From Pseudanabaena biceps PCC 7429 (GTDB taxonomy: Bacteria > Cyanobacteriota > Cyanobacteriia > Pseudanabaenales > Pseudanabaenaceae), in assembly GCF_000332215.1 (NCBI RefSeq), contig NZ_ALWB01000009.1, forward strand, positions 1-49,310: a stretch of 49,310 nucleotides of DNA, in the 5' to 3' direction. A model generated the notes under the pieces. The model saw only the letters and a list, made by a program, of their open reading frames with translations, did not search any database and was not told the DNA's origin. Positions within the stretch are counted from its first letter, which is position 1. Each line of letters opens with the position of its first letter. The position numbers were made by a program, and so were the translations under genes. Shown here piece after piece: positions 1-49,310 of the stretch.

Positions 1-37
1 TTTGAGGAAGGGTTTGCGTAGCAAACCCTTCCTCAAA
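1..37. repeat. 17-bp stem hairpin with 3-nt loop
   Basis: A perfect inverted repeat opens the window: a 17-nt arm ending in TTTGC, a 3-nt loop GTA, and the matching arm starting GCAAA. It has the same GC-NNN-GC tip as many other intergenic hairpins in this window. The remaining bases up to 277 hold no gene and presumably carry the promoter of the ndhS operon. Confidence 0.8.
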
Positions 38-277
38 GCCCGTTTCAAATTATCCCGAACTCACGTTTAGTTACTTAAAGCATTAGACAGCTTAAAAAAT
101 GATAGAGGCTGAAATGCCCATTCTATAGGGACAAAAAAGACACAAATACGTCGATCGCACTTTATTAGCTATTCATTACCTCTAAGCCAACTGATAATCA
201 TTGGAAAAAGCAATAAGGACAGATCGTCAAAGGATATAGAATAAACCTAGTCAAAATCAGGGAGTAACATAACAAAT

Positions 278-487
278 ATGCAACCAATCATTTTTCCAGG
301 CTCGGCAGTGCGCGTTGTGAATGAGGGCGATACCTACTATGGATTTCAGGGGCAAGTACAACGGGTCACCGATGGTCGCGTTGCGGTAATTTTTGGCGGT
401 GGTAACTGGGAAAAGATTGTATCATTTCGTGCAAATGAGTTAGAACTAATCGATACTACTGTTAGTTCTAAATCTAAAAAGAAATAA
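278..487 (+). CDS. ndhS: NAD(P)H-quinone oxidoreductase subunit S (NdhS)
   Basis: This 69-residue protein matches the cyanobacterial/chloroplast NdhS family (DUF3252). That subunit forms part of the ferredoxin-docking site of photosynthetic NDH-1 on the stromal/cytoplasmic side of thylakoid membranes. Seen directly: a compact SH3-like beta core with [13 protein letters not shown] near residues 18-30 and [13 protein letters not shown] near 39-51, followed by a lysine-rich tail. An AGGGAG element lies about 12 bases before the ATG. The gene stops 2 bases before the next start codon, so it probably leads a three-gene operon with the OmpA-like gene and rnz. The assignment is by recalled family sequence; a generic SH3-like protein is the only alternative. 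Confidence 0.85.
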
Positions 488-489
488 TT

Positions 490-1050
490 GTGGCAAATTT
501 ACCGACTCCAGATAAGTCAATAGGTAAATCTTCGGGCAAGCCGTCTGGTAATCTCACCCAAGCGGGAAATTCGGTCTTGTCATTTATTATTCGGATTGTA
601 GCGATTGGGGCAAGCGCGATCGCAGGAACTAGCATTGGACTTGCGATCGCCTTTATCCGCCCAGACTTGGTTTGGCAACCTTCGCTCAATTTTTTAAATT
701 ACAAAAAACAACAGTTTACCCTATCCGCCGATGCCCTATTTGACCCTAATAAGGCAAGCATTCGTCCCGAAAGCTTTCGGTTACTAGATGAAGTTGCCGC
801 CCAACTGCCTTTAGCCTCTGGCAAAAAGGTACGAATTAATGGTCATATGGATGGGAGTGGTACAGTAGATGAGTTAACTCTCTCCTATTTACGCGCATCA
901 GCGGTTAAAGAATATTTAGCGAGACTGCGCGGCGAGCAAACTTATTATTGGATGGCGATCGGTTATGGCACTAGTCGTCCCTTATCTGGCAGCGCTGGTG
1001 ACAATAATGGCAAGAGTAACCGCCGCATCGAGATTTTTGTAGATGACTAG
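490..1050 (+). CDS. membrane-anchored OmpA-family (peptidoglycan-binding) protein
   Basis: A 186-residue protein that starts with GTG 2 bases after the ndhS stop and has no clear Shine-Dalgarno, which suggests translational coupling. Residues ~1-28 are polar and Pro/Ser-rich, ~30-55 form one hydrophobic membrane segment, and ~75-186 form an OmpA C-terminal-like domain. Visible motifs are NGHMDGSG (the GHTD-type loop, with Met in place of Thr), the helix LSYLRASAVKEYL, and the closing SNRRIEIFV. Such domains bind peptidoglycan, and here it would hang from the inner membrane. The stop lies 2 bases before the rnz start. Its functional link to NDH-1 or RNase Z is unknown. Confidence 0.75.
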   Translation: MANLPTPDKSIGKSSGKPSGNLTQAGNSVLSFIIRIVAIGASAIAGTSIGLAIAFIRPDLVWQPSLNFLNYKKQQFTLSADALFDPNKASIRPESFRLLDEVAAQLPLASGKKVRINGHMDGSGTVDELTLSYLRASAVKEYLARLRGEQTYYWMAIGYGTSRPLSGSAGDNNGKSNRRIEIFVDD

Positions 1051-1052
1051 AT

Positions 1053-1988
1053 ATGCAGATCACTTTTCTCGGTACTAGTTCGGGTGTACCCACTCGCGGA
1101 CGCAATGTCTCCAGTGTAGCCGTGCGCTTACCTCAACGTGCTGAAGTTTGGCTGCTGGATTGTGGCGAGGCAACTCAGCACCAATTGCTACGAAGTGATG
1201 TCAAAATCAGTCAAATCTCCAAGATTTTTGTCACCCATATGCATGGCGATCATATTTTTGGTTTGCCAGGACTGCTGGCAAGTTGCGGTATGGCAGGAAA
1301 TGTCAGCCATATCGATATCTATGGACCGACGGGTTTGGGGGAATATCTCGATGCCTGTTTGCGCTATAGCGAGACACGCCTTTCTTATTCGATCAAGGTG
1401 CATCGGGTTAAGGCAGGCATAGTATGTGAAGATGCGGAGTTTTATATGGTAGCAGCTCCGCTCAAACATAAGGTGACGGCGCATGGCTATCGCTTGGTGG
1501 AGCGCGATCGCGCTGGTAAGTTTGATGTCGATAAAGCGATCGCCATGAATATTCCCCCAGGTCCCATCTTTGGCGAACTCAAACAAGGCAAGATTGTTAC
1601 CCTTCCCGATGGACGTAAAATCGATGGCAAACAGTTTTGTGGCGCTCCTCAGATTGGGCGCAAGATTGCCTACTGCACCGATACAATTTTTTGTGATAGT
1701 TCCGTAGAACTAGCCCAAAATGCCGATGTACTGATTCATGAATCTACCTTTGCCCATCAAGATGCCGATATGGCTTTTCAGCGCCTGCATTCTACCAGCA
1801 CAATGGCGGCTCAAGTGGCGCAATTGGCTAATGTCAAGCAATTAATCATGACCCATTTCAGTCCGCGTTATTCCCCAGGCAATCCAATTCTATTGGAAGA
1901 TTTAGTGAATGAGGCAAGGAGTATCTTTGCAAATACCATCCCTGCCCATGATTTTATGACCTACGAGATCGCCCCAACTAATGGATAG
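1053..1988 (+). CDS. rnz: ribonuclease Z
   Basis: This 311-residue protein is a metallo-beta-lactamase-fold tRNA 3'-processing endonuclease. It removes 3' trailers from tRNA precursors in the cytoplasm. The zinc-binding HxHxDH motif is visible as THMHGDHIFG (His62, His64, Asp66, His67). Further ligands appear as the His in APLKHK, the Asp in YCTDT and the His in MTHFSPRY. Length and N-terminus (MQITFLGTSSGVPT) fit the standard bacterial short form. It begins 2 bases after the stop of the OmpA-like gene with no obvious ribosome-binding site, so it is likely co-translated from the ndhS operon. Confidence 0.95.
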   Translation: MQITFLGTSSGVPTRGRNVSSVAVRLPQRAEVWLLDCGEATQHQLLRSDVKISQISKIFVTHMHGDHIFGLPGLLASCGMAGNVSHIDIYGPTGLGEYLDACLRYSETRLSYSIKVHRVKAGIVCEDAEFYMVAAPLKHKVTAHGYRLVERDRAGKFDVDKAIAMNIPPGPIFGELKQGKIVTLPDGRKIDGKQFCGAPQIGRKIAYCTDTIFCDSSVELAQNADVLIHESTFAHQDADMAFQRLHSTSTMAAQVAQLANVKQLIMTHFSPRYSPGNPILLEDLVNEARSIFANTIPAHDFMTYEIAPTNG

Positions 1989-1995
1989 CTAGAAC

Positions 1996-2048
1996 AAACG
2001 CGAAATATAAGTAGCGGCGCAAAGCGCCGCCACTCATATTTCGCGTTT
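1996..2048. repeat. long hairpin after rnz
   Basis: Inverted repeat: AAACGCGAAATAT pairs with ATATTTCGCGTTT, and an inner GCGGCGC/GCGCCGC stem sits around an AAA loop. It begins 8 bases after the rnz stop and could act as a bidirectional transcription terminator between the convergent rnz and DUF1565 genes. Confidence 0.8.
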
Positions 2049-2065
2049 TATGTCCTAATAAAACC

Positions 2066-2099
2066 AAGAAATAGCGGTGCGCGCACCGCTATTTCTTGA
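2066..2099. repeat. perfect 34-bp palindrome
   Basis: CAAGAAATAGCGGTGCG is followed immediately by its exact reverse complement. It lies between two convergent genes and just after another hairpin, so termination is a plausible use. It belongs to the window-wide set of intergenic palindromes. Confidence 0.8.
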
Positions 2100-2152
2100 C
2101 TGGGAAGGGAGTAGCTATCCATTGACATTAGCGTGGAATTTAACCATATAAA

Positions 2153-3679
2153 TTACCGAAATGGAATAATTTCCGCAATCAGTCCTGATTGGGTTAATCT
2201 TTGCACCAACTGATCAGCCGCTGGGCGATCGCTATAGGCTCCCACCTGAAGTACAGTTCTCCCACTACGGGACATACGGAAAGCATCGGGAACGATCGTC
2301 TTGACCTTCTGGACGATGACAGTAGAAGTTGCGGAAACAATCACGCGATATTGGAATGGCTTGCCTGTTGTGGGATCGAGCGTTGCTGGTGGGAGAGTTG
2401 CGACCTGAGTGGGAAATCTTGGCGTTCCCGCACTGGACTGATTGCCATAATCGCGCTCAATGATAATAGTTGTGGGAGAATTATTACTGGGTTTAGGGGA
2501 AATCACGGGACTTGGCAAAGATTGGCTTGGAGCATTGGGAACAAATACAGTACTGGGACTAGGATTGGTCTGAATAGGAATCGCTCCACCGCTATTATTA
2601 CTATTACTGTTGTTATTTACCGATGTAGAAGGAATTGATGGCAAAGGTGCAGGTGGAATCGAAGCGATAGGATTGGCGATCGCATTAGTAATTGGTGAAT
2701 TCGCAGCTCGAAGATCGAGTGCGCCCCGAACGCGAGCTTGATTAATTTGGTTGCCTACCGCTACTAGAGGAATTGTCGTAGCATTATTAATATCAAATTC
2801 GCCGTTGTTGCGAAAGGTGTTTTTACCCTGAGAAATCGTTGTTCCCACATCGGGGCGAGGCGCACCATTCGAGCCACTGAGAATAACAAGTCCATTGCGC
2901 TGATTATCGGCGATCGCATTACCGCGAAGCGTCGGTTGAGCCGTGTTAGAAATTACAACACCATCAACATTTCGAGAAATATTGTTATTAGTCAAAAAGA
3001 CCTGCGATTGCTGCCCGATGGATAGTCCAAAGCCCGTATTCTCAAATCTATTATCGCGAATCTCTCCCGTACTGGTTCCCAAGGCCGAGATGCCGCTACC
3101 CGTATTCCCCGTAAATAGATTATTGCTAATATAAGCATTAGAACTTCCCGTTAGGAATATCCCATCATGGGTATTGCGAATAAAACTGTTATTAGCAATG
3201 ACGACATTGCGACTAGACTCTAGCCATAGTCCATAACCGCGCGGATTGCTATTGGTAACCGTAACGCCTTCAATACGGGAGTCATTTGCCGCAACGATCG
3301 CAATATTTTGACTAGCAAAGGTAGAACTAACAAAGCGCCCACCGCCACTAATGACAACCGTTCCATTTGCATTGGGATTACCGCGCAAGATCGCTCCTTG
3401 AGGAAGGCGAATCGGAAAACTTTCACCCGTCGCTTCGCTATATTTACCATCGCTTAATTGAAAGATTGTCCCAGCTTCGGGATTAGCCGCGATCGCTGCG
3501 GTGACCGTCCGAAATGCTTGATTTTGAGAGCCCGCTCCCACCGTATCAGCACCTTGGGGCGAGACAAAAACTATTTTTTGTTGGGCAGTCTGCGCCCAGG
3601 CCATAGCAGGAGTGGTGAGGGACAATACAAAAACTAGATTGACTATATTAATAAGACTAGGACAGGGAAACTTATTCAT
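2153..3679 (-). CDS. exported DUF1565 beta-helix protein with SPOR domain
   Basis: The chosen ATG at 3679 gives about 508 residues beginning with a signal peptide (hydrophobic NIVNLVFVLSLTTPAMAWAQ). The open frame runs 28 codons further upstream, but that part looks non-coding. Next comes a DUF1565/right-handed parallel beta-helix region with repeated turns of the type 'NNSFIRNTHDGIFLTGSSN', then a Pro/Ser/Asn-rich linker. The C-terminal ~70 residues resemble a SPOR domain (LQVGAYSDRPAADQLVQRLTQ), which in other proteins binds peptidoglycan with denuded glycans. An extracytoplasmic, cell-wall-associated role is inferred. It converges with rnz. Confidence 0.8.
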   Translation of the reverse strand: MNKFPCPSLINIVNLVFVLSLTTPAMAWAQTAQQKIVFVSPQGADTVGAGSQNQAFRTVTAAIAANPEAGTIFQLSDGKYSEATGESFPIRLPQGAILRGNPNANGTVVISGGGRFVSSTFASQNIAIVAANDSRIEGVTVTNSNPRGYGLWLESSRNVVIANNSFIRNTHDGIFLTGSSNAYISNNLFTGNTGSGISALGTSTGEIRDNRFENTGFGLSIGQQSQVFLTNNNISRNVDGVVISNTAQPTLRGNAIADNQRNGLVILSGSNGAPRPDVGTTISQGKNTFRNNGEFDINNATTIPLVAVGNQINQARVRGALDLRAANSPITNAIANPIASIPPAPLPSIPSTSVNNNSNSNNSGGAIPIQTNPSPSTVFVPNAPSQSLPSPVISPKPSNNSPTTIIIERDYGNQSSAGTPRFPTQVATLPPATLDPTTGKPFQYRVIVSATSTVIVQKVKTIVPDAFRMSRSGRTVLQVGAYSDRPAADQLVQRLTQSGLIAEIIPFR

Positions 3680-3790
3680 ATCGAGACACCAACAAGATAT
3701 CTGGCAAACATGTCTAACTAGACTAGCAGCAAGTTGCTTTTGTTTCACGAGTATGCGCCACAAACAGGAAGTTATGGAGATCGCAAGATT

Positions 3791-4150
3791 TTACCAGTCA
3801 CGCCATTCACTCGCTGGCCCCTCGCCACCACCATATTTCGTTGGATCGATTCCTGCGGCGATGGCGATAATATTGCAAATCTCGCATAGGTCTTCCCGCT
3901 CTCCCGTTTCGATCAATCCATCATTATCATTAAGGTCATTGAGGGTTTCCACAGTTTCCTGAAATGCCTCTAGTTTTGCTTCGGTAGAAGCTTGCTCACC
4001 CAAAGCGACAAGATGATCGATGAGGGTGTCAAAAGCTGCAATATAAGGTTTACAGGATAGTTCGTTATAATCCTCAATGGTATTTGCAATCCATCGAGCA
4101 AAAGGATAACGTTTCTTAGTTGCGAACAGGCGATCGGTATATTCACTCAT
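3791..4150 (-). CDS. conserved hypothetical acidic protein
   Basis: A protein of about 119 residues from ATG 4150 (MSEYTDRLFATKKRYPFARWI). I do not recognise a named family. It looks alpha-helical and acidic, with two Cys in DLCEICNIIAIAAGIDP and a glycine-rich acidic tail ending EWRDW. No signal peptide or membrane segment is seen. A 13-bp direct duplication covers the start region (both copies contain ATGAGTGAATATT), so a second ATG at 4163 opens a six-codon out-of-frame reading frame. A GTG at 4159 is an in-frame alternative start. Downstream lies the beta-helix gene in the same direction, about 110 bases away. Confidence 0.7.
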   Translation of the reverse strand: MSEYTDRLFATKKRYPFARWIANTIEDYNELSCKPYIAAFDTLIDHLVALGEQASTEAKLEAFQETVETLNDLNDNDGLIETGEREDLCEICNIIAIAAGIDPTKYGGGEGPASEWRDW

Positions 4151-4187
4151 AATATTCACTCATAATTAGCTGGGCATAGTTAATACC

Positions 4188-4281
4188 AATTCACAAAAGT
4201 GTTGTCACACTTTTGTGAATTAAAAACTAAACCCAGTAAGGGTTTTTAAATCTCAAAATGGCGTAGCCATTTTGAGATTTG
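4188..4281. repeat. composite two-hairpin repeat (B + linker + C)
   Basis: Two inverted repeats are joined by a linker with AAACCC/GGGTTT. Hairpin B (4188-4221) has arms AATTCACAAAAGTG and CACTTTTGTGAATT. Hairpin C (4248-4281) has arms AAATCTCAAAATGGC and GCCATTTTGAGATTT around a GTA loop. The left flank carries the TACCAA end found in the ~100-bp elements at 17341, 21596 and 30581; the right TTGGTA end is absent, so this is a partial or older copy. Confidence 0.75.
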
Positions 4282-4293
4282 AAAACCCAGAAT

Positions 4294-4331
4294 CAAAGCC
4301 TGTAGCGCGCGCAGCGTGCGCTACAGGCTTT
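4294..4331. terminator. strong hairpin downstream of thiC
   Basis: AAAGCCTGTAGCGC pairs with GCGCTACAGGCTTT, placed 18 bases past the thiC stop on the minus strand. The GC-rich stem is suited to terminating thiC transcription, although a clean poly-U run on the minus-strand transcript is not obvious. It also fits the general hairpin family of the window. Confidence 0.55.
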
Positions 4332-4348
4332 GGGTTTTTATATTTAAT

Positions 4349-5838
<1,490 letters not shown>

Positions 5839-5930
5839 GATCATAGCACTGTAAAGCTAGTGCTTATAGGCAGAGATAAGCTGGGCTATAAAAATTAATT
5901 ATTGCCAGCGCAACGCACTGAATTAAAAAC

Positions 5931-5979
5931 CAGATAAATTTTAAAAGCGCCGCTAAGCAGCGCTTTTAAAATTTATCTG
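5931..5979. repeat. AT-rich hairpin upstream of the thiC riboswitch
   Basis: CAGATAAATTTTAAAAGCGC pairs with GCGCTTTTAAAATTTATCTG around a short CGCTAAGCA tip, with one unpaired position. It lies between thiC and the Uma2 gene and may end transcription of the 7754-6025 gene group. Confidence 0.75.
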
Positions 5980-6024
5980 TACTATGATTAGGCTGAAAGT
6001 GCAAAGCACCTCCACCCTATAGGG

Positions 6025-6600
6025 TTAAGTGAAATCAATATTGTCGTAAAGATCGGCTATTTGGATTTGCACATCTGCAAACTTTAGAGAAATAGTCACG
6101 GTCGGGTCATCATATTCCGAAAATAACCATTGATTAACCGCAGTTTTGACATGATGCTCTACATGAACACGATACTGATCAATTAATAAATATTCCTGAA
6201 AAGTATTAATAGTTCGGTAAGAAGCAAATTTTTCACTGCGATCGTAGTTTTGGGTGGATTTAGATAACACTTCCGCAATGAAGCAAGGATTGGTAATTGT
6301 ATCCTTACGACCATCCTGCATTTCCAAAGGTTTAGGTGCAACCATCACATCAGGATAGGTATGTATTTGGACATCAGGAATCCAAAGTCGCTGATCCACA
6401 TGAAATACCCTAAACCCTTTTACTTTTAGTAGTGGTTTCAGCAATAGGTATAAATTACCAGAAATATCATTGTGGTTGGGTGTTCCACCAGTCATTGGAA
6501 TAATTTCTCCATTACGGTACTCGTTGCGGATGTCTGACGCTATTTCTAGCTCTAGGTATTCGTCAACGGTGTAAGTTTTCTGGGCGAGTTGAGTAACCAT
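6025..6600 (-). CDS. Uma2 family (DUF820) putative endonuclease
   Basis: A 191-residue protein of the Uma2/DUF820 family, a PD-(D/E)xK nuclease-fold group greatly expanded in cyanobacteria and mostly uncharacterised. Seen: the entry motif YTVDEYLELE, the block RNEYRNGEIIPMTGGTPNHN, and catalytic-type residues YPDVMV ... CFIAEVLSKST ... EKFASY followed by FQEYLLIDQY. It begins 6 bases after the stop of the small exported protein upstream, and another Uma2 gene lies beyond that, so the three may be co-transcribed. One of four Uma2 genes in this window. Confidence 0.88.
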   Translation of the reverse strand: MVTQLAQKTYTVDEYLELEIASDIRNEYRNGEIIPMTGGTPNHNDISGNLYLLLKPLLKVKGFRVFHVDQRLWIPDVQIHTYPDVMVAPKPLEMQDGRKDTITNPCFIAEVLSKSTQNYDRSEKFASYRTINTFQEYLLIDQYRVHVEHHVKTAVNQWLFSEYDDPTVTISLKFADVQIQIADLYDNIDFT

Positions 6601-6606
6601 TATGTT

Positions 6607-7074
6607 TTACCTGCGATCGCGTCCTGATAAGATTTTTTTAGAGTAAGGCTGAGTCGAGTTGAGACATTCTTGCAACTCAGGCGATCGCTCTGTGTCCACA
6701 TCCCGTTCACGTTTATACACCAATCCGCGCACAAAGCCTCCCACTAAATCTCCAAAGATAATCTGATCAGGTTGGAAAGCATATTGCTGAATAGATAAAT
6801 CATCGGCTTCATGCAATTTATAAACTTCATAATCAATCCCTGTTAGATAACGAGGAATCTTGAGATGGAGAGAAGTAATCATTGTGCCATTAGATGAGGA
6901 GCCACTATAACAATAGCGATCGCCCGTGGGATTTGTCTGTTTAAAAATACTGATATAGCGCGAACCACCACCCCAATAGCTACCTGCTTCGAGGGCTTGG
7001 GCAGATTTGACGGCAACAAAGTTAGAACTAAAGCTAAGGGCGATCGCAGCTATACCATAAAAAACTTTTTTCAT
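6607..7074 (-). CDS. exported hypothetical protein
   Basis: A 155-residue protein with a clear N-terminal signal peptide: MKK, a hydrophobic stretch, then a probable cleavage site near KSAQALEA at residues ~24-29. The mature part has a Tyr/Ser-rich start, a single Cys pair (Cys in RYCYSGSSS and Cys in LQECLNST) that could form a disulfide, and no domain I can name. It lies between two Uma2 genes, 6 bases before the next start and about 50 bases after the previous stop, all on the minus strand. Function unknown. Confidence 0.7.
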   Translation of the reverse strand: MKKVFYGIAAIALSFSSNFVAVKSAQALEAGSYWGGGSRYISIFKQTNPTGDRYCYSGSSSNGTMITSLHLKIPRYLTGIDYEVYKLHEADDLSIQQYAFQPDQIIFGDLVGGFVRGLVYKRERDVDTERSPELQECLNSTQPYSKKILSGRDRR

Positions 7075-7127
7075 ATTTTTATCTTTTTTACATAAATATC
7101 TATGGGCAGTGGGGATTGCTGCTTATA

Positions 7128-7754
7128 TTATTCAAAAATCTGGGATATTAGACAGGAAAACTCTGGTAAAAGTGGCGATGTTAGGGTATCAGTTACAAAT
7201 AAAGTCATCGCTAGTTTGAGAATGCCATTTTCACGCCGATAAACTTGAATTTGTTTCGCCCGCCAATCTGCAATCCAATATTCCAATACCCCATGCGATG
7301 AATAAAGTTTAAGTTTTACTTCGCGATCGCGCTTTTCATTGTCAGTACCCGCAGATAAAACTTCGATCGCCAGATCGGGCGCACCACGAAAATGTCCCAC
7401 ATCATCAATCAAAGCTGCATATTTCTCTTTACTCATCCAGATCACATCAGGAATGACATCATCATTGTCCCCAAAGATTAATCCTGCCCCAATCTCTGCT
7501 TCACCTAACTTTGTAGCCCGTGACCAAATGTCTAAAACGGTAAAAAATCTACCGCAAGTTTTTTGATGCTTATTATGAGGCGCTCTAGTCACGTAAAGTT
7601 CTCCATTAATAATTTCATAACGGTTGCCATTGTCGGGCATTAGTTCTAAGTCAGCACTAGTCCAAAGAAGTTGCTCTTCTGGCTTAGAGATTGATGCTTC
7701 TGTGGCTATGGAATTATTCGTGGTTTCAGGTGTAGCAACGATCGCTTGAGTCAT
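7128..7754 (-). CDS. Uma2 family (DUF820) putative endonuclease
   Basis: A 208-residue Uma2-family protein with an extra ~30-residue Thr/Ser/Glu-rich N-terminus before the conserved LWTSADLELMPDNGNRYEI entry block. The nuclease-type core is visible as VIPDVIWMSKEKY ... APDLAIEVLSAGTDNEKRDREVKLKLY, then GVLEYWIADW. It is divergent from cobU, whose start lies about 50 bases away, so the short gap 7755-7805 must hold both promoters. Biological role unknown. Confidence 0.87.
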   Translation of the reverse strand: MTQAIVATPETTNNSIATEASISKPEEQLLWTSADLELMPDNGNRYEIINGELYVTRAPHNKHQKTCGRFFTVLDIWSRATKLGEAEIGAGLIFGDNDDVIPDVIWMSKEKYAALIDDVGHFRGAPDLAIEVLSAGTDNEKRDREVKLKLYSSHGVLEYWIADWRAKQIQVYRRENGILKLAMTLFVTDTLTSPLLPEFSCLISQIFE

Positions 7755-7805
7755 GATGGATCCCTACGATGAGCGATATCGTAATAGTATAACAAGGGGC
7801 AATTG

Positions 7806-8396
7806 ATGGTAACAAGGATAATTACTCTGATGATTACTCTAGTGACAGGCGCAACTCGTTCAGGCAAAAGTGAATGGGCTGAGCATTTAGCAATGCGATC
7901 GCCAAAAAATGTAATTTATATCGCCACCGCCACTCGTTATCCCGATGATGCGGAATGGGAATCTCGACTACAAAAACATAGCGATCGCCGTCCTGAGAAT
8001 TGGCAAACCTTGGAAGTTCCCATTGAACTCGCTAAAGCTATTTTAGGAATCAGAAGCGATTCCCATTATATTTTGGTTGATTCGCTTGGCACATGGCTAG
8101 CAAATCTTTTGGAAGAGGATGAACTGGCTTGGAGCAAAATAGAAACAGAACTCTTACAAGCAATTCAAGTCTGTACTGTCGATATCACCTTTGTCGCGGA
8201 AGAGGTGGGCTGGGGACTCGTACCAGAATATAAGTTAGGGAGAATATTTCGCGATCGCCTCGGTGGTCTGAGTCGCAAAATTGGGGTGATTGCCGATAAG
8301 GTTTATCTGGTCACAGGAGGACATGCGATCGACCTCACCCAATTAGGTGAAAAAATCCCTTCGGAATTGCAACAAAATGCTAGAAGCTATGAATAA
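7806..8396 (+). CDS. cobU: adenosylcobinamide kinase / adenosylcobinamide-phosphate guanylyltransferase
   Basis: This protein of about 196 residues belongs to the CobU/CobP family, which phosphorylates adenosylcobinamide and attaches GMP during nucleotide-loop assembly of cobalamin. Seen: the P-loop GATRSGKS near residues 15-22, IYIATATRYPDDAEWE, and the HSDRRPENWQTLE block containing the guanylyl-accepting His, then LVDSLGTWLANLL and EEVGWGLVP. The ATG at 7806 follows AAGGGG by six bases; TTG 7803 and ATG 7830 (MITLVTGATRSGK) are alternatives, and family alignments would favour 7830. No other cobalamin genes are adjacent. Confidence 0.93.
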   Translation: MVTRIITLMITLVTGATRSGKSEWAEHLAMRSPKNVIYIATATRYPDDAEWESRLQKHSDRRPENWQTLEVPIELAKAILGIRSDSHYILVDSLGTWLANLLEEDELAWSKIETELLQAIQVCTVDITFVAEEVGWGLVPEYKLGRIFRDRLGGLSRKIGVIADKVYLVTGGHAIDLTQLGEKIPSELQQNARSYE

Positions 8397-8467
8397 TAAG
8401 CTTTATATTAATTTGTCCTCCGTTTTGAGTAACTTGACAAGCACTTAGCCTTAGACCTATTATTAAA

Positions 8468-8483
8468 AAGTAAGTACTTACTT
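8468..8483. promoter_or_regulatory. probable TetR operator 1 (AAGTAAGTACTTACTT)
   Basis: A perfect 16-bp palindrome ends 4 bases before the ATG of the TetR gene at 8488. Its GTAAGT/ACTTAC half-sites recur in another palindrome at 9621-9636, in front of the efflux adaptor gene. A repressor bound here would cover its own start region, consistent with autoregulation. Spacing differs between the two sites (0 versus 4 bases between GTAAGT and ACTTAC). Confidence 0.7.
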
Positions 8484-8487
8484 ATTT

Positions 8488-9111
8488 ATGGCTCGTCCTC
8501 CTAAAATCACCAATGAAGAAATTTTGACTGCGGCGCGAGAAATCTTTTTAAAAGAGGGTTTTGGCGCATCAACATTGGCGATCGCGGAAAAAGCTGGAAT
8601 ATCCGAAGCTTCTATCTTTAAACGCTTTGCAACTAAGCAAGCATTATTTCTGGCTGCTATCGGCATTACAGAAAATCCAAAGTGGGTTAAGACCTTATCC
8701 AGTCAAACACCTACTGCGGCAATTAAGGAAGAGTTGATCGTGATATGTGAGCAAATGTTGGCATTCTATCTGGAGGTGATGCCCAGAGTATTTATGCTCA
8801 TGAATCAAGGTGATATACCTCATCCACCTCCAATGCCACCTCCGCACCTAAGAGATACCTATTTACTAGCTAGCTTTTTGGATAAAGCGATCGCTTTAAA
8901 GCATCTGCGATCGTGCGATACCTTGACCGTAGCTCACATGATTGTCGGTCCAATTATCAATTATATCGTGTTGAGTAATATGGATCAGAAAATGCCCATT
9001 GCACTTCCGTCGATGAAGCATACCTTCGTCGAGCCATCCATTTTTATTCACCACTTAATTGAAACCCTATGGGATGGGCTAGCACCAAAACCGACTCAAA
9101 ATAAGTCTTAA
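8488..9111 (+). CDS. TetR/AcrR family transcriptional regulator
   Basis: A 207-residue protein with an N-terminal TetR helix-turn-helix at residues ~8-55 (ILTAAREIFLKEGFGASTLA, then IAEKAGISEASIFKRFATKQ). The C-terminal ligand domain is variable, with a proline-rich stretch HPPPMPPPH near residue 111. It probably represses itself and the downstream MacA/MacB-type efflux genes, because matching palindromes lie immediately before this gene and before the adaptor gene. No Shine-Dalgarno is visible before the ATG. The next small gene starts 8 bases after its stop. Confidence 0.9.
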   Translation: MARPPKITNEEILTAAREIFLKEGFGASTLAIAEKAGISEASIFKRFATKQALFLAAIGITENPKWVKTLSSQTPTAAIKEELIVICEQMLAFYLEVMPRVFMLMNQGDIPHPPPMPPPHLRDTYLLASFLDKAIALKHLRSCDTLTVAHMIVGPIINYIVLSNMDQKMPIALPSMKHTFVEPSIFIHHLIETLWDGLAPKPTQNKS

Positions 9112-9119
9112 GTATTGCT

Positions 9120-9440
9120 ATGGATGAAACAATAACTATTGATGGTAGCTGGACGCTTTTCATAGGTGAACTATCGGCAACATTGCTAATAGTTCAAGAT
9201 GGTGACAGGATCGGTGGAACCTTCGCTAATTCTAGCGAGCATTTATCCCTTAAAGGGAATATTTCTCGCAATCTCCAAGTGAATTTTACGATTGAGTCTA
9301 CCAAGAGGCAGGGTTGGGCTGGCAAATTTGAAGGTGTCCTTAATGGCAATGTCATGAGTGGAACTACTAATTTACCGAAATTGGGAAACAGTCTCTGGTC
9401 GGCATCTCGACAAACTAGAAGATCTAATTCCCCAAAATAA
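9120..9440 (+). CDS. hypothetical protein co-transcribed with TetR
   Basis: A 106-residue protein beginning 8 bases after the TetR stop. I do not recognise a named family. It looks beta-rich with regularly alternating strands (GSWTLFIGELSATLLIVQDGDRIGGTF, NLQVNFTIESTKRQGWAGKFEGVLNGNVMSG), which would suit a small beta-barrel or lipocalin-like fold. No signal peptide or membrane segment is seen. Position between the regulator and the efflux adaptor suggests a role in the same response, but this is inference only. Confidence 0.65.
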   Translation: MDETITIDGSWTLFIGELSATLLIVQDGDRIGGTFANSSEHLSLKGNISRNLQVNFTIESTKRQGWAGKFEGVLNGNVMSGTTNLPKLGNSLWSASRQTRRSNSPK

Positions 9441-9500
9441 TCCAATTATAATCCATCTATTTTTCACTCAATTAGCTAAGCCCCTTGCGGATAAGAATCG

Positions 9501-9542
9501 CTTCGACTCTGCTCAGCTAACATTGGCTGAGCGGAATCGAAA
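9501..9542. repeat. intergenic palindromic repeat
   Basis: CTTCGACTCTGCTCAGCTAA is followed by the imperfect inverse TTGGCTGAGCGGAATCGAAA. Imperfect pairs are mostly G-T. This type of TTCGACT..GCTCAGC / GCTGAGC..TCGAA element is familiar from cyanobacterial intergenic DNA. It sits between the small gene and the second TetR operator. Confidence 0.65.
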
Positions 9543-9620
9543 TCACAGACACTTAAATTAATAGGATCTTAAATTAATAGGATGAGGGTCTTGTAAACTT
9601 TCACGTAACACCAGTTATTA

Positions 9621-9636
9621 GTAAGTAATTACTTAC
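9621..9636. promoter_or_regulatory. probable TetR operator 2 (GTAAGTAATTACTTAC)
   Basis: A perfect 16-bp palindrome lies about 70 bases upstream of the efflux adaptor start. A third half-site, AAGTACTTAC, follows at 9642-9651. The half-sites GTAAGT/ACTTAC match those in front of the TetR gene, tying the regulator to the efflux genes. Confidence 0.7.
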
Positions 9637-9706
9637 ACTTCAAGTACTTACACTTCAAGCCATTGAAGAATCTCTACGTATTCCTTTTGTTTTTTGGAGG
9701 AAAATC

Positions 9707-11056
9707 ATGTTATCCGAACCAGTTCCTACAAATGCTTCCAGCCAGAAGCCAGATCAGAAATCTTTACCGCGAGGGAAATGGCTGAAATTTGGATTACCCA
9801 CGATTTTACTATTTTTAGGAATTGGCGGAGTAGGTTGGCAATTTTTAAATTCGGCATCGGTAAACAATTCTCCAAACGATCTTATCACTCAGTCTGTAGA
9901 ACGCAAAACTCTGCCGATTACCATTACCGCCAATGGCACGATCAAGGTTGAACGTTCGATCAATCTCAGCCCCAAATCAACGGGGACAATTAAAACTTTG
10001 CTGGTAAAAGAAGGCGATCGCGTACGTCAAGGTCAATTAATAGCCGAAATGGACGATTCGGGACTGCGCGGGCAAATCATCCAAATGGAAGCACAAGTTT
10101 CACAACAGGAAGCAAATTTGCAGCGGTTGATCGCGGGTAACCGTCCTGAAGAAATTGCTAAGACTAAGGCTCAGCTCAACAGCGCTCAAGTAGAACTGCG
10201 TCAGGCGGAAGAAGATCTCCTTAGCAATCAATCTCTTTATCAATCAGGCGCAGTTTCTCGACAAACCTACCAAAAAGCAGTTACATCCCGCGATACCGCT
10301 AAAGCCTCCGTGTTACAAGCACAGCAATCGTTAGTATTATCTCAAGCAGGATCGCGCAGTGAAGATATTGACGAAGCTCGCGCAAAGCTAGAGTCTGCGT
10401 TAGGAAGCTTACAAACTACTCGAACTTCCCTTGACGACACCAAAATAGTCGCGCCCTTTGATGGCATCGTCATCAAAAAATATGCCGATATCGGAGCATT
10501 TGTTAGTCCTTCCATGTCTGGAAGTAGCGACTCGGCATCGTCATCGTCAATTTTGACCCTTGCCAACGATCGCCTTCAAGTGGTCGTCAATATATCCGAA
10601 GCTCAAATTGCCAAAGTCAAATTAGGACAATCAGTAAAGGTAAAAGTTGATGCCTTCCCTAACGAAGTATTTACGGGTAAAGTCGAACAAATTGCCCCGC
10701 AGGCGACGGTTTCCCAAAATGTAACCAGTTTTGAGGTGCGCGTGGGGATTACTTCTACGGAAGTCGCCAAGTTGAAAGCTGGCATGAATGTTGAGGCTCA
10801 GTTTGAGGTTGGCAGTTTAAATAATGCGATATTGGTTCCCAATGCAGCCGTAGTTAAACAAGCTGATGGAACGGGTGTTTATATTTTGGGCAACAATCGC
10901 CAACCGATATTCCAAGCGATCCAAACGGGAAATACCGCAGGCAGTTTTACGGAAGTTAAATCTGGACTCCAAGGTAATGAACAAGTCCTCGTCAGTCCTC
11001 CTTCTAAGAAAGAATCTAGTTCCTCAGGGGGAGTTCTGCCGCCTCAACCACGCTAA
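9707..11056 (+). CDS. MacA-like efflux periplasmic adaptor (HlyD/RND MFP family)
   Basis: A 449-residue membrane-fusion protein. Residues ~28-48 form one membrane anchor. A biotinyl-lipoyl-like half-motif (GTIKTLLVKEGDRVRQGQLIAEMD) comes next, then a long coiled-coil hairpin (~105-215, rich in Glu/Gln/Ala), the second lipoyl half (TKIVAPFDGIVIKKYADIGAFV), a beta-barrel region (~290-370) and a C-terminal domain with a Ser-rich tail. It would link the inner-membrane MacB-like permease to an outer-membrane channel; no TolC-like gene is in the window. GGAGG lies 6 bases before the ATG. It is preceded by TetR-type palindromes and followed by permease and ATPase genes. Confidence 0.92.
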   Translation: MLSEPVPTNASSQKPDQKSLPRGKWLKFGLPTILLFLGIGGVGWQFLNSASVNNSPNDLITQSVERKTLPITITANGTIKVERSINLSPKSTGTIKTLLVKEGDRVRQGQLIAEMDDSGLRGQIIQMEAQVSQQEANLQRLIAGNRPEEIAKTKAQLNSAQVELRQAEEDLLSNQSLYQSGAVSRQTYQKAVTSRDTAKASVLQAQQSLVLSQAGSRSEDIDEARAKLESALGSLQTTRTSLDDTKIVAPFDGIVIKKYADIGAFVSPSMSGSSDSASSSSILTLANDRLQVVVNISEAQIAKVKLGQSVKVKVDAFPNEVFTGKVEQIAPQATVSQNVTSFEVRVGITSTEVAKLKAGMNVEAQFEVGSLNNAILVPNAAVVKQADGTGVYILGNNRQPIFQAIQTGNTAGSFTEVKSGLQGNEQVLVSPPSKKESSSSGGVLPPQPR

Positions 11057-11101
11057 AGAGCAATTTAAATTACCGATCAACTCATTTAAAATTAGCGAGG
11101 T

Positions 11102-12364
11102 ATGAATTCTATGACTTTACGCCCTCACAATATTTCCTATTGGGAAATTGCAGAAATGGCGATCGCCTCCCTCTGGGGCAATAAGCTCCGTAGTGGATTA
11201 ACGATGTTGGGCGTGATTATCGGCATTTCCTCTGTGATTGGTATCTCTTCCATCGGGCAAGGCGTACAAAAATCTACGGAAGAAAATATTCGGAGTTTAG
11301 GTACTGATGTTTTACAGGTCATGTCTGGAGCCGCCCAAAGTGGTGGAGTCAGAAAGGCGATGGGTTCGGTCTCGACACTGACTTGGCAGGATGCAAAAGC
11401 GATCGCGACTCAAGCGCCTTCCGCAACTGTAGTCTCCGCTTATCTCCAAGGTAGTACGCAGGTTGTCTATAATGCGGAGAATACTTTAACCAACATCTAT
11501 GGAACCGATTTAAGTTATCCTACGGCAAGAAGTACCTTTCCGAAGGAGGGGCGATTTTTTAATGCTGAAGAATTAGATACGGCTGCTTCGGTCGCGGTAA
11601 TCGCACCGACAGTCAGGAAAAACCTATTTCCAAATAACGTCAATCCCATCGGACAAAAAATCAGAATCCAAGGTGAGATTTATAATGTGATTGGGATAAT
11701 GGAAGCCAAAGGCTCTCAAGGTCCTCAGGATCGCGATGATGCGGTGTATATTCCCTTAACCTCAATGTCTGCGCGGATCATTGGCAATAATTCGCTAACA
11801 GGAGTTTCTGTGAATGGAATCTATGTCAAGGGTCAGGATGAAACCAAATTAGACATCGTAAAGTTTCAAGTTACCAATATTTTGCGGTTGCGTCATAACA
11901 TTAATGTTCCTGACAATGATGATTTTCGGATTACCAATCAAGCCGATATTCTCAAAACTTTCAATACGATTTTGAGTCTGTTTACGCTCATGATGGTGGC
12001 GATCGCAGGGATATCGCTGATCGTCGGCGGCATCGGCATTGCCAATATCATGCTAGTTTCTGTAGTCGAGCGTACTCGCGAAATCGGTGTTCGCAAAGCT
12101 TTAGGTGCAACGGATAATGCTATTTTGAGTCAATTTCTGACTGAGTCGGTGGTTATTTCCGTAGTTGGTGGCTCGGTTGGCATTGCGATCGGGATTGGAA
12201 TTACCTTTGCGGCGGCAACTGTGTTTAAGTTCCCATTTATTATTTCTACCAGTTCGATCTTATTGGGGTTCGGTTTGTCAACTTCTGTCGGTTTGGTCGC
12301 AGGAGTGATTCCCGCCAGAAATGCTGCCAGACTCGATCCAATTACCGCTTTGCGAAGTGAATAG
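11102..12364 (+). CDS. MacB-like ABC transporter permease (FtsX family)
   Basis: A 420-residue permease. The N-terminal membrane helix lies at ~28-50 (LRSGLTMLGVIIGISSVIGI), a large MacB-type periplasmic core domain spans ~52-275, and three helices follow at ~290-320, ~345-370 and ~385-405, matching the FtsX/MacB layout. The conserved block ERTREIGVRKALGATDNAIL precedes the last two helices. The ATPase is a separate gene 12 bases downstream, unlike E. coli MacB where both are fused. Substrate is unknown; such systems export macrolides, peptides or lipophilic compounds. Confidence 0.92.
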   Translation: MNSMTLRPHNISYWEIAEMAIASLWGNKLRSGLTMLGVIIGISSVIGISSIGQGVQKSTEENIRSLGTDVLQVMSGAAQSGGVRKAMGSVSTLTWQDAKAIATQAPSATVVSAYLQGSTQVVYNAENTLTNIYGTDLSYPTARSTFPKEGRFFNAEELDTAASVAVIAPTVRKNLFPNNVNPIGQKIRIQGEIYNVIGIMEAKGSQGPQDRDDAVYIPLTSMSARIIGNNSLTGVSVNGIYVKGQDETKLDIVKFQVTNILRLRHNINVPDNDDFRITNQADILKTFNTILSLFTLMMVAIAGISLIVGGIGIANIMLVSVVERTREIGVRKALGATDNAILSQFLTESVVISVVGGSVGIAIGIGITFAAATVFKFPFIISTSSILLGFGLSTSVGLVAGVIPARNAARLDPITALRSE

Positions 12365-12376
12365 GGAGAGCTTACG

Positions 12377-13039
12377 ATGATTACAATGGCAAATATCACT
12401 AAAAGTTATCGACTCGGTGAGGTTGATATCCCGATTCTCAAAGGGATTAATCTGCATATCGACTCGGGGGAATATGTCTCGATTATGGGCGCATCGGGAT
12501 CGGGTAAATCCACATTAATGAATATCATTGGTTGCCTTGATCGCCCTACGAGGGGCGAATATTATCTTGAAGAACAAAACCTCACGACTTTAGGCAAAGA
12601 AGATCTCGCCTACATTCGCAATCAACGCATTGGCTTTGTCTTTCAACAGTTTAATCTCTTATCGCGAGCTACAGCTCTAGAAAATGTAATGTTGCCAATG
12701 GTCTATGCAGGGGTATCTAAGACTGAAAGGCGATCGCGTGCTGAAGAAGCTTTAGTCAAAGTGGGTTTAGGCGATCGCTTATCCAATCGCCCCAATCAAC
12801 TCTCTGGTGGACAACAACAACGAGTTGCGATCGCCCGTTCGTTGGTCAATCAACCTGCGCTACTTCTAGCTGATGAGCCAACGGGTGCGCTAGATTCGCA
12901 AACTTCGCAGGAAGTAATGAATTTGTTTGGTATTCTCAATACTCAAGACATCACAATTGTCATCGTCACCCACGAGCCAGATATCGCCGCCCAAACCAAG
13001 CGTAAGATTTTTGTGCAAGATGGGCTAATAGTTAGCTAA
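12377..13039 (+). CDS. MacB-like ABC transporter ATPase (LolD type)
   Basis: A 220-residue ATPase with Walker A GASGSGKST (~38-46), Q-loop FVFQQFNLLSR, signature LSGGQQQRVAIARS (~143-156), Walker B ALLLADEP and the D-loop GALDSQT, then the switch His in IVTHEP. It powers the adjacent permease and completes a TetR/adaptor/permease/ATPase unit. It starts 12 bases after the permease stop. A ten-base inverted repeat (TTAGCTAAAA ... TTTTAGCTAA) overlaps its stop codon. Confidence 0.94.
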   Translation: MITMANITKSYRLGEVDIPILKGINLHIDSGEYVSIMGASGSGKSTLMNIIGCLDRPTRGEYYLEEQNLTTLGKEDLAYIRNQRIGFVFQQFNLLSRATALENVMLPMVYAGVSKTERRSRAEEALVKVGLGDRLSNRPNQLSGGQQQRVAIARSLVNQPALLLADEPTGALDSQTSQEVMNLFGILNTQDITIVIVTHEPDIAAQTKRKIFVQDGLIVS

Positions 13040-13065
13040 AACCATCAGCCAATGATTTTAGCTAA
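13032..13065 (+). terminator. possible terminator stem-loop after the efflux operon
   Basis: TTAGCTAAAA and TTTTAGCTAA form perfect 10-base arms with a 14-base loop, overlapping the ATPase stop codon. The stem is AT-rich and the loop is long, so terminator strength is doubtful. Confidence 0.4.
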
Positions 13066-13104
13066 TGATTTTAATTTAGGCGATGAATAATACTGTGATT
13101 TAAA

Positions 13105-13160
13105 GATCGCTTATCAATTATTTGTCTTTGCGATCGCCAATAACTTCTCGAAACTCAACA
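13105..13160. repeat. dispersed intergenic repeat, module 2 (copy a)
   Basis: Contains GATCGCTTATCAATTATTTG, then TTTGCGATCGCCAATAACTT and CTCGAAACTCAACA. The same block recurs at 14234, 14313, 15200, 21801 and 23165. This copy runs into the stop codon of the zinc-ribbon gene at 13155. Confidence 0.7.
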
Positions 13161-13607
13161 GCTAAGCAAATCATTGATGTCGATAGATCTGGCATCTTCG
13201 TCATTATTCTGCGGAAGAACCGATGAATCAATTCCGAATTGCGACAACCGATTGCACAACCATTCCATTTCCGTTTTCGTTCCAGTATAGACAACATCGG
13301 ACATGCGTTGTTTCATCTGCCGTAGTTCTTCCATTGTTATGTTAAGAGCACAGCGAAGAATTTTATAAACTTCAAGCCGTTGCGAGTCTTCAACAAGGAT
13401 GCTTAATCCCCACCTACCGTTTAACTCAATTATTTGATTGCGAATGTCTTTTGGCGGTAGCCCCTCATCGTCAGCCTCAATACCCATGCCGCAGTTTTCG
13501 CAACGGGTTGATTGATACCAACCAAGTTTCGATCTGTTGATAGATTGACCGATCGCTAGAGACGCAACCATGCCGCAGTCTTCACATTCGATTGATCGTG
13601 TAACCAT
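13155..13607 (-). CDS. hypothetical protein with N-terminal zinc ribbon
   Basis: A 150-residue protein. Two Cys pairs, CEDCG at residues ~8-12 and CENCG at ~36-40, form a likely four-Cys zinc ribbon. The C-terminal ~100 residues are mixed alpha/beta and contain RLEVYKILRCALNITMEELRQ and TKTEMEWLCNRLSQFGIDS, resembling a small regulatory or ligand-binding fold of unknown type. No close family is recognised. It is an isolated minus-strand gene at the start of the accessory block, and its last codons overlap a dispersed repeat. Confidence 0.65.
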   Translation of the reverse strand: MVTRSIECEDCGMVASLAIGQSINRSKLGWYQSTRCENCGMGIEADDEGLPPKDIRNQIIELNGRWGLSILVEDSQRLEVYKILRCALNITMEELRQMKQRMSDVVYTGTKTEMEWLCNRLSQFGIDSSVLPQNNDEDARSIDINDLLSC

Positions 13608-13843
13608 TGTCCAAACGACCTCGTCGGCATGTTTTTAGAATCAATAACTATATATTATTTTGCAGATTACAGGATAAATATTTATACAAGTTAAATTGCA
13701 TTCTGTCATCAATTATACTTCCACCAATTCTCACCTAGCTTAAGGCATAACAGCAGAATTAACCTACACGCAATCAATATGGAATTTAAAAGCCGCGCTA
13801 TTGCGAGTCCGATTGAATGAATTGTTAGATTACTCTGTTTAAT

Positions 13844-14131
13844 TCAACAGACATTCCCGCAATTTGGACATGCACCACTTCCTTCAGGATAGAAGCTCGC
13901 GCCACATTCTCTCGGACATTCTTGAGGCTCACCCACAGGGACGTAAGGTTCCCAACCCATTTTAATATGATGCTCGGACATAGCCTCTTCCCAAGTATCC
14001 GCTTCAACTCGATGCAACAACTTTGCCTTCTCTGAGAGAAGACCTTTAGCACACTGTGTATTTATACTCTCAATATTGGAAAAAGCGATACTACAAGTTT
14101 CATCTTCCCAAGCCTCATATATCTTTTTCAT
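13844..14131 (-). CDS. hypothetical protein with C-terminal zinc-ribbon-like cysteines
   Basis: A 95-residue protein beginning MKKIYEAWEDETCSIAFSNI and ending with a Cys-rich segment (CPRECGASFYPEGSGACPNCGNVC). The Cys spacing suggests one zinc site at the C-terminus. The middle is helical and charged (KGLLSEKAKLLHRVEADTWEEAM). I cannot assign a family with certainty. The start lies beside the dispersed-repeat block at 14155-14395. Confidence 0.65.
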   Translation of the reverse strand: MKKIYEAWEDETCSIAFSNIESINTQCAKGLLSEKAKLLHRVEADTWEEAMSEHHIKMGWEPYVPVGEPQECPRECGASFYPEGSGACPNCGNVC

Positions 14132-14154
14132 AGCAATCTAACGGTTTAATAGAT

Positions 14155-14395
14155 CGACAAAAAAACTTTCGCTTCAACTAAAATATCATGCTTTTATCCG
14201 CTCCATTTTATCCGCTCCAATGATGTATTGTACTCGATCGCCTATCAATTTCTTAACTTCGCGATCGCCAATAACTTATCGAAACTAAACATCCAAGTAG
14301 ATTTGTTATTTCCCGATCGCCTATCAATTTCTTAATTTTGCGGCGGAACGCATCCTGAAAGGAATCGCCAATAACTTTTCTGAACTCAACAACAG
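14155..14395. repeat. dispersed intergenic repeat cluster (modules 3, 2, 2)
   Basis: This gene-free stretch (14132-14516, 385 bases) carries module 3 (TTCAACTAAAATATCATGCT, then CCGCTCCAATGATGT) and two tandem copies of module 2 at 14234-14290 and 14313-14395 (both with CGATCGCCTATCAATTTCTT). The second copy has a GGCGGAACGCATCC insertion. CATTTTATCCGCTC also includes a short local duplication of TTTTATCCGCTCCA. Confidence 0.75.
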
Positions 14396-14516
14396 AACTA
14401 ACTATCTCTGTTTGTATAATCCAGCTTAGAAACAAGAGCGAAGGTAGCAGTTTAGTTAGAACTTAATAATTATGTTTTTAATTCTTGGTTTAAATACTTA
14501 AATTTTGTCACATGTT

Positions 14517-15071
14517 TTATATTTTGTATTTTTCCCTCAACTCATCCCATACCAATTCATCTAGTTCTATTGAGTCGTATGGTTGAAGTATGTAACTTCC
14601 CATCTCAAACACTTCTACCAAGGCATCTAAATAGTCTTCATAGTGATTTGCTATTACTTCAGTAGAATCGCATTCAAGATCTACAGTTATAAGGGAGAGA
14701 TTCTCTAAATTTATACATATCTGAATATCAGCGTTTTGATCAAATATGGGAAACCATGTACTCTCCCAAGCAAAATCATTGCAATCTTTTTTAATATCAC
14801 GATAAGCGTTGTATAGCTCAAATGCGCTTTCCAAAGAGAGAAAACTAAAGAAAGGATTTAACCATAATATACCATTATATTTTTCATAAATCTGAATAAG
14901 TAAATCTGGTGGCAATAGTTTATGGTTGGCAAAAGTATCAATTATCTCTTGTTTTGGCAGTCCCGCTATTAGTTCAGACTGTCTTCTCGGATCTCTATCG
15001 AGTTTCAGTATTTTCTCTAGGATATACTCTATTTTTTTAAGACTATTCATGATCATTTTTTTGGATTTCAT
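14517..15071 (-). CDS. hypothetical SMI1/KNR4-like protein
   Basis: A 184-residue acidic protein with a helical N-terminus (MNSLKKIEYILEKILKLDRD). Its core resembles the SMI1/KNR4 superfamily: LPPDLLIQIYEKYNGILWLNPFFSFLSLESAFELY, then the Trp-rich ESTWFPIFDQNADIQICINLEN and ITVDLECDS. In that family similar blocks read 'lP.dl...y...NG...fpf..fls...a...y' and 'wfPi..d..g....idl'. Such proteins often serve as immunity proteins or scaffolds. AGGA lies about 10 bases before the ATG at 15071; ATG 15050 is an alternative. No toxin gene is adjacent. Confidence 0.6.
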   Translation of the reverse strand: MKSKKMIMNSLKKIEYILEKILKLDRDPRRQSELIAGLPKQEIIDTFANHKLLPPDLLIQIYEKYNGILWLNPFFSFLSLESAFELYNAYRDIKKDCNDFAWESTWFPIFDQNADIQICINLENLSLITVDLECDSTEVIANHYEDYLDALVEVFEMGSYILQPYDSIELDELVWDELREKYKI

Positions 15072-15129
15072 GAGTAATTTTTCCTACGTGACTTATCTTT
15101 TGCATTGCTGAATAATGGCTGAATTGAGC

Positions 15130-15240
15130 GGCAAGAAATCTTTCACTCTCAACTAAAATACTATGCTTCTGTCCACTTCAATGTTGTGCTATACCCATCG
15201 CTTCTCAATTGCTTGTCTTGGCGATCGCTAGTAGTGAGTT
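15130..15240. repeat. dispersed intergenic repeat (modules 3 and 2, copy c)
   Basis: CGGCAAGAAATCTTTCACTC and CAACTAAAATACTATGCTT are followed by CCACTTCAATGTTGTG and a diverged module 2 ending TTGGCGATCGCTAGTAG. It is part of the gap 15072-15368, which otherwise shows no coding signal. Confidence 0.65.
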
Positions 15241-15368
15241 CCATGCAATCACTTTTAACGATCATTTTTATTTTGTCGATTTTGTTTGACTTTTAAGTAA
15301 AGAAACTTTAAGTGAAGCGACGATCCATGAAAATCAATCTAACGATGCTGAAATGTTGAACCGAGCCG

Positions 15369-16187
15369 TCATTTCCAGAACTGCCACCATTTCTTTGTTA
15401 GCTTTGGATCGCATTGTTTGCAGATAATGATCGGCATTCCGTCGAGAGATACAACAGTTCCATTATTGAACTCTTGACCACACACAGAACAACGTGAAAG
15501 ATCTGAAACGGTTGATGGAACTGCCTCTGCGAAGGTAGTTGAGCCGCCTTGACGCAAATGTTTGATATACTGTAGTTCATTCAATGCTACATCATTGTTC
15601 GGTTCGATCTGAAGCGAAGATTTGAAGGCAACTTCAGCTTTGTCAAGCTCACCCATTTCGATAAACACGAATCCCCGACCACGACAAGCTACTGCAAGAT
15701 CTTTCAGGCTAACATATGGGGTAATCTCAGTTACTTGATCGTACAGGGCGAGGGATTCTTTCCTCCGTCCTGACTGCACTAATACCAGCGCCATCTCGAA
15801 TACAAAATTAGGATTGGTTGGTTCAAGACTTTGCCCTTTGCTGAGAAATTCAATCGCACGATCAAATTGCTTCTGTTTTACGCAGAGGAAGCCCATGTAA
15901 TAATGGGCACGAGGATATGCGTTGCCAATCCAACAGATATTTTTGTTTAGAAGACCTTGTTTTTTCTGCCAAGTGACGTAATGGATGAAATTAGTCTGAT
16001 CCCAGAACTTGATTGAGATTCCTTCGTCATCTTCTTCTGAATTCGAGTATTCTAATGGTGTATTCGCGATGACTTCCAATAAAAGGGACTCTGCATTGCC
16101 GATGTTGCCACTTGCCAATGCTTCAATTGCCACATTGACTTTATCAGCATCAATAGATTCGCGGTGAGTAGTTGTCTCTGATGACAT
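15369..16187 (-). CDS. TPR-repeat protein with C-terminal zinc ribbon
   Basis: From ATG 16187 the protein has about 272 residues (upstream in-frame ATG at 16238 is possible). Residues ~95-205 contain tetratricopeptide-type helices (AHYYMGFLCVKQKQFDRAIE, LEPTNPNFVFEMALVLVQSG, GFVFIEMGELDKAEVAFKSS), typical of protein-protein interaction scaffolds. The end carries CSVCG ... CKQC, a four-Cys zinc ribbon, then a Trp-rich tail KKWWQFWK. No signal peptide is seen. Partner and role are unknown. Its 5' flank holds TACTTTAAGTCAAGTGCGAT, which also follows the TetR gene at 18007. Confidence 0.75.
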   Translation of the reverse strand: MSSETTTHRESIDADKVNVAIEALASGNIGNAESLLLEVIANTPLEYSNSEEDDEGISIKFWDQTNFIHYVTWQKKQGLLNKNICWIGNAYPRAHYYMGFLCVKQKQFDRAIEFLSKGQSLEPTNPNFVFEMALVLVQSGRRKESLALYDQVTEITPYVSLKDLAVACRGRGFVFIEMGELDKAEVAFKSSLQIEPNNDVALNELQYIKHLRQGGSTTFAEAVPSTVSDLSRCSVCGQEFNNGTVVSLDGMPIIICKQCDPKLTKKWWQFWK

Positions 16188-16298
16188 TAGCTTAGTAGAG
16201 ATGGTAGTTTTAAAGCAATTGCACTTTATGTACCGCATAGTCATACTTTAAGTCAAGTGCGATCGCCTCATTTATCCATCTGCTAAAAGGGTTTCTGA

Positions 16299-16340
16299 AG
16301 GCGATCGCTATTACGATAAGTCGAGATCTCTGGGCGATAT
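16299..16340. repeat. dispersed intergenic repeat, module 1 (copy d)
   Basis: AGGCGATCGCTATTACGATA followed by AGTCGAGATCTCTGGGCGAT. Module 1 recurs at 18065, 20360, 21721 and 23190, always between genes. Confidence 0.65.
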
Positions 16341-16388
16341 CCTAGAAATTATCCGAACTCATCAACGAAATCAATTAGTGCATGAGCC

Positions 16389-16434
16389 CCAAGAAGAGAA
16401 TGGGGCATCGCTTTGCGATACCATTCTCTTCTTG
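16389..16434 (-). terminator. hairpin directly after the methyltransferase gene
   Basis: CCAAGAAGAGAATGG pairs with CCATTCTCTTCTTGG, and an inner ATCGC/GCGAT stem closes a TTT loop. It begins 3 bases past the stop codon of the minus-strand gene at 16437, a good place for termination. Its outer arm AAGAAGAGAA recurs in hairpins at 34864 and (as AGAAGAGAA) 45685. Confidence 0.55.
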
Positions 16435-16436
16435 GA

Positions 16437-17075
16437 TTAATTACTTTGCAGCAGCCAAACATTCTCTCTTGCTGCACATTTCTCCTTCAAACCACTATCA
16501 ACAGTTGTACTGCTGAGAAGAGTTAAATTATAACTATCCAGATAGTGTTGGCTTACTTCGTCGTTACTAATTGAAAAAGGAGGTCCAGCCATTGAACTTT
16601 GGTCGTATTCATAGCAAATTAGCAACTGCGGTGCTTTATGAGTAATCTTCGTTAAGTGTGCTGTGTATTGATTGCGTAGTGCCTCAGGCAGAGCCACTAA
16701 AGCAGCCCTGTCATAAATTGCATCGACTACGCCAAGCATCTCGCTAGACAAAAGAAATATATCACCCACAAATATGTCAATATCCGTCGCACTGTAGCGC
16801 TCCAATTCACCAACTTTTGAGATTTGGGGTTCCACCCCAAGTTCTACAAACAATTGCTCAATGGCGATTTTGCTCAATTCAGCTCCAGCAACTCGGTAGC
16901 CATTAGAAAGCAGCCAAGAAATATCAAGAGTTTTGCCACACAGTGGAACAAATACAAGGCTCCCCTCTACTAAAGATAGCTCTTTAAAAGATTTGACCAT
17001 TAGTGAGTTAGCCTCTTGGTTGTGGAAAGCAATATCATTCTTTTCCCACTTTTGATGCCAAAAGCTTGCATCCAT
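16437..17075 (-). CDS. thiopurine S-methyltransferase-like protein (TPMT family)
   Basis: This 212-residue class I SAM-dependent methyltransferase matches the bacterial TPMT family, some members of which methylate selenium and tellurium species. Visible: the N-terminal Trp motif FWHQKWEKNDIAFHNQEAN, the SAM-binding block LVFVPLCGKTLDISWLLSNGYRVAGAELS, DIFVGDIF and VDAIYDRAALVALP. ATG 17075 follows AAGGAG by five bases; GTG 17081 is the longer alternative. It is divergent from the TetR gene at 17465, which could control it. Natural substrate cannot be told from sequence. Confidence 0.88.
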   Translation of the reverse strand: MDASFWHQKWEKNDIAFHNQEANSLMVKSFKELSLVEGSLVFVPLCGKTLDISWLLSNGYRVAGAELSKIAIEQLFVELGVEPQISKVGELERYSATDIDIFVGDIFLLSSEMLGVVDAIYDRAALVALPEALRNQYTAHLTKITHKAPQLLICYEYDQSSMAGPPFSISNDEVSQHYLDSYNLTLLSSTTVDSGLKEKCAARENVWLLQSN

Positions 17076-17172
17076 AAACACTCCTTGTGAAATTTACTTA
17101 CAACTAAATTTTAGCTGTAACTTATCAGCTCATATCCCTTTATAGCTATAGTCAGTAATGTTAGGACAAAAA

Positions 17173-17218
17173 TCAAACCCAATAGAGAGTTGCGGCGCAA
17201 CTCTCTATTGGGTTTGAT
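17173..17218. repeat. intergenic hairpin (family A)
   Basis: TCAAACCCAATAGAGAGTTGC and its inverse flank a 3-base GGC loop. Flanks read TTAGGACAAAAA and ATGTCCTGA, so an outer AGGACA/TGTCCT pair encloses it, as around hairpins near 30527 and 45581. Confidence 0.8.
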
Positions 17219-17340
17219 GTCCTGACTTAAGTGAATATAGCTATATCTACCGAACATTTGGTGTAATATTTAAGAGGGTGTTACTAAGTTTGTCGCTAAA
17301 ATTAGGTGAAAAGCTAGCCTGCGGATATGCTTCCTAATAA

Positions 17341-17440
17341 TACCAAAACTAAAAATAGCTACGCCATTTTTAGTTTTTCAAACCCTACTAGGTTTGGTTT
17401 TTAATTCACAAAAGTGTTGTCATATTTTCGTGAATTGGTG
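17341..17440. mobile_element. ~100-bp MITE-like composite repeat (copy M1)
   Basis: Bounded by TACCAA and TTGGTG. Hairpin C (AAAACTAAAAATAGC with a TAC-centred tip and GCCATTTTTAGTTTT) is followed by a linker CAAACCCTACTAGGTTTGG and hairpin B (AATTCACAAAAGTG / ATTTTCGTGAATT). No coding capacity. Together with M2 and M3 it defines the element. It sits 24 bases before the TetR start. Confidence 0.7.
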
Positions 17441-17464
17441 TAACACTTGATGAGAGGGAATTAA

Positions 17465-18007
17465 ATGTCTAAAGATGCTGTGATTGCTAAATTAAGTGAT
17501 GTGTTTCGCCATCATGGATATGAAGGTGCGTCACTTTCTAAGATTTCCGAAGCAACTGGGTTGGGTCGAGCCAGTTTGTACCATTACTTCCCTAAAGGAA
17601 AAGAGGAAATGGCAGCAACCGTCCTCGATCGCCTCTATGCAAATTTAGAAACCAATTTATTAAAACCCCTGCAAGGAAAGGGGAAACCCTTAGATCGGAT
17701 TCGTGCCATGGGTAAAACCCTCGATCTATTTTACAACAACGGTCGTTCGTCTTGCTTCCTAGAGCTTCTATCCTTTGGGGAAGCCCAACCTCTATTTCAA
17801 TCTGCACTTCAGCAAACTCTTTCCGCATGGATCGATGCATTGGCAGAGGTGCTAGTTGAGGCAGGACAGGATGCAAAAGTCGCTCGCTGCAATGCGGAAG
17901 ATGCGATCGCCCAGATTGAAGGAGCGTTGATTGTATCTAGATGTTTGGGTAATAACGAACCATTCAAACGAGCGATCGCAAATTTACCAAAGATCTTGGG
18001 ACTCTAG
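17465..18007 (+). CDS. TetR family transcriptional regulator
   Basis: A 180-residue protein with helix-turn-helix residues ~6-50 (VFRHHGYEGASLSKISEATG, then LGRASLYHYFPKGKEEMAA), of the LmrA/YxaF-like TetR subgroup. The C-terminal domain contains SSCFLELLSFGEAQP and DAIAQIEGALIVSRCLGN. A GAGGG element lies 6 bases before the ATG. The likely target is unclear: the nearest divergent gene is the TPMT-like gene about 390 bases away, with a MITE-like element inserted between them. Confidence 0.88.
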   Translation: MSKDAVIAKLSDVFRHHGYEGASLSKISEATGLGRASLYHYFPKGKEEMAATVLDRLYANLETNLLKPLQGKGKPLDRIRAMGKTLDLFYNNGRSSCFLELLSFGEAQPLFQSALQQTLSAWIDALAEVLVEAGQDAKVARCNAEDAIAQIEGALIVSRCLGNNEPFKRAIANLPKILGL

Positions 18008-18064
18008 TTTAACAATAGAGTCATACTTTAATTCAAGTGCAATCACCCCAACAATCTATCTTCA

Positions 18065-18112
18065 TAAAGGCGATCGCTATTACGGTGAGTCGTGATTTCT
18101 AGGCGAGCGCTT
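18065..18112. repeat. dispersed intergenic repeat, module 1 (copy e)
   Basis: TAAAGGCGATCGCTATTACG followed by GTGAGTCGTGATTTCTAGGC. The preceding 18020-18045 shares GTCATACTTTAATTCAAGTGC with the 5' flank of the TPR gene near 16241-16262. Confidence 0.65.
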
Positions 18113-18171
18113 CTAACGGTTATTTCTATTTTGTCAGTTTTGATTTTTGACTGAAGATTAGTAACAATATT

Positions 18172-20124
18172 TTAACCGCCTTCCCCGTAAATCCTTTCTA
18201 CTGTTCCTATATTGTACTTGAGGCGGATTTGTCCAGACTTTTCCATGTCTTCCCAACTCACACTGTTATATTCTGGCTCATAAATATAAACTCCAGATTC
18301 ATAGCTTTCTGCGATCGCCATCATCATAGTGGTTAAGCTATTAAAAACAAGTTTTTCTCCACCTCCATCTGCTCCAATATGATAAACAGGAGATGTCTCA
18401 ACCTCATTCGCAATTCCCTGAATAGCAAAGTATTCACCCTCAAAGTCAAAAAGCGGGAAAAGATAGGGAGAGCAATTATCTTCTATTCTCATACCAATTG
18501 ATTCAGGATAATTAATATATTCGTTATATTCTAGAGCTTGTTCAATTGGACAATGATATAGGTAGAGAAAAATCCCTGATTCACGGGAACTACCATTGCG
18601 CCACTGATAAAGATTATAAAATTCTCTCGGTAGTTTGAACGGCAAATCTTTTACCTTTTCTTCAATTTCTTCGTAGGTTAATCCCCGTTGAAAATCGTCT
18701 TCATAATCAGGAACATTTTGGTTTTGCCAAGCTAGAATACGATCCAAGGAATCGATTAAAAGCATTTGTAGAAGTTCTCTAAAAGTTCCTCTAGCTAATT
18801 TCCATTCTTGAATGACCTTTTGGACTTTTGGCTCCAATTGATTTTTTAATATAGCATAAGCTACCCAAAGACTTGAGGCGGAATTATCTTGAAGTGATTG
18901 AGATAGAATATTTAAATCGTCATTAATTTTTATATCGTTTAAAATCCTTTCATATCCAATTTTATCTGCCAAAAGTTGCCTAAGATTTGTATTCTCTTCT
19001 GTCAATAGCCATTCAACCTGTAGCTGGTGGGAAAGTAAAACTTCAATTAGAGCCTCTCTCAATCGGCTTTCTTTCTCCTCTTTATACCATTGTGGCTGCC
19101 ATTGGGAGGTCGGGACAGAAATATATTTCTCTGGAAATAAAGTTCCGTGATAGGCAAAGATTTTAAATCCATCACGATACTCAATTGCTGGTTCGCCTAA
19201 CGCATGAGCGAGTTCATTGTTATCAAACAAGATTTTGGAGGGGCGATCGCAAACGTAACAGATATTTTCAAAAGGATATACATATCCACAATTTTGTATG
19301 ATATCTACTGAAGATTGCCACCATTCTAGATCGCAATCGCAGCCAAGAACAGAGATGCTGAAATCAAACCAGTTATAATTATCTGCACAAGAAAGATTAG
19401 AGATTGAGTTGTAGACTAATCTTGGAGCTAAATTTTGACTATAGGGTCGAATAGCTTTATCAATCAAATTGTATAGTATACGTGGTTTGAACGTACTTCT
19501 ATTACCAAGCAATTCTGAAATATAGCTTCTCTGTTCATGGGTTATCTGCCTAAGAATTTCACCCTGAACTTCATTATGATAATTTAATGCTGTATTCAAT
19601 CCCTCTCCAAATTCCTCAGGAAGTTCAAACTCTGGGAAACTTTCCTTTAATTCTTGTTGAAATTGTTGCGAGGCTTCTTTTCTTTCTTCTTGCCACTTTT
19701 CTACATTCGATTCTAATTCATCAAGATTAAACACCTCTGGAAAACTTTCTTGTAAGACCTCATCGACTGACATTTGCATCTTTGGATTTAGTCCAAAAGA
19801 TTCTTTAGCAAGATCGGTTGCCTGTTTATGAAAATCTCCCAACTCTTGAAATATTTTGCCAAAATGTAGATTAAGTCTATCTGCTATAGGCGAAAAATCT
19901 AGTGGCTGAGAATTGTTAGCAAAGATAGAAATTTTTTGAAAGTAGTCAAAAGGACTGCCACAAAAGATGATGGGAGGTGCTTTTTTGTCCAGCAGGGAAT
20001 ATGCCCTACTAATTATCTCTTTAACTTTTTCTCGATCAATTGGCTCAGTAGAATAGGCAATATCATGCCATTTTTTAGCATAGTTAGGGATTTGCTGTTC
20101 TTGTTCGGGAGTTAATTGCGACAT
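18172..20124 (-). CDS. DUF6745-like / SMI1-KNR4 fusion protein
   Basis: A 650-residue soluble protein. Residues ~1-360 resemble the DUF6745 family: QQIPNYAKKWHDIAYSTEPI near the start, and CDRPSKILFDNNELAHALGE and PAIEYRDGFKIFAYHGTLFP near ~305-345. Residues ~430-460 are helical. The C-terminal ~160 residues form an SMI1/KNR4 domain (FKLPREFYNLYQWRNGSSRE, SPYLFPLFDFEGEYFAIQG, YHIGADGGGEKLVFNSLTTM). The final residues extend past the domain (SWEDMEKSGQIRLKYNIG). A coiled-coil-like Glu/Gln-rich segment lies at ~125-190. SMI1 domains often act in immunity or scaffolding; the function here is unknown. Confidence 0.75.
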   Translation of the reverse strand: MSQLTPEQEQQIPNYAKKWHDIAYSTEPIDREKVKEIISRAYSLLDKKAPPIIFCGSPFDYFQKISIFANNSQPLDFSPIADRLNLHFGKIFQELGDFHKQATDLAKESFGLNPKMQMSVDEVLQESFPEVFNLDELESNVEKWQEERKEASQQFQQELKESFPEFELPEEFGEGLNTALNYHNEVQGEILRQITHEQRSYISELLGNRSTFKPRILYNLIDKAIRPYSQNLAPRLVYNSISNLSCADNYNWFDFSISVLGCDCDLEWWQSSVDIIQNCGYVYPFENICYVCDRPSKILFDNNELAHALGEPAIEYRDGFKIFAYHGTLFPEKYISVPTSQWQPQWYKEEKESRLREALIEVLLSHQLQVEWLLTEENTNLRQLLADKIGYERILNDIKINDDLNILSQSLQDNSASSLWVAYAILKNQLEPKVQKVIQEWKLARGTFRELLQMLLIDSLDRILAWQNQNVPDYEDDFQRGLTYEEIEEKVKDLPFKLPREFYNLYQWRNGSSRESGIFLYLYHCPIEQALEYNEYINYPESIGMRIEDNCSPYLFPLFDFEGEYFAIQGIANEVETSPVYHIGADGGGEKLVFNSLTTMMMAIAESYESGVYIYEPEYNSVSWEDMEKSGQIRLKYNIGTVERIYGEGG

Positions 20125-20572
20125 AAGACTTTAAATTTTCATATATGCAAGTATATCGCAATCAATTCTTGCTTGGATGCAAAAATTGAATTGCACTATA
20201 TAAATACTATATAAATATTTATACAGTTGCCGCCCATATTTCAGCATTAAGCAAAGCGTCTAGTTCTGCTTATTGATCTCCTTCATCACGGGCTAAATAC
20301 TGCCTCACAGCATAGCCTTAAGAGATCTGGCGATTGCCTTAGCAATCCATCTATCTACTAAAGGCGATCGCTATTATTGTGAGTCTTGATTTTTAGGCGA
20401 TCGCTGAATAATTATTTGTCTTTGCGCTCGCTCACACCATAGAGAAAATCTCCAATAATTTGTCCCTTGTTGACCATATTTAATCTATAGAGTCTTATAA
20501 AACAATACTCAAATACTTGTGAATTATGGCAGAATTGCTTTAACAAAGCTACTAAAATCACGGATACTTAGT
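20125..20572. other. gene-free spacer between divergent genes, with repeat modules
   Basis: The first ~80 bases are AT-rich with ACTATATAAATACTATATAAAT (a short direct duplication of ACTATATAAAT) and probably hold the promoter of the 18172-20124 gene. 20360-20406 is module 1 of the dispersed repeat (AAAGGCGATCGCTATTATTG). 20407-20470 carries a diverged module 2 (AATTATTTGTCTTTGCGCTC, then CTCCAATAATTTGTC). No coding signal is seen apart from the upstream GTG extension at 20519 of the next gene. Confidence 0.6.
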
Positions 20573-21421
20573 ATGACTGAACAGGAAAGAGAAAGACTTT
20601 ACTGGCGTATCAGCTTATCTTTTATATTAATATCACCATGGATTCTCTCTTATTTATCGAGAATAGCGCTTAATCCATTTGTGACAATGCCATTCTTCAA
20701 GGTTGTAGTTTCAGTTGGACTAATTGTAAGCAATGTAAGCGTATTCCTGATAGAAATCCTTTACAGCAAGATTATTAAGGGCAAACCTAGCTTTAAGTTT
20801 TGGATTGTCAATCCTACTGTGGAATACAGAAATCATTTGCAGGGTTCGGTAATGGGATATACCCAAGTGATCGAGCAGAAGCTGAATCATTTGGAGTTTC
20901 AGGTGGAAATTTCTCAGGATTATGAGAGGCAATTGATAAGCTTCCATAAGCTTATCAAGAAACCAGTCCATAACTTTTTAGACCACGCTTTTTCTGGCAA
21001 AGTAATTCTTGATCCAGCATTTAATGGTGTTGATATCTCTGTTCAACTAACATTTGAGGATACTGTAATTTTAGAAACAGGAGAGATGAATAAATTACAA
21101 GCGATCAGTGAATTTATTGCCCTTAAAACTTCTGAGATAAAAATAAAAGCTGTGCCATATACCCTTTACTGTAGTTTGATTTTTGCCTATTCAACCACGA
21201 TTACAGGTTTTTTAATTTGTGTCGGTTGGAAACTCGATTATAGGATACTTAATTCACTGGCGTTGACTGGAATAGGAAGCATCTTACTAAGCCTTTTTTT
21301 CTGGTTCAACAATAGTAAGGGCTTTAAAGACTTTATTGGCTGGCGTTTAGTATTTAGTGGGCTTTATCTTTCTGTTATGCCTTGCTTGGCTTGGATGATT
21401 GCTCAGATTTCCTACAAATAA
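20573..21421 (+). CDS. hypothetical membrane protein
   Basis: From ATG 20573 the protein has 282 residues (GTG 20519 would add 18). Predicted membrane helices are at ~12-30 (ISLSFILISPWILSYL), ~40-65 (FFKVVVSVGLIVSNVSVFLIEIL), then a soluble middle of ~130 residues, and three further helices in the last 85 residues (YCSLIFAYSTTITGFLICVG, ILNSLALTGIGSILLSLFFW, LVFSGLYLSVMPCLAWMIA). No recognised family or catalytic motif. It stands alone on the plus strand among minus-strand genes. Confidence 0.6.
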   Translation: MTEQERERLYWRISLSFILISPWILSYLSRIALNPFVTMPFFKVVVSVGLIVSNVSVFLIEILYSKIIKGKPSFKFWIVNPTVEYRNHLQGSVMGYTQVIEQKLNHLEFQVEISQDYERQLISFHKLIKKPVHNFLDHAFSGKVILDPAFNGVDISVQLTFEDTVILETGEMNKLQAISEFIALKTSEIKIKAVPYTLYCSLIFAYSTTITGFLICVGWKLDYRILNSLALTGIGSILLSLFFWFNNSKGFKDFIGWRLVFSGLYLSVMPCLAWMIAQISYK

Positions 21422-21843
21422 AATGATCTATCTGCGGAGCTGTTTCAGGTGATCGCGATACTATTCAAATCAATTTTTTTACATTTGGGTTAGTATTACA
21501 TAAAGAAATTACTGAGTTAGTCAGCGAGTTGTTTAGAACTTTGTGGTTCTAAGGGAATTGATTAGTTTGCGATCACATAACAATCTATCTCTATATACCA
21601 AAGCTCAAAATGGTTATGCCATTTTGAGCTTTGAAAACCCTTACTGGGTTTGATTTTTAATTCACGAAAGTGTTGTCACACTTTCGTGAATTGGTATTAA
21701 AGGTGATATCTATCTCTTAAAAGCGATCGCTATTACTGTGAGTCGTGAGTTATAGGCGATCACCTAAATTTATCTATCTGTCAAAGGTTTGCGGTATTTA
21801 GATCGCCTATTAACTTCTTAACTTTGCGATCGCTAATGTAGAG
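21422..21843. other. gene-free spacer with a MITE-like element and repeat modules
   Basis: Between convergent genes. It holds MITE-like copy M2 (21596-21696), module 1 at 21721-21763 (AAGCGATCGCTATTACTGTG) and module 2 at 21801-21836 (GATCGCCTATTAACTTCTTA). GCGATCACATAACAATCTATCT before M2 and GGTGATATCTATCTCTTAAAAGC after it resemble a repeat interrupted by M2. No coding signal is seen. Confidence 0.6.
21596..21696. mobile_element. ~100-bp MITE-like composite repeat (copy M2)
   Basis: Ends TACCAA and TTGGTA. Hairpin C has arms AAGCTCAAAATGGC-like (CAAAGCTCAAAATGG / CCATTTTGAGCTTTG), the linker reads AAAACCCTTACTGGGTTTG, and hairpin B has perfect arms AATTCACGAAAGTG / CACTTTCGTGAATT. It lies within a copy of the dispersed repeat, which suggests insertion. 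Confidence 0.75.
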
Positions 21844-23049
21844 TTAATCTGGAAGCAACTTTTGCAAGAGACGAGTCACATTTAAGCTCATAATCTTTTC
21901 AATCTCTTTTTCGGAAAAGCCCTCCTTTTGTAAGGCTTGGGTGAGCTGTCCAAGGTTAGCAACATCAAACGGTACTCGAACTGCACCGTCAAAATCTGAG
22001 CCGATCGCAACGTAGTCTATACCAACCTTATCAGCAACATATCGAATCGCTCTAGCAATAGCGCTGACATCTTCTCCACACACGGCTGTTTCCCAGAAAC
22101 CAATTCCGATCACCCCACCAGATTGGGCAATCTGCTGAAGCTGGCGATCGCTGAGATTTCTGGCATTGTTACAAGTCCCTTGTACACCAGTATGGGAGAC
22201 TAGCACAGGATGGCTAGTTATCTGCAACACCTCATTCATGGTTTGAGCCGATGCATGGGCTAAATCAATAATTAAGCCCAAAGCTTCCATTCGCTTAAGA
22301 ACTTCTCGCCCAAAGGGAGATAGTCCTCCTTTATCAACGCCATGAGCAGAACCACTTACCTCAGTATCAAAAAAGTGGGATAATCCAATCAACCGAAAGC
22401 CTGCTTCATAAAACTGGTTGACATTCTCAATCTGACCTTCCAGCGCATGTGCCCCCTCTAAACCCAACAGCCCTGAGGTAATTTCTCGATTCTTTTGTCT
22501 TTGGGCAAGATAGTCGTTCAAGTCTTGCTTGGTCTTGATCATCCTAAATTTACCTGAAGTCTCTCGCTCAAGGGATTGAAGTCGTCTGGCTTGATAGAGG
22601 GCCCGCTCCTTGAGACTAAACCACGATCGGATCGGCCACCGTTGAAGGATTGCCAGTTTTGTGATGTTGTCACTACGATCATTATTCCCTTCCAAGAGCA
22701 AAGGTGTAGGAACCTTGGTCACGACTGTAAAGACTTGCAGAGCAACATTGCCTTGGAGCAAACGAGGCACATCAACATGTCCATAGTTTTCCAGTTTAGA
22801 GAGATCCCTTCCCCAAAGCAGAGAGTCAGCATGTAAGTCAACAATATTTAAAGAATCGTGTAGGGCTTGAGAAGCAGAACTAAGGGGTTGAAGAACTAAG
22901 GGGCTAATCGGATTAAATCGCTTTGCCACGAAAGATGGTCCAAATGAGAACACTAGGATTGCTATCAAGATCGTCAGACTGATAACTAGGAGCAGTCCCA
23001 AACGAAATACTTTACCGATTTGTCTTCGCTGTCTCACAGAGTAACCCAC
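21844..23049 (-). CDS. membrane-anchored dipeptidase (peptidase M19, renal dipeptidase family)
   Basis: A 401-residue protein with one N-terminal membrane anchor (residues ~14-36) and a full M19 zinc dipeptidase domain on the outside. Visible metal-site and family motifs: IVDLHADSLLWGR (HxD), LLGLEGAHALEG (bridging Glu), IGLSHFFDTEVSGSAHG, IIDLAHASAQTM (His), VLVSHTGVQGTCNNARNLSD (His) and VAIGSDFDGAV (Asp). Members cleave dipeptides, D-amino-acid dipeptides or beta-lactams, so the precise substrate is open. Neighbours do not indicate a pathway. Repeat modules flank it on both sides. Confidence 0.92.
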   Translation of the reverse strand: MGYSVRQRRQIGKVFRLGLLLVISLTILIAILVFSFGPSFVAKRFNPISPLVLQPLSSASQALHDSLNIVDLHADSLLWGRDLSKLENYGHVDVPRLLQGNVALQVFTVVTKVPTPLLLEGNNDRSDNITKLAILQRWPIRSWFSLKERALYQARRLQSLERETSGKFRMIKTKQDLNDYLAQRQKNREITSGLLGLEGAHALEGQIENVNQFYEAGFRLIGLSHFFDTEVSGSAHGVDKGGLSPFGREVLKRMEALGLIIDLAHASAQTMNEVLQITSHPVLVSHTGVQGTCNNARNLSDRQLQQIAQSGGVIGIGFWETAVCGEDVSAIARAIRYVADKVGIDYVAIGSDFDGAVRVPFDVANLGQLTQALQKEGFSEKEIEKIMSLNVTRLLQKLLPD

Positions 23050-23098
23050 CGAAACTGTTGTATGCCCTTAGCGGTGAGCAGGCTAACCGCTTAATTCA

Positions 23099-23232
23099 GC
23101 GGCAGAAGAATTTTTGCTCTCAGCTAAAATATCACAATTTTGCCTACTCCAATGATGTGTTACTTCGATTGCCATCAATTCCTTAACTTTGCGATCGCTA
23201 TTATTGTGAGTCTTGATTTTTAGGCGATCGCC
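23099..23232. repeat. dispersed intergenic repeat, modules 3-2-1 (copy h, fullest)
   Basis: In order: module 3 (CGGCAGAAGAATTTTTGCTC, then CTAAAATATCACAATTTTGC and CTCCAATGATGTGTTAC), module 2 (GATTGCCATCAATTCCTTAA, then CTTTGCGATCGC) and module 1 (CTATTATTGTGAGTCTTGAT, then TTTTAGGCGATCGCC). Just upstream, 23071-23095 has AGCGGTGAGCAGGCTAACCGCT, a small stem. This is the most complete copy and the best query for counting genome-wide occurrences. Confidence 0.75.
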
Positions 23233-23289
23233 GACAACTGATTCGGAACTAAACAATGATGGATGTCAATCAAGATATCAATCAATCAG

Positions 23290-23985
23290 TTATCGTTGAG
23301 ATAGAGCATTGATGCGTTGATGACGACGATGCCGCCAAATCTTAGGAATCACTCGCATAAAACGCTTGAAGTTGCTCCATTCCTCTGGACTCAGTTGAAT
23401 CTCTCGCCAAGTAGGTCGAGTCAATAACCGCTCCGACCAATCATTCAGGCTTGGATAATTAGTCAAAGTGATTCCCAAATCAGGCATTCTGTGAATAAGC
23501 GTTCCAGCTACAATTTCAGCCATTGTCAGTTGTTCTCCAGCAAAGTAGCATAAATTTCCTAACAATCCCTCAAAGAAATTGAGGGTGTTAATTGCCCGTA
23601 GTTGAGCATATTCAAACTCTAAGGATTTTTCGTTTGAGTTTTCTTTACCAACAAGCAACCCGAAGATTGCAGGCAGTAACTCATTGAACGTAACCGTCTG
23701 CACCATCCGAACCCTTGCTAAAGCCTGTGCATCTGTTGGTAATAGAGATGGAGAAGGATATTTCGCTTCCAAGTAATCTAAAATCGCCAAGGATTCAATC
23801 ACCCTAAAGTCATCATCAAACAAAACTGGAACATGACTAAAAGGATTTAAGGATAAGAACTCAGGCTCAAACTGTTCACCACCCAAATTAACCGAAATCA
23901 ACTCAAAAGGAAGTTGTTTTTCCAATAGTGTCAACCACACGGGACGGGCATAGGCGGAGGGACGAGAGTAGTAAAGTTTAATCAT
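23290..23985 (-). CDS. glutathione S-transferase family protein
   Basis: A 231-residue protein with the N-terminal thioredoxin-like domain (residues 1-80: LYYSRPSAYARPVWLTLLEK, NPFSHVPVLFDDD with the cis-Pro, and the glutathione-contacting VIESLAILDYLEAKYP) and an all-helical C-terminal domain (~88-205, with FAGEQLTMAEIVAGTLIHRM). The C-terminal tail is unusually basic (RRHQRINALSQR). It is divergent from an HxlR regulator, and a near-perfect inverted repeat lies between them, so induction by an electrophile or oxidant sensed by that regulator is a reasonable inference. Confidence 0.92.
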   Translation of the reverse strand: MIKLYYSRPSAYARPVWLTLLEKQLPFELISVNLGGEQFEPEFLSLNPFSHVPVLFDDDFRVIESLAILDYLEAKYPSPSLLPTDAQALARVRMVQTVTFNELLPAIFGLLVGKENSNEKSLEFEYAQLRAINTLNFFEGLLGNLCYFAGEQLTMAEIVAGTLIHRMPDLGITLTNYPSLNDWSERLLTRPTWREIQLSPEEWSNFKRFMRVIPKIWRHRRHQRINALSQR

Positions 23986-24008
23986 ATAATCTCAATCTTT
24001 AACTTTTA

Positions 24009-24058
24009 ACTTGCAATTTACAATGTACTGTAGCAAGGATAGATTGTAAAATGCAAGT
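24009..24058. promoter_or_regulatory. probable HxlR operator, long inverted repeat
   Basis: ACTTGCAATTTACAAT (24009-24024) and ATTGTAAAATGCAAGT (24043-24058) are inverse copies with one mismatch, separated by 18 bases. They lie centrally in the 94-base gap between the divergent GST and HxlR genes, a typical arrangement for a shared operator. Confidence 0.65.
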
Positions 24059-24079
24059 AATAAGTCTCTATATCTTGCT

Positions 24080-24457
24080 ATGCCTCAACCAAAACGCTCA
24101 CCCTGTCCCATCTCCTGCACATTAGATCTGATTGGCGATCGCTGGACATTACTTGTCATCCGAGACATGATGTTCTTTGGTAAGCAACGTTTTGAAGAGT
24201 TTTTAGAATCCCCTGAAGGAATCTCGACTAATATCTTGGCAAACCGCCTCAAGCTGCTTGAAGAATTAGGTTTAGCAGAAAAGCATCCCTACAGTAATCA
24301 TTCCCGTCGCATGAACTATCAACTCACCGAGAAGGGACAAAGCTTACGTTCTGTTTTGAAGGTAATCACTGTTTGGGGATTGAAGCATATTGATGACACA
24401 CAGATCCCTCAAAGTAATCTGTCAGATGCCGATCGCGATACTAATAATTTCAACTAA
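24080..24457 (+). CDS. HxlR family winged-helix transcriptional regulator
   Basis: A 125-residue regulator. The HxlR domain covers residues ~9-105: CPISCTLDLIGDRWTLLVIR, DMMFFGKQRFEEFLES, ISTNILANRLKLLEELGLAE and the wing SRRMNYQLTEKGQSL. Two Cys near the N-terminus (Cys9, Cys13) are the kind used for thiol-based sensing in HxlR/YodB relatives. It is divergent from the GST gene, with a long inverted repeat between them. The C-terminal ~20 residues are polar and unstructured. Confidence 0.92.
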   Translation: MPQPKRSPCPISCTLDLIGDRWTLLVIRDMMFFGKQRFEEFLESPEGISTNILANRLKLLEELGLAEKHPYSNHSRRMNYQLTEKGQSLRSVLKVITVWGLKHIDDTQIPQSNLSDADRDTNNFN

Positions 24458-24550
24458 TTGCAACGAAACTGAACCATAAACGCCCACAAGCAAGCTCCGA
24501 ATTGTCTCATCATCGATCCGCGTATTCTCTAATAACAATTTAAGAAATGA

Positions 24551-24682
24551 CTTAAGAAATGACTACGCCATTTCTTAAAGCAATTATCGATCAAACAAAC
24601 CACAAGAAGATTTTTGAAAGCTTTGCTTCGCAAAGCTTTCAAAAATCTTCTTGGTTTGGGTTTGAGCGCAAAGCGCTGCAAG
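24551..24682. repeat. composite hairpin repeat, family E (copy E1)
   Basis: Starts with TTAAGAAATGACTACGCCATTTCTTAA, broken here as a small stem (AAGAAATG / CATTTCTT). It continues with CGATCAAAC and then a perfect 24-bp stem (24603-24626 and 24630-24653) around a TTC loop, and ends with TTTGAGCGCAAAGCGCTG. The same plan appears at 48104-48234 and, inverted, at 34678-34771. Confidence 0.85.
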
Positions 24683-24704
24683 CAAACCTTACGTTGCTAT
24701 GGCG

Positions 24705-27074
24705 CTAAATCTTCGCAAGGGATTCATAGGGTAATCTGACCATAAAACAACTGCCTTCACCCACTTGGCTCTTAACGCTGACTTCTCCACCATGCAGCTC
24801 GGCAAGTTTCTTGACTAAATTTAAACCTAGCCCCGTACCAGAATATTGGCGACTCAGACTGCTATCAATCTGTACAAAGGGTTGAAATAGCCTCTTTAGA
24901 TCTTCCTGCGAGATTCCGATTCCATTATCGGATACAGAGAAAAAAAGTTCGTTATGGGTTAGCTTTGTCTCTAGCAACACCTTGCCATTCTTTGGGGTGA
25001 ATTTTACGGCATTACTCAATAGGTTGATGAGTAGCTGCCTCATTCTCCGTTCATCCATAACAATCACTTTGGGGACATTGGTATAGATTTCGAGATTTAG
25101 TTGAATATTTTTTTGAGCGGCTTGATGTTTGACAAAGCTAAGGCTGCTTTCGCATAGGTCGCGGACGGAGACCGATCGCAGTTCGAGGGTAAACATTCCC
25201 GATTCGATCTTAGCAACATCGAGAATATCGTTGATTAGTTCTAAAAGATGCTGCCCGCTTTTTTGAATGGTCTTGAGCGAGCCCTGTTGGCGTTGGTTGA
25301 GTTCGCCAAAGGCTTTTTCAATTAATCCTTCGGAAATTCCTAAGATTGCATTGAGTGGGGTACGTAACTCATGACTCATGGCGGCTAAAAATTCATCCTT
25401 AAGGCGTGTGAGCCTTTCGAGTTCTCTGTTCGTAGCAGTTAGCCTTTCATTGCTCAATTGGAGTGCGGCTTCGGCGCGTTTGCGATCGGTAATATTCCTC
25501 ACCAAAACTAAGACTTCGTCGTTGCCACAGGGGCTAATTCGTACCTCTTCATAGACCCATTCGTTATGCTTTTGGAGCTTATGTTCGTAGATTTGGACTT
25601 CTCCCGTAGCGATCGCTAATTCGGAGGCTTTAGCTTGGTTGGCAATAATATCAGGAGCCAAGACTTCAGAAATGTGATGTTTAATCGGGATGAATGCTTC
25701 CTTGTCGGGGATATGCGGCATGATGCAATCTAGACAGGTTCCGTCCGTTTTGAGACGGAGCAATAGATCGGGAATAGCATTGAGTATTTCCCGTTTGCGA
25801 GTTTCACTTTCAGCGAGATCGGCAGTACGCTGTTCGATTCTAAGTTCTAACTCCTGATTGAGTTTACAGAGAGCCTGTTGCGTCATTTTAAGTTCGTTGA
25901 TATTTTGAATTAGGGCGATATCGTACATTGGTCGATCCTGCGCGTCGCGAACTATAGAAACACTTAATAATCCCCAAATAAATTGCCCACTTTGGTGGAG
26001 AAATCGCTTTTCAATATGGAAGCTATCGATCTCATTGGCAAGTAATTTTTGATAATGAAAGAGGTCAACTTTGAGATCGTCGGGATGGGTAATCTCTTGA
26101 AAGGTTAAAACCTGTAATTCGCTCTCAGAATATCCCAGCATATGACATAGGGCTTGGTTGACCGCAATATGGTTCCCGTTGGGGGCAGCCAGTGAGATAC
26201 CTACTCCTGCATTGTCAAAAACACTCCTAAAGCGCATTTCCGATTCGCGCAAGGCTTCTTCTGCTTGTTTGCGATCGCTAATATTACGAATAATAGTCAG
26301 CACCTCGCGCTCATTAACGCGCACGATCTGTACTTCTTCATACTGGACTTTGCCGTTAATCAACCATTGCTGCTCGAAGGTCTGAATTTCGCCCGTAGAG
26401 ATTACCTGTTGGATCGCTTTTAATTTCCGATGGGCTAAATCGATGGGGAGAACGTCTAAAAAATGTTTGCCAATGGGATCGAAATCGGAAGCGAACAGAT
26501 CCGCGACATAGTGACTAGAGAAGCACTCTAGATAGATTCCATCAACACTCACGCGATAAATTAGGTCGGGGATTGCGGTGAGCACAGCTCTTTTCTGAGA
26601 TTCCACATTGGTTAAGGAATCTTCAGTTAGTTTGTTTTTGGCGAAAAGGGCTCTCTCTAGGGTTGCCACTCCGATCAGGCGATCGCTGTCATCGAGAATG
26701 GGTAAGTGACGGCAATGCTTCCGTTCGAGGAGATCGAGGATTGATTCTAGATCTCGTACTTGGGACTCTCTAATGCTCGGAGTGTCAGTTGACAGTACTT
26801 CTGCGATGGGTAACTTGGCGAAATTAACTTGTTTCTCAACTAAACGCAATACATCTTGTTGGGAAAAAACTCCCATTAATCGCTCGCCATCAACTACCAA
26901 AATACAGCTTGTCCTTGCTTCTAGTAGGCGACGATCGCAGGAATGATCGAATTCAACCGCATCAATTAGCCGATTTAGGATACCGATCGCTTCCCATACC
27001 GATTTTTCGGGGGAAATTATAATCGGATCGCGATCGATGGCTAGATCGAGGTAAATGCTTTTTTCTAATAGCAT
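24705..27074 (-). CDS. CBS/PAS sensor histidine kinase
   Basis: A 789-residue soluble kinase. Residues ~8-148 hold two CBS domains, which in other proteins bind adenylate nucleotides. Three PAS regions follow (~165-270, ~278-400 with PDDL and FLHQSGQFIWG, ~425-535), then HisKA with phosphoacceptor His568 (EFLAAMSHELRTPLNAI) and an HATPase domain with N-box LLSNAVKFTP, G1 DNGIGIS and G2 GTGLGLNLVKKL. There is no receiver domain and no adjacent response-regulator gene, so it is an orphan kinase. No membrane segment is seen, so the signal is likely internal. An E-family hairpin lies just downstream. Confidence 0.93.
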   Translation of the reverse strand: MLLEKSIYLDLAIDRDPIIISPEKSVWEAIGILNRLIDAVEFDHSCDRRLLEARTSCILVVDGERLMGVFSQQDVLRLVEKQVNFAKLPIAEVLSTDTPSIRESQVRDLESILDLLERKHCRHLPILDDSDRLIGVATLERALFAKNKLTEDSLTNVESQKRAVLTAIPDLIYRVSVDGIYLECFSSHYVADLFASDFDPIGKHFLDVLPIDLAHRKLKAIQQVISTGEIQTFEQQWLINGKVQYEEVQIVRVNEREVLTIIRNISDRKQAEEALRESEMRFRSVFDNAGVGISLAAPNGNHIAVNQALCHMLGYSESELQVLTFQEITHPDDLKVDLFHYQKLLANEIDSFHIEKRFLHQSGQFIWGLLSVSIVRDAQDRPMYDIALIQNINELKMTQQALCKLNQELELRIEQRTADLAESETRKREILNAIPDLLLRLKTDGTCLDCIMPHIPDKEAFIPIKHHISEVLAPDIIANQAKASELAIATGEVQIYEHKLQKHNEWVYEEVRISPCGNDEVLVLVRNITDRKRAEAALQLSNERLTATNRELERLTRLKDEFLAAMSHELRTPLNAILGISEGLIEKAFGELNQRQQGSLKTIQKSGQHLLELINDILDVAKIESGMFTLELRSVSVRDLCESSLSFVKHQAAQKNIQLNLEIYTNVPKVIVMDERRMRQLLINLLSNAVKFTPKNGKVLLETKLTHNELFFSVSDNGIGISQEDLKRLFQPFVQIDSSLSRQYSGTGLGLNLVKKLAELHGGEVSVKSQVGEGSCFMVRLPYESLAKI

Positions 27075-27162
27075 TGGTTTGGTTTTAAGTTAATTAGAAA
27101 TATTCCCCCTCCCTATTATATAGCGATTGCTAAGGTCGTTAAGCTATCTATAATAATCCTAA

Positions 27163-27259
27163 AGGATATTTATAGATATTCCTATAGGTATTCCTATAAA
27201 TATTCCTATAAATATTTCTCCGAATATCTATAGGAATATCTATGGATATTCGGAGAAAT
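27163..27259. repeat. 12-bp-period tandem repeat ending in a large hairpin
   Basis: Within the gene-free stretch 27075-27407, units of 12 bases follow one another: GATATTCCTATA (27175), GGTATTCCTATA (27187), AATATTCCTATA (27199), AATATTTCTCCG (27211), AATATCTATAGG (27223). The last units form a hairpin: ATTTCTCCGAATATC (27214-27228) pairs exactly with GATATTCGGAGAAAT (27245-27259). The stem continues inward with a few G-T pairs. It lies between two divergent genes, about 150 bases before the start at 27408. Confidence 0.8.
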
Positions 27260-27407
27260 TAGGGCTTCTTGGGAGATTATTTGCATTTTATAAAACCTTG
27301 CAAAAATTCTCTGGTTTCGATCGCAGTGCAAAGCACTGTATATGGCACGATGATATATTGCATGACGATACAACTGTAAATGCTAGCTTGTAGAGGAATT
27401 ACCTAGA

Positions 27408-28694
27408 ATGGCTGTCGATTATGACCTCGTAGCGATCGGTATGGGAGCTTATGCCCTCAAATTAGTTTGTCTCGCCGTCCAAAGTGGAGCTAGAGTTGCA
27501 TGGATCTGCGATCGCCATAGTTACGATCTAACCGATCTAAATATTGTTCAGATTCTGGATGTTTTGCAACTATTAAAAAGTAGGATGTTTGCATATTCTA
27601 CGGCTGAGAAATTAAGCCTATTTCCCCAACAAATTAAGCTGGCTTTAAAGGATGTTTGCCCAGATGATTTATTGGATATGGTGCAAACAATAGGTGTTGA
27701 TGTAATTATTGGGACATGCAAATTTGATCGTAAATCACCTAATTTCTATGGTTTAGAAGTGACTGAGTCCGATGCTTTTGCCACCGATCGGATCTCTCAA
27801 CGGCGTTTGACTTCCCGAACCTATGTGATCGCTGACGATCTGCCCACACCGTTAAGTAAAATTTTTGGACTTGCCGATAGTGATTACTTAACCGCAAGCA
27901 AACTACTGCATTTAGAAAATCTACCCAACTCGATCGCGGTTTTAGGCAACGATGTCTATGCCTGTGCGATCGCCCAAAACTTGAATTTTCTCAGCGTAAA
28001 AACCTATTTACTCGCAGATTACAGCCCTATCTTGCCCTCTATCGATGTGGCGATCGCGAGGACATTGCAAGCACAGCTCGAAGCAGAAGGAATTGAGATT
28101 TATACCAATGCCAGAGTTACGGCGGTAAGTAAAATCCAGTTTGATCGCTCGCGGATTTGGCTAGATAATACCACGCTGGAATGCGATCGCCTGCTCGTTC
28201 CTATTGCCCCAAGGACTTGGCATGTTCCCCACGAAAGCTATATCTATCAATGTCACCGTGAACAAGATATTGCCCAGATCCTTTACCAATGCTTGCGGAC
28301 TCATCCTTGGCATTTGCCCACTAGATCGGAAGTTCCTGCTGCGATCCATGTACCTTCCATTCCGCCAATCTCCCAAATTGGGATCACGGAATCCGTAGCG
28401 AAGAACTTGGGGCATTCTACCTATGTTTTAGAAAGTGCCGATGAAAATATGGGTATGTGCAAAATTATTTGCGATCGCCAAGGAAAAATTCTGGGGGCGA
28501 GTATGTATGGGGAGCGAGCAAAATTAGTGATCGAAGCGATCGCGATGGCGATGCAGGGGAAAATAAAAATCCAGAATATCGAGGTTTTACAAGAGTTGCA
28601 TCTAACCGAGCAATGGTCAAAACTCCATCGCCATCATTCCAAACAGGAAAAGCTCAGTAATTGGTTTACTTTTCGGCGCGATTGGAATTTCTAG
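27408..28694 (+). CDS. degenerate pyridine nucleotide-disulfide oxidoreductase-like flavoprotein
   Basis: A 428-residue protein laid out like mercuric/lipoamide/glutathione reductases. N-terminal FAD-binding segment YDLVAIGMGAYALKLVCLAV, mid-protein NAD-binding-like segment SIAVLGNDVYACAIAQNLNFL (~183-203), and a C-terminal dimerisation-like part (GMCKIICDRQGKILGASMYG). Several key features are missing: the active-site CxxxxC after the first FAD motif, the full GxGxxG in both Rossmann motifs, and the canonical GD box and HP pair. It may bind flavin without disulfide chemistry, or be a structural relative. The 3' end meets a convergent GTPase gene, overlapping by 4 bases. Confidence 0.75.
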   Translation: MAVDYDLVAIGMGAYALKLVCLAVQSGARVAWICDRHSYDLTDLNIVQILDVLQLLKSRMFAYSTAEKLSLFPQQIKLALKDVCPDDLLDMVQTIGVDVIIGTCKFDRKSPNFYGLEVTESDAFATDRISQRRLTSRTYVIADDLPTPLSKIFGLADSDYLTASKLLHLENLPNSIAVLGNDVYACAIAQNLNFLSVKTYLLADYSPILPSIDVAIARTLQAQLEAEGIEIYTNARVTAVSKIQFDRSRIWLDNTTLECDRLLVPIAPRTWHVPHESYIYQCHREQDIAQILYQCLRTHPWHLPTRSEVPAAIHVPSIPPISQIGITESVAKNLGHSTYVLESADENMGMCKIICDRQGKILGASMYGERAKLVIEAIAMAMQGKIKIQNIEVLQELHLTEQWSKLHRHHSKQEKLSNWFTFRRDWNF

Positions 28695-29875
28695 ATTTCC
28701 CCTGATTGATGAAATCTTTGCAATATCGAACCTGAGGAGACATGGCGGAGGATATCCGCGATGAGATTTTTAGCTCCCCACATACCAGAGGCTCGGCTGT
28801 GGTCTATATCGTTCATCAATCCTTGAAATAGGAAATGGATGCTTAATCCCGCGCCCAAAATTTGGATATATCTTGCTATTTCATTCTGAATGCCAAGTCC
28901 ACCAGTACCACAAGCGATCGCGATGATTGCCATGAGCCATAAATAATTCCTTTGTGTAGGATATTTGCCGATCGCCCACAAGGCTAACAATCCATTAAAT
29001 CCGAAACTAATCGCCCCATCTAGCCAAGGAAGAGGCGATATCAATACCCCGATCGCTTCAGTGATGAATATTGCCGCCGCGATCGCTGTGGCACTGCGTA
29101 ATTTTGCTAAATGGCGATGGGTAACGGAGTTTTGAATCTCTAAAAGCGAGAGCAATACATTCATCGCTAAGAGTTCTTTCCCTTCTATATTTAAGAGATC
29201 GAGGATTCTCTGCTTTAAGTCTTGAATATCGGGAAATGTCGGTTCCCAAATCTCTTGACTGCGCCCATCGCTATATTGAACGCGCACCTTGACGGGTTTT
29301 GGCTCTGCTGACACCAAGATGATTTCCTCTGGTGAGATTAGCTTTTGCAATTCAGGACTTTGTAATGATTGATAAATGACAAGGCGATCGCAATCGGGAT
29401 AAAGATCCACCTTATTAAATACCAACAAGATCGGCTTATAAAATTTTTGCAGATTGGCGATCGCTTCTTGTTCTAACCTCGTCATGTCACCAGCGATCGT
29501 AAACAAAATTAGATCTGCTTGCTTAGCGGTGGCTAGCGCGATCGCCGCTCTTTCCTCACCGCCCACCTCATCAATGCCCTGCGTATCAATTAATTGCAGT
29601 TGAATTTTGTTGCTAGCATTCCATGTATATATGGCAATATCCTGTGTTATGCCATGGGTCGCCCCTGTTTCGCTCAGCTTTTGCCCTAGAAGTGCATTAA
29701 CTATTGATGACTTTCCCCGCGAAACCATACCGAAAACGGCGATCGCGATCGTGGTTTTATCTAACTTCTCTTCAAGGGTTGATATTTGCGATAGTTCTGT
29801 TTCTATTAGTTCCTTTTGAAATAGCTGGCGATAATTAATTAGGCGATCGCGGACTTGTTGAGGATAATCTTGCAT
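28691..29875 (-). CDS. membrane-associated GTPase (Era/dynamin-like G domain)
   Basis: From ATG 29875 (MQDYPQQVRDRLINYRQLFQ) the protein has about 394 residues. G-domain motifs: G1 GMVSRGKSSIVNALL, a G2-type Thr in GATHGITQD, G3 DTQGIDEVGG, G4 NKVDLY and a G5-like VSAEP. The C-terminal half has paired hydrophobic segments (SATAIAAAIFITEAIGVLI, WLMAIIAIACGTGGLGI and QILGAGLSIHFLFQGL), so the GTPase is membrane-bound. Related cyanobacterial proteins are annotated only as GTP-binding proteins. It starts 7 bases after the Uma2 stop upstream, so the two are probably co-transcribed. Confidence 0.85.
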   Translation of the reverse strand: MQDYPQQVRDRLINYRQLFQKELIETELSQISTLEEKLDKTTIAIAVFGMVSRGKSSIVNALLGQKLSETGATHGITQDIAIYTWNASNKIQLQLIDTQGIDEVGGEERAAIALATAKQADLILFTIAGDMTRLEQEAIANLQKFYKPILLVFNKVDLYPDCDRLVIYQSLQSPELQKLISPEEIILVSAEPKPVKVRVQYSDGRSQEIWEPTFPDIQDLKQRILDLLNIEGKELLAMNVLLSLLEIQNSVTHRHLAKLRSATAIAAAIFITEAIGVLISPLPWLDGAISFGFNGLLALWAIGKYPTQRNYLWLMAIIAIACGTGGLGIQNEIARYIQILGAGLSIHFLFQGLMNDIDHSRASGMWGAKNLIADILRHVSSGSILQRFHQSGEI

Positions 29876-29882
29876 GAAAAAT

Positions 29883-30464
29883 CTAGCCCAAAATATCACT
29901 CAAACTAATTTCAATTTCTGGGATGACCATACTTTTAATCGCCATATCCCCCATATAGACTGTTTGATCATAAAACCCTTCCACTAAAGATAGAAGGGTA
30001 ATTTGATTGCGCACAGGATCAACAATCCAATATTCCGCAATCCCCCGTGCCGCATATTCAGAGCGCTTAAAGCGATAATCTCTAACTTCATTCTCATGCC
30101 CAGCAGATACTACTTCAACTACCATTAATGGTGGGGGCATATCATGGGTAATTGTTCCTCTTTTCGTGGTTTCTAGCGCCGCCCGACATTCTTCGCCTAA
30201 GACGATTAGATCGGGAATTCTGACCCTAGCTCGACGACCGCTTACCTCAATGGAGACTTCTTTATATCTCAATAAATGGGAGGGGATAAATTTACCTAAT
30301 GCGAACAATAGTCGCATTGATACATCAGAGTTAAAAATTGATTCGGGTGGCATTGCAACTAATTCTCCATCCTCCAACTCGTAGAGATTATCACTGCCGT
30401 CATCATAGGTATAGTATTCTGCGTAGGAGAGGAACTTGACTTGGGGACTAGCGGCTTGAACCAT
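29883..30464 (-). CDS. Uma2 family (DUF820) putative endonuclease
   Basis: A 193-residue Uma2-family protein. Conserved blocks: FLSYAEYYTYDDGSDNLYELEDGELVAMPP near the start (a longer variant of the entry motif), RVRIPDLIVLGEEC, LMVVEVVSAGHENEVRDYRFKRSEY (nuclease-type Glu-x-Val and Lys) and GIAEYWIVDPVRNQI. It precedes the membrane GTPase by 7 bases in the same direction. Third Uma2 gene of the window; role unknown. Confidence 0.87.
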   Translation of the reverse strand: MVQAASPQVKFLSYAEYYTYDDGSDNLYELEDGELVAMPPESIFNSDVSMRLLFALGKFIPSHLLRYKEVSIEVSGRRARVRIPDLIVLGEECRAALETTKRGTITHDMPPPLMVVEVVSAGHENEVRDYRFKRSEYAARGIAEYWIVDPVRNQITLLSLVEGFYDQTVYMGDMAIKSMVIPEIEISLSDILG

Positions 30465-30526
30465 AAATGTTATTTTACATGCTGGTTACATATTATAGCT
30501 GCCGCCATTCTTGTTAGGACAAAATC

Positions 30527-30579
30527 AAAACCCAAAAGAGGGTTGCCGCGCTCCGCGCAGCAACCCTCTTTTGGGTTTT
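30527..30579. repeat. intergenic hairpin (family A)
   Basis: AAAACCCAAAAGAGGGTTGC pairs with GCAACCCTCTTTTGGGTTTT around an inner CGCGCTCCGCGCA tip. TTAGGACA lies just upstream, as at 17173. It directly abuts MITE-like copy M3. Confidence 0.85.
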
Positions 30580-30580
30580 A

Positions 30581-30684
30581 TACCAATTCACTGAAGTGTT
30601 GCCTCACTTCAGTGAATTGGTATAAAACAAACCCAGTAAGGTTTTGAGATTCCAAAAATGGCAACGCCATTTTTGGAATTGGTA
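30581..30684. mobile_element. ~100-bp MITE-like composite repeat (copy M3, inverted)
   Basis: Ends TACCAA and TTGGTA, with hairpin B first: TACCAATTCACTGAAGTG / CACTTCAGTGAATTGGTA. The linker AAACAAACCCAGTAAGGTTT follows, then hairpin C: ATTCCAAAAATGGC-like arm and GCCATTTTTGGAAT. Relative to M1 and M2 the two hairpins are in reverse order, as expected for an insertion in the opposite orientation. Confidence 0.75.
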
Positions 30685-30738
30685 TTATGTTCTGATACAG
30701 TTGACAGCAGCTAGCTATAAATCCTTGCCTAGAACTAC

Positions 30739-32379
30739 CTAGACATTGACTAACTCTTTCATCGGAGCAGCTAGGGCCTCTTCTAATGGTGCGCGTCCTA
30801 GACGTTCTTCGAGAATATTCATTACGGTACGACCAAAATCGTCATCATCACGCTTCCATGCCTCTAGACAGACTTCGCCAAAGAAGGAGCCGAGGGGTTC
30901 GGGATTCCACAGCAATTTCTTGGCTGTCCAAGGCATCATGCTCATGGGGTTATAGCCTTCTTTGAGGATGTTGTTCTTGAAAGCATAGTCTTCTAAATGG
31001 GTGTGGGGCTGTAAGCCGATAAAGAAGATCGCAGGTTCCACTTTGTCAGCACCAAAAATTGCTTCTAGTTCGCGATGATAAGCGATCGTTTGACGAACGG
31101 TTTCTAACGTCTCATCGATGACATTGAAGGAATAGTTGACCGATACTAACTCATTAAAACCCGCTGCTTTAAGATCGCGACAATTTTGCAAGACGGACTT
31201 GAGGTTATAGCCCATACGCATTTTGCGGACTAATTCTTGGGAGCCGCTAGTAATGCCGATCTCGAAATAACTCATGCCCGTCTCAACCATTAACTGACAG
31301 AGATAGGGGGTGAGATTGTCCGCACGGATATAGGCTGCCCAGTGAATATCCGTCATACCTGAAGCCTTGATCTTTTCCAGTAATTCAATGGCATCATCAA
31401 TGAATTTCTTGGCGGGAATAAACTGAGCATCGGTAAACCAGAAATTACGAACGCCACGATCGTAGAGAATCTGCATTTCCTTGATTACTTCATCGGTGGG
31501 ATTGATGCGGACTTGTTTTCCTTCAATGACGGTATAGATACAGTAACAACAGTTATGGGGACATCCGCGCTTAGTTTGTACGCCGATATAAAAGTCACGA
31601 TCGCGAAAATAGTAATTAAAATCTTCCCAAATCGATTCGATATATTCGTAATTGCAAGCGCTTTTTTCGATCGGTGCAGGCTGCTCGTGGATGAGCCTTG
31701 CGCGGGGTTTGGTTTCACCCACTACATAGCAGCGATCGCTAGCGATTTCCCGTCCCTGTACCAACCGCTCTAGTAAGGATTCACCTTCGCCCACGGAGAC
31801 GATCGTGCCTTTGGGCAAGAAATTACCTAGCTGCTCGTAAAAAACGCTGACTGCGCCGCCACCGATTACGGCTCTAGCTTGGGGCTGATAGCGCTGGGCG
31901 CGACTTAAACCCCGTTTGATGAGCTGAGAATTGCGCCATAGCTCGGTGTAGTAAGAGGTAAAGAGGCGTAAGCCATTCACTGCTCCGCGCAATTTCTTGA
32001 AAGGATTTTTGGCATAGTAAAACTCAAAGGCATTTTGGAGGGGGTTGCCACCTCGTCCGCCCACGGGAGCATAGATCTGAATGTCACGCCATGAAAAAAC
32101 TAATAGGTTGGGCTGAAACCTATCGATCTCGCGATCTAGCGCCGCATAAAAATCCAGCGGGGGCACGGTGCCTAGGTCGAAGATGCTTTGCTGCACCGAA
32201 GGGGCGACCTTATGGATGTGATCGGATAAATAAACTACGCCAATCGGAAAAATGGGGTTGCATGGGAGGCGGATATAGAGAATGCGATCGCACTCTTGAG
32301 GTATTTTCGATTCTCCATCATGATCCCTGCGATCCCTAAATTCCGTGTCATTGTTTTTTATAAAATTTATGCCTGTCAT
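30739..32379 (-). CDS. photosystem II high light acclimation radical SAM protein
   Basis: A 546-residue B12-binding-type radical SAM protein of the cyanobacterial family annotated as PSII high-light acclimation. The family start RILYIRLPCNPIFPIGVVYL appears only at residue ~32, so the first ~30 residues (MTGINFIKNNDTEFRDRRDH..) are an unusual extension or the true start is non-standard. The iron-sulfur cluster motif CPHNCCYC gives Cys273, Cys277 and Cys280. The radical SAM barrel follows (FWFTDAQF, GMSYFEIGITSGS, NELVSVNYSFNVIDE). Substrate is not known. Monocistronic, followed by hairpins. Confidence 0.9.
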   Translation of the reverse strand: MTGINFIKNNDTEFRDRRDHDGESKIPQECDRILYIRLPCNPIFPIGVVYLSDHIHKVAPSVQQSIFDLGTVPPLDFYAALDREIDRFQPNLLVFSWRDIQIYAPVGGRGGNPLQNAFEFYYAKNPFKKLRGAVNGLRLFTSYYTELWRNSQLIKRGLSRAQRYQPQARAVIGGGAVSVFYEQLGNFLPKGTIVSVGEGESLLERLVQGREIASDRCYVVGETKPRARLIHEQPAPIEKSACNYEYIESIWEDFNYYFRDRDFYIGVQTKRGCPHNCCYCIYTVIEGKQVRINPTDEVIKEMQILYDRGVRNFWFTDAQFIPAKKFIDDAIELLEKIKASGMTDIHWAAYIRADNLTPYLCQLMVETGMSYFEIGITSGSQELVRKMRMGYNLKSVLQNCRDLKAAGFNELVSVNYSFNVIDETLETVRQTIAYHRELEAIFGADKVEPAIFFIGLQPHTHLEDYAFKNNILKEGYNPMSMMPWTAKKLLWNPEPLGSFFGEVCLEAWKRDDDDFGRTVMNILEERLGRAPLEEALAAPMKELVNV

Positions 32380-32797
32380 TAATTTTTATCTCTGAATCTA
32401 AATTATTTCTTATTTCGTTTTATTATTTTTCAGGTTTCTGCGATGATTTTTATCTTTGGAAATCGTTGCGCATTACCCGCTAAGTCTTTACATATCTTAA
32501 TTATATTCACTTTATTGCTAGTTCTGTGGTCGGGATCTCGTTAAGGTGATGGGGATCAAATTGGCGATCGCCTAGTTACTAGTTGGTAGTAGTGTTTACA
32601 ATCGCTAATTCATATTGAGTGTTAGCTTTATGTATGGGCAAAATGTCAAGATTATTCTTCTTGTTAATTCCAAACATATCGGCAGGGTCTATTTGGGTTA
32701 ATTGAGAATACTTTTAGGTTTGCGACCAATTACGGTTAGCTTATATCTTCAAAAGTCTTGTTGATTTTTGCTTAAATAACTTTATATAAAAAATACT
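32380..32797. other. gene-free spacer between divergent genes
   Basis: 418 bases with no coding signal, AT-rich at both ends. It must contain the promoters of the radical SAM gene and of the DUF1830/MBOAT pair. One HIP1-like GGCGATCGCC at ~32563 is flanked by CTAGTTACTAGTTGGTAGTAG. No hairpin of the window's repeat families is seen here, unlike most other long spacers. Confidence 0.6.
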
Positions 32798-33169
32798 ATG
32801 TCCATATTTGATCCGTTACCTGCTGATTTACACGACGAAAAGATTGTCTGCTCCTATGTAAATGCCACCAGCAAAATTCAAATTGCCAGAATTACCAATG
32901 TGCCGCAATGGTATTTTGAGCGAGTTGTGTTTCCAGGACAAAATCTGATCTTTGAGGCGATCGCCTCAGCGCATGTTGAGATTCATACAGGCATGATGGC
33001 AAGTTCCATACTTTCAGATACAATTCCCTGTGTCCAATTACAGGTAGAAGAAGCGAGTCCGACATTGCCAAGCTGGGTTCCGATCAAGTCAATCGATCCA
33101 ATTGATGCTGAATCCCTTGAAAATCCGTCGGTGCTGCTTGTTTTGCCCGAACCTGAAGTAGTTTCCTAA
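32798..33169 (+). CDS. DUF1830 domain protein
   Basis: A 123-residue cyanobacterial protein. DUF1830 covers ~15-85 and shows the family block CSYVNATSKIQIARITNVPQ, then WYFERVVFPGQNLIFEA and IHTGMMASSILSDTIPC. The C-terminal ~40 residues are variable. No signal peptide or membrane segment. Function of the family is unknown. Its stop is followed 2 bases later by the MBOAT start, so the two are very likely co-transcribed. Confidence 0.9.
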   Translation: MSIFDPLPADLHDEKIVCSYVNATSKIQIARITNVPQWYFERVVFPGQNLIFEAIASAHVEIHTGMMASSILSDTIPCVQLQVEEASPTLPSWVPIKSIDPIDAESLENPSVLLVLPEPEVVS

Positions 33170-33171
33170 CA

Positions 33172-34665
33172 ATGGATTTTCTCTACCTCCATTTTGTTCA
33201 GTTTGTAACTGGCGCAAAAATGGATTTTCTTTCCCTTGATTATGCTCAGTTCCTGATCATTACGGCGATCATTTATTGGCTCTTACCAAATGTACAAGCA
33301 CGCTTGTTAGTTATTTTGACGGCAAGTTTATTGTTTTATTCATTTATCCAGAGGCAATATGTTTGGTTGTTATTGGTAATGCTGGCAATTAACTTTTGGT
33401 TGGGCGGAGAAATTCGTAAAGGCGATCGATTCCTAAAGCAGTGGCTGCTATTTGTGGGGATATTTTTTAATGTGCTGCTACTGTTTGGATTTAAATACAT
33501 TCCTTTTGTGGCGACGGCGATCGGCAATATTACGGGCTTACCTGCGGGAAGTTCGCTGGCGATCTGGGCAAAGACAAACATTGTGCCACCGATTACCCTC
33601 AGCTTTTTTGTGTTTGAGCTGATCGCCTATCTAATTGATACCTATCGGGGAAATACTCCTGCTAAGAATTTTCTGAACTTTGCTGCTTACAAGTTGTTCT
33701 TTGCTAAGTTGCTGTCGGGACCAATTACCCGATATCAAGAATTTGCGCCTCAACTTGTCACGCGATCGCGCCCCGTTTTACTCGATATCGTCGAAGGAGT
33801 TTGGCTCTTTACCTGTGGCGCTGTCAAAAAAGGCATCGTTGCTGACAATATGGCGAGACTGGTTGATCTTACCTTTCGCAATACAGAACGCGCTGGTAGC
33901 GTCGATCTCTGGCTTGCCCTATTTGCCTATGGGATTCAGATTTACTGCGACTTTAGTGGCTATATCGATATGGCGAGGGGTAGTGCGTTGTTATTAGGCT
34001 TCAAGCTGCCGCAAAATTTCGATTTCCCCTATTTTTCGGCAAGTATTTCCGACTTTTGGCGACGTTGGCATATGACCCTCGGCGCATGGATGCGAAATTA
34101 TCTCTATATTCCTCTTGGCGGTTCTAGGGGTGGGCTATGGCGCACTTGCCTCAACTTGATGATTATTATGTTAGTGGTCGGGATCTGGCATGGCGCAAAC
34201 TGGGGCTTTATTATTTGGGGGCTTTGGCATGGGGCGGCGCTAGTGTTACATCGTCTCTGGATGGAGGTTTGCTCGGTATTTGAGGGCTTAAATAAAATTT
34301 GGAAGCCATTGCCCATGCAAATTCTGGCGATCGCAATTACACAGTTGGTCGTCTTTTTGGGATGGATTCCTTTTCGTTTACCCAACTTAGCGGATACAAA
34401 TATGTTTTTACAAAGGCTCTGGGGCTATCAAAGCGATCCTCAGTTTGGGGTAAAAATCTACGTGGAGTCCCTTGGGATTACGGTGGGGCAGATCTCGCTA
34501 TTAATGGGGGGGATCGTGTTTTTATCGCTAATTGCCTATCGATGCGATCGCTCTAAGTGGCAATTACATTGGCAAGTAAAATTATTTCTAGTTCCCGTTA
34601 GCCTGTTTCTCGTTAGCATTCTCAGCCCTGATAACAAACTCCCCTTTATCTACTTTGATTTTTAG
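33172..34665 (+). CDS. MBOAT family O-acyltransferase (AlgI-like)
   Basis: This 497-residue polytopic membrane protein (or 481 residues from ATG 33220) has about ten helices. MBOAT family blocks are visible: AKLLSGPITRYQEFAPQL, IYCDFSGYIDMARGSALLLG, FPYFSASISDFWRRWHMTLG, WMRNYLYIPLGGSRGG, and the catalytic-His region VGIWHGANWGFIIWGLWHG. AlgI/DltB-type enzymes move acyl groups across the membrane onto extracellular glycans. No AlgJ/X- or DltD-like partner gene is adjacent. The first 33 bases are an imperfect tandem copy of the 33 bases starting at 33220, giving two candidate starts; the second (MDFLSLDYAQFLII) looks canonical. Confidence 0.92.
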   Translation: MDFLYLHFVQFVTGAKMDFLSLDYAQFLIITAIIYWLLPNVQARLLVILTASLLFYSFIQRQYVWLLLVMLAINFWLGGEIRKGDRFLKQWLLFVGIFFNVLLLFGFKYIPFVATAIGNITGLPAGSSLAIWAKTNIVPPITLSFFVFELIAYLIDTYRGNTPAKNFLNFAAYKLFFAKLLSGPITRYQEFAPQLVTRSRPVLLDIVEGVWLFTCGAVKKGIVADNMARLVDLTFRNTERAGSVDLWLALFAYGIQIYCDFSGYIDMARGSALLLGFKLPQNFDFPYFSASISDFWRRWHMTLGAWMRNYLYIPLGGSRGGLWRTCLNLMIIMLVVGIWHGANWGFIIWGLWHGAALVLHRLWMEVCSVFEGLNKIWKPLPMQILAIAITQLVVFLGWIPFRLPNLADTNMFLQRLWGYQSDPQFGVKIYVESLGITVGQISLLMGGIVFLSLIAYRCDRSKWQLHWQVKLFLVPVSLFLVSILSPDNKLPFIYFDF

Positions 34666-34677
34666 GACATAAAAATT

Positions 34678-34771
34678 ACAGCGCTTGGCGATCGAATCCA
34701 AACCAAGAAGCTGTTTGAAAGTGTTGCTTTGCAACACTTTCAAACAGCTTCTTGTGGTTCTTTTGATCGAA
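34678..34771. repeat. composite hairpin repeat, family E (copy E3, inverted)
   Basis: CAGCGCTTGGCGATCGAATC, then a perfect 24-bp stem (34704-34727 and 34731-34754) around a TTT loop, then GTGGTTCTTTTGATCG. In reverse complement it matches E1 and E2 in outer sequence (CGATCAAA..GAACCACAAG) while much of the stem differs with compensating changes. Confidence 0.85.
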
Positions 34772-34781
34772 AATTGCTGTC

Positions 34782-34822
34782 AAAAACATAGATGTGGTAC
34801 TTCGTACCGCATCTATGTTTTT
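34782..34822. repeat. intergenic hairpin
   Basis: AAAAACATAGATGTGGTAC and GTACCGCATCTATGTTTTT flank a TTC loop. One G-T pair is present. Confidence 0.8.
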
Positions 34823-34863
34823 CATTTTTCGGATTTGATTTTTTCTATAGCAAGCATAAAACC

Positions 34864-34906
34864 TCAAGAAGAGAAGGTTGGTGCTTCGCGCCAACCTTCT
34901 CTTCTT
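34864..34906. repeat. intergenic hairpin
   Basis: CAAGAAGAGAAGGTTGGTGC and GCGCCAACCTTCTCTTCTTG flank a TTC loop, with one G-T pair. It lies 24 bases past the DUF3326 stop on the minus strand and may terminate that gene. Confidence 0.8.
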
Positions 34907-34929
34907 GGGATTAAATTTAAGGGTGGTAA

Positions 34930-35961
34930 TCACCTCAAACTTTGGGGATTAATTCCTGCTTTGATGGCGGTCAGTATCCCGATCGCTTCCCAATAATTTG
35001 TAACGGTAATTCCCTTCAAACCGAGCATTTCAGGGGTAACATTTAGGGCTGTGTGATTTTCCTTAACAAAGATGGTTTGCACATGAGGAAGCGGATTCAA
35101 CGCGAGTAGCCCCGCACCGCCACAGGCCCTATAGGGCGTAACGATCGCGCTAATATCATCAGCCGTAATATCTTCAGGTTTAAGCCAAGTGCGATCGCGA
35201 ATAATCTTGGGAGCGCGACTCAATCCCACCAAAACACAGGGCAAAAATGTATAGCCTAACTCCTCGGCTGCGGCGCGGGGCGCAACACTGGCATCGAGGG
35301 GCAAAGGTTGCAAGGCAGGCGCATGGGCGCAGGGAATCGCAAATTCGCGAACGATCGCATGACTGATGACAGCTTCGGCTCCTGCGAGGGCATCCACGCC
35401 TTTACCTTGGCGATAGTTTTGTAAGGCTTCACTATCGGGATCGTCGGGAAATCTGGCGACAACAGCGATCGCCTGTACTTGCGAAACTTTAATTAATTTG
35501 TCGGCGGCTCTCAACAGACTATCGAGATTGGCGATCGTCCCCCATGTTGCCCCCGAATCTCCCGACCGCAGCTCCACCCCAAGGTCGCAATCCGTAACTA
35601 TTACATCGGTAATATTTAACCCCAGTGTTGCCTGTGCCGCTGCGATCACCTGACGGTGACGCAATTCTAGGTCTGACTCCATGCCGCGATCAAGAATTAC
35701 GCCAATGCGATTAGCCCTCACAGGACGCAATCCCCAGTCCCCCCTTGCCATGCGATCAAGCGCATAGCCTTCGGTATATAAAACATTGGGCATCGACCAA
35801 TATAAACTCGCGCCGTTTAGTACATTGGGATGGGTAATTACATGGTCGGCAATGGAAGCGATCGCTCTCGCCACTGGCAAGGCATCTCCTGCATAGCCAC
35901 CAATTGCAGCATTAATGCCAGTCGGCACTAGTAGTAAGACATTAAAAGATTGTAGCTGCAT
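34930..35961 (-). CDS. DUF3326 domain protein
   Basis: A 343-residue protein of the DUF3326 family, common in cyanobacteria and plant plastids and of unknown function. It opens FNVLLLVPTGINAAIGGYAG and contains LYTEGYALDRMARGDWGL, VILDRGMESDLELRHRQVIA and ELRSGDSGATWGTI, then the C-terminal TPYRACGGAGLLALNPLP. It appears soluble and alpha/beta. The start is only 5 bases downstream of the yoeB stop, so it may be read through from the yefM-yoeB promoter. Confidence 0.88.
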   Translation of the reverse strand: MQLQSFNVLLLVPTGINAAIGGYAGDALPVARAIASIADHVITHPNVLNGASLYWSMPNVLYTEGYALDRMARGDWGLRPVRANRIGVILDRGMESDLELRHRQVIAAAQATLGLNITDVIVTDCDLGVELRSGDSGATWGTIANLDSLLRAADKLIKVSQVQAIAVVARFPDDPDSEALQNYRQGKGVDALAGAEAVISHAIVREFAIPCAHAPALQPLPLDASVAPRAAAEELGYTFLPCVLVGLSRAPKIIRDRTWLKPEDITADDISAIVTPYRACGGAGLLALNPLPHVQTIFVKENHTALNVTPEMLGLKGITVTNYWEAIGILTAIKAGINPQSLR

Positions 35962-35966
35962 GAAAT

Positions 35967-36221
35967 TCAGTAATGATAACGAAGTTGAGCAACTAGCAAA
36001 GAATCAGTTTCCACTTTATAAATAATGCGATGCTCGTCAGTAATACGTCTTGACCAATATCCCGCAAAGCTATGTTTTAAAGCTTCGGGTTTACCGATGC
36101 CTTCGTAGGGAGTGCGTTGAATTTCTTTGATTAACGTATTAATGCGTTTGAGGATTTTGGGATCGGTACGTTGCCAGTAAAGATAGTCTTCCCATGCATC
36201 ATCAGAGAAAGTTATCGTCAT
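35967..36221 (-). CDS. yoeB: YoeB/Txe family mRNA interferase toxin
   Basis: This 84-residue RelE-superfamily toxin cleaves mRNA at the ribosome in characterised homologues. Visible: TFSDDAWEDYLYWQRTDPKI at the start, KRINTLIKEIQRTPYEGIGK, PEALKHSFAGYWSRRITDEHR and IIYKVETDSLLVAQLRYHY at the end. The catalytic set known from E. coli YoeB (Glu46, Arg65, His83) corresponds to the Glu of PEALK or nearby, Arg in SRRITDEHR and the penultimate His. It overlaps the antitoxin gene by an ATGA. Confidence 0.95.
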   Translation of the reverse strand: MTITFSDDAWEDYLYWQRTDPKILKRINTLIKEIQRTPYEGIGKPEALKHSFAGYWSRRITDEHRIIYKVETDSLLVAQLRYHY

Positions 36222-36469
36222 TCGACAAGTTCTCTCTGCTTGCCCTTACCAGATTCTAGATCAGAGATCGCCCTAATTAACCTCTGAGCATTTTTGGGGC
36301 TACGTAATAAATAAGCTGTTTCAGCAAGAGCTTCGTAGTCCTCAAGTGACATAATCACCACCGAATTTTGATTTTGGCGGGTCACAATTACAGGATCATG
36401 ATCATCACAAACCTTTTCTAAGGTTTTTGCAAGATTGTTGCGAACGTAGGTATAAGTAACTGCATTCAT
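36218..36469 (-). CDS. yefM: YefM/Phd family antitoxin
   Basis: An 83-residue antitoxin with the Phd/YefM N-terminal DNA-binding fold (YTYVRNNLAKTLEKVCDDHDPVIVTR, SVVIMSLEDYEALAETAYLL) and an acidic/charged C-terminal tail (LIRAISDLESGKGKQRELVE) that neutralises YoeB. It precedes yoeB with a 4-base ATGA overlap. TGTAC-type repeats 22-42 bases upstream match the kind of operator bound by YefM in E. coli. Confidence 0.95.
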   Translation of the reverse strand: MNAVTYTYVRNNLAKTLEKVCDDHDPVIVTRQNQNSVVIMSLEDYEALAETAYLLRSPKNAQRLIRAISDLESGKGKQRELVE

Positions 36470-36490
36470 AACTAGTCACCTAGTGATTAT

Positions 36491-36510
36491 ATGTACAGTA
36501 CATTGTACGT
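36491..36510 (-). promoter_or_regulatory. probable YefM operator with overlapping TGTAC repeats
   Basis: The plus-strand text ATGTACAGTACATTGTACGT contains TGTACA at 36492-36497, GTACAT at 36498-36503 and TTGTAC at 36503-36508. The E. coli YefM-YoeB operator also centres on TGTACA palindromes. It lies 22 bases before the yefM start and probably overlaps the promoter. Confidence 0.7.
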
Positions 36511-36512
36511 GT

Positions 36513-37277
36513 CTATGAGCCTAAATATGCCTCTAAAACTTTAGGATCGGTTTGAATTTCGGCGGGTGAGCCATCAGCAAGGTTGTGACCTTCGGCTAAG
36601 ACCCAGACGCGATCGCACAGAGACATAATCACATCCATATTGTGTTCGATAATCAAAAAGCTCATTCCCTCTTGATTCCATGTTTGGATATAGCTGCAAA
36701 TCTCTTCGATTAAGGCAGGATTTACTCCCGCCGCAGGCTCATCCAACAGGATTAATTTGGGATCGGTCATCAAGGCGCGGGCAATCTCCAATAATTTACG
36801 CTGACCACCTGACAAGCAACCTGCATAGTCATCCGCCATCCTAATTAAGCCTACAGATTCCAGAATATGTCTTGCCTTCTCGCGATTTTCCCGTTCCTGA
36901 ATCGCGATTTTTTGTCCTTGGAACCAAGTATTCCAAAACTTTTCCCCCACTTGATCCTGTGCGGCTAGCAACATATTTTCTAGCACTGATAATCGCGACA
37001 GGACTCGCGGCACTTGAAAGGTACGAATCATACCGAGTTTGGCGATCGCATGGGGAGGCTTGCCTTGAATTGGCATTCCGTTAAATTGGACTGTGCCGCG
37101 ATCGGGCTTGAGGAAGTTCGACAGCAATCCAAAAAATGTGGTTTTTCCTGCCCCATTGGGACCAATCAGTCCTGTGATGCTTCCCGCAGGGACTTCAATC
37201 TGGGCATTACTTACGGCATGAATACCGCCAAAGGATTTCGAGATATTTTCAGCTTTTAGAATTGGGGCGATCGCCAT
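36513..37277 (-). CDS. livG: branched-chain/neutral amino acid ABC transporter ATPase (LivG type)
   Basis: A 254-residue LivG-type ATPase. Walker A GPNGAGKTT (~37-45), the LivG-specific MIRTFQVPRVLSRLSVLENML, signature LSGGQRKLLEIARAL (~158), Walker B KLILLDEPAAGVNP and the C-terminal AEGHNLADGSPAEIQTDPKV. In cyanobacteria such ATPases serve the Nat/Liv transporters for neutral amino acids, with LivF, LivH, LivM and a binding protein encoded elsewhere; none is next to it here. It is flanked by two toxin-antitoxin modules, which may have inserted around it. Confidence 0.92.
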   Translation of the reverse strand: MAIAPILKAENISKSFGGIHAVSNAQIEVPAGSITGLIGPNGAGKTTFFGLLSNFLKPDRGTVQFNGMPIQGKPPHAIAKLGMIRTFQVPRVLSRLSVLENMLLAAQDQVGEKFWNTWFQGQKIAIQERENREKARHILESVGLIRMADDYAGCLSGGQRKLLEIARALMTDPKLILLDEPAAGVNPALIEEICSYIQTWNQEGMSFLIIEHNMDVIMSLCDRVWVLAEGHNLADGSPAEIQTDPKVLEAYLGS

Positions 37278-37299
37278 AGATTTTGGAGAGTTGCAAGAT

Positions 37300-37889
<590 letters not shown>

Positions 37890-37940
37890 TCAAACTTCTA
37901 CCTTGAAAGTGGTGGATCAAAAAGATCCGAGTCAAATTTT

Positions 37941-39359
37941 TTACAATCTACATATTTCAGCCCGTTTCAAGACTTGCATCCTAGTTTTAGCGCCTTTCCC
38001 CGCAGCACGTATGGCTGCTGAGGGAAGATGTCCCTTAGGGGCATTCAAGTCATAGATGCGGTCATTCTTAGATTGCCAAACTTGATTGACTCGCCAACCA
38101 ACGCGATCTCCAAAACTGTCCCAAATTTCTTCTACCTCTTTCAAAATCTTGACTTGAATACTGAAACCAAACCTTCCCTCTGAATAATGTGTCCATAGTT
38201 GATCGATTATTTCTAAATCATCACAGGGAAAAGTATCAATTAATTCGCTCGGCAAATAATTGACTTCACCGACTACACGCAACATCAATTCCTTTGTTTC
38301 TAGATCGGCATCTTGCCATTGTCCCTTGCTCAATAAATCATTAAGTTTGCTATAGCTTATGTCTATTGATGAAATTAAAGAATCTGTACTGAAAATATTT
38401 GCAGGTAAAAACTGCGACATAGATTCATCTTGGCAAAACTGATTTTCTATCTGAGTAATGATTTCTTTTGGGATCTGCCTAAAGAGCCAATCTCTTGAAA
38501 CATTCAGTCCCCCATCAAGATATATTGCCCCTAATATAGCTTCTAACCCATCCGTCAAATTTTTAGTCCCCAACATTCCATCGTGGCGAATAAAGCGTGC
38601 TAAGCCCAATCTGTTAGCAATAAATTCTAGTGTGTTATCCTTCACCAACTTGTCTCGATTACTCGACAACTTACCTTTCCCATATTTACCTTTGAGGTTG
38701 TAGAGGTATTCGAGAACAATGAAATCTAACAAAGAATCTCCTAAAAGTGCCAAACCTTCATTATGGTCACCAGCATTTTTCCAGCGCACGGCATAAGAAC
38801 GCTCTGTAATTGCTGTTTGAAGGAATGCTTCATTGCAAAATTCATGCGAGATTGCCTTTTCAATAACTGCTATATCAACTATTGATAGTTTATTCTCTAT
38901 AGTCTTACTTCTATCTGAGTCTAGATGCGAGAGAAATTGATTTATAAACCAATTTTGGGCTATACCTAATCCTTGATCCAAATAGATTGCAGCTAACAAT
39001 GCTTTAAAAGAGCGGATAATATCTTCTGAGCTAATTAGATCATTGGTCTTTTTAGCCCTGACAAGTTTATTGAGACAAATCTTTTCTGAAAATAAGTTTA
39101 GATTTTCATCCTTATTTACCAATTTATCCCGTTCATCAGAAATAAATTGCTTGCCATGCTGGTTGCCATAAATTTTATAGAGATGCTCAACCACAATTAA
39201 GTCAAGCAAAGTATCTCCCAAAATCGCTAAACATCCGTTATGAGCTTCAGGAGTACCAATAAATCGTGCATAAGTTGTATGAGTTAGTGATTGCCAAAGT
39301 AAATTTTTATCGAGAAATGTTAATCCGATTGCAGATTCAATAGCTTTTATATCGTTCAT
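37941..39359 (-). CDS. tandem RNase III - GUN4 fusion protein
   Basis: A 472-residue protein with three parts. Residues ~6-145 are an RNase III domain in which HNGCLAILGD (41-49) has Gly in place of the first catalytic Glu, and IIRSFKALLAAIYLD has Arg116 and Lys119 where Asp and Glu are expected: it keeps the fold but probably not the chemistry. Residues ~163-297 are a second RNase III domain with the metal ligands kept (HNEGLALLGDSLLD: Glu201, Asp208; TDGLEAILGAIYLD: Asp270, Glu273). Residues ~332-446 match GUN4, the tetrapyrrole-binding regulator of Mg-chelatase (FPCDDLEIIDQLW, SEGRFGFSIQ, VGWRVNQVW, DLNAPKGHLP). No dsRNA-binding domain is present. Confidence 0.9.
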   Translation of the reverse strand: MNDIKAIESAIGLTFLDKNLLWQSLTHTTYARFIGTPEAHNGCLAILGDTLLDLIVVEHLYKIYGNQHGKQFISDERDKLVNKDENLNLFSEKICLNKLVRAKKTNDLISSEDIIRSFKALLAAIYLDQGLGIAQNWFINQFLSHLDSDRSKTIENKLSIVDIAVIEKAISHEFCNEAFLQTAITERSYAVRWKNAGDHNEGLALLGDSLLDFIVLEYLYNLKGKYGKGKLSSNRDKLVKDNTLEFIANRLGLARFIRHDGMLGTKNLTDGLEAILGAIYLDGGLNVSRDWLFRQIPKEIITQIENQFCQDESMSQFLPANIFSTDSLISSIDISYSKLNDLLSKGQWQDADLETKELMLRVVGEVNYLPSELIDTFPCDDLEIIDQLWTHYSEGRFGFSIQVKILKEVEEIWDSFGDRVGWRVNQVWQSKNDRIYDLNAPKGHLPSAAIRAAGKGAKTRMQVLKRAEICRL

Positions 39360-39404
39360 GATTTTACTAAGTGTTTATATAGTGGCGTGAGTTAATTATC
39401 TTAA

Positions 39405-39749
39405 TTAAGGTGATTTTTTTGTCCGAGACTGCTTTGTAGAGATTTTTTGGAGTTTTTGGATTTGTTTTAGGGTTAGCCCAGTTACCTGAGCTACTAAATC
39501 TGGAGACATATTGGAACGCAACATATTTAGCGCAATTTGGTTAGTTGCTTCAACCTTGCCCTTAGCTTCTCCTTTCGCCAAACCTTCGCGCAAAATTTCT
39601 TGATAGACAACTGATTCTTCCATGATCTCACTCCTGAGTAACCTTTGAATTACTTCATGATCTAATGCTAACCCAGAGATAATTGCTGTGGCAGCAGCGA
39701 CACCACTAAACAGACATCGCCTGAACTGGAGCAGCGCAATTTTGATTAA
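39405..39749 (-). pseudogene. C-terminal remnant of an Rpn family nuclease/transposase
   Basis: The open frame from 39749 encodes 114 residues with no start codon before ATG 39623. It reads ..VAAATAIISGLALDHEVIQR, LLRSEIMEESVVYQEILREG, then a KGEAKGKVEA segment and MSPDLVAQVTGLTLKQIQKL. This is the usual tail of Rpn/PD-(D/E)xK 'recombination-promoting' proteins; the N-terminal nuclease domain is absent, replaced by a stop and the downstream end of the Uma2 gene. The 72-residue reading frame from 39623 could still be translated, but a decayed gene is more likely. Confidence 0.75.
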
Positions 39750-39766
39750 CTAACAATATATCTACC

Positions 39767-40399
39767 CTACAGTTGCGAGCTATCAAGAAAATCAACATTT
39801 TCGTAGAGGGCAGATAAAGGGAATTGGAGATCGATGCTAGTTATATGAATAAGAGGATCATCTTGCTCAAAAGTTGTCTGCTCGATCGCTATAGACTGAT
39901 ATTCCCAAGCACGATCGCTATGTCTTTGATAAACTTCGACAATAGGACGCTCTGAGTCGATCAGGATATAGGCTTGCAGCGTATCGATCGCCATATAACT
40001 TTGCTGCTTAATACCGCGATCGCGTGCTTCGGTAGTAGGAGATAAAACTTCCGCAATCAGCACAGGATATTGCAAAAAATCACGGGAGAAGCGATCGCGA
40101 TTGTCACAGGACACGACCACATCAGGATAATAATATTTTCGAGATCTAACAAGAACTTTGGCCTCACTGACCGATACTTTGCATCCTTTTCCTCGCAGAT
40201 GCGGTATGAACAAGGCTGCTAAATTGGCAGGAATTTGGCTGTGAGGGACTGTGCCGCCTGTCATCGCAATGATTTTACCGTTTTCATATTCATATTTTTC
40301 TTCTTGCTGACTTTCCCAAACAAGGTACTCATCAGCAGACATAATGATTTGATGATCTTCTTGGCTTACTTCTGGAATTAGCTTTGCTTGAGCAATCAT
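39767..40399 (-). CDS. Uma2 family (DUF820) putative endonuclease
   Basis: A 210-residue Uma2-family protein. Entry motif MSADEYLVWESQQEEKYEYE, block NGKIIAMTGGTVPHSQIPAN, nuclease-type core YYYPDVVVSCDNR, PVLIAEVLSPTTEARDRGIK and the YILIDSERPIVEVYQ strand. Fourth such gene in the window. It starts about 50 bases downstream of the nblS stop on the same strand, and the Rpn remnant follows. Role unknown. Confidence 0.88.
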   Translation of the reverse strand: MIAQAKLIPEVSQEDHQIIMSADEYLVWESQQEEKYEYENGKIIAMTGGTVPHSQIPANLAALFIPHLRGKGCKVSVSEAKVLVRSRKYYYPDVVVSCDNRDRFSRDFLQYPVLIAEVLSPTTEARDRGIKQQSYMAIDTLQAYILIDSERPIVEVYQRHSDRAWEYQSIAIEQTTFEQDDPLIHITSIDLQFPLSALYENVDFLDSSQL

Positions 40400-40447
40400 C
40401 GACTTAATCTCCTAAAACAACCCTAAAATAACATTTAGTCATAATTC

Positions 40448-42421
40448 CTAAATCGTCATCGCTTGGACGGGAGCCGCGATCGCTGCCGTTACAGGTAACT
40501 CACAGCGATCTTGATAGACACTGAGGTCAAACCAGAAGGTCGTACCAACACCAACTTCGCTCTTGATATTAATTACACTGTGATGCTTTTCGACAATATT
40601 ACGGACGATCGATAGCCCCAAACCAGTGCCTTCAAGGGTATGCACCTTATCCTCAACGCGATAAAAACGATCAAAAATGCGATCGCAGTCCTCCGCAGGG
40701 ATGCCATAGCCTGTATCCTCCACCTCTACCCGCACATAGTTGACCGTACGATGGGGCTGAGTAGTGGTTTGGTCTTGCCAAGGATAGATGCGAATGATCA
40801 CTTTACCGCCCATATCCGTAAATTTCAGGGCATTACCCACCAGATTCGATAAAACCTGCAAAATTAAATCGTAATTGCCCCAGATTCTTTCTAAATTGGG
40901 GGCAATTTCATAGATCAGATCGATTCCCTTAGAGGAAGCATTCAGTTTGTAAGTGCGTACCGTTTGTTCTACGGTTTCCGAGAGGTCTATCGCCGTGAAA
41001 TGGTATTGCCGTCCAGACTCTAAGCGCGATAAATCCAACACATCATTAACAAGGCGAGTAAGGCGATCGGTTTCGCTATTTGCCGTACCGAGAAATTCTT
41101 TTTTCTGATCGTCGCTTAACTCATCGCCATATTCATGCAGAGTTTCGATAAAGGACTTGATGTTAAATAAGGGCGTGCGTAATTCATGGCTGACATTGCT
41201 AATAAAACGGCTCTGAGCTGCATTTAACTCCACTTCGCGGGTGATGTCCTGAATCGTGATCGCGATTCCTTTAATAGCATTGCTGGAACTTAAAACGCTC
41301 GTAATCCAGATTCTAAAGGCATGGGCAAGCACCGAATCTTTTTCCCCAGAAGCCATGATCCGAAATTCACCCCCTTCACGATCACCCGTCGCAATCTGCA
41401 TTAGCGATCTCCCCAGATCGGCACTGAGGCGATCGGGCAAAATATTGAGAATGCTTTTACCTTGCCAATTATTTTTTTCTAAATCCTGTTCCCACCCCAT
41501 GATTTTGATTGCCGCAGGATTAGCAAGGACAATCCGCATATCCGAGTCAAGTAACAATGCGCCATCCGCGATCGTGGAAACTAAGGTTTCGAGCTTTGCT
41601 TTTTCGGCGGTTAACTCCTCAATATTCTGCTCCTCATAGGTTTTGAGGCGCTGAGCCATATCATTAAAACTGCGAATTAATTCCCCCAATTCTCCGCCAA
41701 AAGGCAAATCGATTCTTTGTTTGAAATTCCCCTTAGCAATATTTTGTACCCCCGCGACCAATTCCCGCAGCGGTCGGGTAATGGTTACCGAATTTGAAGC
41801 CGCACCCAAAATTACCATAGCCCAGATCGAGACAAATACTGCCGTGGTCACATCTAGAGTCAGGCTCGATGAGGCAACTGCCGTAGGATTGGGATTAATG
41901 CCGATCGCGATAATGCCTAAAGCCTTGCCGCCATGCTGTAAATTGACGAAAATATCGGTGACTTCACCCTGCGGTGTGATATGTTGTCTCACTAAAGGGC
42001 GATCGGGACGCATCATCGGATCTTCGGGTAACTGAATACGTCTTCTGATGCTTAAAGAATTTTTGACCTCGTTAGAATTAAAGGGAATACCATAAAATAT
42101 TTCTCCATCAGGATCGGCATAGAGAATATAGCGAATGCTGGAGCTACTATCGTAAAATTCTTTAGAAAGACGGGTCACTTCTTCGAGATCGTTTTTGGCA
42201 ACTAAGGGCGCAACATTAGCCGCAAGTAACAACCCTAAATCTTTGCCAAAGCGCGTATCATTAAGTCGCGCATCAGTCTGAATGTCGTTAACTGCCCAAA
42301 AGGTGACAGCACTCATGAGCAAAGAAACTAGTAACGTAATTAGCGCCATTAGTTTTGTTTGCAATGAAAACTCTGTCCACCAGCGTCGAGATATATTATA
42401 AATTTGAAGCAAAAAGTTCAT
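40448..42421 (-). CDS. nblS: sensor histidine kinase NblS (Hik33/DspA)
   Basis: A 657-residue membrane kinase. Helix 1 at ~24-43, a periplasmic sensor region ~44-188 (RFGKDLGLLLAANVAPLVAK, SSSIRYILYADPDGEIFYGI), helix 2 at ~189-208, HAMP ~209-262, PAS ~272-395 (DGALLLDSDMRIVLANPAAI), HisKA with phosphoacceptor His412 (SRFISNVSHELRTPLFNIK), then HATPase with LVGNALKFTDMGG, DTGYGIPAED and GTGLGLSIVRNIV. This layout is the well-conserved cyanobacterial NblS/Hik33, which works with RpaB in responses to high light, cold and nutrient stress. It is divergent from the 555-residue protein gene. Confidence 0.95.
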   Translation of the reverse strand: MNFLLQIYNISRRWWTEFSLQTKLMALITLLVSLLMSAVTFWAVNDIQTDARLNDTRFGKDLGLLLAANVAPLVAKNDLEEVTRLSKEFYDSSSSIRYILYADPDGEIFYGIPFNSNEVKNSLSIRRRIQLPEDPMMRPDRPLVRQHITPQGEVTDIFVNLQHGGKALGIIAIGINPNPTAVASSSLTLDVTTAVFVSIWAMVILGAASNSVTITRPLRELVAGVQNIAKGNFKQRIDLPFGGELGELIRSFNDMAQRLKTYEEQNIEELTAEKAKLETLVSTIADGALLLDSDMRIVLANPAAIKIMGWEQDLEKNNWQGKSILNILPDRLSADLGRSLMQIATGDREGGEFRIMASGEKDSVLAHAFRIWITSVLSSSNAIKGIAITIQDITREVELNAAQSRFISNVSHELRTPLFNIKSFIETLHEYGDELSDDQKKEFLGTANSETDRLTRLVNDVLDLSRLESGRQYHFTAIDLSETVEQTVRTYKLNASSKGIDLIYEIAPNLERIWGNYDLILQVLSNLVGNALKFTDMGGKVIIRIYPWQDQTTTQPHRTVNYVRVEVEDTGYGIPAEDCDRIFDRFYRVEDKVHTLEGTGLGLSIVRNIVEKHHSVINIKSEVGVGTTFWFDLSVYQDRCELPVTAAIAAPVQAMTI

Positions 42422-42491
42422 CTTTTTGTAGTCATTTGTCAGACTTTTCGTTTAATATGTGCGATCGAAACGCAAGGATGAGGATCTCAAG

Positions 42492-44126
42492 ATGGACGAG
42501 GCTAGCATTGTCAGTGCTCTACAAGAAGACCTTCAAAACTATAAGGTAAAAACCCAAATCCGCCGCAAGGAATCTCAGTTACACGTTTTGATTACCAGAT
42601 CTGAGGGGGACGATCTTGACTATGCATCCCTCTATGATATTGTGAAACGCCGCATTGATAGATTGCCAATTGATGGCGCGGATAGCTTAATTGTCTATGG
42701 CAGGCTAGCTGGGGCAAAACATCCTGAGTGGCAAAGAACTGGCGATATTAAACCACCTTTGCCATTAATTGAACTCGATCCCGATGAACTAGAAGATTTT
42801 GATAGTATCAGTGAGCTTGGTAGTCTGGTATTTCCTGATGATGGGGAAGAAACTGAGATTCAGCATAAAAATCTGGAAACAGAGCTTGCGGATGAGCTAA
42901 GCAGTTTTAAGAGCAGTATCGATCAGGATCTTAAAACCTCAGCCAATAATGGCAATAATGGCAATAACGGCAATAACGGTTTTGAGCGCCATGAAACCGT
43001 GAGAGCTAGTAATGGGGACTTTGACTTTGACAATCTCGATCTGCAAGCCTTTAAGCTGGAGGGTATCCCCAAAGATGAATTTGAGTTGGAGTCCTTTGAA
43101 ACCGAGCCTTTCGATCTAAGTAGTGGCACAAGTAGTCAAGAACGCCAAGAACGCCAAGAGCGCCAAGAGCGATCGCCTCTAGAACAGAAAAATGACTTGC
43201 TCGACGATGAAGACTTTAGCCTAGATATGCCTACGGTGGCGGTTCCTGCATCCTTACCCATGCCACTGCCACCACCACTGCCACCGACCAAACGCATCCC
43301 TAAAAAAGTTGTCTCGGAGGTTGAGACAGCGATTGAACCCGTTAAAACCGCCTATCCGCGCAATAAATCCTTACTCTTTTCGGGTGCTTTTGCCTTAGCG
43401 GCGGTCACTGTACTGGGGCTCTGTTGTTGGTTAGTGTGGGAGCGCTCTAATCAGCAGCAGTTCTTAGCCAATGCGCGCAACTTTAGCAATCAAGATGTCA
43501 ATCCTAAAAAGATCTCTAAACTAGAAACCCTTGCTGAAACTCGCAATAATCTGCAAAGTATAGTTTCCCAGTTAGAAAATATTCCCGATCGCCCAGCTTC
43601 TTTATACGCAGATGCTCAAGCTGAGTTAACCACCTTACGTCCCAAACTAGCGGATTTTGATCGCAGGATAAATATCGAACAGGATGCCAATAAAAAATTA
43701 GAATCTGCCAAAAACATCACTATTGATGCAGCGAAATCGACCCAAAATCCACCCCATAAATTTACCGTTTGGAAATCAGCCCAAGAGAAGCGGCAGCAAG
43801 CGATCAAGATGTTGGAAGAGATTCCCACCGACTCTATTCTCTATCCCGATGCGCAAAAACGCCTCAAGACCTATCGCAACGAGCTAACGCAAATTAGTAA
43901 ATGGGCGGAAACACAACAAAGGGCTGAATCTTTGGCAAATAATGTCAATCCTGCAACCGTAAGTCAGTTGAAAAAATTGAAGGCAAAAGCACCAGAAAAG
44001 CAAAAGTTTGTACCTCAGTGTCAAACCATTCTGCAAACCCAAATTTCTAATGTGGATGCTCAGCGCATAGGTTTATCCAATGCGATGCTTACAGAATATC
44101 TATGTGCTTATTTCTGGGATTCTTAA
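42492..44126 (+). CDS. low-complexity, membrane-anchored cyanobacterial protein
   Basis: From ATG 42492 the protein has 544 residues; AAGGATGAGG lies about 10 bases before it. Residues ~1-85 form a small conserved domain ([40 protein letters not shown]). An acidic, disordered stretch follows, containing NNG and QER micro-repeats and a Pro-rich stretch [12 protein letters not shown] near ~258-270, then one membrane helix at ~293-315 and a C-terminal alpha-helical/coiled-coil region. I cannot name a family. It is divergent from nblS with 70 bases between them, and radC starts 1 base after its stop. Confidence 0.75.
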
Positions 44127-44127
44127 A

Positions 44128-44862
44128 ATGACTTATTCTCTGCGAATTGTAGATATGGCTGAGAGTGATCGCCCAAGGGAGAGATTACTCAGTCAAGGAG
44201 TTCGCAGTTTATCTAATGCCGAATTAATTGCTATTTTGCTGGGGACGGGACAGGGGGCAGGCAAACTCTCTGCTGTGGGGCTGGGGCAGTTAATTTTGCA
44301 AACCATTGGTAAAGACCGCACCAGCGATCCTGTTGCTGCATTACAAAATATCTCGCCACAGGAATTGATGCAAATTGAAGGAGTTGGTCCCGCAAAGGCA
44401 ACGGCTATTTTGGCGGCGATCGAGTTAGGTAAAAGAGCGCTCTATGCTAAACCGCCCGATCTGACTGAAGTTACTGATCCTGCGATCGCTGCTGCTGCTC
44501 TCAGTCAAGACCTCATGTGGCAAACCCAAGAGCGTCTTGCTGTAGTGATGCTAGATAGTAAAAATCGCATTATTGCCCAGAGGGTGATCACGATTGGTAC
44601 AGCGACCGAAACCCTCGCCCATCCCCGCGATATCTTTCGGGAAGTTTTAAAGAGTGGTGCGGTCAGGCTAATCGTTGCCCATAACCATCCTTCGGGAAAT
44701 ACAAATCCCAGTACTGAGGACATAAAACTTACTCGCCAACTGCTTGAAGCGGCAAGAATGTTAAGTATTCCACTCTTGGATCATTTAATTTTAGGAAATG
44801 GAACCTTTTCTAGTATTCGCGAAATGTCCAATTTATGGAAAGAAGTTCCCCAAGAGGAGTAA
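44128..44862 (+). CDS. radC: RadC family JAMM-domain protein
   Basis: A 244-residue protein. N-terminal helix-hairpin-helix region ([20 protein letters not shown]) and a C-terminal JAMM/MPN+ metalloprotease-like domain with the zinc motif [18 protein letters not shown], which also supplies the Asp ligand. Despite its name, RadC's role in DNA repair is not established. The ATG at 44128 starts 1 base after the stop of the preceding gene, so the two are co-transcribed; an in-frame upstream ATG at 44080 lies inside that gene and is unlikely to be used. Confidence 0.93.
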
Positions 44863-44904
44863 TACCAATTCACAAAAGCGTTGTCACACTTTCGTGAATT
44901 GGTA
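44863..44904. repeat. solo hairpin B of the MITE-like family
   Basis: TACCAATTCACAAAAGCG and its inverse TTTCGTGAATTGGTA around GTTGTCACAC, directly after the radC stop. It carries both TACCAA and TTGGTA ends but lacks hairpin C, so it could be a one-hairpin form of the element. Confidence 0.75.
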
Positions 44905-44921
44905 TAAGAGATAGTCAAAAC

Positions 44922-45015
44922 CCCAAAGATGAGTGGCGCGCCGCCACTCATCTTTGGATTAAGTAGCTAGAGAGCGTACCGCCCGCTACGCGGGTGGTAC
45001 GCTCTCTAGCTACTT
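44922..45015. repeat. two adjacent intergenic hairpins
   Basis: First (44922-44957): CCAAAGATGAGTGGCG / CGCCACTCATCTTTGG with a central GC overlap. Second (44961-45015): AAGTAGCTAGAGAGCGTACC / GGTACGCTCTCTAGCTACTT with an inner CCCGC/GCGGG stem. Both lie between the convergent radC and Spy-like genes and could serve as terminators on either strand. Confidence 0.8.
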
Positions 45016-45039
45016 ATAGCAAGTTCCTTATTGTAAGAA

Positions 45040-45462
45040 TTAACGTTTTTTCATCTGACTAACTTGTTGTTGCTGTTCGGGAGTCAAGACACTCTTCATT
45101 TGCGCTTGAGTATTTTCCCTGATCGTCTTCAGTTGTTGCTTTTGCGCATCAGTGAGATTCAGCGACTTCCATACCCCCTTATGATCACCAGACTGGTGTG
45201 ATTTTTGGAGGATGTCGCGTTGTTCGGGAGTCAATACGGCATCGGTTTGAGTCTTCGCATTCTCACGAATAGTTTTCATTTGAGCTTTTTGAGCATCTGT
45301 CAAGTTCAACTTCTTCCAGCCATTACCATTATGAGGTTTACGGGTTTCGGTGCTGCTAGGTTGAGAAGAATTTTGAGCCGAGACAATGCTAGGAATTGTA
45401 GCTACTCCAACCGCCATACTTACACAAGCGATCGCTGCCAACTTTTTGATGTTAAGAAACAT
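45040..45462 (-). CDS. exported Spy/CpxP-like LTxxQ protein
   Basis: From ATG 45462 the protein has 140 residues with a signal peptide (MFLNIKKLAAIACVSMAVGV ... VSAQ). The mature part contains two near-identical ~30-residue units, each with KKLNLTDAQKAQMKTIREN- or KSLNLTDAQKQQLKTIREN-type sequence followed by VLTPEQ. Both carry the LTxxQ signature of Spy/CpxP periplasmic chaperones and stress sensors. AAGGGG lies about 9 bases before the start; an upstream in-frame extension of 25 codons is less convincing because it would hide the signal peptide. Confidence 0.8.
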   Translation of the reverse strand: MFLNIKKLAAIACVSMAVGVATIPSIVSAQNSSQPSSTETRKPHNGNGWKKLNLTDAQKAQMKTIRENAKTQTDAVLTPEQRDILQKSHQSGDHKGVWKSLNLTDAQKQQLKTIRENTQAQMKSVLTPEQQQQVSQMKKR

Positions 45463-45580
45463 TTGGTTTTCCCCTTTTGTAGAAGGCTTAATTATCTGTA
45501 CAGGGGTTTTGACAGAATTCACTTTCAAAAGGTTCAAAGTATTTTGTTTTTATAGTTGCCATCGACTGTATCAGGACATA

Positions 45581-45620
45581 AAAAATAGTGTTGCCGCGCT
45601 CTGCGCGGCAACACTATTTT
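45581..45620. repeat. intergenic hairpin (family A)
   Basis: AAAATAGTGTTGCCGCGC and the inverse GCGCGGCAACACTATTTT around a short tip. The outer flank AGGACATAAAAA resembles that of the hairpins at 17173 and 30527. Confidence 0.8.
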
Positions 45621-45684
45621 GGGTTTTAATTGTGTTCTAACAAAACTGGCGGTAGCTATAGTAGCTAAGCATAAGTAAACTTAA

Positions 45685-45735
45685 AACCCAGAAGAGAATA
45701 CCATCTGCTCCGCAGACGGTATTCTCTTCTGGGTT
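45685..45735. repeat. intergenic hairpin
   Basis: AACCCAGAAGAGAATACC pairs with GGTATTCTCTTCTGGGTT, with an inner CTGC/GCAG stem around a TCC loop. It ends 7 bases from the stop of the minus-strand gene at 45742 and probably serves as its terminator. Confidence 0.75.
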
Positions 45736-45741
45736 AACTAC

Positions 45742-46200
45742 TTAAGAGGCACAACTGCGTAAAACTATGCCAATGATGATGCCGAGTCCCCCAAAACGGA
45801 CGATCTGCCAAAAGGGTTCGCGAAAACTGCTCCAAGAGAGCAAGCGACTTTCTAGATTTGCCTCCACTTGCTCGAGGCGATCGCCTACTTCTTGAAGTTG
45901 TTTCAAAAGTTCGTCCTTCGAGAGATTGGCATAGTTATTGGCGTTATTCGCAGGCACTCGACCATGTTTGTGATCGGGTATACGCCCAAGTTTTGATTTA
46001 TGAGAATTATTTTTTTGGGGACGCGCATCCGCAATATTATCAATTTGCGATCGAATCTGTTCGCGTTCTGTTTTCAGTTCCTGTTGTAGGAGCGCATCGC
46101 GACGAACCTGCAAAAAACGCTGTTCGACTTCTTCTAATAGGGCTTTAGTTTCTTGGAGTTCGGCTTCTAGATCGCTCCAATCAGAAATTTCAGTCGTCAC
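45742..46200 (-). CDS. coiled-coil protein with C-terminal membrane anchor
   Basis: A 152-residue protein. Residues ~5-55 are a heptad-like coiled coil (DLEAELQETKALLEEVEQRF), ~56-88 are polar and basic (KNNSHKSKLGRIPDHKHGRV), ~92-125 form a second helix (SKDELLKQLQEVGDRLEQVEANLES), and ~130-150 are a single hydrophobic tail anchor (IVRFGGLGIIIGIVLRSCAS). I cannot name a family. It lies upstream of the Spy-like gene on the same strand, about 280 bases apart. Confidence 0.7.
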   Translation of the reverse strand: MTTEISDWSDLEAELQETKALLEEVEQRFLQVRRDALLQQELKTEREQIRSQIDNIADARPQKNNSHKSKLGRIPDHKHGRVPANNANNYANLSKDELLKQLQEVGDRLEQVEANLESRLLSWSSFREPFWQIVRFGGLGIIIGIVLRSCAS

Positions 46201-46321
46201 AGCATCAATCCAATAAGTGAGATTTTAATCAAGGTTTTAAGCGATATTTTAGGTTCGCGCAAAGCATTGCTATAGATTGAATTTTACCGTGATTCGTTCT
46301 TCAGGGTCGTACATAAAGGCT

Positions 46322-46355
46322 AAATTTAGCCTTTTAAATTTAAAAGGCTAAATTT
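46322..46355 (-). terminator. stem-loop after the Ser/Thr kinase gene
   Basis: AAATTTAGCCTTTTAAATTT overlaps its inverse AAATTTAAAAGGCTAAATTT to make a perfect palindrome. A further copy of AAAAGGCTAAATTTA follows at 46356-46371 and runs into the kinase stop codon. AT-rich, so a modest terminator at best. Confidence 0.5.
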
Positions 46356-46367
46356 AAAAGGCTAAAT

Positions 46368-47978
46368 TTAGAGGCATATTGGCTTTGTCCGATTCGCCGC
46401 AACCCAACCTGCGATCGGGTCAGAAATTTGCAACCAACCCTGTTTTTCACCTGTCACCGTAATCTGCGTACCATTATTCAGTTTACCCACGATCGCATAG
46501 TCCACACCTCCTCCTTGGCGGACGTTGATTGGCGGATTGGGATCGGAAATTACCCGCTTAGTGTAATCGCAGGTATTCGCATTACTAGTTTTTTGAGCAG
46601 AACGAACTTGAAAGTTAAGCAGGTAATCAACATTTTGCTGCTCGATGGAAGTGAGTAAACCTTCAGGAAATCGATCGGGTTCGTAGATGGGTTTATACCA
46701 AGGCTGCTTATTAAAATAAGCTTGCAATTCAGGATCTTGAAAACGGCGACCGTATCTGGCAAATATTTCATTGCGCATGATATCCAATTCGTACTCACTT
46801 TTGCCTGCTACATCTTGGATCTCAATCGGGCGTTCAGATAGGAATAGATATTTAAAATTGGGCGAACTGACATTCACATTGTTGTTGATTACGGAAGATG
46901 GACGCAAAAACATCACTGTCCCCACAAGGGCGATCGCCGAGACAATTCCTAGGGCGATCGCTACCAATTGGTTTTTTCTACGATTGATTGGGAAATAATC
47001 CCTTGGCGATTTCAGTGGCGAGAACTTAGTTGCCACATTGTCATGCGCCTCAAAGGATGAAGTTATTTCTTGAAAATTCGTCTGCTTGGTATTAGATACG
47101 AGTGTGGGCGCGATCGCTGAATCTAATTTGCGTAAATCTGTCAATACCGCTTCGGCAGACTGATAGCGATCGCGAAAATCGTATTTAACTAACTTATCGA
47201 TGATCCTTGCCAATCCATCGCTAACCACTGCACGATATTTAAAAGCAGCATGGGCTGGAGCGTTGCGCCAAGCTAATTCTCCTGTTTCCAGATTTTCAGA
47301 TAGGAGATTGGGCGCAAGCCCTGTCAGTCCTTGAATGGCGATCGCGCCTACGGCATAGAGATCGCTACAGGGTCTAGGCTTCCCGATCGCCTGCTCGTTG
47401 GGCATATAACCATCAGTCCCGATCGCAACCGTAGAGCCAATAGCTGTTGCTGTACCTACTTGTTTAACTGCGCCAAAATCAATCAATACGATTTTGCCAT
47501 CGCCATGGCGACGCATTAAATTTGCAGGTTTAATATCCCGATGAATTGCCCCCTGCTGATGCACAAAATCAAGAGTTTCTAATATGTCCATCAAAAAGGC
47601 GATCGTCTGGGTCTCTTTCATTCGTCCTACGGGATAGCCATCAACTGTGCGATCTTTGGCGATCAGTTCTTGGGTCAAGTCATCCCCTTCAATTAACTCT
47701 TGGACTAGATAAAATTCACTATCCTCTTCAAAGTGTGCTAGCAAACGGGGAATGCGATCATGACTACCAAGTTGATGTAAAACCCTCGCCTCCGTTTCAA
47801 AGAGCCGACTAGCGATTTTGACAACAAAAGCATCGTTGGATGTCGGACTTAGCTTTTTAACCACGCATTTATGATGATCTGGCAATTGCAAATCCTCCGC
47901 CAAAAAAGTTTGCCCAAAACCTCCGCCTCCAAGGTTTTGGATAATTTGGTATCTGCCGCTAATTACTTTGCCAATCAT
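46368..47978 (-). CDS. Ser/Thr protein kinase with YARHG and SH3 domains
   Basis: A 536-residue Hanks-type kinase (ATG 47978, MIGKVISGRYQIIQ). Kinase residues ~8-280: Gly-rich loop GGGGFGQT, VVKK lysine, catalytic IHRDIKPANLMRR and metal-binding LIDFGAVKQ. One membrane helix lies at ~338-358 (LVAIALGIVSAIALVGTVMF). Outside the membrane come a YARHG domain (~390-440: MRNEIFARYGRRFQDPELQA, YFNKQPWYKP) and a C-terminal bacterial SH3 domain (~470-530: NVRQGGGVDYAIVGKL, GWLQISDPIAGWVAANR). Those extracytoplasmic domains suggest envelope or glycan sensing, which is inference. Confidence 0.93.
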   Translation of the reverse strand: MIGKVISGRYQIIQNLGGGGFGQTFLAEDLQLPDHHKCVVKKLSPTSNDAFVVKIASRLFETEARVLHQLGSHDRIPRLLAHFEEDSEFYLVQELIEGDDLTQELIAKDRTVDGYPVGRMKETQTIAFLMDILETLDFVHQQGAIHRDIKPANLMRRHGDGKIVLIDFGAVKQVGTATAIGSTVAIGTDGYMPNEQAIGKPRPCSDLYAVGAIAIQGLTGLAPNLLSENLETGELAWRNAPAHAAFKYRAVVSDGLARIIDKLVKYDFRDRYQSAEAVLTDLRKLDSAIAPTLVSNTKQTNFQEITSSFEAHDNVATKFSPLKSPRDYFPINRRKNQLVAIALGIVSAIALVGTVMFLRPSSVINNNVNVSSPNFKYLFLSERPIEIQDVAGKSEYELDIMRNEIFARYGRRFQDPELQAYFNKQPWYKPIYEPDRFPEGLLTSIEQQNVDYLLNFQVRSAQKTSNANTCDYTKRVISDPNPPINVRQGGGVDYAIVGKLNNGTQITVTGEKQGWLQISDPIAGWVAANRTKPICL

Positions 47979-47984
47979 TTTCAA

Positions 47985-48291
47985 GATGAAATTGCATCAT
48001 TGACTGTAATCATAAGCGCCATTAGGGCAAGTGGAGAAGCCGCAAAACTAAATTTTCACAAAACCGTGACGACAAGCCTCTTAATTTAACGTTTAATACC
48101 AAGTTAAGAAATGGCTACGCCATTTCTTACAGCAATTACCGATCAAACGAACCACAAGGAAATTTTTGAAAGCGTTGCAAAGCAACGCTTTCAAAAATTT
48201 CCTTGGTTTGGGTTTGAGCGCAAAGCGCTGTAAGTTAAGCTAATCACTATTGACATCCACCCCGCACTGAAGTGACAGGGATTCCTAAGAC
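47985..48291. other. spacer between the kinase and TnpB genes
   Basis: 307 bases with no coding signal. It holds the likely kinase promoter near 48000-48080, family E repeat copy E2 (48104-48234) and the right-end region of the TnpB element (48250-48291). Confidence 0.6.
48104..48234. repeat. composite hairpin repeat, family E (copy E2)
   Basis: A small TTAAGAAATGGC / GCCATTTCTTA stem, then CGATCAAACGAACCACAAGG, then a perfect 24-bp stem (48155-48178 and 48182-48205) with an AAA loop, then GGTTTGGGTTTGAGCGCAAAG and CGCTG. It is closely similar to E1 at 24551 except for paired changes in the stem. Confidence 0.85.
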
Positions 48292-48295
48292 TCAC
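48252..48295 (-). ncRNA. probable TnpB guide-RNA (omega RNA) 3' region and element right end
   Basis: Directly after the TnpB stop, the minus strand reads TCACTTCAGTGCGGGGTGGA then TGTCAA, like the right ends of IS605/IS1341-type elements in cyanobacteria, where the RNA scaffold overlaps the tnpB 3' end and the guide begins just past the element. A small CACTTCAGTG palindrome is visible. The exact end (near 48252-48258) is a guess. Confidence 0.5.
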
Positions 48296-49310
48296 GACTT
48301 AGGTTTCTGCTTCATAGCACCAGCCTTCCGAGATTTGCTCTCTTCAGGTCTTACAGTCGCTCCACAGACATTAACCGCAAGCCCTGCGGCAAGAATATTT
48401 TTTGCAGCATTTACATCTCTATCGTGATGCGTACTGCACTTAGGACAATCCCACTCTCTGACATTTAAAGGCAACTTATCCACAACATAACCGCAATCTC
48501 CACACCTTTTAGAGCTAGGAAACCAACGATCAATTTTGACAAAAGTACGACCATACCAGTTGCACTTATATTCCAGTTGCCTGACTGTTTCACCCCAACT
48601 AGCATCACTAATCGAGAGAGCGAGTTTTCTATTTTTGACCATATTCTTCACAGACAAATCTTCGACTGCAATCACTTGGTTTTCACGAACCAGTCGAGTT
48701 GTCAACTTGTGAAGGAAATCAAGCCGAGCATCGCTAATTGCTGCATGAACTTTAGCGACCTTCAATCTAGCTTTGTGGCGATTATTAGATCCTTTCTTTT
48801 TCCTGCTAAGCGCTTTCTGTACTTTACGCAATTTACGGCGCTTAGCTTTGAATGTTTTAGGATTGGCAATCTTTTCGCCATTACTTAAAGCCATCAGGCT
48901 AGTAATGCCCAAATCCAAGCCAATTTGATTAGGAGATTCAGGTAATGTTTCGATTACGACATCAACTAGCAAAGATACAGTCCACCGTCCAGAGGGCGAG
49001 AGTTTCACCGTAATTGTTGATGGCTCTGCACTTTCAGGAAGTTCACGACTCCAACGGATATCCAAAGGTTGAGAACATTTAGCCAAAAATACTTTGCCAT
49101 CTTTCCACTTGAAAGCAGCCTTGGTAAACTCAGCACTCCCACCGTGATGTTTTTTCTTGAAGTTGGGATATTTTGCCCGTCCTGCGAAGAAATTAGTAAA
49201 CGTGGATTGTAAATGTCTTAGCCCTTGCTGTAACGGCACACTGCTAACTTCATTAAGAAATTGCAAGTCCTCTTGCTTCTTCCAACTGGTTAGCATTGTT
49301 GAGGTTTCAG
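48292..49310 (-). CDS. tnpB: TnpB RNA-guided nuclease of IS605/IS1341 family (5' end beyond window)
   Basis: At least 339 codons of an intact TnpB; the frame is open to the window edge, so the true start lies outside. Numbering from the Met at 49296: RuvC Asp128 (IGLDLGITSLMALSNGEK), RuvC Glu212 (IAVEDLSVKNMVKN), a zinc ribbon with Cys265, Cys268, Cys284 and Cys287, and RuvC-III Asp294 (HDRDVNAAKNILAAG). All catalytic residues are present, so the nuclease is probably active. The C-terminal tail is basic (SRKAGAMKQKPKS). No tnpA is in the visible part. Confidence 0.93.
   Translation of the reverse strand, partial: ETSTMLTSWKKQEDLQFLNEVSSVPLQQGLRHLQSTFTNFFAGRAKYPNFKKKHHGGSAEFTKAAFKWKDGKVFLAKCSQPLDIRWSRELPESAEPSTITVKLSPSGRWTVSLLVDVVIETLPESPNQIGLDLGITSLMALSNGEKIANPKTFKAKRRKLRKVQKALSRKKKGSNNRHKARLKVAKVHAAISDARLDFLHKLTTRLVRENQVIAVEDLSVKNMVKNRKLALSISDASWGETVRQLEYKCNWYGRTFVKIDRWFPSSKRCGDCGYVVDKLPLNVREWDCPKCSTHHDRDVNAAKNILAAGLAVNVCGATVRPEESKSRKAGAMKQKPKS

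Follow-up and report, generated by a model that had tools for sequence, protein, structure and literature searches.

Carried on the minus strand of the window analyzed here, a 49,310-nucleotide stretch of the ~5.5 Mb Pseudanabaena biceps PCC 7429 genome, a single gene (37941..39359) appears to join two ribonuclease III cores to a GUN4 domain, raising the question of whether such a protein is genuine, whether it can cut RNA, and whether its C-terminal domain ties it to pigment status. The original prediction of one uninterrupted 472-codon frame holds in coordinates, strand and Pfam assignments: the complete gene runs from an ATG start to a stop codon at 37941-37943, with 0 internal stops, and encodes a 472 aa product. 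RNase III core 1 (residues 1-150; 38910..39359) and core 2 (residues 159-305; 38445..38885) lie in tandem, each covered by a Ribonucleas_3_3 match above the Pfam cut-off (residues 1-160, E 1.6e-16; residues 160-317, E 3.7e-20). A linker (residues 306-325; 38385..38444) devoid of any Pfam match or dsRNA-binding domain leads into the GUN4 domain (residues 331-451; 38007..38369), detected at E 8.8e-38 (130.1 bits against a cut-off of 29.2), and the protein ends in a short tail (residues 452-472; 37944..38006) with conserved Gly, Lys and Arg residues and Cys470; all these features lie on the minus strand. Pfam searches detected no dsrm or other dsRNA-binding domain anywhere in the 472 aa protein, and the canonical bacterial RNase III equivalog TIGR02191 scored 157.1 bits over two stretches, below its cut-off of 166.25. 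The closest solved structures in the PDB were human Drosha for core 2, Aquifex RNase III for core 1 and cyanobacterial GUN4 for the C-terminus. An AlphaFold model of the full protein, generated from an alignment of few relatives, was of low confidence, with a mean pLDDT of 44 and a pTM of 0.33. As anticipated by the original prediction, no description of an RNase III-GUN4 fusion was found in the literature searched.

A survey across cyanobacteria turned up further copies of this three-part architecture in other Pseudanabaena genomes, in a second family of cyanobacteria and on a Chroococcidiopsis thermalis plasmid. Searches recovered the gene from 3 of 26 genomes in the genus, from 4 of 390 in a draw across the class, from 1 of 42 belonging to the second family (that of genome G235) and from 1 of 293 in another order-level draw, the last match (G725) being the C. 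thermalis gene itself, with equal coordinates. Within Pseudanabaena, the G002 copy is complete and 86% identical to the window protein, the copy in Pseudanabaena sp. UWO311 (G008) carries a one-base frameshift just past the core 2 Glu, and the gene is absent from the close relative G004. The G235 copy is complete, with 57% identity across its RNase III portion, and the Chroococcidiopsis thermalis PCC 7203 copy, located on the conjugative plasmid pCHRO.01 (WP_015163161.1) and annotated as a GUN4 domain-containing protein and nothing more, shows 45% identity over its full length. Among phage and viral contigs, no relative with the RNase III-RNase III-GUN4 architecture was found. The dN/dS ratio between the window gene and its 86%-identical orthologue in G002 is 0.24, indicating that the gene is under purifying selection. 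Given this selection, and given that the three parts stay together in copies of 57% and 45% identity, the fusion is the product of neither chance nor an assembly join; it is a genuine and mobile architecture, ancient enough to be shared between families.

In maximum-likelihood trees, all the core 1 copies form a single clade whose sister is the clade of all the core 2 copies (support for the pair, 98/96); within each, C. thermalis branches first, followed by G235 and finally Pseudanabaena. The tandem family's GUN4 domains are likewise monophyletic (100/95) and branch in the same order as the cores, revealing that a single core duplication gave rise to the family and that the three-part protein has travelled as a unit.

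To establish which cores could cut RNA, residues were read against E. coli-type RNase III at positions 38, 41, 45, 114 and 117, of which Glu41, Asp45, Asp114 and Glu117 form the cleavage site and Glu38 contacts RNA (PMC9291653). The window protein reads G/A/D/R/K at these positions in core 1 (Gly42, Ala45, Asp49, Arg116 and Lys119) and E/A/D/D/E in core 2 (Glu201, Ala204, Asp208, Asp270 and Glu273). The acidic ligands ascribed to core 2 therefore hold good for Asp208, Asp270 and Glu273, the only three of the canonical four that it has, since Ala204 occupies the Glu41 position, and not for Glu201, which aligns with the RNA-contacting Glu38. For core 1, the proposed loss of ligands stands at Arg116 and Lys119, whereas the Gly noted there (Gly42) aligns with Glu38, and Asp49 is kept; the alignment, also checked for a shifted register, did not rescue this core, which is predicted to be catalytically dead. 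With two cores in one chain and the Asp45 and Glu117 equivalents (Asp208 and Glu273) in one of them, the window protein is consistent with the proposed single-chain pseudo-dimer with one plausible active site.

The same positions read E/A/D/N/E (core 1) and E/A/D/D/E (core 2) in G235, and E/A/D/E/E (core 1) and Q/A/N/D/K (core 2) in C. thermalis. The Asp45/Glu117 pair is thus kept in core 2 of Pseudanabaena, in core 1 of C. thermalis and in both cores of G235, so that each intact family member has it at least once, while the other core has Glu117 replaced by Lys in Pseudanabaena (core 1) and in C. thermalis (core 2, where Asp45 is also replaced by Asn). In E. coli RNase III, the E117K substitution (rnc70) abolishes cleavage and leaves dsRNA binding intact (PMC8708148). 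Which site is lost varies with the lineage, an alternation that would be expected if one cutting site were needed and the other core were needed only as a partner; with two loss events, this reciprocal loss is suggestive rather than conclusive. Loss of Asp114 was considered as a sign of damage and discounted, because Cys, Ser or Asn takes its place in other cyanobacterial RNase III proteins; nor do canonical cyanobacterial RNase III proteins conserve it. Throughout the tandem family, every core has Ala at the Glu41 position and Lys or Arg at the Glu65 position. Since no core has Glu41, and since the E. coli E41A enzyme shows only weak activity when Mg2+ is in excess (PMC8708148), all copies of the family may be poor enzymes. 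Between the window and UWO311, amino-acid changes affect 2 of 267 sites in core 2 and 20 of 354 in core 1; a suspected higher dN/dS of the dead core was abandoned, since no significant difference separates the ratios (Fisher p 0.26 and 0.61).

The GUN4 portion was compared with stand-alone GUN4 proteins. The stand-alone GUN4 encoded in the same genome clusters with its stand-alone counterparts (100/99), and the fused domain falls outside that group; by its sequence, it is a divergent, paralogue-type GUN4. The bilin motif LxNxLR, present as LSNQLR in the own-genome GUN4, reads PSAAIR in the fused domain; the Asn of this motif is needed for bilin binding, and its loss in Chlamydomonas GUN4 leaves porphyrin binding in place (PMC10156173). 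Phe196, which is important for porphyrin binding by GUN4 (PMC8967248), is replaced by an invariant Arg (Arg434), the Trp192 equivalent falls in a gap, and G002 and UWO311 have a shortened alpha6/alpha7 binding loop. Arg451, which lies near Arg214, and Lys/Arg356 may serve as stand-ins for Arg214 and Arg113, respectively. Any porphyrin binding by the fused domain would find no support in the Phe196, Trp192 or bilin-motif positions, and the original prediction that RNA cutting is gated by a chlorophyll intermediate is left unsupported by these substitutions and by the loop shortened in two orthologues. We infer that the ligand of the domain is not a classic bilin. Fusion of GUN4 to effector domains is widespread in cyanobacteria; the partners found comprise a kinase, a caspase, TPR combined with a macro domain, and a phosphorylase of the PNP type. 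A Pseudanabaena TPR-GUN4-macro-domain protein (L009:1-2574) constitutes another unusual GUN4 fusion. GUN4 has been placed in conflict systems (PMC7159879, PMC8195603), and its fusions have been proposed to act as tetrapyrrole sensors (PMC7159879, eLife 2020).

In the window, the gene resides in a variable cargo interval (37278..40447) bounded by a livG-type ABC ATPase gene (36513-37277) and a sensor kinase gene (40448-42421), together with a VapC-like PIN gene (37300-37695), an Rpn-type remnant and a Uma2 gene (39767-40399). All three Pseudanabaena copies occupy this common chromosomal interval, the content of which varies widely across the genus. It is nearly empty (about 130 bases) in G014; in G004, where the flanking LivG is 99% identical, it contains VapBC plus two unknown genes. 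Among the versions of the interval compared (window 37278-40447; L133-L144), L138 has an almost empty one. Elsewhere, the cargo includes AbiTii in G018, with a near-identical gene in G010, an HsdR_N protein in G005, a PDC-M15A-like protein in G012 and G021, a 486 aa protein with an RNELLH motif in G019, and various toxin-antitoxin (VapBC, YefM/YoeB) and Rpn genes. Toxin-antitoxin and Rpn genes occupy many cyanobacterial intervals. The 486 aa interval protein (L136:8141-9598, L143:7953-9419) has no Pfam or PADLOC match, and its RNELLH motif recalls HEPN nucleases. A homologue of the PDC-M15A-like protein is encoded immediately upstream of the G235 copy, and the C. thermalis copy neighbors a helicase gene, an N6-methylase gene, an Rpn-family gene and an AbrB/PIN pair. 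Comparison of the RNase III-GUN4 copies revealed no partner gene conserved beside them. A PADLOC match to PD-T4-6 was rejected as evidence of defense because it covers only the GUN4 part of this kinase-GUN4 profile (profile positions 300-447), the protein kinase domain being absent from the RNase III-GUN4 protein. At the edge of the window, 48292-49296 encodes a TnpB-like RNA-guided nuclease.

Outside the tandem family, a second fusion was identified in G633, where a single RNase III core retaining the Asp45 and Glu117 equivalents is joined to GUN4 (L114:8739-9839) in a gene divergent from an HTH-NACHT gene. Its core falls in a group with those of L159 and L160 (100/99), and a placement with the tandem family is rejected (p 0.0037), which means that fusion of RNase III to GUN4 has happened at least twice. 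A reading of the L114 protein as the pre-duplication ancestor, undecided by an earlier form of this test, was dropped once L159 and L160 had been added. The L159 gene (L159:1655-2887) encodes an RNase III core fused to NCH2, the NACHT C-terminal helical domain 2 (E 1.6e-26), and is a possible immune effector; the NACHT and NCH2 setting of the second fusion points to immune-type systems. The short RNase III gene of L160 (2202-2831) overlaps a ResIII-type DEAD helicase gene (L160:1-2208, minus strand), a pair that adjoins an AAA-ATPase and a subtilisin-like protease and recalls split Dicer parts. A separate cyanobacterial family of tandem RNase III proteins of ~330 aa (L072:1146-2141, L073:1280-2263, L074:1619-2626, L081:1315-2397) lacks the Asp45/Glu117 pair in both cores, has a conserved C-terminal helix motif and looks like a non-catalytic tandem RNase III.

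The reading that best explains these observations, to which we assign a probability of about 45%, is that of a mobile, accessory, conflict-type dsRNA nickase controlled through its GUN4-like domain. We propose that the two cores pair within one chain, as in Drosha or Dicer, and would so create an RNA-binding valley in which the dead core holds the RNA and one of the two sites cuts; with a single cutting site, one strand of the duplex would be nicked. The C-terminal GUN4-like domain would replace the dsRNA-binding domain as a regulatory or adaptor module, a role modelled on the kinase, caspase and TIR fusions of cyanobacteria. A role against invaders is suggested, indirectly, by the AbiTii, HsdR_N and PDC-M15A-like cargo of the interval, by the plasmid location of the C. 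thermalis copy and by the NACHT and NCH2 links. A bolder version, rather unlikely in our estimate, is a Dicer-like single-chain immune nickase that a GUN4-type sensor holds off and releases upon a change in tetrapyrrole state or a cue made by the invader, a design that would have been reached twice independently, once with tandem and once with single RNase III cores.

Among the alternatives, it is possible, if doubtful, that both sites are too weak to cut and that the protein is a regulator that binds or masks dsRNA. The substitution of Glu41 by Ala and of Glu65 by Lys or Arg in every core would fit such a protein, as would the existence of a second cyanobacterial tandem family without either site, but each intact RNase III-GUN4 protein retains Asp45 with Glu117 in one core or both, which sets it apart from that dead family. 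Ala at 41, together with Thr at 114, is likewise found in the genome's own Mini-III, and a Mini-III enzyme is able to cleave dsRNA (PMC4357697); core 2 has moreover changed at fewer amino-acid sites than core 1, at dN/dS ratios that do not differ significantly. Gating of an RNA-processing enzyme by pigment or light status, with GUN4 binding an Mg-porphyrin or bilin and switching the nuclease, we deem unlikely. The strong GUN4 match, the retained Arg451 and Lys/Arg356, the tetrapyrrole sensing proposed for GUN4 fusions (PMC7159879) and the porphyrin binding that survives loss of the motif Asn (PMC10156173) speak for it; against them stand the altered bilin motif, the invariant Arg434, the missing Trp192 and the shortened loop, and a patchy, partly plasmid-borne distribution that misfits a housekeeping role in pigment metabolism.

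Two further explanations do without defense. A regulator of plasmids or RNA metabolism, acting in antisense-RNA or copy-number control, would suit the copy on a conjugative plasmid and recalls A2542, a Synechococcus RNase III homologue with an effect on plasmid copy number (reviewed in PMC10989914), yet the three Pseudanabaena copies sit in a chromosomal interval and the copies have no conserved partner gene beside them, making this account quite improbable. That the gene is decaying and has no current function, as the frameshift in core 2 of the UWO311 copy and the absence of the gene from G004 might suggest, is very improbable given the intact copies in the window, G002, G235 and C. thermalis and a dN/dS of about 0.24.

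Under the preferred reading of a GUN4-controlled nickase, a bacterial lineage would have built its own single-chain pseudo-dimer by core duplication, after which one or the other site died depending on the lineage, providing a natural test of a half-active dimer. The independent joining of GUN4 to RNase III on two occasions suggests that GUN4-like control modules serve RNA cutting too, adding to kinases and caspases in an apparent defense gene pool, and the small, probably soluble protein makes the ligand of paralogue-type GUN4 domains testable.

Single-chain RNase III pseudo-dimers are a hallmark of Dicer and Drosha. The window protein resembles these class 2/3 enzymes in having two RNase III domains in one chain, for one putative processing center, and among solved structures Drosha scores best against core 2; the window protein differs in lacking a dsRNA-binding domain, a helicase and a PAZ domain and in having GUN4, and the two working sites of Dicer and Drosha have no counterpart in a protein whose core 1 carries Arg116 and Lys119. 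It shares with Mini-III the absence of a dsRNA-binding domain, Ala at the Glu41 position and, in core 1, the lack of Asp at 114, but Mini-III assembles from two identical one-core chains, and the own-genome Mini-III lies on a very long, separate branch of the tree. The dead core bears exactly the substitution of E. coli rnc70 (E117K), here natural and limited to one half of a fused dimer. Cyanobacterial HEPN-RNase III-dsRBD proteins (PMC3710099) similarly recruit RNase III into a conflict-type fusion, though with a single core, an intact NER/Q-LEFLGD motif, a dsRBD and no GUN4. Finally, the kinase-GUN4, caspase-GUN4 and TIR-GUN4 proteins place a paralogue-type GUN4 C-terminally behind an enzymatic domain (PMC7159879), as does the window protein, in which that enzyme is an RNase III.
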